This document shows, piece after piece, positions 1-35,983 of a stretch of DNA of 35,983 bases. Below the pieces are notes generated by a model, which was not told the DNA's origin, did no database searches, and was given only the letters and a program-made list of their open reading frames with translations. The stretch is from a virus. The stretch's first letter is position 1. Each line of letters starts with the position of its first letter. The stretch lies in the IMG/VR virus record IMGVR_UViG_3300034120_000023, positions 1-35,983 of that record; one strand, given 5' to 3'. The position numbers and the translations under genes were made by a program.

Positions 1-127
1 TCAGCCATTTGCATCTCAACAATCTTAGATTTATTCTTAATATCAGCCTCCTTGAGCATCAATTCAGCAATCTTCACTCGTTTGTCAAACTCATCTGACT
101 CTTGACCACTAGGCAAGTTCTTAGTAG
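1..127. repeat. Terminal direct repeat (left copy)
   Basis: Bases 1-127 are identical to 35857-35983. The repeat lies inside the portal gene, and joining the ends gives one continuous reading frame. A 127-base overlap equals a common maximum k-mer of de Bruijn assemblers, so this is most simply an assembly overlap marking a circular or circularly permuted genome, not a biological terminal repeat. The unique length is then 35,856 bp. Confidence 0.95.
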
Positions 128-1955
128 CACTACCAAGTACTTTAGCCTGTACTTCTTGTGGCATCAATTGAGCTTCAACAGACAATTTAGTCGCTTCTGC
201 ACGATTTTGCTCGGCTTGTGTCGCTTGAACGGCAATTTGAGCTTGTGCCAACTGCATAGCCAACTGCTGTTGAACTTGTTGCATCTGCTGTGCTTGTGGA
301 TCAGGTTGAGACATCTGGTCAAGCATCTGAATCAACTCATGTCTGTTAGACAACGAGCTGTTAGCCATGATTCCCTTAAGAATGACTGGCAAAACAGGAG
401 TATTCGGGCCAAGAGTCTGGAGCAAAGAGATGAACTGTTGTTGTTCATGCTCACGAGCGATGATACCAAGCGCTGCAGTCGGGATAAACTTCAAGTCAAC
501 AGTAGGATAACGCTCTGGATCAAACTGCATATAGCGATAAGCAGCCTTATTGATGAACGGAATCATAAAGTCTTCTTGGAAGTTCACCAAGGTACGCTTG
601 TACTTCTTGATAATCGAGGCAACAGCCATCGAAATACCACCTTGACCAGCGTCCCGAGACACATTTGACACCATTCCGTTGCTATCAAGCGTACCCGTAG
701 ACTGCAAGAGCATTCTTTCAAACTCTTTGGCAGTATTCATGTTGTTTGGATCAGTATTTCCAAACTTGAATGGGAACAAAATCTCGTTAGGATTGCCGTT
801 TGTCAGGATATTCTTGCCTGGCTTTACCTCAAACTTCATGCCACGGGGCAAACGAGTTGCATCCATCGCAATCATTGGGCTAGTAGTCAATGCCAAAGAG
901 TCCAAATGTGAACGAATCTGAGCGTCTACAGCCTTTTGAGAGTTATAAGCCTTCTCAACAGTACCACGACCAAGTAAACGATTAGGAACTGTATCGTCCT
1001 GATAAGCCAGAATTGGGCGATCCTTCATCATGTAAGGATTCTTTTCTGCCTTCAGAAGAACACCATCGTTCGCAATAACGACAATAGCTTCTACCAAGTC
1101 AGAATACTCATCCTGAACAGAGTCTTCAGGGAACAAATCCTCAACTTCTGCTTCATTCTCCAGTTGCTCAAGGTATTCTCTAGGAACTAAACCATAATAG
1201 GTCAGCAACTTAACCTTGTCATCTTCATACTGAGTAATCTCTTGAGTAGGCTCAAGGTCAGTATCCATCGAATCAGTACCGATTTCTACCTTGCGATAGA
1301 TGCCATCTTCCTGACCCTTAACAACTTTGTGGATAGAGACATACTTCTCAATCGCCACACCCATACAGTCTTCAATAGAAGTTCCGTTAGGGTCAAACAA
1401 GAAGTTCTTAGGGTTAACAGGAACAATCTTGACAGCAATTCGGTCTTTTTCTAGTACGCCAATAGCGGCTTGACCAGGTTGACCAGGGATTGCTTGGGTA
1501 GAAGGAACAAAGATTTTCTCGGTCTTGACAACAATCTCACCGATGCCAGTACCATAGATTTCTGCCATCAACTCAATCTGGTCAATAGACTTACGAATCT
1601 TGTCTACTTTGAAATCTTCCATCAGTTGAGCCTTAATCATGGCTACATCTAATGGGTTGTTGTTGACATCACGAATATCGTCTTGAATGTCAAAGAACTC
1701 ACCTTGACCAAAGATAGCTTCCATGATCTCGGCATGGCGAGTCTCAACAGCTTGAGTAGTACCAGGCGTTACGATGCGTGAACGCTCTGATTCTCGGGTC
1801 TTGTCTTGTGAATCCCACTCACCACGAAAGATACGCTCGTATTCCAACCATGCAGTTAAATAGTTAGTATCACGATAGTCTCTCCAGCGATCACAATGGT
1901 TAACTACAAAGCTAACTAATTCTTTATCGCTGTCTGTTGGTTCTTGGAATTCCAT
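1..1955 (-). CDS. Portal protein (N-terminal ~650 codons; continues across the join)
   Basis: This is the dodecameric head-tail connector through which DNA is packaged and ejected. The frame starts at ATG 1955 after a GGGGGTG ribosome site and stays open to base 1. Across the circular join it continues at 35856 and stops at 35781, giving 676 residues. Size, an acidic N-terminus (MEFQEPTDSDKEL), a long mixed alpha/beta body and a very Gln-rich coiled-coil C-terminus (QMQQVQQQLAMQLAQAQ region) fit podovirus portals. It follows terL, as portals usually do, with only an HNH gene between. Family identity is from memory of podovirus portals plus position, not a search. Confidence 0.85.
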   Translation of the reverse strand, partial: MEFQEPTDSDKELVSFVVNHCDRWRDYRDTNYLTAWLEYERIFRGEWDSQDKTRESERSRIVTPGTTQAVETRHAEIMEAIFGQGEFFDIQDDIRDVNNNPLDVAMIKAQLMEDFKVDKIRKSIDQIELMAEIYGTGIGEIVVKTEKIFVPSTQAIPGQPGQAAIGVLEKDRIAVKIVPVNPKNFLFDPNGTSIEDCMGVAIEKYVSIHKVVKGQEDGIYRKVEIGTDSMDTDLEPTQEITQYEDDKVKLLTYYGLVPREYLEQLENEAEVEDLFPEDSVQDEYSDLVEAIVVIANDGVLLKAEKNPYMMKDRPILAYQDDTVPNRLLGRGTVEKAYNSQKAVDAQIRSHLDSLALTTSPMIAMDATRLPRGMKFEVKPGKNILTNGNPNEILFPFKFGNTDPNNMNTAKEFERMLLQSTGTLDSNGMVSNVSRDAGQGGISMAVASIIKKYKRTLVNFQEDFMIPFINKAAYRYMQFDPERYPTVDLKFIPTAALGIIAREHEQQQFISLLQTLGPNTPVLPVILKGIMANSSLSNRHELIQMLDQMSQPDPQAQQMQQVQQQLAMQLAQAQIAVQATQAEQNRAEATKLSVEAQLMPQEVQAKVLGSATKNLPSGQESDEFDKRVKIAELMLKEADIKNKSKIVEMQMA

Positions 1956-1964
1956 TACACCCCC

Positions 1965-1981
1965 GAAATTATGTCAATCGG
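1965..1981. repeat. 17-bp direct repeat, portal-side copy
   Basis: gaaattatgtcaatcgg is identical to 2684-2700 and lies just upstream of the portal start. On the minus strand this copy reads PIDII followed by Ser-Gly-Val-stop in the terL frame, with the TAA overlapping the portal ATG (TAATG). It looks like the ancestral end of terL, left behind when the HNH gene entered. Confidence 0.9.
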
Positions 1982-1986
1982 CTTTT

Positions 1987-2661
1987 TTAAGCCAGATAGT
2001 GATTGTTCTTACGCATATTCTCAATTGCGGGAATAATTTGCAAGTTATTCGGTACATGAAGTCCGCAAACATTTTCGCCCTGCAATGGGATTATATGGTC
2101 AACATGCCAGTTTTGACCACTTTCTTTCGACCTCATCGAAGCAACTTGATAGTAGCACTTCATCTTCAAATGGTCAAATTCTGTTAACCAGCTTGGAGTT
2201 CGTTGTAATTTAGCAGATCGTCTTTTAGCGGATGAAGCTAATACTGCACCAATGTTGTTTTTTACCCATAAACGCTTTACTTCTCTGCGTTTACCAATAG
2301 TTTCAGCTTTGCGAGATGTTATCTTCTCTCTGTTTAGCTTTTCGTATAGCTTTTGATACTCTCTGATTTTGTCTTTATTTCTTAAAGCGTATTCTTTTTG
2401 ACTTGTTTTCCTGCCTTTAGGATTTTCATTCCTTTTGGCAATGTACTCTTCCATCGTCATAAAACCCTGCCGATCACGCAATCTGGCATATTCTTTTTTT
2501 CTTGACTCTGGATTTGCTAATCTATTAGCTTTTTTTTGCTCGTAATGACAGGATTTGCAAAAATTCAAATGACCATCAGACATATTTTTATGTTTATGGA
2601 AAAATGATAACTGCTTAGTTTGAGCACATCTTTTGCAAGTTTTAGTCAAATTAAGCGTCAT
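1987..2661 (-). CDS. HNH endonuclease with N-terminal zinc finger, inserted between terL and portal
   Basis: This is a 224-residue free-standing HNH nuclease, probably a homing endonuclease. The N-terminus has a C-x2-C pair (C9, C12) and a second C-x2-C pair (C35, C38), a likely zinc finger. The middle is a highly basic Lys/Arg-rich helical region. The C-terminus holds the HNH core: WHVDHIIPL, then LHVPNNLQIIP and a final ENMRKNNH. Identical 17-bp sequences flank the gene (1965-1981 and 2684-2700), and the downstream copy matches the end of terL, so the gene appears to be a mobile insertion. A role in virion assembly is not needed to explain it, although HNH genes beside terminases can assist packaging in some phages. 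Confidence 0.85.
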   Translation of the reverse strand: MTLNLTKTCKRCAQTKQLSFFHKHKNMSDGHLNFCKSCHYEQKKANRLANPESRKKEYARLRDRQGFMTMEEYIAKRNENPKGRKTSQKEYALRNKDKIREYQKLYEKLNREKITSRKAETIGKRREVKRLWVKNNIGAVLASSAKRRSAKLQRTPSWLTEFDHLKMKCYYQVASMRSKESGQNWHVDHIIPLQGENVCGLHVPNNLQIIPAIENMRKNNHYLA

Positions 2662-2673
2662 TTTTAACCCAAA

Positions 2674-3933
2674 TCAACAGCCTGAAATTATGTCAATCGG
2701 TTGCCACTCATCATCTTCTTCTTGTTCAAAGTACGATGTAACGGCAAGCTGATCCATGTATGATAATGCATCTGGTAAGTCATCATGGACACCATTTGCA
2801 GGAAACATCAGAAGTTGGTCAATGAAGTCATCCCAATTCTCTTCGGAATTAAGTATGATTCTGCCATGTTCGAATCTTCCTTGCAATGCCCAAATCACTC
2901 TATCTGTCTTTTTTCTGTTCCCATGGGTCAAATCCACGATATGAGCATAAACATTGTTCTTTCTCATAAGGTCTGACAAATAGGGTAAAACAGCGTTTTT
3001 AAGCGCCCCCCTCTCAATTCCCACAGAAGTCGGTCTGTAATCCCGAATAGCCATCAGAATTTTAGAGGCTGTCTCACGAATATCCCACCTTCCGTGAATG
3101 ATCTCCTTGACAAACCACTTCCCATCCTCAGTTGCCTTAACCACACAGATAGCAGACTCATCAAGCCTTTTCTTGGCATTCCCAGCTTGTTTGGCAACCT
3201 CTTCAAAGCCCGCCAAGTCAATTGAGATGAAATAACTACCATGTTCAGGCTCTACCCCATACTTGATCCAGTCCTCTTTAAAGATGTCTGAACCCGCATT
3301 AGAGAAGCTCGCCATGTATTCTTGCTTAAAAGCAAAGGTACTCAGGGTCTTTTTAGCACTTTCAATCTCTGTAGGGTCGATCAAAGGGTTATCTTGGGTT
3401 GTGAAGTGCCAACTCTTCCAGTCAGAATCCTCGCCATTCTCACCTAGCTTAAAGGTGTCATAGAACCAGTTTCTACCCTTTGGAGTACCAATAAACAAGG
3501 CTCTACCCTTCTTGTCAGACAAAGAAGCCCGAATAACTTGTTCCCAAGCCTCAGGCTTAATGTCCGCAACCTCATCCAACACCGCATAAGTCAAAGACAC
3601 ACCACGAAGGGTATCGGGTCTATCAGCACCACGGACATAGATTCTTGCCCCGTTTATCAGGGTAATATCTAAGTTATTGACATGGCTATTGGTAATGATG
3701 TCTCTACCAAGGTCTAACAATAAGTCCCAGATAATCTGTCTTGATTGCCCCATAGTCGGGCTTACATAAAGTACCGCAGAGCCTTGAGGACACTTTAAAC
3801 CCTCAATTAAGAGCGTTACAGCAGCCATCCTAGACTTCCCGCACCTACGCCCAGCAGCCACAACCTTAAACCGAGTCGTATCCTTAAATACCTCTTGTTG
3901 CCAAGGAAGTAAGCTAAAGTTCAAATCAGCCAT
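2674..3933 (-). CDS. terL: Terminase large subunit (packaging ATPase/nuclease)
   Basis: This is the packaging motor that translocates and cuts DNA at the portal. At 419 residues it is compact but within the usual range. An N-terminal ATPase carries Walker A GRRCGKS (residues 28-34) and a Walker B region ending VLDEV (118-122) with the catalytic Glu. A motif III-like FIGTPKGR follows near 148-154. The C-terminal nuclease begins at FISIDLAG (Asp 239) and has a late acidic HDDLPDAL motif. The start overlaps the end of terS by 8 bases. The last residues, PIDIISGC, come from a duplicated segment; the copy beside the portal would give PIDIISGV. Confidence 0.95.
   Translation of the reverse strand: MADLNFSLLPWQQEVFKDTTRFKVVAAGRRCGKSRMAAVTLLIEGLKCPQGSAVLYVSPTMGQSRQIIWDLLLDLGRDIITNSHVNNLDITLINGARIYVRGADRPDTLRGVSLTYAVLDEVADIKPEAWEQVIRASLSDKKGRALFIGTPKGRNWFYDTFKLGENGEDSDWKSWHFTTQDNPLIDPTEIESAKKTLSTFAFKQEYMASFSNAGSDIFKEDWIKYGVEPEHGSYFISIDLAGFEEVAKQAGNAKKRLDESAICVVKATEDGKWFVKEIIHGRWDIRETASKILMAIRDYRPTSVGIERGALKNAVLPYLSDLMRKNNVYAHIVDLTHGNRKKTDRVIWALQGRFEHGRIILNSEENWDDFIDQLLMFPANGVHDDLPDALSYMDQLAVTSYFEQEEDDEWQPIDIISGC
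2684..2700. repeat. 17-bp direct repeat, terL-side copy
   Basis: This is the second copy of gaaattatgtcaatcgg. It encodes the PIDII of the current terL C-terminus. The pair at 1965-1981 and 2684-2700 brackets a 719-bp unit containing the HNH gene. Confidence 0.9.
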
Positions 3934-4315
3934 ATTTAGCCTCTACATCTTCTGGTTGGTCAATAATAGTCGGTTCTTGCCCTAATCCAGTAATGTTAAT
4001 CGTCACAGCACTCCTCTGCCCCTTATCCTTCTCAAACATGCTCACAGGAAGAGTCCTGTCCAAACACATCTTCAAAGCCACCAATTGATGCGGATGCTCG
4101 TCATTCAATGCTATCTCTATCACCTTCTGAGCAACATCCTTACCTCCAGAACGAATCATCAACTCCTTAAGCTCCTTGAGCCTCTGATGGTCTGTCTTAG
4201 GCAATACAGCAGGCGGGTTATCAGCAAACCTCTGTATCGTCATCTTTACCGATCCTTTAGGGCGACCTCTACCTCTTTTTAGTTGTTCCACTTTGTCCTT
4301 TCTGGAGTGTTCCAT
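3926..4315 (-). CDS. terS: Putative terminase small subunit
   Basis: The small subunit recognises the packaging site and recruits TerL. The call rests mainly on position directly upstream of and overlapping terL, size (129 residues from ATG 4315) and composition. An N-terminal basic stretch contains an AT-hook-like GRGRPKG, and a helical middle (HQRLKELKELMIRSGGKDVAQKV) could be the helix-turn-helix/oligomerisation region. A longer frame opens upstream at TTG 4348 without a good ribosome site, so I prefer the ATG. No sequence signature is diagnostic, and TerS proteins diverge strongly. Confidence 0.65.
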   Translation of the reverse strand: MEHSRKDKVEQLKRGRGRPKGSVKMTIQRFADNPPAVLPKTDHQRLKELKELMIRSGGKDVAQKVIEIALNDEHPHQLVALKMCLDRTLPVSMFEKDKGQRSAVTINITGLGQEPTIIDQPEDVEAKYG

Positions 4316-4355
4316 TTTCACTTTTTTTGAGGGTGGGGTGTACCACAAATATCTA

Positions 4356-4397
4356 CCAACCCAACCAACCCCCTCCCCCCCATCAATCCAACCAACC
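4356..4397 (-). other. Strand-asymmetric G-rich tract upstream of terS
   Basis: The minus strand reads GGTTGGTTGG, then G7-A-G5, then GGTTGGGTTGG. This gives many closely spaced G runs capable of a quadruplex. It lies just 5' of terS in a 300-bp stretch without a gene, where a packaging site or late promoter would be expected. Function is inferred only from position and composition. Confidence 0.5.
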
Positions 4398-4411
4398 TAG
4401 GGTTTTCCCTA
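4398..4411. promoter_or_regulatory. AGGG-N4-CCCT palindrome
   Basis: TAGGGTTTTCCCTA is an inverted repeat in the non-coding region upstream of terS. Related palindromes occur at 4449-4460, 4877-4889 and 11910-11924, all intergenic, suggesting binding sites for one phage-encoded regulator. Confidence 0.45.
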
Positions 4412-4448
4412 CTGTGTTTCTATCCAGTACTGTCCAGGCATACAGATC

Positions 4449-4460
4449 AGGGTTTACCCT
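4449..4460. promoter_or_regulatory. AGGG-N4-CCCT palindrome
   Basis: AGGGTTTACCCT lies 38 bases from the previous copy, in the same gene-free region. It has the same half-sites as the copies at 4398, 4877 and 11910. Confidence 0.4.
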
Positions 4461-4474
4461 TACTTGCAGCTAAT

Positions 4475-4489
4475 TGAGAATGATTCTCA
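4475..4489. promoter_or_regulatory. Fur-box-like palindrome
   Basis: TGAGAATGATTCTCA is a perfect 7-1-7 inverted repeat with the same layout as the core Fur (ferric uptake regulator) site TGATAATNATTATCA. It is in the gene-free region 4316-4610 upstream of the late operon. Binding by host Fur is inference; the palindrome itself is seen directly. The rest of 4316-4610 holds the G-rich tract and the AGGG/CCCT palindromes; I see no gene in it. Confidence 0.4.
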
Positions 4490-4610
4490 TTTGCGTTTAG
4501 GTAAGAGAGTGAAGCACCTTTTCTAGGGTACTTGTCTTTTTATCTAACATTCTGTTTACCCTATCTTTCCCTTTACTATCCCTTCTATCCTTCCCTAATG
4601 ATTCACTCAT

Positions 4611-4832
4611 TCAGGGCTGTTGTTTATTTCCGACATTGTTAGTAACTAACCCTAGTCTGTCAAATGGTTCATCTATCCTATAACCCAATGAATGCAAATG
4701 TTGGTAAAGGGCTAATAGGTTTTCGAAACCCTGTGAAATATTACCCTGTCCAACTGTTAAAAGAATCTGTCGTTTTGGGTTGTCTAATTTCCTACGAAAC
4801 TGAACAGTATCAATTTTGGGAGGTCTAGCCAT
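4611..4832 (-). CDS. Small hypothetical protein
   Basis: A 73-residue basic protein starting MARPPKIDTVQFRRKL. The start is ATG 4832, preceded by AAGGGAAAAC. The short Arg/Lys-rich N-terminus followed by a helical segment (FENLLALYQHLHSLGYRID) could bind DNA, but I recognise no family. It is the first minus-strand gene after the divergent control region 4833-4962, so it may be expressed ahead of the late genes or act as a regulator. Confidence 0.5.
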   Translation of the reverse strand: MARPPKIDTVQFRRKLDNPKRQILLTVGQGNISQGFENLLALYQHLHSLGYRIDEPFDRLGLVTNNVGNKQQP

Positions 4833-4876
4833 GTTTTCCCTTGTCTGATAATTAATTAAATAAATTCTATCATCTA

Positions 4877-4889
4877 AGGGTTTGTCCCT
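4877..4889. promoter_or_regulatory. AGGG-N5-CCCT palindrome in divergent control region
   Basis: AGGGTTTGTCCCT lies between the minus-strand gene starting at 4832 and the plus-strand gene starting at 4963. It matches the palindrome at 11910-11924 in nearly every base including the spacer, and that site is also between divergent genes. A shared operator is the simplest reading. Confidence 0.5.
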
Positions 4890-4944
4890 ATGTTTTTTTT
4901 ATTTTTTGGTGCTATTCTTACCCTACTTTCAATCGGAAAGTGCG

Positions 4945-4966
4945 ATTCAATAGGTGTCAATAATGA
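4945..4966 (+). repeat. 22-bp duplicated translation-initiation leader (copy 1)
   Basis: The 22 bases ending in the ATGA of the gene at 4963 are identical to 5273-5294, which end in the ATGA of the gene at 5291. They contain the ribosome site AGGTG placed 8 bases before ATG and fix both starts at ATG rather than the in-frame upstream GTG. Confidence 0.8.
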
Positions 4967-5163
4967 AACAAAACTTCTTTCCTACACTTTCAGAAGCCTT
5001 AGAAGCTGAGAAGCTTACTCATGCATGGCCATGTACTCCGATAGCCTATGGTCAAACTATCGGTCAAACTTACGATGATGGCTCAAAATATGGTTATTAC
5101 ATTTCCATTTATAGAGACGAGCGCGGACTTTATGAGCGTCCGATCCACTATAAAAGAGGTTAA
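4963..5163 (+). CDS. Small hypothetical protein
   Basis: A 66-residue soluble protein beginning MKQNFFPTLSEALEAEK. The ATG at 4963 is chosen because AGGTG sits at the proper spacing. The Tyr-rich C-terminal half (KYGYYISIYRDERGLYERP) suggests a small beta fold. No family recognised. It is first in a three- to four-gene plus-strand unit with a 31-residue membrane peptide and the GP88-like protein. Confidence 0.55.
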   Translation: MKQNFFPTLSEALEAEKLTHAWPCTPIAYGQTIGQTYDDGSKYGYYISIYRDERGLYERPIHYKRG

Positions 5164-5166
5164 ACC

Positions 5167-5262
5167 ATGAAAAATGATCTTCTCGACTATTTAACAGCCA
5201 TCGCTTTAGGTCTGTGTCTCTGTATCGGGCTTCTAGCGTACTTCGATGTACTCATAAAGTAA
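5167..5262 (+). CDS. Tiny single-pass membrane protein
   Basis: A 31-residue frame, MKNDLLDYLTAIALGLCLCI then GLLAYFDVLIK. It starts four bases after the preceding stop, and almost the entire peptide is one hydrophobic helix. Position between two genes of a compact plus-strand unit supports it; the short length keeps confidence moderate. Function unknown. Confidence 0.45.
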   Translation: MKNDLLDYLTAIALGLCLCIGLLAYFDVLIK

Positions 5263-5272
5263 TATTTTTTCA

Positions 5273-5294
5273 ATTCAATAGGTGTCAATAATGA
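5273..5294 (+). repeat. 22-bp duplicated translation-initiation leader (copy 2)
   Basis: Identical to 4945-4966; it serves as the ribosome-binding leader of the GP88-like gene. Confidence 0.8.
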
Positions 5295-5938
5295 TCAAAA
5301 TCTCAAATACTTCAAAATTAAATGCCCGTTCGTGGAGTTTGCAAGCTTTGGACACCTGTCCTGGTTCGTGGGCAGCACCTGGTGAGCTTGTCGATGCTTG
5401 CAAGGGATGCTATGCCACTACTGGAAATTACAATTATCCTAATGTGAAAGCCCCAAGATTGTCTAATCGTGAAGACTGGCAGCGCTTAGACTGGGTGTCT
5501 GACATGGTTTCAGAGCTTGATCAAGATCGTTATTTCCGCTGGTTTGATTCTGGTGATGTTTATACCCTTGGATTAGCGGAAAAAATCCTTGAAGTAATGA
5601 TTCGGACACCTTGGTGTAATCATTGGCTGCCCACCAGAATGCATAAATTCCCTAAATTTGCCCATGTTTTTGCTCAAATGGAAGCTTTGCCTAATGTGAA
5701 GGTTCGTTTTTCAAGTGATTCTATCCAAGGTGAATACATTGAGGGCTTGCATGGTTCGGTTATTGGCCCAGACGCTGCCACTTTTCAAGCCCGTGAAGGT
5801 GTTCAATTATGCGAAGCTTATAAGCACGGGGGAAACTGTAATGGCTGCAGGGCTTGTTGGTCTAAAGATGTCCCATTGATTGCCTATCCAGCGCATGGCC
5901 AAAAAATGGCACGGGTTATTAAGTTAAAACAAATTTAA
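5291..5938 (+). CDS. GP88-family phage protein (Cys-rich, radical-SAM-like layout)
   Basis: A 215-residue protein resembling the 'gene product 88' family first seen in mycobacteriophages. Features that match my memory of the family are an N-terminal ACKGCYA motif (around 36-42), a central FRWFDSGD strand-loop followed by a helix (LAEKILEVMI), a strand-rich core (LPNVKVRFSSDS), and a C-terminal cluster C-x8-C-x2-C-x2-C ending in CW. The Cys pattern suggests metal or Fe-S binding and the fold order is reminiscent of radical-SAM-type barrels. The reaction is unknown. ATG 5291 is favoured over GTG 5282 by ribosome-site spacing. Confidence 0.65.
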   Translation: MIKISNTSKLNARSWSLQALDTCPGSWAAPGELVDACKGCYATTGNYNYPNVKAPRLSNREDWQRLDWVSDMVSELDQDRYFRWFDSGDVYTLGLAEKILEVMIRTPWCNHWLPTRMHKFPKFAHVFAQMEALPNVKVRFSSDSIQGEYIEGLHGSVIGPDAATFQAREGVQLCEAYKHGGNCNGCRACWSKDVPLIAYPAHGQKMARVIKLKQI

Positions 5939-5947
5939 GGGGATTCA

Positions 5948-5998
5948 ATGATCTATGCTTGCATTGCCCTAGTCCTTCGAATACTTACTAAACGATAA
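5948..5998 (+). CDS. Possible 16-residue peptide
   Basis: ATG 5948 follows GGGGATTCA and opens MIYACIALVLRILTKR before a stop, directly ahead of a terminator. It is hydrophobic with a basic end. It could equally be chance. Confidence 0.15.
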   Translation: MIYACIALVLRILTKR

Positions 5999-6004
5999 CC
6001 AACT

Positions 6005-6031
6005 AACCCTCCATTGTGAGGGTTTTTTATT
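6005..6031 (+). terminator. Rho-independent terminator
   Basis: AACCCTC-CATTGT-GAGGGTT forms a perfect 7-bp stem with a 6-base loop, followed by a T-rich run. It ends the plus-strand unit 4963-5998. Confidence 0.85.
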
Positions 6032-6042
6032 GTCTTAAATTT

Positions 6043-6064
6043 AAGCCTTTATAGGCTTTTTTTT
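6043..6064 (+). terminator. Second hairpin terminator
   Basis: AAGCCT-TTAT-AGGCTT followed by eight Ts, 12 bases after the first terminator. Tandem terminators separate the plus unit from the convergent minus-strand gene ending at 6105. Confidence 0.75.
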
Positions 6065-6104
6065 CGTCCATGCTACCAACCATGCACCAATGCTAAAAAA
6101 CGCC

Positions 6105-6407
6105 TTAAAACGGGTTTTTATCGGCTTCTAGCGGTATTTGCTCGCACAATTTCCGTATCGTTTCATTGAGTGCTGCCAATTCATCCATTTTGTAGACAGA
6201 CCAAAGCCTTTTCTGCCCATGTATCCCGTTAATGCTTCCACGATGGCAATCAGCACATAATGGCATTGATGTAAACCATTGTCCCTGGTGAATTTCATGG
6301 CATTCACTTGGTGGTGGTGAGTCGCAAATAATGCAAGACATCCCCTTGATTCGCTCAATGTGTTGTTTTTCCCCATTGGTGGGCTTTGCTTTATTTTTGC
6401 TTTGCAT
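6105..6407 (-). CDS. Ref-like HNH nuclease
   Basis: A 100-residue protein matching the P1 Ref (recombination enhancement function) type of HNH nuclease in layout. CIICDSPP carries a C-x2-C pair, followed by CHEIHQGQW, PLCADCHRG and IHGQKRLW. The His residues of CHEIH and ADCHRG form the nuclease core and the Cys pairs would bind zinc. In P1, Ref cuts at RecA-made D-loops and promotes RecA-dependent recombination. The gene is last in the minus-strand early operon, starting just after the stop of the gene before it. Confidence 0.75.
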   Translation of the reverse strand: MQSKNKAKPTNGEKQHIERIKGMSCIICDSPPPSECHEIHQGQWFTSMPLCADCHRGSINGIHGQKRLWSVYKMDELAALNETIRKLCEQIPLEADKNPF

Positions 6408-6408
6408 C

Positions 6409-6735
6409 CTATTGAGTCGCTCTCACTTCCATGCGGGCGCTATATTGTTCGGTTCTCCAAACCTCTATCCTTGCTTGAGCTGCAGTCATCAACCACCGAT
6501 ATTTCTCCTCTTTCTCGACCGCTTCCTTGATACCATTGAGTATTTCTATGTAATCTTGGTGAGCATAAGCATAGGTTTCTTGTTTTCCAAGTACTTCTGT
6601 GCCAGCTTGTGCCATGAGTTGGGCTTTTCTGCTCTTGCGAAACTCCTCAAGATACATACGATCTGCTTTTGCTTTGGCGTACAGAGGACTCGTATCTATC
6701 AGAAACTGTATCGCCTTGTGTGGGCTATCACTCAT
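6409..6735 (-). CDS. Conserved phage protein of unknown function
   Basis: A 108-residue, mostly helical protein (MSDSPHKAIQFLIDTSPLYA start; ADRMYLEEFRKSRKAQLM; IKEAVEKEEKYRWLM). From memory it resembles a family widespread in phages and prophages of Betaproteobacteria, always uncharacterised. It starts within the stop of the transporter gene (ATGA overlap at 6732-6735), so it is translationally coupled to the DNA-modification pair. Confidence 0.7.
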   Translation of the reverse strand: MSDSPHKAIQFLIDTSPLYAKAKADRMYLEEFRKSRKAQLMAQAGTEVLGKQETYAYAHQDYIEILNGIKEAVEKEEKYRWLMTAAQARIEVWRTEQYSARMEVRATQ

Positions 6736-7217
6736 ACTGTTTTCTCAGGTTGTTGTATTTTTGCCAATCCAAACGCCCAGATAGCTCCACCAGACACCTT
6801 GGCTAAGAATTGCAAAGCAATAATTTCGGGCATCAACACGCCAAAAGCAATGGTCGGGAACAAAACAGAATCTACTGCAGCGCCAGCGGTATTTGAAACA
6901 TTTGTCCTTTTTAGCCATGTGCCAGTAGTTTTTACAAATACGGCCCAATCTACCATTGCAGCCACCAAAAATGATGTTGCTGAAGCTATTGCAATCATTC
7001 CTGAAGCAGGGTTAAGAGCATAGGTAATTAAGCCAGTTCCAACAATCAAACTACCCATTTGCCATGTTTTTAGTCTGACATGAAGCCAATCTCTAAGTGT
7101 TAAATCAAGTCCTATTAAGAAGAAAGCGTTTATTGGACTTATTGAAGGGCCAAAAGTAGCTACCAAAAGATTGGCTGAAACCATTGCTAAAGCATAAGCA
7201 ATTAAGGCAAAAATCAT
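6732..7217 (-). CDS. VUT/YhhQ-like queuosine-precursor transporter
   Basis: An integral membrane protein of the VUT family, whose member YhhQ imports the 7-deazaguanine precursors preQ0/preQ1. From ATG 7217 it has 161 residues: MIFALIAYALAMVSANLLVA (TM1), SPINAFFLIGLDLTLRDWLH with the family's GLDL-x2-RDWLH motif, several more hydrophobic helices, and NTAGAAVDSVLFPTIAFG near the end. A frame extends upstream to ATG 7256, but ATG 7217 has AGGA at good spacing, overlaps the DpdA-like stop as ATGA, and matches the family's usual N-terminus. Coupling to a DpdA-like gene indicates supply of a base for DNA modification. Confidence 0.85.
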   Translation of the reverse strand: MIFALIAYALAMVSANLLVATFGPSISPINAFFLIGLDLTLRDWLHVRLKTWQMGSLIVGTGLITYALNPASGMIAIASATSFLVAAMVDWAVFVKTTGTWLKRTNVSNTAGAAVDSVLFPTIAFGVLMPEIIALQFLAKVSGGAIWAFGLAKIQQPEKTV

Positions 7218-7954
7218 AAAAGAGTTTCCTGTTCCATAGGTTGATAAAAATTCCATTGTGAAGGGGCGTTAAATGCCTCTATTCGTGATCGCATGATCTG
7301 TGCTCTAGCCTCTTTTGTAGGCGGTAGATAGTTTCCATGCTTCCAATGCACATCAATTCCAACATTTCTGCCGATATTTGTGCTGTCTGCTGATGAAAAT
7401 GGCAATTTTGTAAATATTGCAGGGTCTAACATCCTCAATCCATGAAGTTTGCAAGCTGGTCTTCCCATGTCATCGCAAATTACCCTCATGGCTTGGCTCA
7501 TTTTTACCCACCAGTTTTGAGTTCCTACTGTTGAAAACTCTCCAGAACTTCCAATACAAACTCGAACATAGGTGTTTGCTAGTTGTTCTAAGCGTTCTAG
7601 TGATTCGTGCATATGCCAAACTGGAGCGCCAAACCAATTTGGTAATGGGCAGTCTTTCAACAAAGCGTCATTATCTGCCTCATTCCCATCAATAACATCA
7701 GGAATCACAGCAAAGTCGCATGATGGAACTTTCTTTAGATTAAGCGACCAATCGTAAAAAGGTTGCCAATCGGTTATTGGTTTTCCTGATCGCCAGGCTG
7801 AAAAAGCTCCGTTATCAATTGCAAAAGACTGACAAACTTCAATCGCTGCTGATAATTGGTCAGAATGTGCAAATGACACAAAAGCATGACCATTCTCGAT
7901 AGCCTTAACAGCTACTGTTGCAGGAGTTATTGGTAATCCGTGATAGTGAATCAT
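7214..7954 (-). CDS. dpdA: DpdA-like TGT-family DNA transglycosylase (7-deazaguanine insertion)
   Basis: A 246-residue protein of the tRNA-guanine transglycosylase superfamily, resembling phage DpdA enzymes that exchange guanine in DNA for a 7-deazaguanine. Visible motifs: IDNGAF (46-51), matching the TGT DSGGF loop with its general-base Asp; DFAVIPDVIDG (80-90); WHMHES (113-118); IGSSGEF (134-140), at the GGLAVGE position; HGLRM (171-175); and SSADSTNIGRN (187-197), whose Asp 190 is the candidate nucleophile. The C-terminal zinc cluster of tRNA-acting TGTs is absent, as in DNA-acting members. No queC/D/E/F-like genes are present, so the base would be salvaged via the overlapping transporter. 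Confidence 0.8.
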   Translation of the reverse strand: MIHYHGLPITPATVAVKAIENGHAFVSFAHSDQLSAAIEVCQSFAIDNGAFSAWRSGKPITDWQPFYDWSLNLKKVPSCDFAVIPDVIDGNEADNDALLKDCPLPNWFGAPVWHMHESLERLEQLANTYVRVCIGSSGEFSTVGTQNWWVKMSQAMRVICDDMGRPACKLHGLRMLDPAIFTKLPFSSADSTNIGRNVGIDVHWKHGNYLPPTKEARAQIMRSRIEAFNAPSQWNFYQPMEQETLL

Positions 7955-8412
7955 GTTATTTCCACCACTTTGTCACCATGTGATTTAATGTAATTCTTGG
8001 TCTTTTGGATATATCTCTCAAATTCTGACCTTGAAATACTCGATTGTTGAAGGTCTGCATACTCGATTAAGTCCCTTACAGCTTGTATTCCCTCACCACT
8101 TAATCCGAGCTTTTTAGTCTTTTCAAACCTAATTGCCGCTTCATGTAGTGCTTTTTGAGCTTTCTCGCATACTGGCAGTACCTCTGGCCCGATTCCACTT
8201 CTAGCCATCATTTCCGACAGATTCAATACATCGACTAGGGTTCTCCAATCTTGGATTGTTCCTTGACCTTTGGTTATTGACTCTAGGGCTGAGTATTCAA
8301 GGGTTCTGAGCTTGTCCAGCTTGTCCCTCTGGGTTATCGCTGCTCCCACTATCGCATGGGTCAATGGATCGATCAAATTCCAATGCTTTCTCTTTGTTTT
8401 TTTGCGAGTCAT
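7951..8412 (-). CDS. Conserved phage protein of unknown function
   Basis: From ATG 8412 this is a 153-residue basic, helical protein (MTRKKTKRKHWNLIDPLTHA). LRTLEYSALESITKGQGTIQDWRTLVDVLN resembles, from memory, an uncharacterised family common in betaproteobacterial phages. Its stop overlaps the DpdA-like start (ATGA at 7951-7954). The first 116 bases overlap the preceding gene in another frame. No catalytic motif is visible. Confidence 0.7.
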   Translation of the reverse strand: MTRKKTKRKHWNLIDPLTHAIVGAAITQRDKLDKLRTLEYSALESITKGQGTIQDWRTLVDVLNLSEMMARSGIGPEVLPVCEKAQKALHEAAIRFEKTKKLGLSGEGIQAVRDLIEYADLQQSSISRSEFERYIQKTKNYIKSHGDKVVEIT

Positions 8413-8497
8413 TATCTTTTCCAAAGATGGCATCCCATCTATTTGCATATTCTTGATTGCTTACTTGAAACGGACGAGGAATTGAACCTTTACCCAT
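8297..8497 (-). CDS. Small conserved phage protein overlapping its neighbour
   Basis: From ATG 8497, preceded by a strong GGAGG site, this encodes 66 residues beginning MGKGSIPRPFQVSNQEYANR then WDAIFGKD. That N-terminus resembles a small phage protein I have seen in many siphoviruses and podoviruses; function unknown. The C-terminal half is acidic, Ser/Gly/Gln-rich and probably disordered. It shares 116 bases with the next gene out of frame. Confidence 0.65.
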   Translation of the reverse strand: MGKGSIPRPFQVSNQEYANRWDAIFGKDNDSQKNKEKALEFDRSIDPCDSGSSDNPEGQAGQAQNP

Positions 8498-8573
8498 AAA
8501 ACCTCCAAATTGAGTAAATCCATAACCAAAATACTGCAATGCCAGAAAGTATCAGTTTCCACTCAAAACTCAT
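8490..8573 (-). CDS. 27-residue membrane peptide
   Basis: MSFEWKLILSGIAVFWLWIY then SIWRFYG. It is one strong transmembrane helix with a short basic end. The ATG overlaps the stop of the preceding gene (ATGA, 8570-8573) and GAGG is placed just upstream, so it is probably translated by coupling. Its stop lies just inside the start of the next gene. Confidence 0.5.
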   Translation of the reverse strand: MSFEWKLILSGIAVFWLWIYSIWRFYG

Positions 8574-8806
8574 ACATCCTCGTATTTGTAGTTGAGCTTG
8601 TGGTGGTGAAAGCGCATGGACGCTTCCATTTCTAACTCTTTGAAGTGTTCAGCAGAGAACAATCCGATGACATTGCGACCTTCAAACCAGACTTCACGAA
8701 TGTTCTCGCTATAGGTTGAATCTTTGTCCTGCTCGTACTCATAGACTACTTTTACGATCTCGCTACCTTCGCCAGTAGTTGTATCAAATTCCCATGTGTT
8801 CATCAT
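8570..8806 (-). CDS. Hypothetical protein
   Basis: A 78-residue acidic protein (MMNTWEFDTTTGEGSEIVKV). It has two adjacent ATGs; AGGAG lies three bases before the first and six before the second, so translation may begin at 8803. VWFEGRNVIGLFSAEHFKELE looks like a small alpha/beta fold. No family recognised. About 60 bases without a gene separate it from RusA. Confidence 0.6.
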   Translation of the reverse strand: MMNTWEFDTTTGEGSEIVKVVYEYEQDKDSTYSENIREVWFEGRNVIGLFSAEHFKELEMEASMRFHHHKLNYKYEDV

Positions 8807-8868
8807 TGACTCCTGTTAAAAACTGTTAATTTACTCTTGTTAAACAATAAATCTATTAGGTAAAACCC

Positions 8869-9297
8869 TTAGTCCAAGCATTCTTTTACACAAATATCAA
8901 CACCCGCAAGACTTGAATAAACCTTCGCAACATGGATATTCACGATCTGAGAATCATCCTTATAAACCACTCCATTCATGGCATCTTCTACACTTTTCAG
9001 CACATTAGATGCGTCAGGCTTCTTAATTGGCTTCTCTGAGCCGTTTAAACAGGCTTCTGAGCGCTTTTTTGAGTACGACTGAGGGATAGGCGCTCTTATA
9101 TACAGATAAAGGTTTACAGGGGTTTCTAGGATTTCATTGCTACCCATCGCTTGTATGGCTGCTTCTTTGATTAAAGACTCATAGTTGCGGGTTTTGTCAG
9201 GGGTGTAAGTTTGAACAAAGTTTCCTCGCTTTGCATACCTAGCTCTCTGTTTGCCAACAGGGTTAGCGTCTACTTTGAATGTGACCATGAAACTCAT
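8869..9297 (-). CDS. rusA: RusA-family Holliday junction resolvase
   Basis: A 142-residue enzyme that cleaves four-way DNA junctions during recombination and replication. VDANPVGKQRARYAKRG at the N-terminus and the acidic core KPDASNVLKSVEDAMNGVVY followed by KDDSQIV are RusA hallmarks. The canonical PD-x-DN motif reads PDASN here, so the second acidic residue is Ser while the later aspartates (VEDAMN, KDDSQ) are kept. Length is close to the usual 120-140. The start overlaps the stop of the Mom-like gene (ATGA). Confidence 0.9.
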   Translation of the reverse strand: MSFMVTFKVDANPVGKQRARYAKRGNFVQTYTPDKTRNYESLIKEAAIQAMGSNEILETPVNLYLYIRAPIPQSYSKKRSEACLNGSEKPIKKPDASNVLKSVEDAMNGVVYKDDSQIVNIHVAKVYSSLAGVDICVKECLD

Positions 9298-10112
9298 GTC
9301 AATTCCTTTAATGTTCTTTTAGGATATGGTTTTATCAAATGCTGAATTGCATTTAAATGTTTTTTTTGTGTGTACTTGTTACCAATGAAAGCAAAATATC
9401 TTCCTTTGCTGTGTTGTTTTACCTTTTCAACAGTAGGAAAGTGCTTCTTAATATTTTCAATTTGAGTGTTTCCGCAAACAGCTCTAATGCTTCTGGATGT
9501 CCAAATCTTGCCATTTATCAACCATCCATCACGATCTAATTTTCTGCTTTTTACATTAGGGTTTCCATCCCGCATTGAGCCGACATAAGTAAAGCCGCAA
9601 GCCTGATAAATAGTCCCAATTTCTCCAGCAGCTTCATCAACAGTAGATGTAACAACCTCGTATTTTTTTGGCAACATCTTCATACTTTGTCTAATCAACT
9701 TGCTTGCGCTATGAGGATGTGCCCAATGAACACAAGCGCCACGACTTAATAAAATCATCTTTCCCTCATATCCATATTTGCTCCAATCAGCGCCAGCCAG
9801 TCCTTTTTCTCTGGTTATCTTTCCAAGGTTCTCTGAGTATTCAGGCCCATAACATACAACTCCACCACAAAATCCTTCAAAGAAAATGCCATAGCAATGC
9901 CAAACAACTGCAGGCATACAGCCAAGCCATTCATAATCTTTGATAATTTTTTCAGCCATCTGATAGCTGACTTCACGCACTTCTGCTTTTTTGATGTCAG
10001 TATCAATTTTTGACCACCAATCTCCAAGCAAATCAGAATCTAAATTTTCCGATCTGCGTTTTTCTCTTATTTGTTTTTGCCAAGCAATAGATGTTTCAAG
10101 TAATAAATTCAT
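9294..10112 (-). CDS. Mom-like DNA adenine modification protein (GNAT fold)
   Basis: A 272-residue protein resembling the phage Mu Mom family, which converts adenine in DNA to N6-carbamoylmethyladenine and blocks many restriction enzymes. IIKDYEWLGCMP (56-67) precedes YGIFFEGFCGGVVCYGPEY, a GNAT-type beta hairpin. SRGACVHWAHPHSASKLIRQ (123-142) sits at the cofactor-binding motif A position, and EIGTIYQACGFTYVG (164-178) is the usual GNAT motif B. The C-terminus has RYFAFIGNK and IKPYPKR. Phages commonly carry this type of protein, but few have been tested. An alternative is a GNAT acting on another base or on protein. Confidence 0.75.
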   Translation of the reverse strand: MNLLLETSIAWQKQIREKRRSENLDSDLLGDWWSKIDTDIKKAEVREVSYQMAEKIIKDYEWLGCMPAVVWHCYGIFFEGFCGGVVCYGPEYSENLGKITREKGLAGADWSKYGYEGKMILLSRGACVHWAHPHSASKLIRQSMKMLPKKYEVVTSTVDEAAGEIGTIYQACGFTYVGSMRDGNPNVKSRKLDRDGWLINGKIWTSRSIRAVCGNTQIENIKKHFPTVEKVKQHSKGRYFAFIGNKYTQKKHLNAIQHLIKPYPKRTLKELT

Positions 10113-10120
10113 GTTAAAGC

Positions 10121-10333
10121 CTATTCAATAGTTCCATTTTTCATAAGAGTCATGTAATTTCTTACTCTGTCTCTAGCTCCAATGCCATAAATGCGTTCAC
10201 ATCTTTCTAATCTGGCACGAACAAAGTCGTTATCTTGGTTTGTCTGCCAAGTTCGGAACATTTCCCGAGCTTCTGCTTTCTCAAGAACAACTCTGTCGCT
10301 CTCATTGGATATTGTTTTTCGGCTGTATGCCAT
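10121..10333 (-). CDS. Small hypothetical protein
   Basis: A 70-residue charged, helical protein (MAYSRKTISNESDRVVLEKA; RARLERCERIYGIGARDRVRN). No family recognised. It sits between the DUF1376 replication gene cluster and the Mom-like gene in the same direction. Confidence 0.55.
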   Translation of the reverse strand: MAYSRKTISNESDRVVLEKAEAREMFRTWQTNQDNDFVRARLERCERIYGIGARDRVRNYMTLMKNGTIE

Positions 10334-10339
10334 AGGTGT

Positions 10340-10447
10340 TTACTCTAGGTCGCCAGTAAGCTCTAAGGCTTTGTTTATCAGATGAAGAGGGTAAGGTACG
10401 CCTTCACGAACCTTGTCTAGCAGTCTCATGGCATCGTAGTAATTCAC
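10340..10447 (-). CDS. 35-residue protein with GTG start
   Basis: MNYYDAMRLLDKVREGVPYP then LHLINKALELTGDLE. The GTG at 10447 overlaps the stop of the replication gene (GTGA, 10444-10447) and is preceded by GGAGAAAAGC. The amphipathic helical sequence and coupled start support a real gene. Function unknown. Confidence 0.6.
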   Translation of the reverse strand: MNYYDAMRLLDKVREGVPYPLHLINKALELTGDLE

Positions 10448-11202
10448 GCTTTTCTCCTTAGTTCAGCCATCTTTGCCAACACCTCAAGCGGAATGGGCGC
10501 AGCTTTTTTATCGTCTTCTTTAATCTTCAATAAAGCCGCATCAGGCTCATTTGATGCAGGAACTGTGACCCTGCCAATGTCAGCAGGATTGGCTTTAACT
10601 GCTTTTGTGTTTCTCACCCAATTACGCCAAGTAGCATCCCAATCCAACTTCACACCTTTTTGACCAGGTTGAGCAATCCAATAATCTTTGAACTGTTCAG
10701 CAACTTGACGAACATCTAAATCAGGTCTTTCCTGAGTAGCCCAATCACCTAAAGATTTAGTAAGAAACCAGTCTTGAGATAGTCGAGAGCCTTTCTTGTT
10801 CTCTTTAATGGGTTTTGTGTCTTGTGTAATGGGTAATGTGTTATGTGTAGCATTGCTTTCGGATTGCGTTGGCAATGCGTTCGCATCTTTCTTACTCCAT
10901 CTAGCTTTAGCAGAGGCACTAGCCTTCTCAGATTTGTCATCTGCCTTAGCTATTTCCTTGTTAGCCCTATGATGAATCCATCCATCATCTGTGCGTTCAA
11001 AATACTCTTGCAATACGATCGCAATGCTTTCGGTATGCGAACGCATCCTAATCTGTCTTGAAACTTCAGCTTCATTAAGAGGTATTGGACATTCGTGAAG
11101 ATAGTACCAATCAAGCAAACGCCTGTAGACTAAATCTTCAATGTCAGAAAGATGCGAGGTGTGACTTTGGTAGTCACCAATGTTGAACTGGTAATAGTGC
11201 AT
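10444..11202 (-). CDS. DUF1376-domain (YdaU-like) replication protein
   Basis: From ATG 11202 this encodes 252 residues. The N-terminal MHYYQFNIGDYQSHTSHLSD followed by LVYRRLLDWYYLHE and IPLNEAEVSRQIRM is a typical DUF1376 domain, a winged-helix-like fold in phage replication-initiation proteins. A charged linker (residues ~85-140) leads to a C-terminal helical region containing DWDATWRNWVRN, typical of phage primosomal/O-like proteins. A GTG at 11223 would add seven residues, but the family usually begins at MHYY. Iteron-like repeats lie inside its coding sequence, as the lambda origin does in gene O. Confidence 0.8.
   Translation of the reverse strand: MHYYQFNIGDYQSHTSHLSDIEDLVYRRLLDWYYLHECPIPLNEAEVSRQIRMRSHTESIAIVLQEYFERTDDGWIHHRANKEIAKADDKSEKASASAKARWSKKDANALPTQSESNATHNTLPITQDTKPIKENKKGSRLSQDWFLTKSLGDWATQERPDLDVRQVAEQFKDYWIAQPGQKGVKLDWDATWRNWVRNTKAVKANPADIGRVTVPASNEPDAALLKIKEDDKKAAPIPLEVLAKMAELRRKA
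10850..11046. repeat. Iteron-like repeats inside the replication gene
   Basis: GCATTGCTTTCGG (10850-10862) and GCAATGCTTTCGG (11021-11033) are near-identical direct repeats. Each is followed by an ATGCG-TT/AA-CGCAT palindrome (10875-10886 and 11035-11046). An AT/GT-rich stretch (10808-10848) adjoins the first pair. Binding sites for the replication protein, forming an origin inside its gene, are a reasonable inference. Confidence 0.35.
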
Positions 11203-11329
11203 ATTGTCCGCTTTTTTAACCACCCTTTGAAGGAATTGCCAGCAGGAGAAGGGTTAACTCTTTTCGGTGCGCTCATGACTTCGCACCTAGCTGGATTCCA
11301 TAATAACAAAACTATTCTACTTTGTAAAC

Positions 11330-11698
11330 TTAAATTCTTTGATTATTTGTGATCTGTTTAGTGAAATCAGGGTTTCCCTTGTAAAGCCTTTTAGCTTGAG
11401 CGTTCATTACTCGGTACTCAGCAGGGGTAAAAATACCCTTTGCATTGCGAATATCAAACGGATTCAACAGACAGCGCTTCTCTTCTGGCTTCTTAGCCTC
11501 AATCAAATCGTCTGACAGGGTATATTGAGCAATCCAATGCTTACCAACCTTGACTAACTCTGTTGTTAATTCACCCTTGTGGCGAAGTTTCTTGGCTGTT
11601 GACAGGACTGTCGCTTGTGGCATACCAGTCAGGTTAGCCAACTCATGTGAGGTTAGTGGGCCATTCTGGAGAGCTTTAATAATTCTTGCTTGTGTCAT
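11330..11698 (-). CDS. Winged-helix DNA-binding protein
   Basis: A 122-residue protein. The N-terminus ARIIKALQNGPLTSHELANL then TGMPQATVLSTAKKLRHKGEL is a clear winged-helix/MarR-like domain with recognition helix ATVLSTAKKLR. The C-terminus (FTPAEYRVMNAQAKRLYKG) is basic and not recognised. It lies one gene in from the divergent control region and may regulate it or act in replication. The start overlaps the stop of the 59-residue gene upstream (ATGA). The roughly 130 bases between it and the replication gene hold no gene I can support. Confidence 0.65.
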   Translation of the reverse strand: MTQARIIKALQNGPLTSHELANLTGMPQATVLSTAKKLRHKGELTTELVKVGKHWIAQYTLSDDLIEAKKPEEKRCLLNPFDIRNAKGIFTPAEYRVMNAQAKRLYKGNPDFTKQITNNQRI

Positions 11699-11874
11699 TG
11701 GTACATTTCTTGGATGTTAATTGGTCTGTTTAAGTGGTTTTCTAGAGTCCTAGCGAGCAAAGCCACTACTGCGGCATTGAAGTCTTCAGGATCATCCACA
11801 TAAGCTGAACACATTGTGATTGCGTAATCAAGCAATGTCTCAGCGCACTTTTGTTCAATTTGTTCGATGTTCAT
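11695..11874 (-). CDS. 59-residue hypothetical protein, first gene of the minus early operon
   Basis: MNIEQIEQKCAETLLDYAIT begins a 59-residue acidic, helical protein ending MYQ. The stop overlaps the next start (ATGA, 11695-11698). It is the first gene leftward from the divergent control region 11875-12094. No family recognised. Confidence 0.6.
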   Translation of the reverse strand: MNIEQIEQKCAETLLDYAITMCSAYVDDPEDFNAAVVALLARTLENHLNRPINIQEMYQ

Positions 11875-11901
11875 ACCAGTATCTTACTGTTGTTTTTTTG
11901 T

Positions 11902-11931
11902 TTGCATATTAGGGTTTATCCCTACTAAATA
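11902..11931 (+). promoter_or_regulatory. Putative promoter with operator between -35 and -10
   Basis: TTGCAT (11902-11907) and TAAATA (11926-11931) are separated by 18 bases and resemble a sigma-70 promoter directed at the plus-strand block. The perfect palindrome TAGGG-TTTAT-CCCTA (11910-11924) fills the spacer, as expected for a repressor site. The rest of 11875-12094 has no gene and would be the 5' leader. Confidence 0.45.
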
Positions 11932-12094
11932 ATTGCAAAACCTATGGCATATTAGAGGTGTTGAGCGCTTTCCCGTGCGAAGTCCATCGTGCTAAAAAGT
12001 TGCAATGAAGTTCTGGCTCATCTAGTGTGTTCAAGCATTAAACAGAGAATTGCAGAAACGGACAATTTTGATAAACAAGTTAATAGGAGTCAAT

Positions 12095-12295
12095 ATGCCA
12101 ATTTTGGATGGCAAAAAGGTCGTAGACCTAGAAGTAGATGGAGTGGATAGTGCGGATTATCCAGACTTTAGTGACGCATACTTTTCAAGTGGCTGTTACG
12201 AAGATGGAACACCATTGACAGAAGATGAGTTAAACAGACTCTCTGATCTTGCAAGTGATGTTCTTTGGGAAATGGCTTACGACAAGCTGCACTAA
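12095..12295 (+). CDS. Small acidic hypothetical protein
   Basis: 66 residues from ATG 12095, which follows ATAGGAGTCAAT, the ribosome-site pattern shared by this block. The sequence is strongly acidic (VVDLEVDGVDSADYPDFSDA). No family recognised. The stop overlaps the next start (TAATG). Confidence 0.6.
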   Translation: MPILDGKKVVDLEVDGVDSADYPDFSDAYFSSGCYEDGTPLTEDELNRLSDLASDVLWEMAYDKLH

Positions 12296-12480
12296 TGAAA
12301 ACACTATTTCAAACCTATGTGGAAGAGTTTTCTGACATCCACTACTGTCCTTATTGTTTGACAATTAAGGGAAACAGAATAGTTTGCTGTGACGAAGCAG
12401 ACTTTATCCAGTTCAAGGATTTATACCTTGACCAACAAAAAGCAATCATTGAAGAAGAGTTAGAAACTTACAGGAGTTAA
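12295..12480 (+). CDS. Small hypothetical protein with Cys pairs
   Basis: 61 residues from ATG 12295, overlapping the stop of the previous gene. HYCPYC and a later VCCDE form a possible zinc-binding site, followed by an acidic helix. Unknown function; the early-block context suggests a role in host takeover or replication. Confidence 0.55.
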   Translation: MKTLFQTYVEEFSDIHYCPYCLTIKGNRIVCCDEADFIQFKDLYLDQQKAIIEEELETYRS

Positions 12481-12481
12481 T

Positions 12482-13078
12482 ATGTCAATAGAAGCGTTAC
12501 TTAAAACCAATGTCAACGATCATGTTGAGAAGAAAAATGGCTTGTCCTACCTTTCATGGGCTTGGGCATGGGCAGAAGCTCTAAAAGCCGATCCTACAGC
12601 ATCATACAAAGTAGAAATGTTTGATGGCAAGTGCTTTATGGATATCAATGGCACAGCAATGGTGTTTGTGACAGTCACCATGTTCAACAAGCCAATGACT
12701 TGCCAATTGCCAGTTATGGACTATCGCAATAAAGCAATCCCTAAACCTGATGCTTTTGCTGTCAATACAGCCATCATGCGCTGCATGACAAAAGCCCTGG
12801 CACTTCATGGACTGGGTCTATATTTGTATAGCGGTGAGGATGTTCCAGAAGAAGGTAAATCAGTAGTTATTACGCCAACACAAGGCATTGCAGACTCACT
12901 TCCACCAGAAGAGATGCAGTATCTGCGAGAGTTGGCAATGGAACTCATGGCTCTTGATGGAAAACAAGGGCTTGAGAAGATGGAAGCAGAGAACTTAGAA
13001 GCTGACCAAAAGGTTGCTTTATGGGGATTGCTGCCAAGCAAAGTGCGTTCACAAATCAAGAAAGCTAAGGAAATTTAA
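12482..13078 (+). CDS. DUF1071 (Sak3-type) single-strand annealing protein
   Basis: A 198-residue protein with the DUF1071 signature: NGLSYLSWAWAWAEALKADP near the N-terminus, FVTVTMFNKPMTCQLPVMDY, and AVNTAIMRCMTKALALHGLG followed by LYLYSGEDVP. DUF1071 proteins are assigned to the Rad52-like annealing superfamily (Sak3) and anneal ssDNA in phage recombination. AGGAGTTAAT precedes ATG 12482. The next gene starts within its stop (TAATG) and looks like its ssDNA-binding partner. Confidence 0.85.
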   Translation: MSIEALLKTNVNDHVEKKNGLSYLSWAWAWAEALKADPTASYKVEMFDGKCFMDINGTAMVFVTVTMFNKPMTCQLPVMDYRNKAIPKPDAFAVNTAIMRCMTKALALHGLGLYLYSGEDVPEEGKSVVITPTQGIADSLPPEEMQYLRELAMELMALDGKQGLEKMEAENLEADQKVALWGLLPSKVRSQIKKAKEI

Positions 13079-13332
13079 TGGAAAAGCGTGACAACTCAGG
13101 CGTTTTGTTCAAAAACGACAAGAAAGAAACAGGAAACCATCCTGATTACAAAGGAAATCTGACAGTAAATGGTCAAGACTTCTGGTTATCAGCATGGATT
13201 AAAGAAGGTAAGTCAGGCAAGTTTATGGGTCTTGCATTGTCTCCAAAAGAGGCACAAGCACCACAGAAAGTAAAGATGTCTGAGCGTTCCAAAGCTACTG
13301 GCTTTGATGACGATTCTGATTTGCCCTTCTGA
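13078..13332 (+). CDS. Small ssDNA-binding-like protein with SSB-type acidic tail
   Basis: 84 residues. NSGVLFKNDKKETGNHPDYK followed by FWLSAWIKEGKSGKFMGLAL suggests a small beta-barrel. The extreme C-terminus FDDDSDLPF closely mimics the SSB tip (DDDIPF) that recruits replication and recombination proteins. Coupled to the DUF1071 gene by TAATG. The OB-like reading is inference; the tail is seen directly. Confidence 0.6.
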   Translation: MEKRDNSGVLFKNDKKETGNHPDYKGNLTVNGQDFWLSAWIKEGKSGKFMGLALSPKEAQAPQKVKMSERSKATGFDDDSDLPF

Positions 13333-13453
13333 TAGTTTACGAAGCTGAAAGCGGATGCTGTGACCCGAGTAATGTAGGGAATTACACAGTCCAATTAAGA
13401 CTGACACAGACGCAGCGAGTAGGCTTCACCAATTCAATAAATAGGAGTTAATA

Positions 13454-13768
13454 ATGGATATTAAAAGTGCTTTTGACAGAATGTTCAACTTGTCTGAATT
13501 TCCTAGAGTAAGGAAAACAGACCCTGTAACATCACATGAGGCGGCAGAATCAATAAAGCCTGTTGCTACTCAACATTTCCAAATCATCTTAGAGTGCCTA
13601 CAGACTTATGGGCCACTCGGTAAAGATGGAATCTCAGCCATGACAAACCTAGACTCAAATCAGGTTGCCAGGCGCTTAAATGAAATGCAAAAGATTGGGC
13701 TTATCAAGTTAACTGGTAAGACAGTCAAATCAGATTCTGGTCGTTCAGAAAGAGAGTGGACAGCATGA
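13454..13768 (+). CDS. Winged-helix protein
   Basis: A 104-residue protein. RKTDPVTSHEAAESIKP leads into a winged-helix domain (HFQIILECLQTYGPLGKDGI; NQVARRLNEMQKIGLIKLTG) ending GRSEREW. The pattern is common in phage proteins near recombination/replication genes and probably binds DNA. ATAGGAGTTAATA precedes ATG. The 121 bases between this gene and the previous one hold no convincing gene. Confidence 0.65.
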   Translation: MDIKSAFDRMFNLSEFPRVRKTDPVTSHEAAESIKPVATQHFQIILECLQTYGPLGKDGISAMTNLDSNQVARRLNEMQKIGLIKLTGKTVKSDSGRSEREWTA

Positions 13769-13947
13769 TTGAATTACCTCCACATTCAAAGATTAGCTAT
13801 CCTTCAATCCCTTTGAAAGACTTTAAATGGGAGTCTGGATCGGATGTCCAAGCACTTTGGAAGAAACATGGTTGGACTCCTCCAAGTGAGAAAATGACTC
13901 CACCACCACCAGAAATGATTAAAGAACAATTTAGGAGACTTAAATGA
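13765..13947 (+). CDS. Small proline-rich hypothetical protein
   Basis: 60 residues from ATG 13765 (MIELPPHSKISYPSIPLKDF). The start overlaps the stop of the winged-helix gene (ATGA), preferred over GTG 13756. WKKHGWTPPSEKMTPPPPEM is Pro-rich. The stop overlaps the next start. No family recognised. Confidence 0.55.
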   Translation: MIELPPHSKISYPSIPLKDFKWESGSDVQALWKKHGWTPPSEKMTPPPPEMIKEQFRRLK

Positions 13948-14246
13948 GCTATGCCAATACAGAAATGAAAGTTATTCAATGGGGAGAGGATAGAGGCATT
14001 GTCCAGAACTCTACTGCCGCTGCTCAAGCAATCAAGACTCAAGAAGAGCTTGATGAACTCATTGATGCCATCAGAAATAACGATAGAGCGGCAATGGCAG
14101 ACGCATACGGAGATATTCTCGTTACCCTAGTAATGGGTTGCGCTTGTGCGGATTTAGACCTTGTAGAGTGCTTTAAAGGCGCTTACGAGGAGATTAAAGA
14201 CCGCAAAGGCTATCTAACTAAAGAAGGCATCTTTGTCAAGCAGTAA
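13944..14246 (+). CDS. MazG-like nucleotide pyrophosphohydrolase
   Basis: A 100-residue all-alpha NTP pyrophosphohydrolase. The metal-binding pattern is visible as KTQEELDELIDAI, with EELDE matching EExxE, and AYGDILVTLVMGC later; the end GAYEEIKDRKGYL-x-KEGIFVK is typical of phage MazG-like proteins. Such enzymes hydrolyse (d)NTPs to monophosphates, either to clean nucleotide pools or to alter host alarmone signalling. Its 3' end overlaps the convergent endolysin gene by 11 bases. Confidence 0.85.
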   Translation: MSYANTEMKVIQWGEDRGIVQNSTAAAQAIKTQEELDELIDAIRNNDRAAMADAYGDILVTLVMGCACADLDLVECFKGAYEEIKDRKGYLTKEGIFVKQ

Positions 14247-14832
14247 GAACTGCTAGAGCATGATTGATATGCTTTTCCCTGTCTGCAAGACCAATAAAAC
14301 CACCATTTATCTTCTTAGTCATGGTTTTGTAGTCTCTGGAATCAGCATATTGGTTTAGCTTGTGAGTGTTCCAAAACCACCCTGCTGTTAGTGCGGCATA
14401 CATTGGAGTAGCCACTAACTCAGGGTTCATAACAAAATCTACACCCAAGGCTTGACCAGCATGGTAGTAATTGGCGTGACCAGTCAACTGAATGCAACCG
14501 CGACCACGGAAACGCCACCCATCACCAGAAGCCTCATCCCTGTTTCCCATACGATTTGAGTAAACAGTATTGGCAATCAACTTAGGGTTTCTAGCGCAAG
14601 CCTGTGCTTTAGCGGCATCAAATCGTTTGGGCCATAACTTCTGCAAAGCCTCTGCACGATAGTTCAAATTTTCTGATAAAAGTTTGAAATTTCCAGACTC
14701 GTGTGCGCATTGACCGATAAATGCAGCCATTCGCAACGGAGTCATAATGTCAAATTTTTCAAATGTTGCATTTAAACCATCAACCCATTCTGGGCCAATG
14801 TGTAATTTAGCTAATTGTTCAGCGTTGACCAT
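14236..14832 (-). CDS. GH19 (chitinase-like) endolysin
   Basis: A 198-residue peptidoglycan glycosidase. The catalytic Glu is in AAFIGQCAHESGNFKLLSEN (HESGNF), and RFRGRGCIQLTGHANY and TAGWFWNTHKLN are classic GH19 motifs. There is no signal peptide, so export would rely on a holin. AAAGG lies at good spacing before ATG 14832. It is the last gene of the late minus-strand operon and ends inside the convergent MazG-like gene. Confidence 0.93.
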   Translation of the reverse strand: MVNAEQLAKLHIGPEWVDGLNATFEKFDIMTPLRMAAFIGQCAHESGNFKLLSENLNYRAEALQKLWPKRFDAAKAQACARNPKLIANTVYSNRMGNRDEASGDGWRFRGRGCIQLTGHANYYHAGQALGVDFVMNPELVATPMYAALTAGWFWNTHKLNQYADSRDYKTMTKKINGGFIGLADREKHINHALAVLTA

Positions 14833-14858
14833 AATTTACCTTTAAAGTAAAATCGCGA

Positions 14859-14884
14859 GTAACAGGGATTGCAGTCCCCGTTAC
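14859..14884. other. Hairpin between the endolysin and HNH-AP2 starts
   Basis: GTAAC-a-GGGA, a six-base loop, TCCC-c-GTTAC forms a 9-bp stem with one mismatch. It lies between the two divergent starts. It lacks a clear U run on either strand, so it could be an operator, an mRNA structure or a weak terminator. Confidence 0.35.
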
Positions 14885-14920
14885 CCACTTCAAATACCAT
14901 TGTTTTACAGGAACAACAGC

Positions 14921-15406
14921 ATGAGCAATCTTGATTTTATAGAAGTTTCTAAAATTCTTGAATACTGTCGAGAAACAGGGATGTTCAAGTGGAAAGTTCG
15001 AGTTAACAGCAAAGTTCCATCTGGAGCAACAGCAGGCACTCCGCAAAACAATGGCTATATTCTTATAACAATCAATAGAAAAAAATATCTTGCACATAGA
15101 CTTGCTTGGTTTATGGAGCATAGAGAATTTCCAAATGGTCAAATTGACCATATAAATGGCAACCGAATTGATAACCGCATATCTAATTTACGAGTTGTAA
15201 CAACATCAGAAAACCAACAAAACTTAAGAAGTCCAAGAGGAAAAAATCCATATCTAGGTGTTTCCGCAATCAAAGGAACTTTGCTTTGGCAAGCACATAT
15301 TCAAGTCAATGGAATGCAAAAAAACCTTGGTAGATTCAAGACTCCAGAAGATGCTAGAGATGCTTATATAAATGCCAAAAAAACATGGCATCCTACTGCG
15401 CCTTAG
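14921..15406 (+). CDS. HNH-AP2 homing endonuclease on the opposite strand to the lysis genes
   Basis: 161 residues from ATG 14921 (CAGGA upstream). HRLAWFMEHREFPNGQIDHI with NGNRIDNRISNLRVV is the HNH core, followed by a C-terminal AP2-type DNA-binding domain (YLGVSAIKGTLLWQAHIQV; LGRFKTPEDARDAYINA). Free-standing HNH-AP2 genes are typical phage homing endonucleases. It is the only plus-strand gene within the late operon, and its last codons overlap the 3' end of Rz. Confidence 0.88.
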   Translation: MSNLDFIEVSKILEYCRETGMFKWKVRVNSKVPSGATAGTPQNNGYILITINRKKYLAHRLAWFMEHREFPNGQIDHINGNRIDNRISNLRVVTTSENQQNLRSPRGKNPYLGVSAIKGTLLWQAHIQVNGMQKNLGRFKTPEDARDAYINAKKTWHPTAP

Positions 15407-15893
15407 CATTTAACAAGTCTCTCATCTGGTTGTACGAGTCCACACAAGCATTTAAAGCAGCAGTATTTTTATCCCCTTGGGCTACTATTTCTGCGATGGC
15501 TTCGATGGTTGCTCTTTCGGCATCAGAAGCTGTGTCAGTCGGTCTGTCAGATTGACTGGTTGTTTCTGTATTTGTGCTGGTAATGGAGGCACTTGAGGTG
15601 GTTTGTATGTTACTTGTGGGGCAGAGGCGCAGCTTGCCAGCACGATTGGCAACAGCAAGAGCAGTAGTTTTTTTGTTGATGGCATCATTAGCCTCCTGTA
15701 ATTTTGCAGATTGTTGGTTAAGTTTCTCGTTCATGTTTTGCTCTATCTGACGAGCTTCATCATTCTTTTTGGCAATGGCAATCTTCATATCGCCATCACG
15801 CTCTAACCATCCATAGTGGTGTCCTACCCTGTAAGTTCCAAATAAGGAAATGAGAACACCGACTATTAACCAAGGTAAAGGTATGGGTAGCAT
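15393..15893 (-). CDS. Rz: Rz-like inner-membrane spanin
   Basis: A 166-residue i-spanin that, with Rz1, disrupts the outer membrane at lysis. A single N-terminal transmembrane helix (PWLIVGVLISLFGTYRVG, about 7-24) is followed by a long coiled-coil periplasmic domain rich in Gln/Lys/Glu (NDEARQIEQNMNEKLNQQSA). Ser/Thr-rich and acidic sequence follows. Rz1 is embedded in another frame. The start overlaps the stop of the holin-like gene (TAATG). Confidence 0.85.
   Translation of the reverse strand: MLPIPLPWLIVGVLISLFGTYRVGHHYGWLERDGDMKIAIAKKNDEARQIEQNMNEKLNQQSAKLQEANDAINKKTTALAVANRAGKLRLCPTSNIQTTSSASITSTNTETTSQSDRPTDTASDAERATIEAIAEIVAQGDKNTAALNACVDSYNQMRDLLNAKAQ
15485..15688 (-). CDS. Rz1: Rz1-like outer-membrane lipoprotein spanin, embedded in Rz
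   Basis: A 67-residue o-spanin entirely inside Rz in another frame. The signal peptide MMPSTKKLLLLLLPIVLASC ends in the lipobox LASC, and the mature part is Pro-rich (KPPQVPPLPAQIQKQP), as in known Rz1 proteins. Nested Rz/Rz1 pairs are well known in lambda-type phages. Confidence 0.88.
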   Translation of the reverse strand: MMPSTKKLLLLLLPIVLASCASAPQVTYKPPQVPPLPAQIQKQPVNLTDRLTQLLMPKEQPSKPSQK

Positions 15894-16417
15894 TACTCAG
15901 CCTCCTCACGGGCTTTAGCCAACTCAACACGCTCTTCATCGTCTTCCAAGTGGTCAGGTGGAGTCGTTGGTGGTGGTCCAGGTGTCCAAGATTCATCCAA
16001 TTCAGGATTCTTCCAAACAGGCATTGCACCAAAAGGTTGGCTTGGCAAACCATAAGCAGACTGTGGAGGTGCATAGGAAGCGTTAAAACCGCCCATAGAG
16101 CCGTTATTGCCCATTGGTTGACACATTGGTTGCATTGGAGGTTGAGGCGCTCCAAAAGCCTTTGATCCTGCGGCTACTGCTCTCTTACTCATCACGCCAC
16201 CAATACCGCCAACAATCAACAAAACGATGTCGTTGAGCATTTTTGTGTAGGCTTGGTCAATCGGGGCCATACTCTTGATAGGCTGTGTCACAAATGTGAC
16301 AGAGTAGAGCAAGGCGACAACGATGAAGCAAAGAATTAGGGTTACTGCAATAACGACAAAACCCCAGATTCGTACTTCGATTTCGTCAGGGGTTAGGTTT
16401 ATTTTCTGGTTGGACAT
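15893..16417 (-). CDS. Two-helix membrane protein, holin candidate
   Basis: 174 residues from ATG 16417 (AAGG upstream). TM1 is WGFVVIAVTLILCFIVVALL and TM2 is DIVLLIVGGIGGVM, then a basic patch (SKRAVAAGSK). A long Pro/Met/Gly-rich cytoplasmic tail ends very acidic. Position directly upstream of Rz/Rz1 and endolysin suggests a holin, but the long Pro-rich tail is unusual, and another holin candidate exists at 27719-27922. Confidence 0.5.
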   Translation of the reverse strand: MSNQKINLTPDEIEVRIWGFVVIAVTLILCFIVVALLYSVTFVTQPIKSMAPIDQAYTKMLNDIVLLIVGGIGGVMSKRAVAAGSKAFGAPQPPMQPMCQPMGNNGSMGGFNASYAPPQSAYGLPSQPFGAMPVWKNPELDESWTPGPPPTTPPDHLEDDEERVELAKAREEAE

Positions 16418-16589
16418 CGTTAACCTTTTTCTCAAGAATTGGTGCTACCAAGTATTCTGGGCATTGCTGAGTAAACAAGCATTTAGGCTTTTGACATTCT
16501 TCGGCATGGAAGTAGTCAGGGTTTTGGCACTTATAGCGATATCTGTCTTCACAGCCAGTTAACAGCAATAACAAAAGCAAATATCTCAT
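16386..16589 (-). CDS. Small Cys-rich lipoprotein
   Basis: 67 residues. MRYLLLLLLLTGCEDRYRYK begins with a very short signal peptide and a lipobox LTGC, followed by several Cys (KCQNP, EECQKPKC, QQCPEY). Its ATG overlaps the stop of the gene upstream (ATGA). Its 3' end overlaps the holin-like gene by 32 bases. It could be a second outer-membrane lipoprotein in lysis or superinfection exclusion. Confidence 0.65.
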   Translation of the reverse strand: MRYLLLLLLLTGCEDRYRYKCQNPDYFHAEECQKPKCLFTQQCPEYLVAPILEKKVNDVQPENKPNP

Positions 16590-16762
16590 ACCATTACATC
16601 CACTTGCGAGTTCTTAATCCAATGGGTTTTGATCTCTTGGGCTTTCTGTTGTTGGTCTGCTTGTCTGTTCAGCTCGGCTAACCTTGCCATATTCTGTTGG
16701 TGGATCACCCGATGAGCCTCCCAAAGCATCCTTGCATTTTGTTGGTAAGTTGATATTTTCAT
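16586..16762 (-). CDS. Gln-rich helical small protein
   Basis: 58 residues from ATG 16762: MKISTYQQNARMLWEAHRVI, then a Gln/Ala/Arg-rich helix to its stop. Start and stop both overlap neighbours as ATGA. A longer alternative frame on the same strand (16614-16811) lacks these couplings and looks like low-complexity sequence, so I prefer this one. Function unknown. Confidence 0.6.
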   Translation of the reverse strand: MKISTYQQNARMLWEAHRVIHQQNMARLAELNRQADQQQKAQEIKTHWIKNSQVDVMV

Positions 16763-16908
16763 AACCCAATCTTCCCCAATAAAAGTGCCACAATTTTGTT
16801 TGATAAGTCATCAGGTAAGAACTTTAGAAAACCTAGAAACCACCAAGCAACACACCCGTAAATGAATACCTTGAGAAACATATCAAATTGTTTTTGATAC
16901 TCATTCAT
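16759..16908 (-). CDS. 49-residue membrane protein
   Basis: MNEYQKQFDMFLKVFIYGCV starts a protein with one hydrophobic helix (FIYGCVAWWFLGFL) and an amphipathic C-terminus (ALLLGKIGL). The stop overlaps the next start (ATGA); the start overlaps the previous stop. Supported by this tight packing. Confidence 0.55.
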   Translation of the reverse strand: MNEYQKQFDMFLKVFIYGCVAWWFLGFLKFLPDDLSNKIVALLLGKIGL

Positions 16909-16990
16909 TGCTCAAATATGGATAAACAACTATCCAAAAAAAATAGTTTAAAGGAACAGCAGCACAAAGAAATACATCAAAGTATGTCAT
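16901..16990 (-). CDS. 29-residue membrane peptide
   Basis: MTYFDVFLCAAVPLNYFFWI then VVYPYLSNE. One hydrophobic helix. The ATG overlaps the stop of the gene upstream (ATGA, 16987-16990) and the end overlaps the next start by eight bases. Confidence 0.5.
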   Translation of the reverse strand: MTYFDVFLCAAVPLNYFFWIVVYPYLSNE

Positions 16991-17481
16991 CTTCCGCATC
17001 CTCCTTTAGGACATAGACTCATTAGCTCGTTGATGCCAATGAACACCAAAAACAGAACAAAGACAATGCCACCAATGATGATTGCCCACTCTTGCATCTC
17101 TTCTTCTTTTTGTTTAGCTTTCTTCTCAGCGGCTCTCAAGGCAGCTATCTCTTTAGCATCATCCCTGTCCATCTCAGCTTGACGCTCTTTAATCTTGTTC
17201 CAGACATCAATCTTGCCTGTCTGCATGAACAACATCTTGAGTTCTTCTTCAAACGCTCTGGCTTGCTCAAGTGCCATCTCAATCTGTAGAGCAGCACCCA
17301 TGTTTGAACCACGCTTTTCACGCTTGGCTTCAAGCATCGCTTTAGTGGCAACACTCTTAGCATCAAACATCTTGCCAATCATTGGGGCAAGACCGCCTAA
17401 ATCATTGGCTACCTTACTAGCCTTCTTAACCATCGAAATGGCGTTCTGTAAGCCATTTAACGCACTAATCGGATCAATCAT
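16987..17481 (-). CDS. Coiled-coil protein with C-terminal membrane anchor
   Basis: 164 residues from ATG 17481, overlapping the stop of the 37-residue gene and preceded by GGGAGAAGAGAAA. An N-terminal helical region (MIDPISALNGLQNAISMVKK) and a long charged coiled coil (residues ~65-130) lead to one transmembrane helix (WAIIIGGIVFVLFLVFIGI) and a short Cys/Gly tail. It may be a virion-associated or lysis-related membrane protein. No family recognised. Confidence 0.7.
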   Translation of the reverse strand: MIDPISALNGLQNAISMVKKASKVANDLGGLAPMIGKMFDAKSVATKAMLEAKREKRGSNMGAALQIEMALEQARAFEEELKMLFMQTGKIDVWNKIKERQAEMDRDDAKEIAALRAAEKKAKQKEEEMQEWAIIIGGIVFVLFLVFIGINELMSLCPKGGCGR

Positions 17482-17591
17482 TTTCTCTTCTCCCACTTGA
17501 GACAGACTACTCTGCGGTTCAACGCATTGCCAGTCCAAGTCCATTTAACACATCGGTATTCAATGGTTGCCGCCAAGAGAAAGGCGATCAT
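17478..17591 (-). CDS. 37-residue basic peptide
   Basis: MIAFLLAATIEYRCVKWTWT then GNALNRRVVCLKWEKRK. A short hydrophobic start followed by a Trp/Arg/Lys-rich region; it resembles, from memory, small conserved phage proteins with the same C-terminal VCLKW pattern. Both ends overlap neighbours as ATGA. Confidence 0.6.
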   Translation of the reverse strand: MIAFLLAATIEYRCVKWTWTGNALNRRVVCLKWEKRK

Positions 17592-17680
17592 GGAAATGCC
17601 CATACAACAATATAACTACAGTAAATGACAAAACAACTAAGAAGGACTGCCGCTAAATACTCAACAGTCCATTCAAACAT
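17588..17680 (-). CDS. 30-residue membrane peptide
   Basis: MFEWTVEYLAAVLLSCFVIY then CSYIVVWAFP. A single transmembrane helix. The ATG overlaps the stop of the 711-residue protein gene (TAATG) and the stop overlaps the next start (ATGA). Confidence 0.55.
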   Translation of the reverse strand: MFEWTVEYLAAVLLSCFVIYCSYIVVWAFP

Positions 17681-19815
17681 TACTGCAAAGGCTCAGTCTG
17701 TGGTTGTCCTTGACGCAATTGCTGTTCTTTAAGCAACTCAGCAAGTTCATTTTGACCAGCCATCGCCTCTTGTTCTGTTTGAACAGTAGGTTGTTCAGCA
17801 CTACCCATTCTTGGGCCAAACCTGGCAGTAGTTCCAACCATCCACTTAGCAACAGGATTTGTGTTTTCCATTTTGGTCAAATCTGACAAAACATTAGCAG
17901 ACCTTGGACTCAACGCTGCAGTTTTCAAGAATTGAGCGCCTTCTGGAGTCAACAAAGCCTTCATCAGTTGGTCTTCATTCAAACCACCCTTGCTAAACGA
18001 ATTAACAATATCCAAGCCTAGTTGACCAACCTTAGATGCTGAATAACCTCCTGTAGCACCCAAAACAGCAGATGCTTCACGAACAGTTTCACCGCCAATA
18101 ATCGGTGGCTCTGTAGGCTTAACAACACTCATCTTGCGTGTCATCAATTCAGCATCTTTCATTCGATTGCCAAACTCTGAAGCATTAGTACCAAGAGCAG
18201 TAGCCAAAGCGTCACGATCATTTTCACTAAGCCCACGCCAGTTTTTAGACATCAACTCCAAATTGACAGTTTCTACACCAGTAGCATTCGGTGTTTTTGC
18301 TTTTGCAACAAAGTCATCAAATACTTGTTTATCAAGAACATTCAAAGCGGCTGTATCTGTATTCTCAACCCATGAACGCATTGTTGCTCTTTGGTTTGGA
18401 GTCAATGCTTTATAGGTCGCAAAAAGCTCTTCAGGCGATATATCCGCAAGCGTCTTGTTTTGCAAGAAAGCAGGCATTCCTTGAGCAATTGCTTCACGAT
18501 ATGCTGTACTTGACTTCTCAACACGACTACGAGCTTCAGCAAGCAAATTAAGAGCCGCTTTATCTTTACCAGTAGAGGTCTTAATAGCGTTTCTTAAATC
18601 TTCTTTCATGCCACCAAAAATAGCACTTGAAATGATTCGTTCATCAGAGATAGACAAATCTTTGATTAAGTTGTCACCAGCAGATGCCTTCTTGCCAAAC
18701 TCAGACAAGATTCCTTGAACTTGCTCAACAGTACGCTTGTTTGTAGTCTCTACTGGGCCTGCAACCCCTTTGAATGCCGCTTGTTCAGGGCTAACCGCTA
18801 CTTCTGTAAGTAAACGCTGTTTCATGCCTTCAAGAACTTGAACAGCACGATCTGCATTAGGTGTCATTTGCTCACTATATCTAGCAATCAAACCATCAAT
18901 GTTTGCTATTGTTGTAGATGGGTCAACCAAAGGTGTTTTTGCACCATAACCTTTTGCTTTTTCAAACAAGCCTGATGTTTTGCTATCACGCATACCTTCA
19001 AGTTTGTTTTGAATGCTTTGAATAATTCCTACTTTAGCTTGTTCTTGAGTTAATGGAGCGCCTTTAGGCTCAATACCCATAACAGCCTTCTTCGCAGCAC
19101 CTTCATTTAAAGCTGTAATCAACTCCAAATACTTTGGTGAGCGTGAAAGACGAGCAATGTCAGCGGCAATGACAGGATCAGAAGATGCCTGTCCACGAAG
19201 CATAAACTCTTCAAAGATGTTCTTGTCACCAGAAGGAAGTAACTTTTTGTATTCTTCAATCTTGTCTTGTTGTGCTTTAGAACGATAGCCACTAACACCA
19301 CCCTTAACCAAGTAAGGTAAGGTTTGCATTGTGAGTTGAGCAGCGGCACTCTCAGGAGCAACTTGTTGAGACAACAATCCCAATCCACCCGCAGTCGTAA
19401 ATTCAGCCGCAGCAGTACGAGCAGGAGTAGACAAGTTAAACAAACTACTGCCTGGTGCAACAGCAGTCATCAAAGCCGCAGGAGCGCCTGCCTGACCAAT
19501 GTCATACAAACCCCTGTAGCCTTCTAACTTCATTAGATCAGGGCCACCAGCTCTAGAGATGGCATTGACTAATCCACGACTAGACAAAGGATTAGGCTCT
19601 TTGCTTTCCTTGATTACATCGTATAGGTTTCCCCAACCACCAATGATGTCAATAACACCCTTTGTAGAGCCTTTTAGAAGTGATGTAACAGCCTTTTTGA
19701 CCTCATCAAGAGTTGTAGTTTCTTTCTTAGGCTCAAGAACACTACCAACACCGCCAGTAACTCGACCAGCTCGTCTTTCTCTTTCAGCAATGAGTTCTGC
19801 CAAATTGTCAGCCAT
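17680..19815 (-). CDS. Putative internal virion / ejection protein
   Basis: 711 residues, Ala/Lys/Glu-rich and mostly helical (MADNLAELIAERERRAGRVT start). I see no enzymatic motif. Position as the third of three consecutive large proteins downstream of the tail-tube genes, together with the alpha-helical, Gly/Ala-containing composition, fits the ejected internal core proteins of T7-like phages (gp14-16 positions). A moderately hydrophobic segment around 110-155 (APAALMTAVAPGSSLFNLST) could contact membranes during ejection. Assignment is by position. Confidence 0.55.
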   Translation of the reverse strand: MADNLAELIAERERRAGRVTGGVGSVLEPKKETTTLDEVKKAVTSLLKGSTKGVIDIIGGWGNLYDVIKESKEPNPLSSRGLVNAISRAGGPDLMKLEGYRGLYDIGQAGAPAALMTAVAPGSSLFNLSTPARTAAAEFTTAGGLGLLSQQVAPESAAAQLTMQTLPYLVKGGVSGYRSKAQQDKIEEYKKLLPSGDKNIFEEFMLRGQASSDPVIAADIARLSRSPKYLELITALNEGAAKKAVMGIEPKGAPLTQEQAKVGIIQSIQNKLEGMRDSKTSGLFEKAKGYGAKTPLVDPSTTIANIDGLIARYSEQMTPNADRAVQVLEGMKQRLLTEVAVSPEQAAFKGVAGPVETTNKRTVEQVQGILSEFGKKASAGDNLIKDLSISDERIISSAIFGGMKEDLRNAIKTSTGKDKAALNLLAEARSRVEKSSTAYREAIAQGMPAFLQNKTLADISPEELFATYKALTPNQRATMRSWVENTDTAALNVLDKQVFDDFVAKAKTPNATGVETVNLELMSKNWRGLSENDRDALATALGTNASEFGNRMKDAELMTRKMSVVKPTEPPIIGGETVREASAVLGATGGYSASKVGQLGLDIVNSFSKGGLNEDQLMKALLTPEGAQFLKTAALSPRSANVLSDLTKMENTNPVAKWMVGTTARFGPRMGSAEQPTVQTEQEAMAGQNELAELLKEQQLRQGQPQTEPLQ

Positions 19816-19825
19816 GTTTCACCCC

Positions 19826-21226
19826 TTATTGTGGTTGTTGAGCTTGTGCGGCTCTAATTCTTGCATTAAGTTCAGCATCACTCAAGCCAGAATATGGTCT
19901 TGGCTGGCTAGGTGCAACAGACATTGGAATCTTAGGCGTAAATCCTGACAAACCTTTTTTGTCACGAGCATAGTTTTCAAGCCTAATTGTTTCAGCAATA
20001 ATTTCTTGATTCTTTGCTTGCATAAAAGAAATAAGTTGTCTACGAGCAGCAGGGTTTGTTTCAAGTTGAGGAATAAGACCTTGAATAAACTCACGATCAG
20101 CATTCGAAAAGCCAGAACCCAATTTACCACCAAGTGTTTGCAAAATAACATCGCCAGCAACCTTTTGGTATTCTTGACTAGAAGCTAGTTTTCTAGCATC
20201 ACTAGGTGAAGCCAATCCAAGTGTTGTAAGCAAGTTTGTAGCGCCAACACGACCTGTTGCAAATTGGCCTGTAATCAACTCATTGTCTGGTAAAAGTGCC
20301 AATTTATTGAGTGAATTGATAGAAGAAACTGCTGTATCACGAGTTGTAATTGCGGCATCAACTCGTTCTGCATCTTTCTTACCAAGTGCTTTAACAAACT
20401 CTGATTCACCTTCAGGCAACTTAACGCCAACACTAGTTTTAGCAGTAGTTCTATCAACACCGCCTGTATATGGAATCATTGTCTGTTTGCCATTAACAGT
20501 CTTATAAATAATCTGTTGAGGAGGATTATTTCCTTCTTGATAGGTATAGACAGGCTCTCTTGAACCTTCAGCAACACCAATTTCTTTAATGAGCGGTCTG
20601 CCTTCTGCTTTAGTTGTCAAGCGCTGTAGTTCAGATGCGTATTTTGCATTAAATGCTGGAGAACCTTCTGGGCCTTCCAATAAAGCCAATGCTTTGGCAT
20701 TCTTCATTTCGGGAGATGTCAACTCAGGCTTCTCTTTGCTGATTAGCTCAGATAAAGTCTTTTGATAAATTTGGTTGAACTGTGGAGTGCCAGGTTCTGC
20801 AACACTAGAAGCAAATGCCAATGCATTACGCTGTTCTGGTGTCATTTTTTCCGCCATACGCTGTTGTGTTAAAGCTCTTTCACTTTGTGCCTTACGAGCA
20901 TAATCCGCTAGTGCCATAGCACCTTGTTGGTCACCAGCTTGTGCCAACATTTGAGCGCCTTTAAGGATCGACTCAGGGTTAGTTTGGTCAATCTGTTGAG
21001 CAATAGCATTTCGAGTGCTAATTAACTTCAATTGTGGGTCTTCAGCGCCAAGCAAACCGCCAACAGCACGACCAAGACCAGCAGCGCCTGAATAGGTCAT
21101 AGCCGCACCACGAGCCTCTGGAGACATTTGAGCCAACTGAATGCCACGATTCATAGCACCCATTTGCTGTTGCTGACCATACATTTCAGGAGTTAACCCG
21201 AACAAGCTAGGAATAATATCTGCCAT
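19826..21226 (-). CDS. Putative internal virion protein
   Basis: 466 residues from ATG 21226, which has AAGGAG at ideal spacing; the frame is open further upstream but without a ribosome site. Gln/Ala/Met-rich N-terminus (MADIIPSLFGLTPEMYGQQQ; MGAMNRGIQLAQM) and helical throughout. Second of the three large proteins after the adhesin. No catalytic motif seen; probably part of the ejected core. Confidence 0.55.
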   Translation of the reverse strand: MADIIPSLFGLTPEMYGQQQQMGAMNRGIQLAQMSPEARGAAMTYSGAAGLGRAVGGLLGAEDPQLKLISTRNAIAQQIDQTNPESILKGAQMLAQAGDQQGAMALADYARKAQSERALTQQRMAEKMTPEQRNALAFASSVAEPGTPQFNQIYQKTLSELISKEKPELTSPEMKNAKALALLEGPEGSPAFNAKYASELQRLTTKAEGRPLIKEIGVAEGSREPVYTYQEGNNPPQQIIYKTVNGKQTMIPYTGGVDRTTAKTSVGVKLPEGESEFVKALGKKDAERVDAAITTRDTAVSSINSLNKLALLPDNELITGQFATGRVGATNLLTTLGLASPSDARKLASSQEYQKVAGDVILQTLGGKLGSGFSNADREFIQGLIPQLETNPAARRQLISFMQAKNQEIIAETIRLENYARDKKGLSGFTPKIPMSVAPSQPRPYSGLSDAELNARIRAAQAQQPQ

Positions 21227-21236
21227 GTTTTTCTCC

Positions 21237-23318
21237 TTATAGCCAATTTTTCTTAATGTAATCAGCAATGCCTTGGCTAATTGTTGAGTTAGGATCACTC
21301 AAACCAGCTAGTACTGTTGAATATGGATTTGTAGTGGCTGCTGAACCAGTTGCCAATCTTGTACTGTAATCAGCGCCTTGCAATCCCAGTTGACCAACTC
21401 TTGCTCCAGCAGTTGAGCTTAATTGACCAAGATCAGTACTCATTGTGAATGGTTTCTGAGCTAATGTTTCCAATCCTTGAGCTTTAGTAGAAGCCATTGT
21501 GTAAGGTGCATAAGCCTTCTCTTGACCACCATAATAGTCGCCCATTGCTCCCGCACCTTTGGTCAATAATCCTGCACCAAATGTGACTTGTTGTTGACCA
21601 GCCAATTCAGCATCTGCCGCTAATTTAGCTTCTTGTGCTGCTCTAGCATTAAACAAAGCCTGAAGTTCAGGTGTTGTAGCACCATAACTACCACCTTGAG
21701 CAACTGCCAAACCAGAACGACCTTGTTGCATCAGTTTATTTTGCAAGTTAGCCAATTCAAGTTCACGACCTGGTTGCAATAAGTTCATCTGTTGGTTGAT
21801 GTAGCGTTGAGCAACTTCCTCAGGACTCTGAGCCAAGTATTTGTTACCAAGGGTAAACAAACTTTGAGCGCCTGTTTGCAAAGGAGCAAACTGTGCTTGT
21901 GCTTGTTCTGCTTGTGTCAAACCTTGCTCAGACAAAGCCATCAAACGATCTTGTTGAGCTTTAGCTTCAGGAGTTAATTCATATCCTGCACTAATCATCT
22001 GACCAGTAACAGGATCATATTTAAAGCTAGAAGTGCCAAACCTTGTTGTCATGCCAACAGGACGGAATTGTGCGGCTTGTTTAGCGGCAGCAGTCTCAGC
22101 ATCAATACGCTGTTGTGCGGCTTGTGCAGCTTCTTTAGAAGTCTGTTGTTGCATCAAACCACCAACAGTACCAAGACCACCAGAAATTAACCCAGCCAAT
22201 TGTTGAGCAGTTAATCCATTAAACAATCCTGTAGGCGTAGGAGTAGTAGTTGGTGTTGTTGGTGTTGTTGTCGGTGTAGTAGTCGGTGTAGTAGTCGGAG
22301 TTGTTATAGGGGTTGTTGTTGGGGTTACACCAGTATTTAAAGCAGTAGGGCCAAGATTAGTTACTGGCGTTAATCCAGTAACGCCACCAGTAGTAACTGC
22401 AGTTCCTGATCCAGTACCTAATAATCCAGTACCCAATTCAGAACCAGTTAATATACCAGTACCAGTTAATGATCCAGTTCCTGTTGTACCAAGTAAACCA
22501 GTACCTAGTTCAGAACCAGCAAGAACTCCTGTACCAGTCAATCCTGCGACAGTTCCCGCACCACCAAGCAATCCAGTACCAAGAGTAGAACCAGTCAATA
22601 CACCAGTTCCTGTTAAACCAGTACCCGCTGTAATTCCTGCTCCAGTACCAGAAGCTCCAAGTCCCGCTGTTCCTGCCGCATTTAAGCCTAAACCGCTTGA
22701 ACCAGCTGTTAAACCAGTACCACCGCCCATTCCTGTGACAGTAGAACCCGCAAGACCACCTTCAGCGCCCAATGCACCACCAATTTCAGTAGCGCCAACA
22801 CTTGCCGCTTCTGTTGCACTACCTAACAAACCCTCAGTACCAACAGCACCAATACCGCTTGTTAATAGACCAATACCACCCATTACACCAAGTGCAAGAA
22901 GTGTGTCTTTTGTTAAATCAGAGCTAGATGCACCAGATGTAAAGAATTGAGGATTTCCTTGAGCATCAAAAACAACACCATAACCAGTATTGCCTTTGCC
23001 CGTATAAGTACCGCCAAAGAAATTACCAATTTGTCTTTCACCATAGGTGTTATCAAGTTCTTTGCCTGTTGCTTTGTTAAAGTACTTATTGACAACTCGC
23101 TCAGGCTCATTCAATCCCTCACCATACATAGCAGGGATAACTTCTTGCTTAACACCAAGTTGCTTGACATCAGTAATTCCCGCTTTTGCAAGAATGTTAG
23201 CCATGTCAGTTGCGTTGGCTTTGGCAGAACCTTTGCCATCACCACCCCATTTAGATGAGTCGCTAGTAGCAAGAATTTGCTGAACTAGGCTATCAATAAT
23301 CTTTTGATCTACTGCCAT
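21237..23318 (-). CDS. Large repeat-containing putative internal virion protein
   Basis: 693 residues. After an N-terminal folded part comes a Gly/Thr/Leu repeat region (about residues 225-300) with three copies of a TGTGVLTGS-x-LGTGLLG unit. A Thr-Pro run follows (TTTPTTTPTTTP, about 330-370), then a helical, Gln/Ala-rich C-terminus containing AYAPYTMASTKAQGLETLAQ. The Gly-rich repeats and Thr-Pro linker resemble flexible or membrane-interacting segments of ejection proteins. First of the three large proteins after the adhesin. Confidence 0.6.
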   Translation of the reverse strand: MAVDQKIIDSLVQQILATSDSSKWGGDGKGSAKANATDMANILAKAGITDVKQLGVKQEVIPAMYGEGLNEPERVVNKYFNKATGKELDNTYGERQIGNFFGGTYTGKGNTGYGVVFDAQGNPQFFTSGASSSDLTKDTLLALGVMGGIGLLTSGIGAVGTEGLLGSATEAASVGATEIGGALGAEGGLAGSTVTGMGGGTGLTAGSSGLGLNAAGTAGLGASGTGAGITAGTGLTGTGVLTGSTLGTGLLGGAGTVAGLTGTGVLAGSELGTGLLGTTGTGSLTGTGILTGSELGTGLLGTGSGTAVTTGGVTGLTPVTNLGPTALNTGVTPTTTPITTPTTTPTTTPTTTPTTPTTTPTPTGLFNGLTAQQLAGLISGGLGTVGGLMQQQTSKEAAQAAQQRIDAETAAAKQAAQFRPVGMTTRFGTSSFKYDPVTGQMISAGYELTPEAKAQQDRLMALSEQGLTQAEQAQAQFAPLQTGAQSLFTLGNKYLAQSPEEVAQRYINQQMNLLQPGRELELANLQNKLMQQGRSGLAVAQGGSYGATTPELQALFNARAAQEAKLAADAELAGQQQVTFGAGLLTKGAGAMGDYYGGQEKAYAPYTMASTKAQGLETLAQKPFTMSTDLGQLSSTAGARVGQLGLQGADYSTRLATGSAATTNPYSTVLAGLSDPNSTISQGIADYIKKNWL

Positions 23319-23327
23319 GATTTTTCC

Positions 23328-24170
23328 TTACAAATCGCCAATATTTGTCGCTGGGAATGATCTACCAGAACCCCAAATAATTCGAACAGCGCCTGATCTG
23401 CCGCCATCGTAATAACTACCAGCTCCACCAGCACCAACTACAACAGTAATTGTTGACCCATTAGAGACATATATGTTGTTTGCGTAAGCAAGACCGCCTC
23501 CACCGCCACCGCCAGAAAAGTTATTCCAACCAATGCCGCCACCGCCACCGCCATAATTTCCACCGAGGCCGCCATATTTGCCTTCGCCACCATTCGAACC
23601 ATTGGTTGAACCATTGTTTCCAATATAAGCGCCACCGCCACCGCCACCACCAGCCTCGTATGGGCCACCAGAGCCAGTCCAATAGCCACCACCGCCACCA
23701 GCAGCAGAGCATAGAATTGTGGCTTCATTGCCACCAGTTCCACCAACTGCAGAACTACCGCTATATCCGCCTGCAGTTCCACCAGTAGACGCACTTCCAG
23801 AGCTTCCGCCTGTGTAAACAGTACCAGATGAACCAGTTGACGGAGAATTGAAAGGATTTGTTGTTCCAGAGCCTCCAGCTCCACCAGTCAATACAACTAA
23901 ACCACTTGCTGATCCACTACCACTACCGCCCGAACCACCAGTACCAGGACTTCCAAAAGTTCCACCACCGCCACCATTTGCGATAACAAACGATCCAAAT
24001 GATGAATTACTGCCAGCAGCGCCATCTGATCCACCACCACCAACGCAGACAACACATACTGAAGACACACCCAATGGGACTTCCCAACTGTATGTTCCTG
24101 CAGTTGTAAATTCTGCTTGACCAGTAATAAACGAACTACCAGTTAAAAAAGTATTTAGTGCGGCAAACAT
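23328..24170 (-). CDS. Glycine-rich tail adhesin
   Basis: 280 residues. The N-terminal SFITGQAEFTTAGTYSWEVP and VSSVCVVCVGGGGSDG match a recurrent phage tail module ('TTAGTYSW-VP-GV'). It is followed by many polyglycine stretches (IANGGGGG, AAGGGGGYW, EAGGGGGGGAYIG, NYGGGGGGIGW) typical of polyglycine-sandwich receptor-binding domains. The end GRSGAVRIIWGSGRSFPATN is also characteristic. Probably host recognition. The start overlaps the stop of the fibre-associated protein upstream. Confidence 0.8.
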   Translation of the reverse strand: MFAALNTFLTGSSFITGQAEFTTAGTYSWEVPLGVSSVCVVCVGGGGSDGAAGSNSSFGSFVIANGGGGGTFGSPGTGGSGGSGSGSASGLVVLTGGAGGSGTTNPFNSPSTGSSGTVYTGGSSGSASTGGTAGGYSGSSAVGGTGGNEATILCSAAGGGGGYWTGSGGPYEAGGGGGGGAYIGNNGSTNGSNGGEGKYGGLGGNYGGGGGGIGWNNFSGGGGGGGLAYANNIYVSNGSTITVVVGAGGAGSYYDGGRSGAVRIIWGSGRSFPATNIGDL

Positions 24171-24721
24171 TATGGTGTGTACCCTTGTACGACTGTTCCA
24201 TACCAGTTAGTGCCATCAGACACAAACGAGAAAATATCCATCTTTCCCGCTGTAGTCGTAACTACTGGAGCAGATGCTGAATTCCATTTAACGCTAGTAA
24301 AAGTAGCAGTACCGCCACCAGTAGAAGCCGCTTGTTTGAGCAACAAGATAAACGACTTACCCGCTGTAGCAGTAGGCATTGTGAATGTGCAAGCTGTAGA
24401 TGCTGTCAAAGTAGCAGTCTGAACAGTACCATTTGTCAATGACAAAGTGTTTGAGCTAGTAACAGTACCAATAGCAACAACACCTTCTGTATAGTTGTTG
24501 ATGGTTGGGTTTGTCAAAGTCTTGTTTGTCAGAGTTTGAGTATCTGTAGTGCCAACAACCGATCCTGTTGGAGCATTAGACGAATCAAACTTAGTCGCAA
24601 TTGCAATAGCGATATTGTTAAATTCGGTATCAATCTCAGTACCCTTAACAATCTTTGCAGCATTGCCAGGACTAAGATTATCTTTGGTCGCAAAATTCGT
24701 GCTTTTGGTGTAGTCGCTCAT
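24170..24721 (-). CDS. Fibre-associated structural protein (paralogue of 33078-33578)
   Basis: 183 residues. TDTQTLTNKTLTNPTINNYTE is a common phage fibre module. The C-terminal domain FTMPTATAGKSFILLLKQ through TAGKMDIFSFVSDGTNWYG is closely matched by the protein at 33078-33578. Both sit next to an adhesin, suggesting a shared adaptor or trimerisation role. The N-terminus (YTKSTNFATKDNLSPGNAAK; IDTEFNNIA) resembles virion attachment domains of tail fibres. Confidence 0.75.
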   Translation of the reverse strand: MSDYTKSTNFATKDNLSPGNAAKIVKGTEIDTEFNNIAIAIATKFDSSNAPTGSVVGTTDTQTLTNKTLTNPTINNYTEGVVAIGTVTSSNTLSLTNGTVQTATLTASTACTFTMPTATAGKSFILLLKQAASTGGGTATFTSVKWNSASAPVVTTTAGKMDIFSFVSDGTNWYGTVVQGYTP

Positions 24722-26277
24722 GCTATCTTCCCGTTCTTAGCTTGGATTTCAATTTTCTGGATCGACAACTGCGCTCCATTTATGTCTGATTCATAACCAG
24801 TCTGTACAACTTTTCCTGACCCACTTGCAGAAACTGTCAATGTTTGCAAAGCAATGCCATCAGAATAGTAAGCAACTGGACTGCCATTAGCGCCATACTC
24901 AGCAATTCCATACTGAGCAACACCCTGAGATGGAATAGAAGCATTAGCACTCAAGTAGTTGGCTTTAAAGTCAAAGCCCCACTTAATTGAAACAGTCTGA
25001 CTTGTGCCACCAATGACAACAGCAGAAATCTTTTTCAAGATAGATACTTGATTGACATTTCCAAGGTCAGCATTGTTTGTGTAGTACATCATGCGATAAG
25101 TAGACTCATGGTCTAAATATCCGCTATAAGAACAAACATAACCATTCTTACCAATGTATAAGTCACCATTCCTACGAGACAACAAAGATGTAGGAGTGAT
25201 TGAATCCCAAGTAGTTACTCTTGAAGTACCATCTTGCAAAATCACTTTTGTATCTAAACAATAAACAGATTTATTGGATGGCATTGTCAATAAGTAAAAG
25301 CCTTCACGCTCAGAGTAGACAGACTTAATGTTTGCCAATGTTTGAGCCGCAACATCTGTCATCAAGTCATTACGGACATTCTTAGACAAATCACGCTCTG
25401 GAGCAGACTTCTCTTGAATAGTCCTCATCAATGAACGAATACCGCTGTTTGACAAGAAAATAACATCAGAGCTAGTTGTCTGAACAGAATCTCTAGCCAT
25501 GCAACCAATACCGCCAATGGTGTCGTACAAAGTCATTGTCGATGGTGTAGTTGCACCTTGATAAACAAGAATCTGACGCTTACCAAAGATAAACAAAAAT
25601 CCATTGTGAGCAGCCAAAGCCTGAACTTCATCAGCACCATTAGGCCAAATCTGGTTAACATTTAATGAACCAGAAGTTCCACCAGTCCAAATGTGACCAG
25701 TAAGCAAATCAGAGAAAGTTACTGTTGTCTTGTCAGAAGATGTATTAGCAACCCACAAACGACCAAAGGCAGAAATTGCCAAGTTGCCTGATGGGACAGT
25801 TCCCGCATAACCAGACTTCTCACTCACTCTGCGATAAGTAGTTGTACTTACAGCAGGGTCGTATATCAATGGATCGTGACCAGTTTGAAAGAAATAGGTG
25901 ATTCCATTCAAAGAGGCACATTGCCAATTGCTTGCAGTAATGGTAGGAGCAGTACCACCCCCCCCATAGGTCAACTCAGTAACTGCATTAGAAGTACCGA
26001 GCTTAAACAACTTATTGTTGCCAGCAAACAAAACAGTCAATGTGCCATCAGTCTGAACTAACTCATGCATCACACCAACATCATTAGCACCAAGATTGCC
26101 AGTTGATGAATTTAGTCTTGTGTAGCCTTTGCGTGAACCAATGCGACCATATTGGTCAATCACACAATTGGTAGCAACAAGCGCAAAGCCAGATGCCAAA
26201 TCCAATGGAGAATCTTGCGTATTCAGGCCATAGAAGCCTGGCGCAGAGATGCTGAAGGTTTGGATAGGTTGAGCCAT
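24718..26277 (-). CDS. Tail tube/nozzle protein (T7 gp12-like)
   Basis: 519 residues, beta-rich. N-terminal SAPGFYGLNTQDSPLDLASG and ALVATNCVIDQYGRIGSRKG are the pattern of podovirus nozzle/'stabilisation' proteins, which place an RxGY/KGY motif after a ligand-free strand. Several propeller-like blades follow (VLFAGNNKLFKLG; FGKRQILVYQGA). It directly follows the gp11-like adaptor, as in T7-like phages. Confidence 0.75.
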   Translation of the reverse strand: MAQPIQTFSISAPGFYGLNTQDSPLDLASGFALVATNCVIDQYGRIGSRKGYTRLNSSTGNLGANDVGVMHELVQTDGTLTVLFAGNNKLFKLGTSNAVTELTYGGGGTAPTITASNWQCASLNGITYFFQTGHDPLIYDPAVSTTTYRRVSEKSGYAGTVPSGNLAISAFGRLWVANTSSDKTTVTFSDLLTGHIWTGGTSGSLNVNQIWPNGADEVQALAAHNGFLFIFGKRQILVYQGATTPSTMTLYDTIGGIGCMARDSVQTTSSDVIFLSNSGIRSLMRTIQEKSAPERDLSKNVRNDLMTDVAAQTLANIKSVYSEREGFYLLTMPSNKSVYCLDTKVILQDGTSRVTTWDSITPTSLLSRRNGDLYIGKNGYVCSYSGYLDHESTYRMMYYTNNADLGNVNQVSILKKISAVVIGGTSQTVSIKWGFDFKANYLSANASIPSQGVAQYGIAEYGANGSPVAYYSDGIALQTLTVSASGSGKVVQTGYESDINGAQLSIQKIEIQAKNGKIA

Positions 26278-26927
26278 TAAACAGCCTCAAAAACGCCAAA
26301 TTCAGGGTAGCGAGTAGCTTCTGTAGCAATGTAGTCGGACAACATAGACTTATACAGTTGATAAGCCTCTGAAGAATTCAATCCACCATCTTCACCACGC
26401 TCAACCAAAGCCCTTGAATAAGCGTTCTGAACAATCAATTCAGCAGGGACAGAGATAACTGTGCTGTCACTAGATAAAACAGCTTGAGGAACAACTAAGC
26501 TGAACTTGATGGTATATACGCCATCAGGAACTGGAAACAATGTAACCTTGGTGTCAGCATTTGAATCAACGCCATCAAAGGTGTAATACTGTGGAATTGA
26601 GTTTGACGGAGTGCCAAAGTTCAAATAACGATTCATTGTCGCAAATGGTATGTTGTCAATACCAATTTTGCTTGTAGAGTTGATGGCATCTTGGACACGG
26701 AATTTCTGCCCTGAACCAGTCAAGGAATAAGAATAAGTCCCAGATGTCGTTGTAATGGTAGAGGTTGTACCAAGAACATTCCACTCGTAAGCATCTTCCA
26801 CATGACGCTTTGCATCGTTGACAAACTTGCCAATCAATGTTGAGTAAGGAGTTTCGGAAACAGTAGAGACTTCCTCTTCACGCAAGCGAACAAGCACATC
26901 GTTGACTGCTTGTAAATAGGTTGTCAT
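26277..26927 (-). CDS. Head-tail adaptor (T7 gp11-like tail tube A)
   Basis: 216 residues. N-terminal helices (YLQAVNDVLVRLREEEVSTV; FVNDAKRHVEDAYEWNVLG) are followed by a beta region (SYSLTGSGQKFRVQDAINS; VTLFPVPDGVYTIKFSLVV) and a final helix with the YSRALVERGEDGG pattern. This arrangement is typical of podovirus adaptor proteins that dock the tail to the portal. The next gene encodes the nozzle. Confidence 0.8.
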   Translation of the reverse strand: MTTYLQAVNDVLVRLREEEVSTVSETPYSTLIGKFVNDAKRHVEDAYEWNVLGTTSTITTTSGTYSYSLTGSGQKFRVQDAINSTSKIGIDNIPFATMNRYLNFGTPSNSIPQYYTFDGVDSNADTKVTLFPVPDGVYTIKFSLVVPQAVLSSDSTVISVPAELIVQNAYSRALVERGEDGGLNSSEAYQLYKSMLSDYIATEATRYPEFGVFEAV

Positions 26928-27217
26928 TTCTTATTCCTCTCTGAGATCGCTTTTGCTTTAGCTTTAGCGTCAGCTTTGGACGATGCACCCCAAGCCTTCA
27001 GAGATAAGAGAAGTCGGGTAGGCTTCCCATCTTTCATCTCAGGCCCAGGCATATTGCCCATGCGTGCTAAAAAGGAGGCCCTTCGAGGGTTGTCGCCCGA
27101 CTTTACTGGTGGCTTCAAATTGCCACCTGTTTCTGTATTATAAGATGCTCTGCCCTTGGCGTTCAAGCCCCCTTTGGGGTTTTTTCCTGCTTTTGTTTGC
27201 CAAGTTGGAGATTTCAT
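26924..27217 (-). CDS. DUF6321-like small basic protein
   Basis: 97 residues, Lys/Arg-rich. SPTWQTKAGKNPKGGLNAKG and ETGGNLKPPVKSGDNPRRAS followed by a FLARMGNMPGPEMKDGKPTR motif match, from memory, the DUF6321 family found next to virion genes in many phages. Function unknown. Start and stop overlap neighbours. Confidence 0.7.
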   Translation of the reverse strand: MKSPTWQTKAGKNPKGGLNAKGRASYNTETGGNLKPPVKSGDNPRRASFLARMGNMPGPEMKDGKPTRLLLSLKAWGASSKADAKAKAKAISERNKK

Positions 27218-27363
27218 TTCTTTTTCTTAGCTGTTTTAGCAGCCGCCTTAAAGTCTGCCGCAGTAGGAGCGCCTTTTGTACCAGGCTTTCTCATCTTCTC
27301 TTTAGACCCTGCCGCTATTCTTGCTTGTTTGGCATTGATATTTGCGTAGAGTTCTTGTTTCAT
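27214..27363 (-). CDS. 49-residue basic protein
   Basis: MKQELYANINAKQARIAAGS then EKMRKPGTKGAPTAADFKAA and a poly-Lys end. It resembles a small protein ('YANIHAKQ-RI--GS-EKMRKPGTKGAPT') that I recall from freshwater and marine podoviruses. Both ends overlap neighbours as ATGA. Confidence 0.7.
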   Translation of the reverse strand: MKQELYANINAKQARIAAGSKEKMRKPGTKGAPTAADFKAAAKTAKKKK

Positions 27364-27524
27364 TTTTTAGCCTTTGGTTTAGATTTTCCTGCCTCTGACA
27401 AAGCAATAGCAACTGCTTGGTCTCTTGATTTAACTACAGGGCCTTTTTTGCCAGAATGAAGTGTTCCAGACTTGTACTCACGCATAACCTTTGAGATTTT
27501 GGCTTCAGCTTTAGTCTTTTTCAT
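27360..27524 (-). CDS. DUF6496-like 54-residue basic protein
   Basis: MKKTKAEAKISKVMREYKSG then TLHSGKKGPVVKSRDQAVAI, ALSEAGKS and a Lys-rich tail. The KVM-E-K-G-LHSG and RDQAVAIALSEAGKS motifs match DUF6496 as I recall it. Coupled to neighbours by ATGA overlaps. Function unknown, possibly DNA-associated. Confidence 0.75.
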   Translation of the reverse strand: MKKTKAEAKISKVMREYKSGTLHSGKKGPVVKSRDQAVAIALSEAGKSKPKAKK

Positions 27525-27709
27525 TTGCCACGACCAGTCTTTTTCATGTTTGTTGCTGTTCTGCCACCACGAGTAGGCATACCTCTCATTTTTGGCTTAC
27601 CAATAGCAATCATCACAGTTACTGGAATACCCTTCTTTTTCCCGTATTCCTTGGCTTCTTTCTCGCCTTTTTCTGTATATGGGAACTTCTTGCTTCCTAC
27701 TTGTGGCAT
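27521..27709 (-). CDS. 62-residue basic protein
   Basis: MPQVGSKKFPYTEKGEKEAK is the start of a small Lys/Arg/Gly-rich protein ending in KKTGRGK, a pattern shared with small proteins in T7-like phages (V-G-K-FPYTEKG). First of the run of four basic proteins. Function unknown. Confidence 0.7.
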   Translation of the reverse strand: MPQVGSKKFPYTEKGEKEAKEYGKKKGIPVTVMIAIGKPKMRGMPTRGGRTATNMKKTGRGK

Positions 27710-27718
27710 GATATTTCC

Positions 27719-27922
27719 TTATCGAATAATCTTAGTGGCAACAAAAGAAATGATACCGCCTACAACAGATGCGATAGCCATTCCAACGAACATACCGCCT
27801 TTAGACTTATTAGCCATCTCTAAAAGGGCTTTAATGTCTTGACGCAAGGCATGAACTTCTAATTGGAGAGCCTCAACTTGAGCTTCAAGTTTGCCAAACT
27901 CTCTTGGATCAATCTCAGACAT
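27719..27922 (-). CDS. Coiled-coil/transmembrane protein, holin (XhlA-like) candidate
   Basis: 67 residues: a heptad-rich coiled coil (FGKLEAQVEALQLEVHALRQ; DIKALLEMANKSK) followed by one C-terminal transmembrane helix (GMFVGMAIASVVGGIISFVA) and a short basic end. This layout is that of XhlA-type holin/haemolysin proteins. Its distance from the endolysin is not unusual in podoviruses. Alternatively a virion-assembly membrane protein. Confidence 0.6.
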   Translation of the reverse strand: MSEIDPREFGKLEAQVEALQLEVHALRQDIKALLEMANKSKGGMFVGMAIASVVGGIISFVATKIIR

Positions 27923-28112
27923 TTGCTATCTTTCGGGGTCTACCAGGCTTTTTGATAGGGGTTGGTGGAGCAAGCACTAGCGGCTTATCGTTGTTCTCAA
28001 CTTCTTCTTGGTCAATTCTGACATAACCTTGATGACCCTTCATGCTATCAATATCATGTTGATAGGTAAAAGTCACAGTTTGCCCACTTTGAAGACAACG
28101 ATAAGTAGCCAT
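27915..28112 (-). CDS. Small protein with C-terminal AT-hook
   Basis: 65 residues from ATG 28112, preceded by GGAG; the frame continues upstream across a terminator, but that part is not a credible start. MATYRCLQSGQTVTFTYQHD and IDSMKGHQGYVRI suggest a small beta fold. The tail PIKKPGRPRK is an AT-hook. Stop overlaps the next start by 8 bases. Confidence 0.6.
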   Translation of the reverse strand: MATYRCLQSGQTVTFTYQHDIDSMKGHQGYVRIDQEEVENNDKPLVLAPPTPIKKPGRPRKIANV

Positions 28113-28121
28113 ATATTCTCC

Positions 28122-28148
28122 GAAAAAAAGGGGGTTTTTAGCCCCCTC
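28122..28148 (-). terminator. Rho-independent terminator after the decoration gene
   Basis: On the minus strand AGGGGG-CTAAAAA-CCCCCT is followed by a run of Ts. It ends a high-level capsid transcript. Confidence 0.8.
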
Positions 28149-28152
28149 TTTA

Positions 28153-28476
28153 TTAGACCATGCGAGCCACAACAATTCGCATTGTTGTAGATGCCAAGTC
28201 AGCAGTTGAACCAGACTCATTCTGGATACGGAATTTAACTGTGTTTGCAGCAGAGACATAGCCTGTAACTGTCAAACCAACCAAATCCACACCCAAAGAT
28301 GCAGCCAGAACCATGTCACCCAAGGCTACGCCAGGGATAGTGATATCGTCTGTTTCGCCTGCGCCATCAACCAAAGAACCTGCGTTCAAGATTGCTGTCA
28401 CAGCCCATGTGTCGCTGAAAAGACCACGAAACTGGTCGTTGCCTCTGCGAGTTGTTACCGATGATGCGGTTGCCAT
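28153..28476 (-). CDS. Putative head decoration protein
   Basis: 107 residues, beta-rich (MATASSVTTRRGNDQFRGLF; VTAILNAGSLVDGAGETDDI; VTGYVSAANTVKFRIQNESG). Its position directly after the major capsid gene, its own flanking terminators (implying abundance) and a small jelly-roll-like composition suggest capsid decoration or a head fibre. No family is recognised with certainty. Confidence 0.6.
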   Translation of the reverse strand: MATASSVTTRRGNDQFRGLFSDTWAVTAILNAGSLVDGAGETDDITIPGVALGDMVLAASLGVDLVGLTVTGYVSAANTVKFRIQNESGSTADLASTTMRIVVARMV

Positions 28477-28497
28477 ATTAGATTCCTCCTAGATTAA

Positions 28498-28529
28498 GAA
28501 AAAATCCCCCCACCGATTAAGGCGAGGGG
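28498..28529 (-). terminator. Terminator after the major capsid gene
   Basis: On the minus strand CCCC-TCG-CC, loop TTAATC, GG-T-GGGGG is followed by ATTTTTT. The stem has a small asymmetric bulge, so partial read-through to the decoration gene is likely. Confidence 0.75.
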
Positions 28530-28541
28530 AAAAGGCAACTA

Positions 28542-29504
28542 TTAGGCTGGAACTGCCAGAGCGTAAGCGCTGGAAGACAAAGCTGCACCAGTTGTAGCGG
28601 CAGTACGCATAGCTTTCACACCATACAATGTGTCAGATGTGAACAGAGTAGCCAAGTACTCTTGTTTGTACTGAGTTTGTGAGCGAACACCAACTTGCTC
28701 AACCAGAACCATAGAGTCTTTGTGACCCATCAAGCAGATGCGGTCAGCGCCAGAGTTACCAGCACCGAAGTCAGCATTGCTTGTTGTGAACACGGGGATA
28801 CCATACAGTTGACCGATTTCACCATTGCGGATTGCATCGCCATTACCCACAAAAGCCTGCTCGGTATAACGGGCAAGACCCATCAAAGTGTTACGGCTTG
28901 AGGGAGGAATGATGAAGAAACGACCATCCATAGGAGTGTCATTGTCATCCAAACGCTGAATGGTTCTGCGGATAGCAGCATCAGTCAAAGCAGCGGCATT
29001 GGAGCTAGTGCTGTTGTAAGCAGTAGTACCATCAGAGCCAATGAAAGCCTTGGTGGTAGTGTTGCTAGTTGCATAGTCATCTGTACCAACAGTAGCGCCA
29101 TTGAAGGCACGACCCAATTGGATCAGATCAGTATCAACTTGTTTAGCCAAAGCATAACCAGCATCGGCAGTATAGAACTGACGCAAGCTGTTCAATGCTT
29201 GTGCTTCTACGATGTCCTCAATGAAGCGTGAGTACTCATAGTGCTTGTTAATCAAAACTTGAACTTCAGTCTCGGTAGCGGCAATCAGAGTAACGGCTGT
29301 GGAAGCCGCTTTAGCTGATGCTGAACCACGAGTAGGAGCTGGAATGTGAACTGTGTCACCTTTCTTGCCCTTGAAGCTCATCTTCATTACGATGTTTGCC
29401 AATACAAGGTTCTTCTTGTAGGCGGCAACAATTTCATCACTCCAAATTTCAGGAATGAAGGTTGCTGCTGTGGTTACTGTTACTGCTGGGGTTGGATATG
29501 CCAT
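28542..29504 (-). CDS. Major capsid protein (HK97 fold)
   Basis: 320 residues. N-terminal AATFIPEIWSDEIVAAYKKN, LVLANIVMKMSFKGKKGDTV and HIPAPTRGSASA are the classic start of podovirus HK97-fold capsid proteins (E-loop region). FIEDIVEAQALNSLRQFYTA is the spine-helix region, MDGRFFIIPPSSRNTLM the P-domain, and GEIGQLYGIPVFTTSNAD the late conserved beta motif. It directly follows the scaffold gene and has AGGAG upstream. Confidence 0.93.
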   Translation of the reverse strand: MAYPTPAVTVTTAATFIPEIWSDEIVAAYKKNLVLANIVMKMSFKGKKGDTVHIPAPTRGSASAKAASTAVTLIAATETEVQVLINKHYEYSRFIEDIVEAQALNSLRQFYTADAGYALAKQVDTDLIQLGRAFNGATVGTDDYATSNTTTKAFIGSDGTTAYNSTSSNAAALTDAAIRRTIQRLDDNDTPMDGRFFIIPPSSRNTLMGLARYTEQAFVGNGDAIRNGEIGQLYGIPVFTTSNADFGAGNSGADRICLMGHKDSMVLVEQVGVRSQTQYKQEYLATLFTSDTLYGVKAMRTAATTGAALSSSAYALAVPA

Positions 29505-29527
29505 GATTAAATCTCCTAAAACAAATT

Positions 29528-30271
29528 TTAACGAACACGACCTTCTGCGTATGCTGCCATGATTTCATCACTTAATGCATCATAACGATTAGGGTCTTGC
29601 ATTTTTAGCCGAATAAGGTCAGCCCTACGATAAACCTTCTTTGATGACTCGCCAGAACCACCTACATCAACTCCTACTGCTTTAAGATTCTGCTTGCGTG
29701 TAGCTTCATTAGATGCTTCACTCTGCTGTTTCTTAACGCCACGAAGTTGCTTATAAGTGCTTAACAATTCATTGGCAGAATCATAGTCATATTCAGCATC
29801 GGCTCGCTTGAACAACTCAATGCGAACAGGGCTAGATTTAACCCAGTTTGCAAAATCCTGATCTTTAGCAATATCGCCAAAATCAGGGTGATCTTGCGCT
29901 AACCTTTGTTGAATCTGTGTCCTTTTCATTTCTAGCGTTGCTTGACGCGCAGCTACAATGTCAGGGTGACTATCAACTGTCCTTTGAACTGCCTTCTTTG
30001 GGTCTTCAAAAAAGTCAATCTCAGGCTCGTCCTGCTTAATCTGTTGTTGTTTAGACCCAAGGTTCTGTCTAATAAGTTCATCGGCTAGTTTTCTAACTTC
30101 GCCTACCTCTTGAGCTTGCTTTCCAATTAGCTTTTCAGCCTCTTGGTGCATCTTTACTATCTCATCCAGACTTTTATCCCTGTATTTTTCAGGGAGGTCT
30201 GGTTTAGAAGCAATTTTTTGCTCTTCGATTTCTAACTCACCAGGCAATTCTTTGTCATTATCAATCAACAT
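29528..30271 (-). CDS. Capsid scaffolding protein
   Basis: 247 residues, highly charged and helical (LIDNDKELPGELEIEEQKIA; KYRDKSLDEIVKMHQEAEKL). It has acidic N-terminal and basic C-terminal parts, and contains HPDIVAARQATLEMKRTQIQ and DHPDFGDIAKDQDFANWVKS, a pattern seen in podovirus scaffolds. Position immediately before the major capsid gene supports the role of internal assembly template. Confidence 0.8.
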   Translation of the reverse strand: MLIDNDKELPGELEIEEQKIASKPDLPEKYRDKSLDEIVKMHQEAEKLIGKQAQEVGEVRKLADELIRQNLGSKQQQIKQDEPEIDFFEDPKKAVQRTVDSHPDIVAARQATLEMKRTQIQQRLAQDHPDFGDIAKDQDFANWVKSSPVRIELFKRADAEYDYDSANELLSTYKQLRGVKKQQSEASNEATRKQNLKAVGVDVGGSGESSKKVYRRADLIRLKMQDPNRYDALSDEIMAAYAEGRVR

Positions 30272-30328
30272 ATTTTTCCTTTTTCCTGCCGTTAATCGGT
30301 TGTAGGAGATTCAACTCGGCACTATTGC

Positions 30329-30556
30329 TTATGAGTTGAGTTTGCGTTCGCTTTTTAGCTTGTCAGTATGGCTTTTCTCAAACTTGCCATGGGCAGTTGG
30401 GAAATGACCAGACCAACCTTCTAACTTAAAAGCTGGCGCTGAGAGAGTTCGGTTGGCTGTAGCTCCGCACTCACACATTAGACTGGTTGCCTCATAATCA
30501 ACCAATCTTTCTGTTCTGTGTCCGTTTTCACAGACGAAATCAAACATTCTTCTCAT
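30329..30556 (-). CDS. FmdB-like zinc-ribbon protein
   Basis: 75 residues. MFDFVCENGHRTERLVDY and LMCECGATANRTLSAPAFKL form a two-knuckle zinc ribbon (C-x2-GH and C-x-CG) like FmdB-type small regulators, with a Lys-rich tail. GAGG before ATG 30556 supports that start, with ATG 30547 possible. Found among virion genes in several phages. Confidence 0.7.
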   Translation of the reverse strand: MRRMFDFVCENGHRTERLVDYEATSLMCECGATANRTLSAPAFKLEGWSGHFPTAHGKFEKSHTDKLKSERKLNS

Positions 30557-30779
30557 TTAAGTCCTCGTAGGCTCTTTCGCTGACTTGTTTCAAGTTTTTC
30601 AGCCATGTGAGAATAGAAAGTTCACCTTTTCTAAATTGTAGACTTTTTTCGTCCTCAATTGTAGATATATTATTCAAAGGTTCAATCATATTGTCAATGT
30701 CTTCCAAAAGGTCTTTCCACCCTTCGGTAGCCATCATTGTAAATCTAGCCTCGTAATAGGCTTGCAATTCTGGGGTCAT
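30540..30779 (-). CDS. Conserved small phage protein
   Basis: 79 residues, acidic and helical: MTPELQAYYEARFTMMATEG followed by WKDLLEDIDNMIEPLNN. It resembles small proteins near scaffold genes in T7-like freshwater phages (AYYEARF-MM-T-GWKDL), function unknown. Overlaps the zinc-ribbon gene by 17 bases. Confidence 0.6.
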   Translation of the reverse strand: MTPELQAYYEARFTMMATEGWKDLLEDIDNMIEPLNNISTIEDEKSLQFRKGELSILTWLKNLKQVSERAYEDLNEKNV

Positions 30780-31051
30780 ACGGAATCTGCACCTTGAGAA
30801 GCCTCAATAACTTCTGGTTCTGGTCTAGTTTGAACAGTAACTGTATAAACAATGCCATTTTCCTCGTATGGGTCGCATCCAACAAGCATCTCAGTAGCCC
30901 TATCGTGAGCCTTAAACTGACTAACTTTTAAGCAGTTATTCTCAGTAAAGAAGTCATCATTAGGGCCTGTAATTGGAAAAGATGTATTTGGGAACAACTC
31001 TTTATAGTTGCCAACTACGATATTTCCATTGTCTAGTTTTGCAATGTCCAT
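30776..31051 (-). CDS. Small hypothetical protein next to the tail adhesin
   Basis: 91 residues. MDIAKLDNGNIVVGNYKELF and a C-terminal NGIVYTVTVQTRPEPE give a small beta-strand-rich protein reminiscent of short tail-associated proteins that follow fibres. ATGA overlap with the next gene. Function unknown. Confidence 0.5.
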   Translation of the reverse strand: MDIAKLDNGNIVVGNYKELFPNTSFPITGPNDDFFTENNCLKVSQFKAHDRATEMLVGCDPYEENGIVYTVTVQTRPEPEVIEASQGADSV

Positions 31052-31054
31052 GTT

Positions 31055-33076
31055 TTATCCTTTATCTGGGAAAGCTGCTGTAGGTGCTGTAAAGTTACTT
31101 GTATAACGAGCAAAACCTTTGGTAATGCGTAAATCGTCTAAATAGCCATCATATAAATAGGTTGTATCGTAATACCCGCCAACGCAAACAAATTGACCCG
31201 AACAATTTCCTGTTGTTGTTGCAGACCCTACAGAAGTTCCATTTACATATATAGTAGATGTACCAGATGATCTAACAAGTGCAATGTGATACCAAGTACT
31301 AGTTGTTATGACTGCGCTTGAACTTCCTAAAAAAGTACCAGCGACATTAGCAGTAATTCCACCATTTAAAGCGCCACCAGTAGCATTACCACCTTGATAT
31401 ATAGCAATTCCTGTTGTATATCCCGCTTTTAAACCACCTGAAGTATCTGATGTTTGTATTACGCCTCTTTGGTTAGCAGATGCAACATTATTAGAATTTA
31501 ACCAAAACTCAACAGTAAAGTCACCCGTACCAAAAGCAATGTTTGGACTTGATGCTGCAACCAATCTGTCGGCTGTTGCATCAAAATACATCGAGCCAGT
31601 ACCATACTTCTTAACGCTTGTAGAAATCTGTGCGTTACCCACAGTTTCTAAGTCGTTCATCATGGCGTTGTCTAAGATGCCAGCGTTGGTGAAATTTAAT
31701 AATAATGATGTGTTTGTTATTGCAGTCAGAGGCGCTGTTGGAGGCGTGAAGTTTGCCGTATATACACGAGTACCTTTAACAATACGCAAATTTGAAAGGT
31801 ATCCAGAATAAGGATTTGAACTTCCAAAAGTTGCTCCAAAGTTATCACCAATATTAAGAATAGCGCCACTTGGAGCATTAAAAGTTGCTGAAACTGTACC
31901 TGAAGTTCCTACTCCATTTACATAAGTCGTTGCACTTGTACCAGTTCTTGTAACTGCAATGTGATTCCAAGTATTAAGATTCATTGCTACTGTTGAATCA
32001 AATCCAACTTGAGAACTTCCGCTAAAATTTTCAAATCTTACAACGCCAGTTGTTTTGACAGTTAGCCAATATCCGTAATTGGTATTTGATGCATCGGCAT
32101 TTTGATAAACAAATATAGCTTTTGTTGAAGAAAAACTTGTTGGATACACCCAACATTCAGCTGTGAAATCAGCAGTTGATAAATCAATTGCGGTATTTGC
32201 AGGAGAAGAAAGTCTGTCACCCGTACCATCAAAGTACCCAGAGCCACCAATCACGCTTGTGGAGTAGGCAGATGTAGGAGCAAATGGGCTGAAGCGTTGG
32301 ACGCTTACATCGCCATTCTTTGTGATGGTGAAGTTGTTTGTGCTGTCATCAATAAATCTGTTATCAGCGCAAGTTAGCAATGATGTATTGGTGATTGCTG
32401 TGAGTGGCGTAGTGCTTGGTGTAAAAGCGGATGTATAAACTGCAGAACCCTTAACGCACCTTACATTTGACATATAGCCATTAAAGTAGTTTACTGAACC
32501 ACTACCATATACACCAACATAAAAAGTGCCAGCATTATTAAAGTTATAGCTTGATGTTACTGTCGTATCTAAAGCGCCATTTATAAAACAACGCAAAGTT
32601 GTACCAGAACGAGTAACTGCTACATGAGTCCAAGTATTTGCAGATAAAGATGCTGATGAACTAAATACTAATGCATTTGTATAAAGTTCAATTTTTGCAC
32701 CATATAACCCCAAGTCAAATGTTCCAGTATTGTTTGTGCCTTTACATACAATAGCTTTGCTACCAGAAACGCTACTTGGATATATCCATGCTTCTACACA
32801 AAAGTCTCCAGTAGACCATTGGAGTGCAGCGTTGTCAGCTAAACTTAAATAATCTCCAGTACCATCAAAAAAGTTAGACCAGTTACTACCATAAGGACTG
32901 AATGTTCCTTGAGTAGTATTTCCATTACGAGTAATCGTAAAGTTATTAGTAGATGAGTCTACAAATGTGTTGTTCTGAGCGCCATTAGTCCCATTACCAT
33001 GTAACAACATAGTTACATAGTTGAACTTGTTATCAGTTGGTTCGGCTACAGCGCCTGATTTTGATGATGCAAACAT
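31055..33076 (-). CDS. Tail adhesin with three LamG/concanavalin-like domains
   Basis: 673 residues built from three tandem LamG-like (Laminin_G_3) jelly rolls, about 45-235, 240-445 and 450-670. Each has the same landmarks: STGDFCVEAWIYP / STADFTAECWVYP / GTGDFTVEFWLNS; TWTHVAVTRSG / TWNHIAVTRTG / TWYHIALVRSS; and NGYMSNVRCVKG / SGYLSNLRIVKG / DGYLDDLRITKG. Such domains bind glycans, so this is probably a receptor-binding protein. It is flanked by a fibre-associated paralogue and a collagen-like fibre. Confidence 0.85.
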   Translation of the reverse strand: MFASSKSGAVAEPTDNKFNYVTMLLHGNGTNGAQNNTFVDSSTNNFTITRNGNTTQGTFSPYGSNWSNFFDGTGDYLSLADNAALQWSTGDFCVEAWIYPSSVSGSKAIVCKGTNNTGTFDLGLYGAKIELYTNALVFSSSASLSANTWTHVAVTRSGTTLRCFINGALDTTVTSSYNFNNAGTFYVGVYGSGSVNYFNGYMSNVRCVKGSAVYTSAFTPSTTPLTAITNTSLLTCADNRFIDDSTNNFTITKNGDVSVQRFSPFAPTSAYSTSVIGGSGYFDGTGDRLSSPANTAIDLSTADFTAECWVYPTSFSSTKAIFVYQNADASNTNYGYWLTVKTTGVVRFENFSGSSQVGFDSTVAMNLNTWNHIAVTRTGTSATTYVNGVGTSGTVSATFNAPSGAILNIGDNFGATFGSSNPYSGYLSNLRIVKGTRVYTANFTPPTAPLTAITNTSLLLNFTNAGILDNAMMNDLETVGNAQISTSVKKYGTGSMYFDATADRLVAASSPNIAFGTGDFTVEFWLNSNNVASANQRGVIQTSDTSGGLKAGYTTGIAIYQGGNATGGALNGGITANVAGTFLGSSSAVITTSTWYHIALVRSSGTSTIYVNGTSVGSATTTGNCSGQFVCVGGYYDTTYLYDGYLDDLRITKGFARYTSNFTAPTAAFPDKG

Positions 33077-33077
33077 A

Positions 33078-33578
33078 TTATTGCGTGTAGTTTTGACCTA
33101 ATGTTGCACCATACCAAGATGTTCCATCACTAAAGAATGAAAAGATATCTTGTTTGCTTGCAGTACCAGTAACAGTAGGTGCAGTAGCTCCCGCCCAATT
33201 TACTGTTGACCAAGTAACAGATCGAGAACCAGTACCATCTTGACGCAAGATAATGATAAATGACTTTCCTGCTGCGGCAGTAGGCATAGTGATTGTTGCA
33301 TTGCCTGTCAAAGTCAAAATCTGTACTGTTCCGTTAGCCAAAGATACTGTGATTGCTGTGCTTGTGTTAGCAGTATAAGCAGTCTCTGTATAGTTGGTAA
33401 CAGTTGGGTTTGTCAGAGTCTTATTAGTAAGCGTCTGAGTTGCAGATGTACTAACAAGATCAGCAGAATTGAGCTGAGAACCAGTAGGCAGATTTACACT
33501 ATCTCCAGATGCAATCTCACCTAATGAGGTTACATCTGACCCTGTATAAATTGATTTGACAAGATTAACGACAGCCAT
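33078..33578 (-). CDS. Fibre-associated structural protein (paralogue of 24170-24721)
   Basis: 166 residues. SATQTLTNKTLTNPTVTNYT and a C-terminal domain ITMPTAAAGKSFIIILRQ then GTASKQDIFSFFSDGTSWYG parallel the protein at 24170-24721 almost motif for motif. The N-termini differ. Placed between two fibre/adhesin genes, so probably an adaptor or trimerisation component. Confidence 0.75.
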   Translation of the reverse strand: MAVVNLVKSIYTGSDVTSLGEIASGDSVNLPTGSQLNSADLVSTSATQTLTNKTLTNPTVTNYTETAYTANTSTAITVSLANGTVQILTLTGNATITMPTAAAGKSFIIILRQDGTGSRSVTWSTVNWAGATAPTVTGTASKQDIFSFFSDGTSWYGATLGQNYTQ

Positions 33579-33586
33579 AAATTACC

Positions 33587-35791
33587 TCAAGTTGTTAGTG
33601 CAATGTTCTTTGCTGTGCCAGAACTATTAAAGAAAGGAAGGGCTGTGCCGCTAACTAATGAAATAGTATCTGAAGTGCCATCAGCCTTGTAAAAGGGAAA
33701 GAATAGAGAGCCACCACCACCGCCTGATGAGGCAATTGTAATTCCACCAGAAGAATTAGTAATGGTTATATTGCTTCCAGCAGTCAAAGTTGATGCTGTA
33801 TAGCCAGTTCCGTTGCCAATTAACAACTGTCCGTTAGTAGGAGTAGAAGTTACTCCTGTGCCGCCATTAGCAATAGGCAAAGCAGTACCGCTATAAGAGA
33901 TAGCCAAAGTGCCAGAAGTGGTAATTGGAGAACCACTTATAGACAAGAATGACGGAACAGAAGCCGCTACAGATGTAACTGTTCCTGATCCACTACTTGT
34001 AGCCGCAATAGTCTGGTTAGGCCAAGTTCCTGAAACTGTAATGTTTGAGCCTGCAACTAAACTTGGTGTATCTGTTCCTGTACCACCATTAGCAACTGCA
34101 ACAATCCCTGTGACATTAGAAGCAGTACCAGTTGTATTCTGATTCAATGTTGGCACATCAGCCGCTTGAATTGCAGACATCACAACATTAGTGCCATTGC
34201 CACGCAAATAAGAACCACTTGTCACAGCGCCAGCAAAAGCATTCATCGCTGTTTGTGCAGTAGTCTGTCCAGAACCACCATTTGCAATAGGCAAAGTGCC
34301 ATTAACACCCGCAGTCAGAGAAACTGTATTCTTTTCCCACAGACTTGTTGAACTGTTGTAAACAATGGTCTGTCCATTGGTAGGAGACTGAGCTGCAACA
34401 TTGTGCAACTCATCTAATTCATAGCCATTCTGAACTTTGACAAACAACTTACCCTGAGTTGGGTGAGCATATTCAACTATTGCAACATAAACAATATGAT
34501 CTGGTGCATAAGGCTTAGTTGTTGTATAAGTTCCTGCGGTTGTAGGGCTTAGATACAACTGCTGACCATCTGTATAAGCAGATGTATCCATGCCAGTAAC
34601 CAAACCAATGATGGTCACATAACCATTTGAGTTATTGGGTAAGTTAGCATTGATAACGCCTAAAGTTTGAGCAGATGTTGAGTCGCCACTAGCAATAGCT
34701 TTGCTTACTGTTGATATTTGACCAGTAGCACCAGTAATGTAGACAACAGTACCTTTAGTCAATGTAGCGCCAGTAGTGTTTCTTACTGCAGCAATTACAT
34801 TTGTAGTAGAAGCAGCGACCGCAACAGATAGGTCTGCTACACCAGAAGTCGTAGAAACAGTTACAGAGCCGTCTGTAGATGTAATGCTACCAATGGCATT
34901 AACATCGGTATAAGTGAGCGTTACAGCACCAGTATCGCCATTTACAGAGGTAACCAATTCACTTTGGTCAATCTTCTGCCAAACAGAACCATTAAACAGC
35001 AACCAATCCCCAATCTGCCAATCAGTAATGCCATTCAGATTCGTAGAACCAGCAGTAGAAACTATGTAGTAATAGCCATTTGTGCCAGTACTAGAAGCTA
35101 AAGTAGGTGTATTGGTAGACGCATTCCAAGTGCCTTGATAGCTCAAACCACCAGCAACAGAAGCCCAAGAAGTGCTTGTGCCGTTTGTTGTCAGGAACTT
35201 GCCTGAATTACCAGTTTGGCTAGGAATCAGAGTGTTAATCTGAGTCTGTAAGGATTCAAGAGTATCTAGGACATACTGAGATGTACCACCGCCATTGGTA
35301 ATGACTTTTATCTGGCTTGCCAGTTCCATTGGCATGATTTCGCCAACATTGATCTCATTGCCGTTAGACAATGTGATAACCAAGCCACCATCAAAATCTA
35401 GATAAGCATTGGTAACAGAAACACCATCTACGCCATCTCTACCATCTTTACCCGCAGGGCCTTGAGCGCCTTGCCGACCAGGTGCGCCATCTTTGCCTGG
35501 CTTTCCATCTCGTCCGTCTCGTCCATCTGTACCATTGATACCATCACGACCATCTTGAATGGAGGCTACTCGTTTTTCAATGAGATTGCCTAGATCGTCA
35601 TAGCGACTACGGATATCAGATTCAATCTTTTTGAGAGCTTGGACAACAAGATCAACATTCTCGCCAATCTTCTGCTTTTGTACTGCTCTAGCTTGTGCTA
35701 CTGAGTTTTTAACAGAATCAAGAATCGCTTGCTGTTGCTCAGGAGTCATGCTCTTGAGGATTAACTCCTTGACCAGACTTTCAGCGTCCAT
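33587..35791 (-). CDS. Tail fibre with collagen-like repeat
   Basis: 734 residues. An N-terminal helical coiled coil (SLVKELILKSMTPEQQQAIL; residues 1-78) is followed by 14 uninterrupted Gly-X-Y triplets (about 81-123, GRDGINGTDGRDGRDGKPGK onward), a collagen-like triple helix. Beta-rich fibre modules follow, including LSYQGTWNASTNTPTLASST and repeats of LPIANGGSGQT / VAVANGGTGTD / LPIANGGTGVT type. The start overlaps the portal stop by 11 bases. Expected to be a long trimeric tail fibre. Confidence 0.85.
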   Translation of the reverse strand: MDAESLVKELILKSMTPEQQQAILDSVKNSVAQARAVQKQKIGENVDLVVQALKKIESDIRSRYDDLGNLIEKRVASIQDGRDGINGTDGRDGRDGKPGKDGAPGRQGAQGPAGKDGRDGVDGVSVTNAYLDFDGGLVITLSNGNEINVGEIMPMELASQIKVITNGGGTSQYVLDTLESLQTQINTLIPSQTGNSGKFLTTNGTSTSWASVAGGLSYQGTWNASTNTPTLASSTGTNGYYYIVSTAGSTNLNGITDWQIGDWLLFNGSVWQKIDQSELVTSVNGDTGAVTLTYTDVNAIGSITSTDGSVTVSTTSGVADLSVAVAASTTNVIAAVRNTTGATLTKGTVVYITGATGQISTVSKAIASGDSTSAQTLGVINANLPNNSNGYVTIIGLVTGMDTSAYTDGQQLYLSPTTAGTYTTTKPYAPDHIVYVAIVEYAHPTQGKLFVKVQNGYELDELHNVAAQSPTNGQTIVYNSSTSLWEKNTVSLTAGVNGTLPIANGGSGQTTAQTAMNAFAGAVTSGSYLRGNGTNVVMSAIQAADVPTLNQNTTGTASNVTGIVAVANGGTGTDTPSLVAGSNITVSGTWPNQTIAATSSGSGTVTSVAASVPSFLSISGSPITTSGTLAISYSGTALPIANGGTGVTSTPTNGQLLIGNGTGYTASTLTAGSNITITNSSGGITIASSGGGGGSLFFPFYKADGTSDTISLVSGTALPFFNSSGTAKNIALTT

Positions 35792-35983
35792 TGCTCAACT
35801 CCTTGGTCAACTGATCTAAGAAATCTTGTTCCATGCCTGAGATTTTATTCTGCTTGTCAGCCATTTGCATCTCAACAATCTTAGATTTATTCTTAATATC
35901 AGCCTCCTTGAGCATCAATTCAGCAATCTTCACTCGTTTGTCAAACTCATCTGACTCTTGACCACTAGGCAAGTTCTTAGTAG
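35781..35983 (-). CDS. Portal protein C-terminal part (joins 1-1955)
   Basis: This is the 3' end of the portal frame. It encodes the coiled-coil tail ending QDFLDQLTKELSNGR, stop at 35781, overlapping the fibre start. Bases 35857-35983 duplicate 1-127, so in the circular genome this segment contributes only 35781-35856. Confidence 0.9.
   Translation of the reverse strand, partial: TKNLPSGQESDEFDKRVKIAELMLKEADIKNKSKIVEMQMADKQNKISGMEQDFLDQLTKELSNGR
35857..35983. repeat. Terminal direct repeat (right copy)
   Basis: Identical to 1-127. It marks circular closure of the assembly and should be counted once. Confidence 0.95.

Follow-up and report, generated by a model that had tools for sequence, protein, structure and literature searches.

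The window, which is the whole stretch of 35,983 nucleotides that was analysed, derives from a freshwater virus of bacteria and carries both a mom gene and a dpdA gene within one minus-strand gene run. We estimate a probability of about 0.55 that these genes are an accessory anti-restriction part of the phage replication operon with two independent DNA-modification modules. In one module, Mom would add a carbamoylmethyl-type group to the N6 of adenine at certain sites of the phage DNA, an activity that we infer from family membership and conservation of the catalytic site. In the other module, YhhQ would supply the host cell with an imported 7-deazaguanine precursor, which is most likely preQ0, and DpdA would then exchange some guanines in the phage DNA for it. 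Modification of both purines is plausible from the sequences, and its chemistry, its dose and the protection that it may give are proposed on the same grounds. Both modules would be interchangeable solutions to the hiding of phage DNA from host nucleases. They look interchangeable because the same region in relatives holds Mom, DpdA-YhhQ, a C5-cytosine methylase or another such gene, and usually only one of them. The parts are known, the combination is new and the pairing is real.

The features of the locus are shown in Table 1. All open reading frames that had been named in an earlier sequence-only reading are present on the minus strand, at the positions given there. That reading also placed the Mom-like and DpdA-like genes in one run with RusA and the transporter, and this arrangement holds. 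The genes of Mom and RusA overlap by 4 bp (9294-9297), those of the 165-aa protein and DpdA by 4 bp (7951-7954), those of DpdA and YhhQ by 43 bp (7214-7256), and those of YhhQ and the 108-aa protein by 4 bp (6732-6735). No terminator-like sites were found on the minus strand from Mom to the last gene of the run. The DUF1376 gene forms the upstream border of the modification region. The 100-aa protein had been called a Ref-like nuclease, a name that we could not confirm: neither a Ref (P1 RecA-dependent nuclease) family or structure match nor any Pfam or PDB match was found for it. It is possibly an HNH/zinc nuclease. The preQ0 genes folE, queD, queE, and queC were absent among the window proteins scanned, which comprise all but a few small open reading frames of a record that may be incomplete.

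Table 1. Features of the modification region and its borders in the window.
Feature	Coordinates	Strand	Evidence or remark
DUF1376 primosomal/replication-initiation protein	10444..11223	-	PF07120 E=2e-23; phrog_3992 E=4e-39
70-aa protein upstream of mom, no known function	10121..10333	-	Backbone gene; 84/87 full relative loci
Mom-family GNAT-fold predicted DNA adenine modification enzyme, 272 aa	9294..10112	-	PF25680, phrog_1384, fold match
RusA-type Holliday junction resolvase, locus backbone gene	8869..9297	-	PF05866 E=7.6e-33
78-aa protein, no family	8570..8806	-	Conserved backbone gene; 86/87 full relative loci
165-aa protein	7951..8448	-	phrog_20828 E=1e-8 (unknown function); stop overlaps dpdA start (ATGA)
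DpdA, predicted DNA (7-deaza)guanine transglycosylase, short form	7214..7954	-	phrog_887 E=7e-69
YhhQ/COG1738-type (PF02592) predicted preQ0 / 7-deazaguanine transporter	6732..7256	-	PF02592 E=1.1e-8
108-aa protein, no family	6409..6735	-	Conserved backbone gene; 78/87 full relative loci
100-aa Cys/His-rich protein	6105..6407	-	C-x2-C ... C-x2-CH ... IHG; phrog_1588 E=3e-13, unknown function
DpdA-YhhQ cassette	6732..7954	-	ATGA stop/start overlap at each end; junction empty in relatives

On profile, alignment and model, the product of the first modification gene is a genuine Mom-family member, as had been proposed. It matches PF25680 in the Pfam profile search (E=1.8e-19, 70.7 bits, cut-off 27.1) and phrog_1384 (E=1.3e-19). 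Its AlphaFold2 model has a pLDDT of 81, and the closest PDB fold to this model, before all other acetyltransferases, is the Mu Mom S124A structure 8bv8 (E=3.8e-11), in which S124A carries the label "inactive mutant". The equivalent of Mu S124 is S137, which is invariant across a 27-sequence alignment. D159 corresponds to Mu D149, YQA 169-171 and R238-Y239 are common to Mu Mom, and the motifs D-x3-G-x2-G-x-I/V-YQA, RY, and PYPK are kept. Placement in an unrelated acetyltransferase clade, which the sequence-only reading had considered, is ruled out, the nearest solved fold being that of Mu Mom and the catalytic-site residues being shared. The protein belongs to a divergent subclade, and the alignment puts it at about 22% identity to Mu Mom. 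Compared with the canonical Mom of another contig (L049), it is extended at the N-terminus and contains an insertion at about 97-113. No named NCBIfam family was matched by Mom or DpdA, and no PADLOC match was obtained for Mom, DpdA or YhhQ.

The second modification gene encodes, by profile evidence, a DpdA of the same family as the DpdA of phage 9g, which agrees with the earlier assignment. The phrog_887 family takes in both the window protein (E=7e-69) and phage 9g DpdA (E=7e-98). The window protein is 39% identical to MED16 DpdA (E=1e-52) and 32% identical to the DpdA of Salmonella phage 7-11. It has D47-NGAF, H114, H171, and S188-A-D190-S191 in common with 9g DpdA. D47, H114, H171, and D190 are invariant in 12 sequences including 9g and are probably catalytic. 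Selection on both mom and dpdA is strongly purifying (dN/dS 0.01-0.06, with dS >1). The AlphaFold2 model of DpdA has a pLDDT of 34 and was built from a too-shallow alignment (sequences 86-97% identical). When the DpdA profile was compared with bacterial TGTs and with PDB sequences, no TGT similarity was detected; a TGT match by HHpred has been reported for MED16 DpdA (PMC8306585).

The transporter exceeds the cut-off of PF02592 (Vut_1) with E=1.1e-8 and 36 bits (cut-off 27.2). It scores 17 bits against the TIGR00697 equivalog, which is under the cut-off of 50.95, and it is therefore labelled YhhQ-type and not as the equivalog. A YhhQ-type carrier is the usual partner of DpdA, since it accompanies dpdA in 82 of 92 DpdA loci and in all 12 full loci. 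DpdA-YhhQ was also identified in Acinetobacter phage AB3P2, Pectobacterium phage PEAT2, and an unrelated 55-kb contig. Both genes form a cassette of 1.2 kb. The spacing at the cassette junction is about 0 bp in 35 relatives without DpdA and about 1220 bp in six relatives with DpdA. Comparison of the junction sequences of the window and a relative without DpdA (L034) indicates that, in relatives, it is the 108-aa gene whose start overlaps the stop of the 165-aa gene. The sequence-only reading had missed both the partnership of the transporter with DpdA and the character of the region as an exchangeable modification locus.

A search for genomes carrying both genes, which had been suggested as a check, identified the Mom and DpdA pair in ten further contigs and in two distant Mom lineages; the pair recurs in about five lineages. 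An assembly chimera is unlikely because L002, L003, and L004/L045, three further contigs whose record names bear three different dataset numbers, contain the same pair at 100% protein identity. Each of the ten backbone contigs that carry both genes has DpdA downstream, and among the 69 placeable loci that lack Mom, 45 have it upstream. A search for phrog_887 DpdA in 13 sequenced Mom-encoding phage records found none.

The related loci were scored for modification-type genes of five kinds, namely Mom, DpdA-YhhQ, C5-cytosine methylase, PAPS/SspD-like, and ABC-GNAT. Exactly one of the five is present in 65 of 87 loci compared to 37.9 expected, by a shuffle test that ignores shared ancestry, and the maximum in 5,000 shuffles was 53. 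When near-duplicates were collapsed, exactly one was present in 49 of 68 loci compared to 29.0 expected. Direct avoidance between Mom and DpdA is weak (p=0.05-0.06). Simple mutual exclusion of these two genes is therefore borderline at most, and the stronger signal comes from all five gene types. The window is among the minority of loci that stack two modification-type genes.

The most probable of the rival readings is that only Mom modifies usefully. The short DpdA would then use host-supplied preQ0 only to a trace extent, or act mainly on another target such as RNA, and would protect little; DpdA-YhhQ would be kept for another benefit. We consider this unlikely, although the DpdA relatives without preQ0 genes yield only traces, which speaks against substantial guanine modification. 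Phage 7-11 has 0.02% of G modified and Mycobacterium phage Orion has no G modification (PMC6884629). In Pantoea phage MED16, 0.13% of G is modified, and this did not stop the restriction enzymes that were tried (PMC8306585). Hutinet et al. leave the divergence of singleton DpdA function undecided, and the identities of the window DpdA to the MED16 and 7-11 proteins point in the same direction. However, no YhhQ match was found in the 7-11 DpdA region or in the MED16 genome, whereas such a match normally accompanies DpdA of the window type, so modification in those two phages may have been limited by precursor supply. The strong purifying selection and the conserved residues of DpdA also argue against this reading.

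It is improbable that the two genes met by chance in a mosaic region, as separate morons that serve against different defences or in different hosts and are not selected jointly. Relatives with either gene alone are consistent with such a chance pairing (L034 of 36.7 kb with Mom only, and contigs of 34-37 kb with DpdA only), and there is no sign of the pair being favoured because Mom and DpdA occur together in 2 of 87 loci, which is not above expectation. The tightly overlapping single gene run and the recurrence in about five lineages stand against it. Chance pairing would be consistent with activity of both enzymes; it therefore restricts the idea that they act in synergy and leaves the idea of two modifications untouched. 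It is also improbable that the divergent Mom adds another group than Mu Mom or acts on another base or molecule, although its base, its site and the added group could differ because of the low identity; the extension and the insertion are in line with such a change. Against it, the best PDB match is the Mu Mom fold, the S124-equivalent serine and the core motifs are kept, and syntenic phages bear a canonical Mom in the same region.

Our preferred reading of two independent modules may be extended tentatively. Small freshwater phages would possess one exchangeable region where at least five chemistries interchange, at least once at an overlap of two genes by ATGA. Some of them, including the window, would stack two chemistries, with adenine and guanine hypermodified at substantial levels. 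The five chemistries in this extension are acylation of adenine, exchange to 7-deazaguanine served by an importer dedicated to the precursor, methylation of cytosine, that of a PAPS/SspD-type enzyme, and that of a putative base acylator of the ABC-GNAT type. Hypermodification of a single base is known from phages, and the window raises the question of why one phage would carry two unrelated systems. It also raises the question of whether precursor supply by YhhQ lifts an 'orphan' DpdA from trace 7-deazaguanine to protective levels. The 1.2-kb cassette makes both questions directly testable, and the exchange pattern provides a natural comparison between close relatives that differ in DNA disguise.

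The sequence-only reading knew of no characterised phage with this pair, a view that needs correction. The jumbo Pseudomonas phage PA5oct (287 kb) has already been reported, by annotation, to combine a deazaguanine system with five Mom-type enzymes in a single genome (PMC7824862), and the DNA of MED16 contains m6dA together with dADG (PMC8306585). In our search, the Mom match in PA5oct was weak (E=1.8e-8), and the reported transglycosylase of this phage was recovered with neither phrog_887 nor PF01702 (TGT). MED16 and 7-11 resemble the window in having a short phrog_887 DpdA without their own preQ0 synthesis genes, but the adenine modification of MED16 is performed by a Dam methylase and not by Mom. 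The Queuovirinae phages CAjan and 9g (dPreQ0 / dG+) have the DpdA family in common with the window, and in CAjan, where 32% of G is dPreQ0 (PMC6884629), the annotation of one gene is that of a putative preQ0 transporter. Both phages encode the preQ0 pathway (FolE, QueD, QueE, and QueC), in contrast to the window, where none was seen among the scanned proteins. To our knowledge, no Mom is present in CAjan and 9g. The window mom gene lies in an early replication operon with no com-like regulator recognised beside it, whereas in a Mu-like genome mom occupies the right end. Despite this and the low identity, both proteins fit the same family profile and have the overall fold, the serine of the catalytic site and the core motifs in common.

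The window spans an entire IMG/VR virus record (35,983 bp). The sequence-only reading had placed a Mom-like adenine modifier and a DpdA-like guanine modifier in one operon, and all of its ORFs were found at the coordinates it gave. From Mom onward, four neighbouring pairs of genes overlap: Mom/RusA, 165-aa ORF/DpdA, and YhhQ/108-aa ORF by 4 bp, and DpdA/YhhQ by 43 bp. A cysteine-rich GP88-family protein (PF17338, E=2e-28; also DUF7227) is encoded just downstream of the operon and points toward it, and is 94-99% conserved in some relatives (L064, L069, L077, L139, and L147). An Endonuclease VII-like protein (phrog_1035) adjoins the terminase and also matches, more weakly, a family of Lar-like restriction-alleviation proteins (phrog_5558, E=1e-5).

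Coordinates of features in the window (gene run in minus-strand order) and in related loci
Locus	Feature	Position	Strand	Remark
Window	Primosomal DUF1376 protein	10444-11223	-	first gene of run
Window	70-aa ORF	10121-10333	-	backbone
Window	Mom	9294-10112	-	
Window	RusA	8869-9297	-	backbone
Window	78-aa ORF	8570-8806	-	backbone
Window	165-aa ORF	7951-8448	-	
Window	DpdA	7214-7954	-	
Window	YhhQ transporter	6732-7256	-	
Window	108-aa ORF	6409-6735	-	backbone
Window	100-aa Cys/His-rich ORF	6105-6407	-	
Window	GP88-family protein	5282-5938	+	
Window	Endonuclease VII-like protein	1987-2661	-	
L227	C5-cytosine methylase	2510-3814		
L299	PAPS-reductase-like protein	8831-9697		
L264	ABC-ATPase-GNAT fusion	6326-7411		phrog_11143
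L049	Second GNAT-like protein	2694-3071		

The window Mom (272 aa) is clearly a Mom, although of a divergent subclade, and not a member of an unrelated acetyltransferase clade. With the Pfam Mom model it reaches 70.7 bits (cut-off 27.1), and it matches phrog_1384 at E=1.3e-19. The best PDB match of its AlphaFold2 model (pLDDT 81, built on a 27-sequence alignment) is the solved Mu Mom (8bv8, E=3.8e-11), labelled 'inactive mutant S124A'. S137 of the window Mom aligns with Mu S124 and is invariant in the alignment. The two proteins, about 22% identical, further share D159, G163, G166, Y169-Q170-A171, R238-Y239, and a PYPK end.

The window DpdA (246 aa) matches phrog_887 (E=7e-69), which also includes phage 9g DpdA (E=7e-98), the phage example behind the family (PMC6884629). 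D47-NGAF, H114, H171, and S188-A-D190-S191 are kept between both proteins at 19% overall identity. The window DpdA is of the short kind, as in phages without preQ0-synthesis genes. It shares 63% identity with a protein of an Acinetobacter phage, 39% with MED16 (Pantoea phage) DpdA, and 32% with 7-11 (Salmonella phage) DpdA. The bacteria with the closest DpdA (~60-72% identity) belong mainly to Burkholderiales and other betaproteobacteria, and to Pseudomonas, which makes a freshwater betaproteobacterium no more than a reasonable guess for the host; the window has no host-naming feature, and freshwater origin is suggested by the contig sources to which the nearest deposited phages point (Manatee Spring). 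The Janthinobacterium sp. UMAB-56 genome (L350, L361) has two distinct DpdA homologues, which share 64% and 43% identity with that of the window.

The gene after dpdA encodes a transporter of PF02592, the family to which the preQ0 carrier YhhQ belongs, that falls outside the stricter TIGR00697 model. A transporter accompanies dpdA in 82 of 92 DpdA loci (the two genes overlap in 59 and lie ~200-250 bp apart in 21), and the coupling is also found in phages AB3P2 and PEAT2 and in an unrelated 55-kb contig. From this coupling, we infer that the transporter serves DpdA.

The Mom-DpdA pairing is recurrent though uncommon, since three further contigs carry the identical pair, six (L049, L103, L105, L116, L117, and L131) pair DpdA with a canonical Mom (~180-200 bits against phrog_1384) unlike that of the window, and the 55-kb contig carries a Mom 68% identical to that of the window in the same record as DpdA and YhhQ. 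In L049, a second GNAT-like protein (125 aa) directly follows the canonical Mom. Between the window and its relatives, both mom and dpdA exhibit dN/dS of 0.01-0.06 with heavily diverged synonymous sites (dS 1-2).

In L034, a relative with Mom only, the last bases of the 165-aa ORF are ACATGA, the ATG of which starts the 108-aa ORF. The same ACATGA starts dpdA in the window, and another ATGA at the end of yhhQ starts the 108-aa ORF. This junction is empty (~0 bp) in 35 relatives without DpdA and holds ~1,220 bp in six DpdA carriers. DpdA lies downstream in all 10 backbone contigs that have both genes. Among the 69 placeable loci lacking Mom, 45 have DpdA upstream instead, ahead of the gene for the 70-aa ORF, RusA, or the 78-aa ORF (p=1e-4, or 1e-3 if the window lineage is taken as one case). 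Canonical Mom occupies that upstream position in most placeable loci.

Relatives were sampled through two backbone genes (108-aa ORF and RusA) so as not to choose on Mom or DpdA, and the ORFs of 87 loci spanning the whole region were clustered and then identified. Mom was found in 39 loci, C5-cytosine methylase (PF00145) in 28, a PAPS-reductase-like protein in 16, DpdA in 12 (all with YhhQ), and an ABC-ATPase-GNAT fusion in 3. The PAPS-reductase-like protein also matches PADLOC SspD of the phosphorothioation system (E=1e-14) and is possibly encoded by a phage gene for sulfur-based DNA modification. The fusion resembles the GNAT and ABC ATPase base-acylation candidate of PMC7824862. Exactly one of the five genes occurs in 65 loci against 37.9 expected from independent shuffles (n=5,000, maximum 53), and two or more in 16 against 27.1 (minimum 19). 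Single-gene loci are also in excess with near-duplicates collapsed (49 of 68 against 29.0) and with the PAPS-like gene left out (51 against 31.3). Avoidance is strongest between Mom and C5 methylase (p=5e-7) and weak between Mom and DpdA alone (p=0.06). Since the shuffles ignore phylogeny and the sample is biased toward window-like alleles, this pattern is suggestive rather than proof that these genes replace one another.

Both modules most likely mark phage DNA. Mom would modify N6 of adenine, and DpdA would place imported 7-deazaguanine at guanine, the weaker of the two proposed steps. The broad resistance proposed from the sequence is not supported yet, because modified G in dpdA-only relatives amounts to none in Orion (Mycobacterium phage), 0.02% in 7-11, and 0.13% in MED16 (PMC6884629, PMC8306585), and the restriction enzymes tested in MED16 were not visibly affected by dADG (PMC8306585). 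The YhhQ of the window phage could matter for modification, as no YhhQ match was found in the 7-11 dpdA region or the whole MED16 genome.

For jumbo phage PA5oct, annotation is reported to include five enzymes of the Mom type along with a deazaguanine system (PMC7824862), where our re-examination identified one weak Mom match only. The co-occurrence of m6dA and dADG in MED16 DNA means that a phage with both purines modified has already been measured, at low level. No published Mom-DpdA-YhhQ operon was found in a literature search that covered few subscription papers. The new elements are a tight operon of Mom, DpdA, and YhhQ carried by a small phage, the recurrence of this operon, and its location among modification genes that appear to replace one another.
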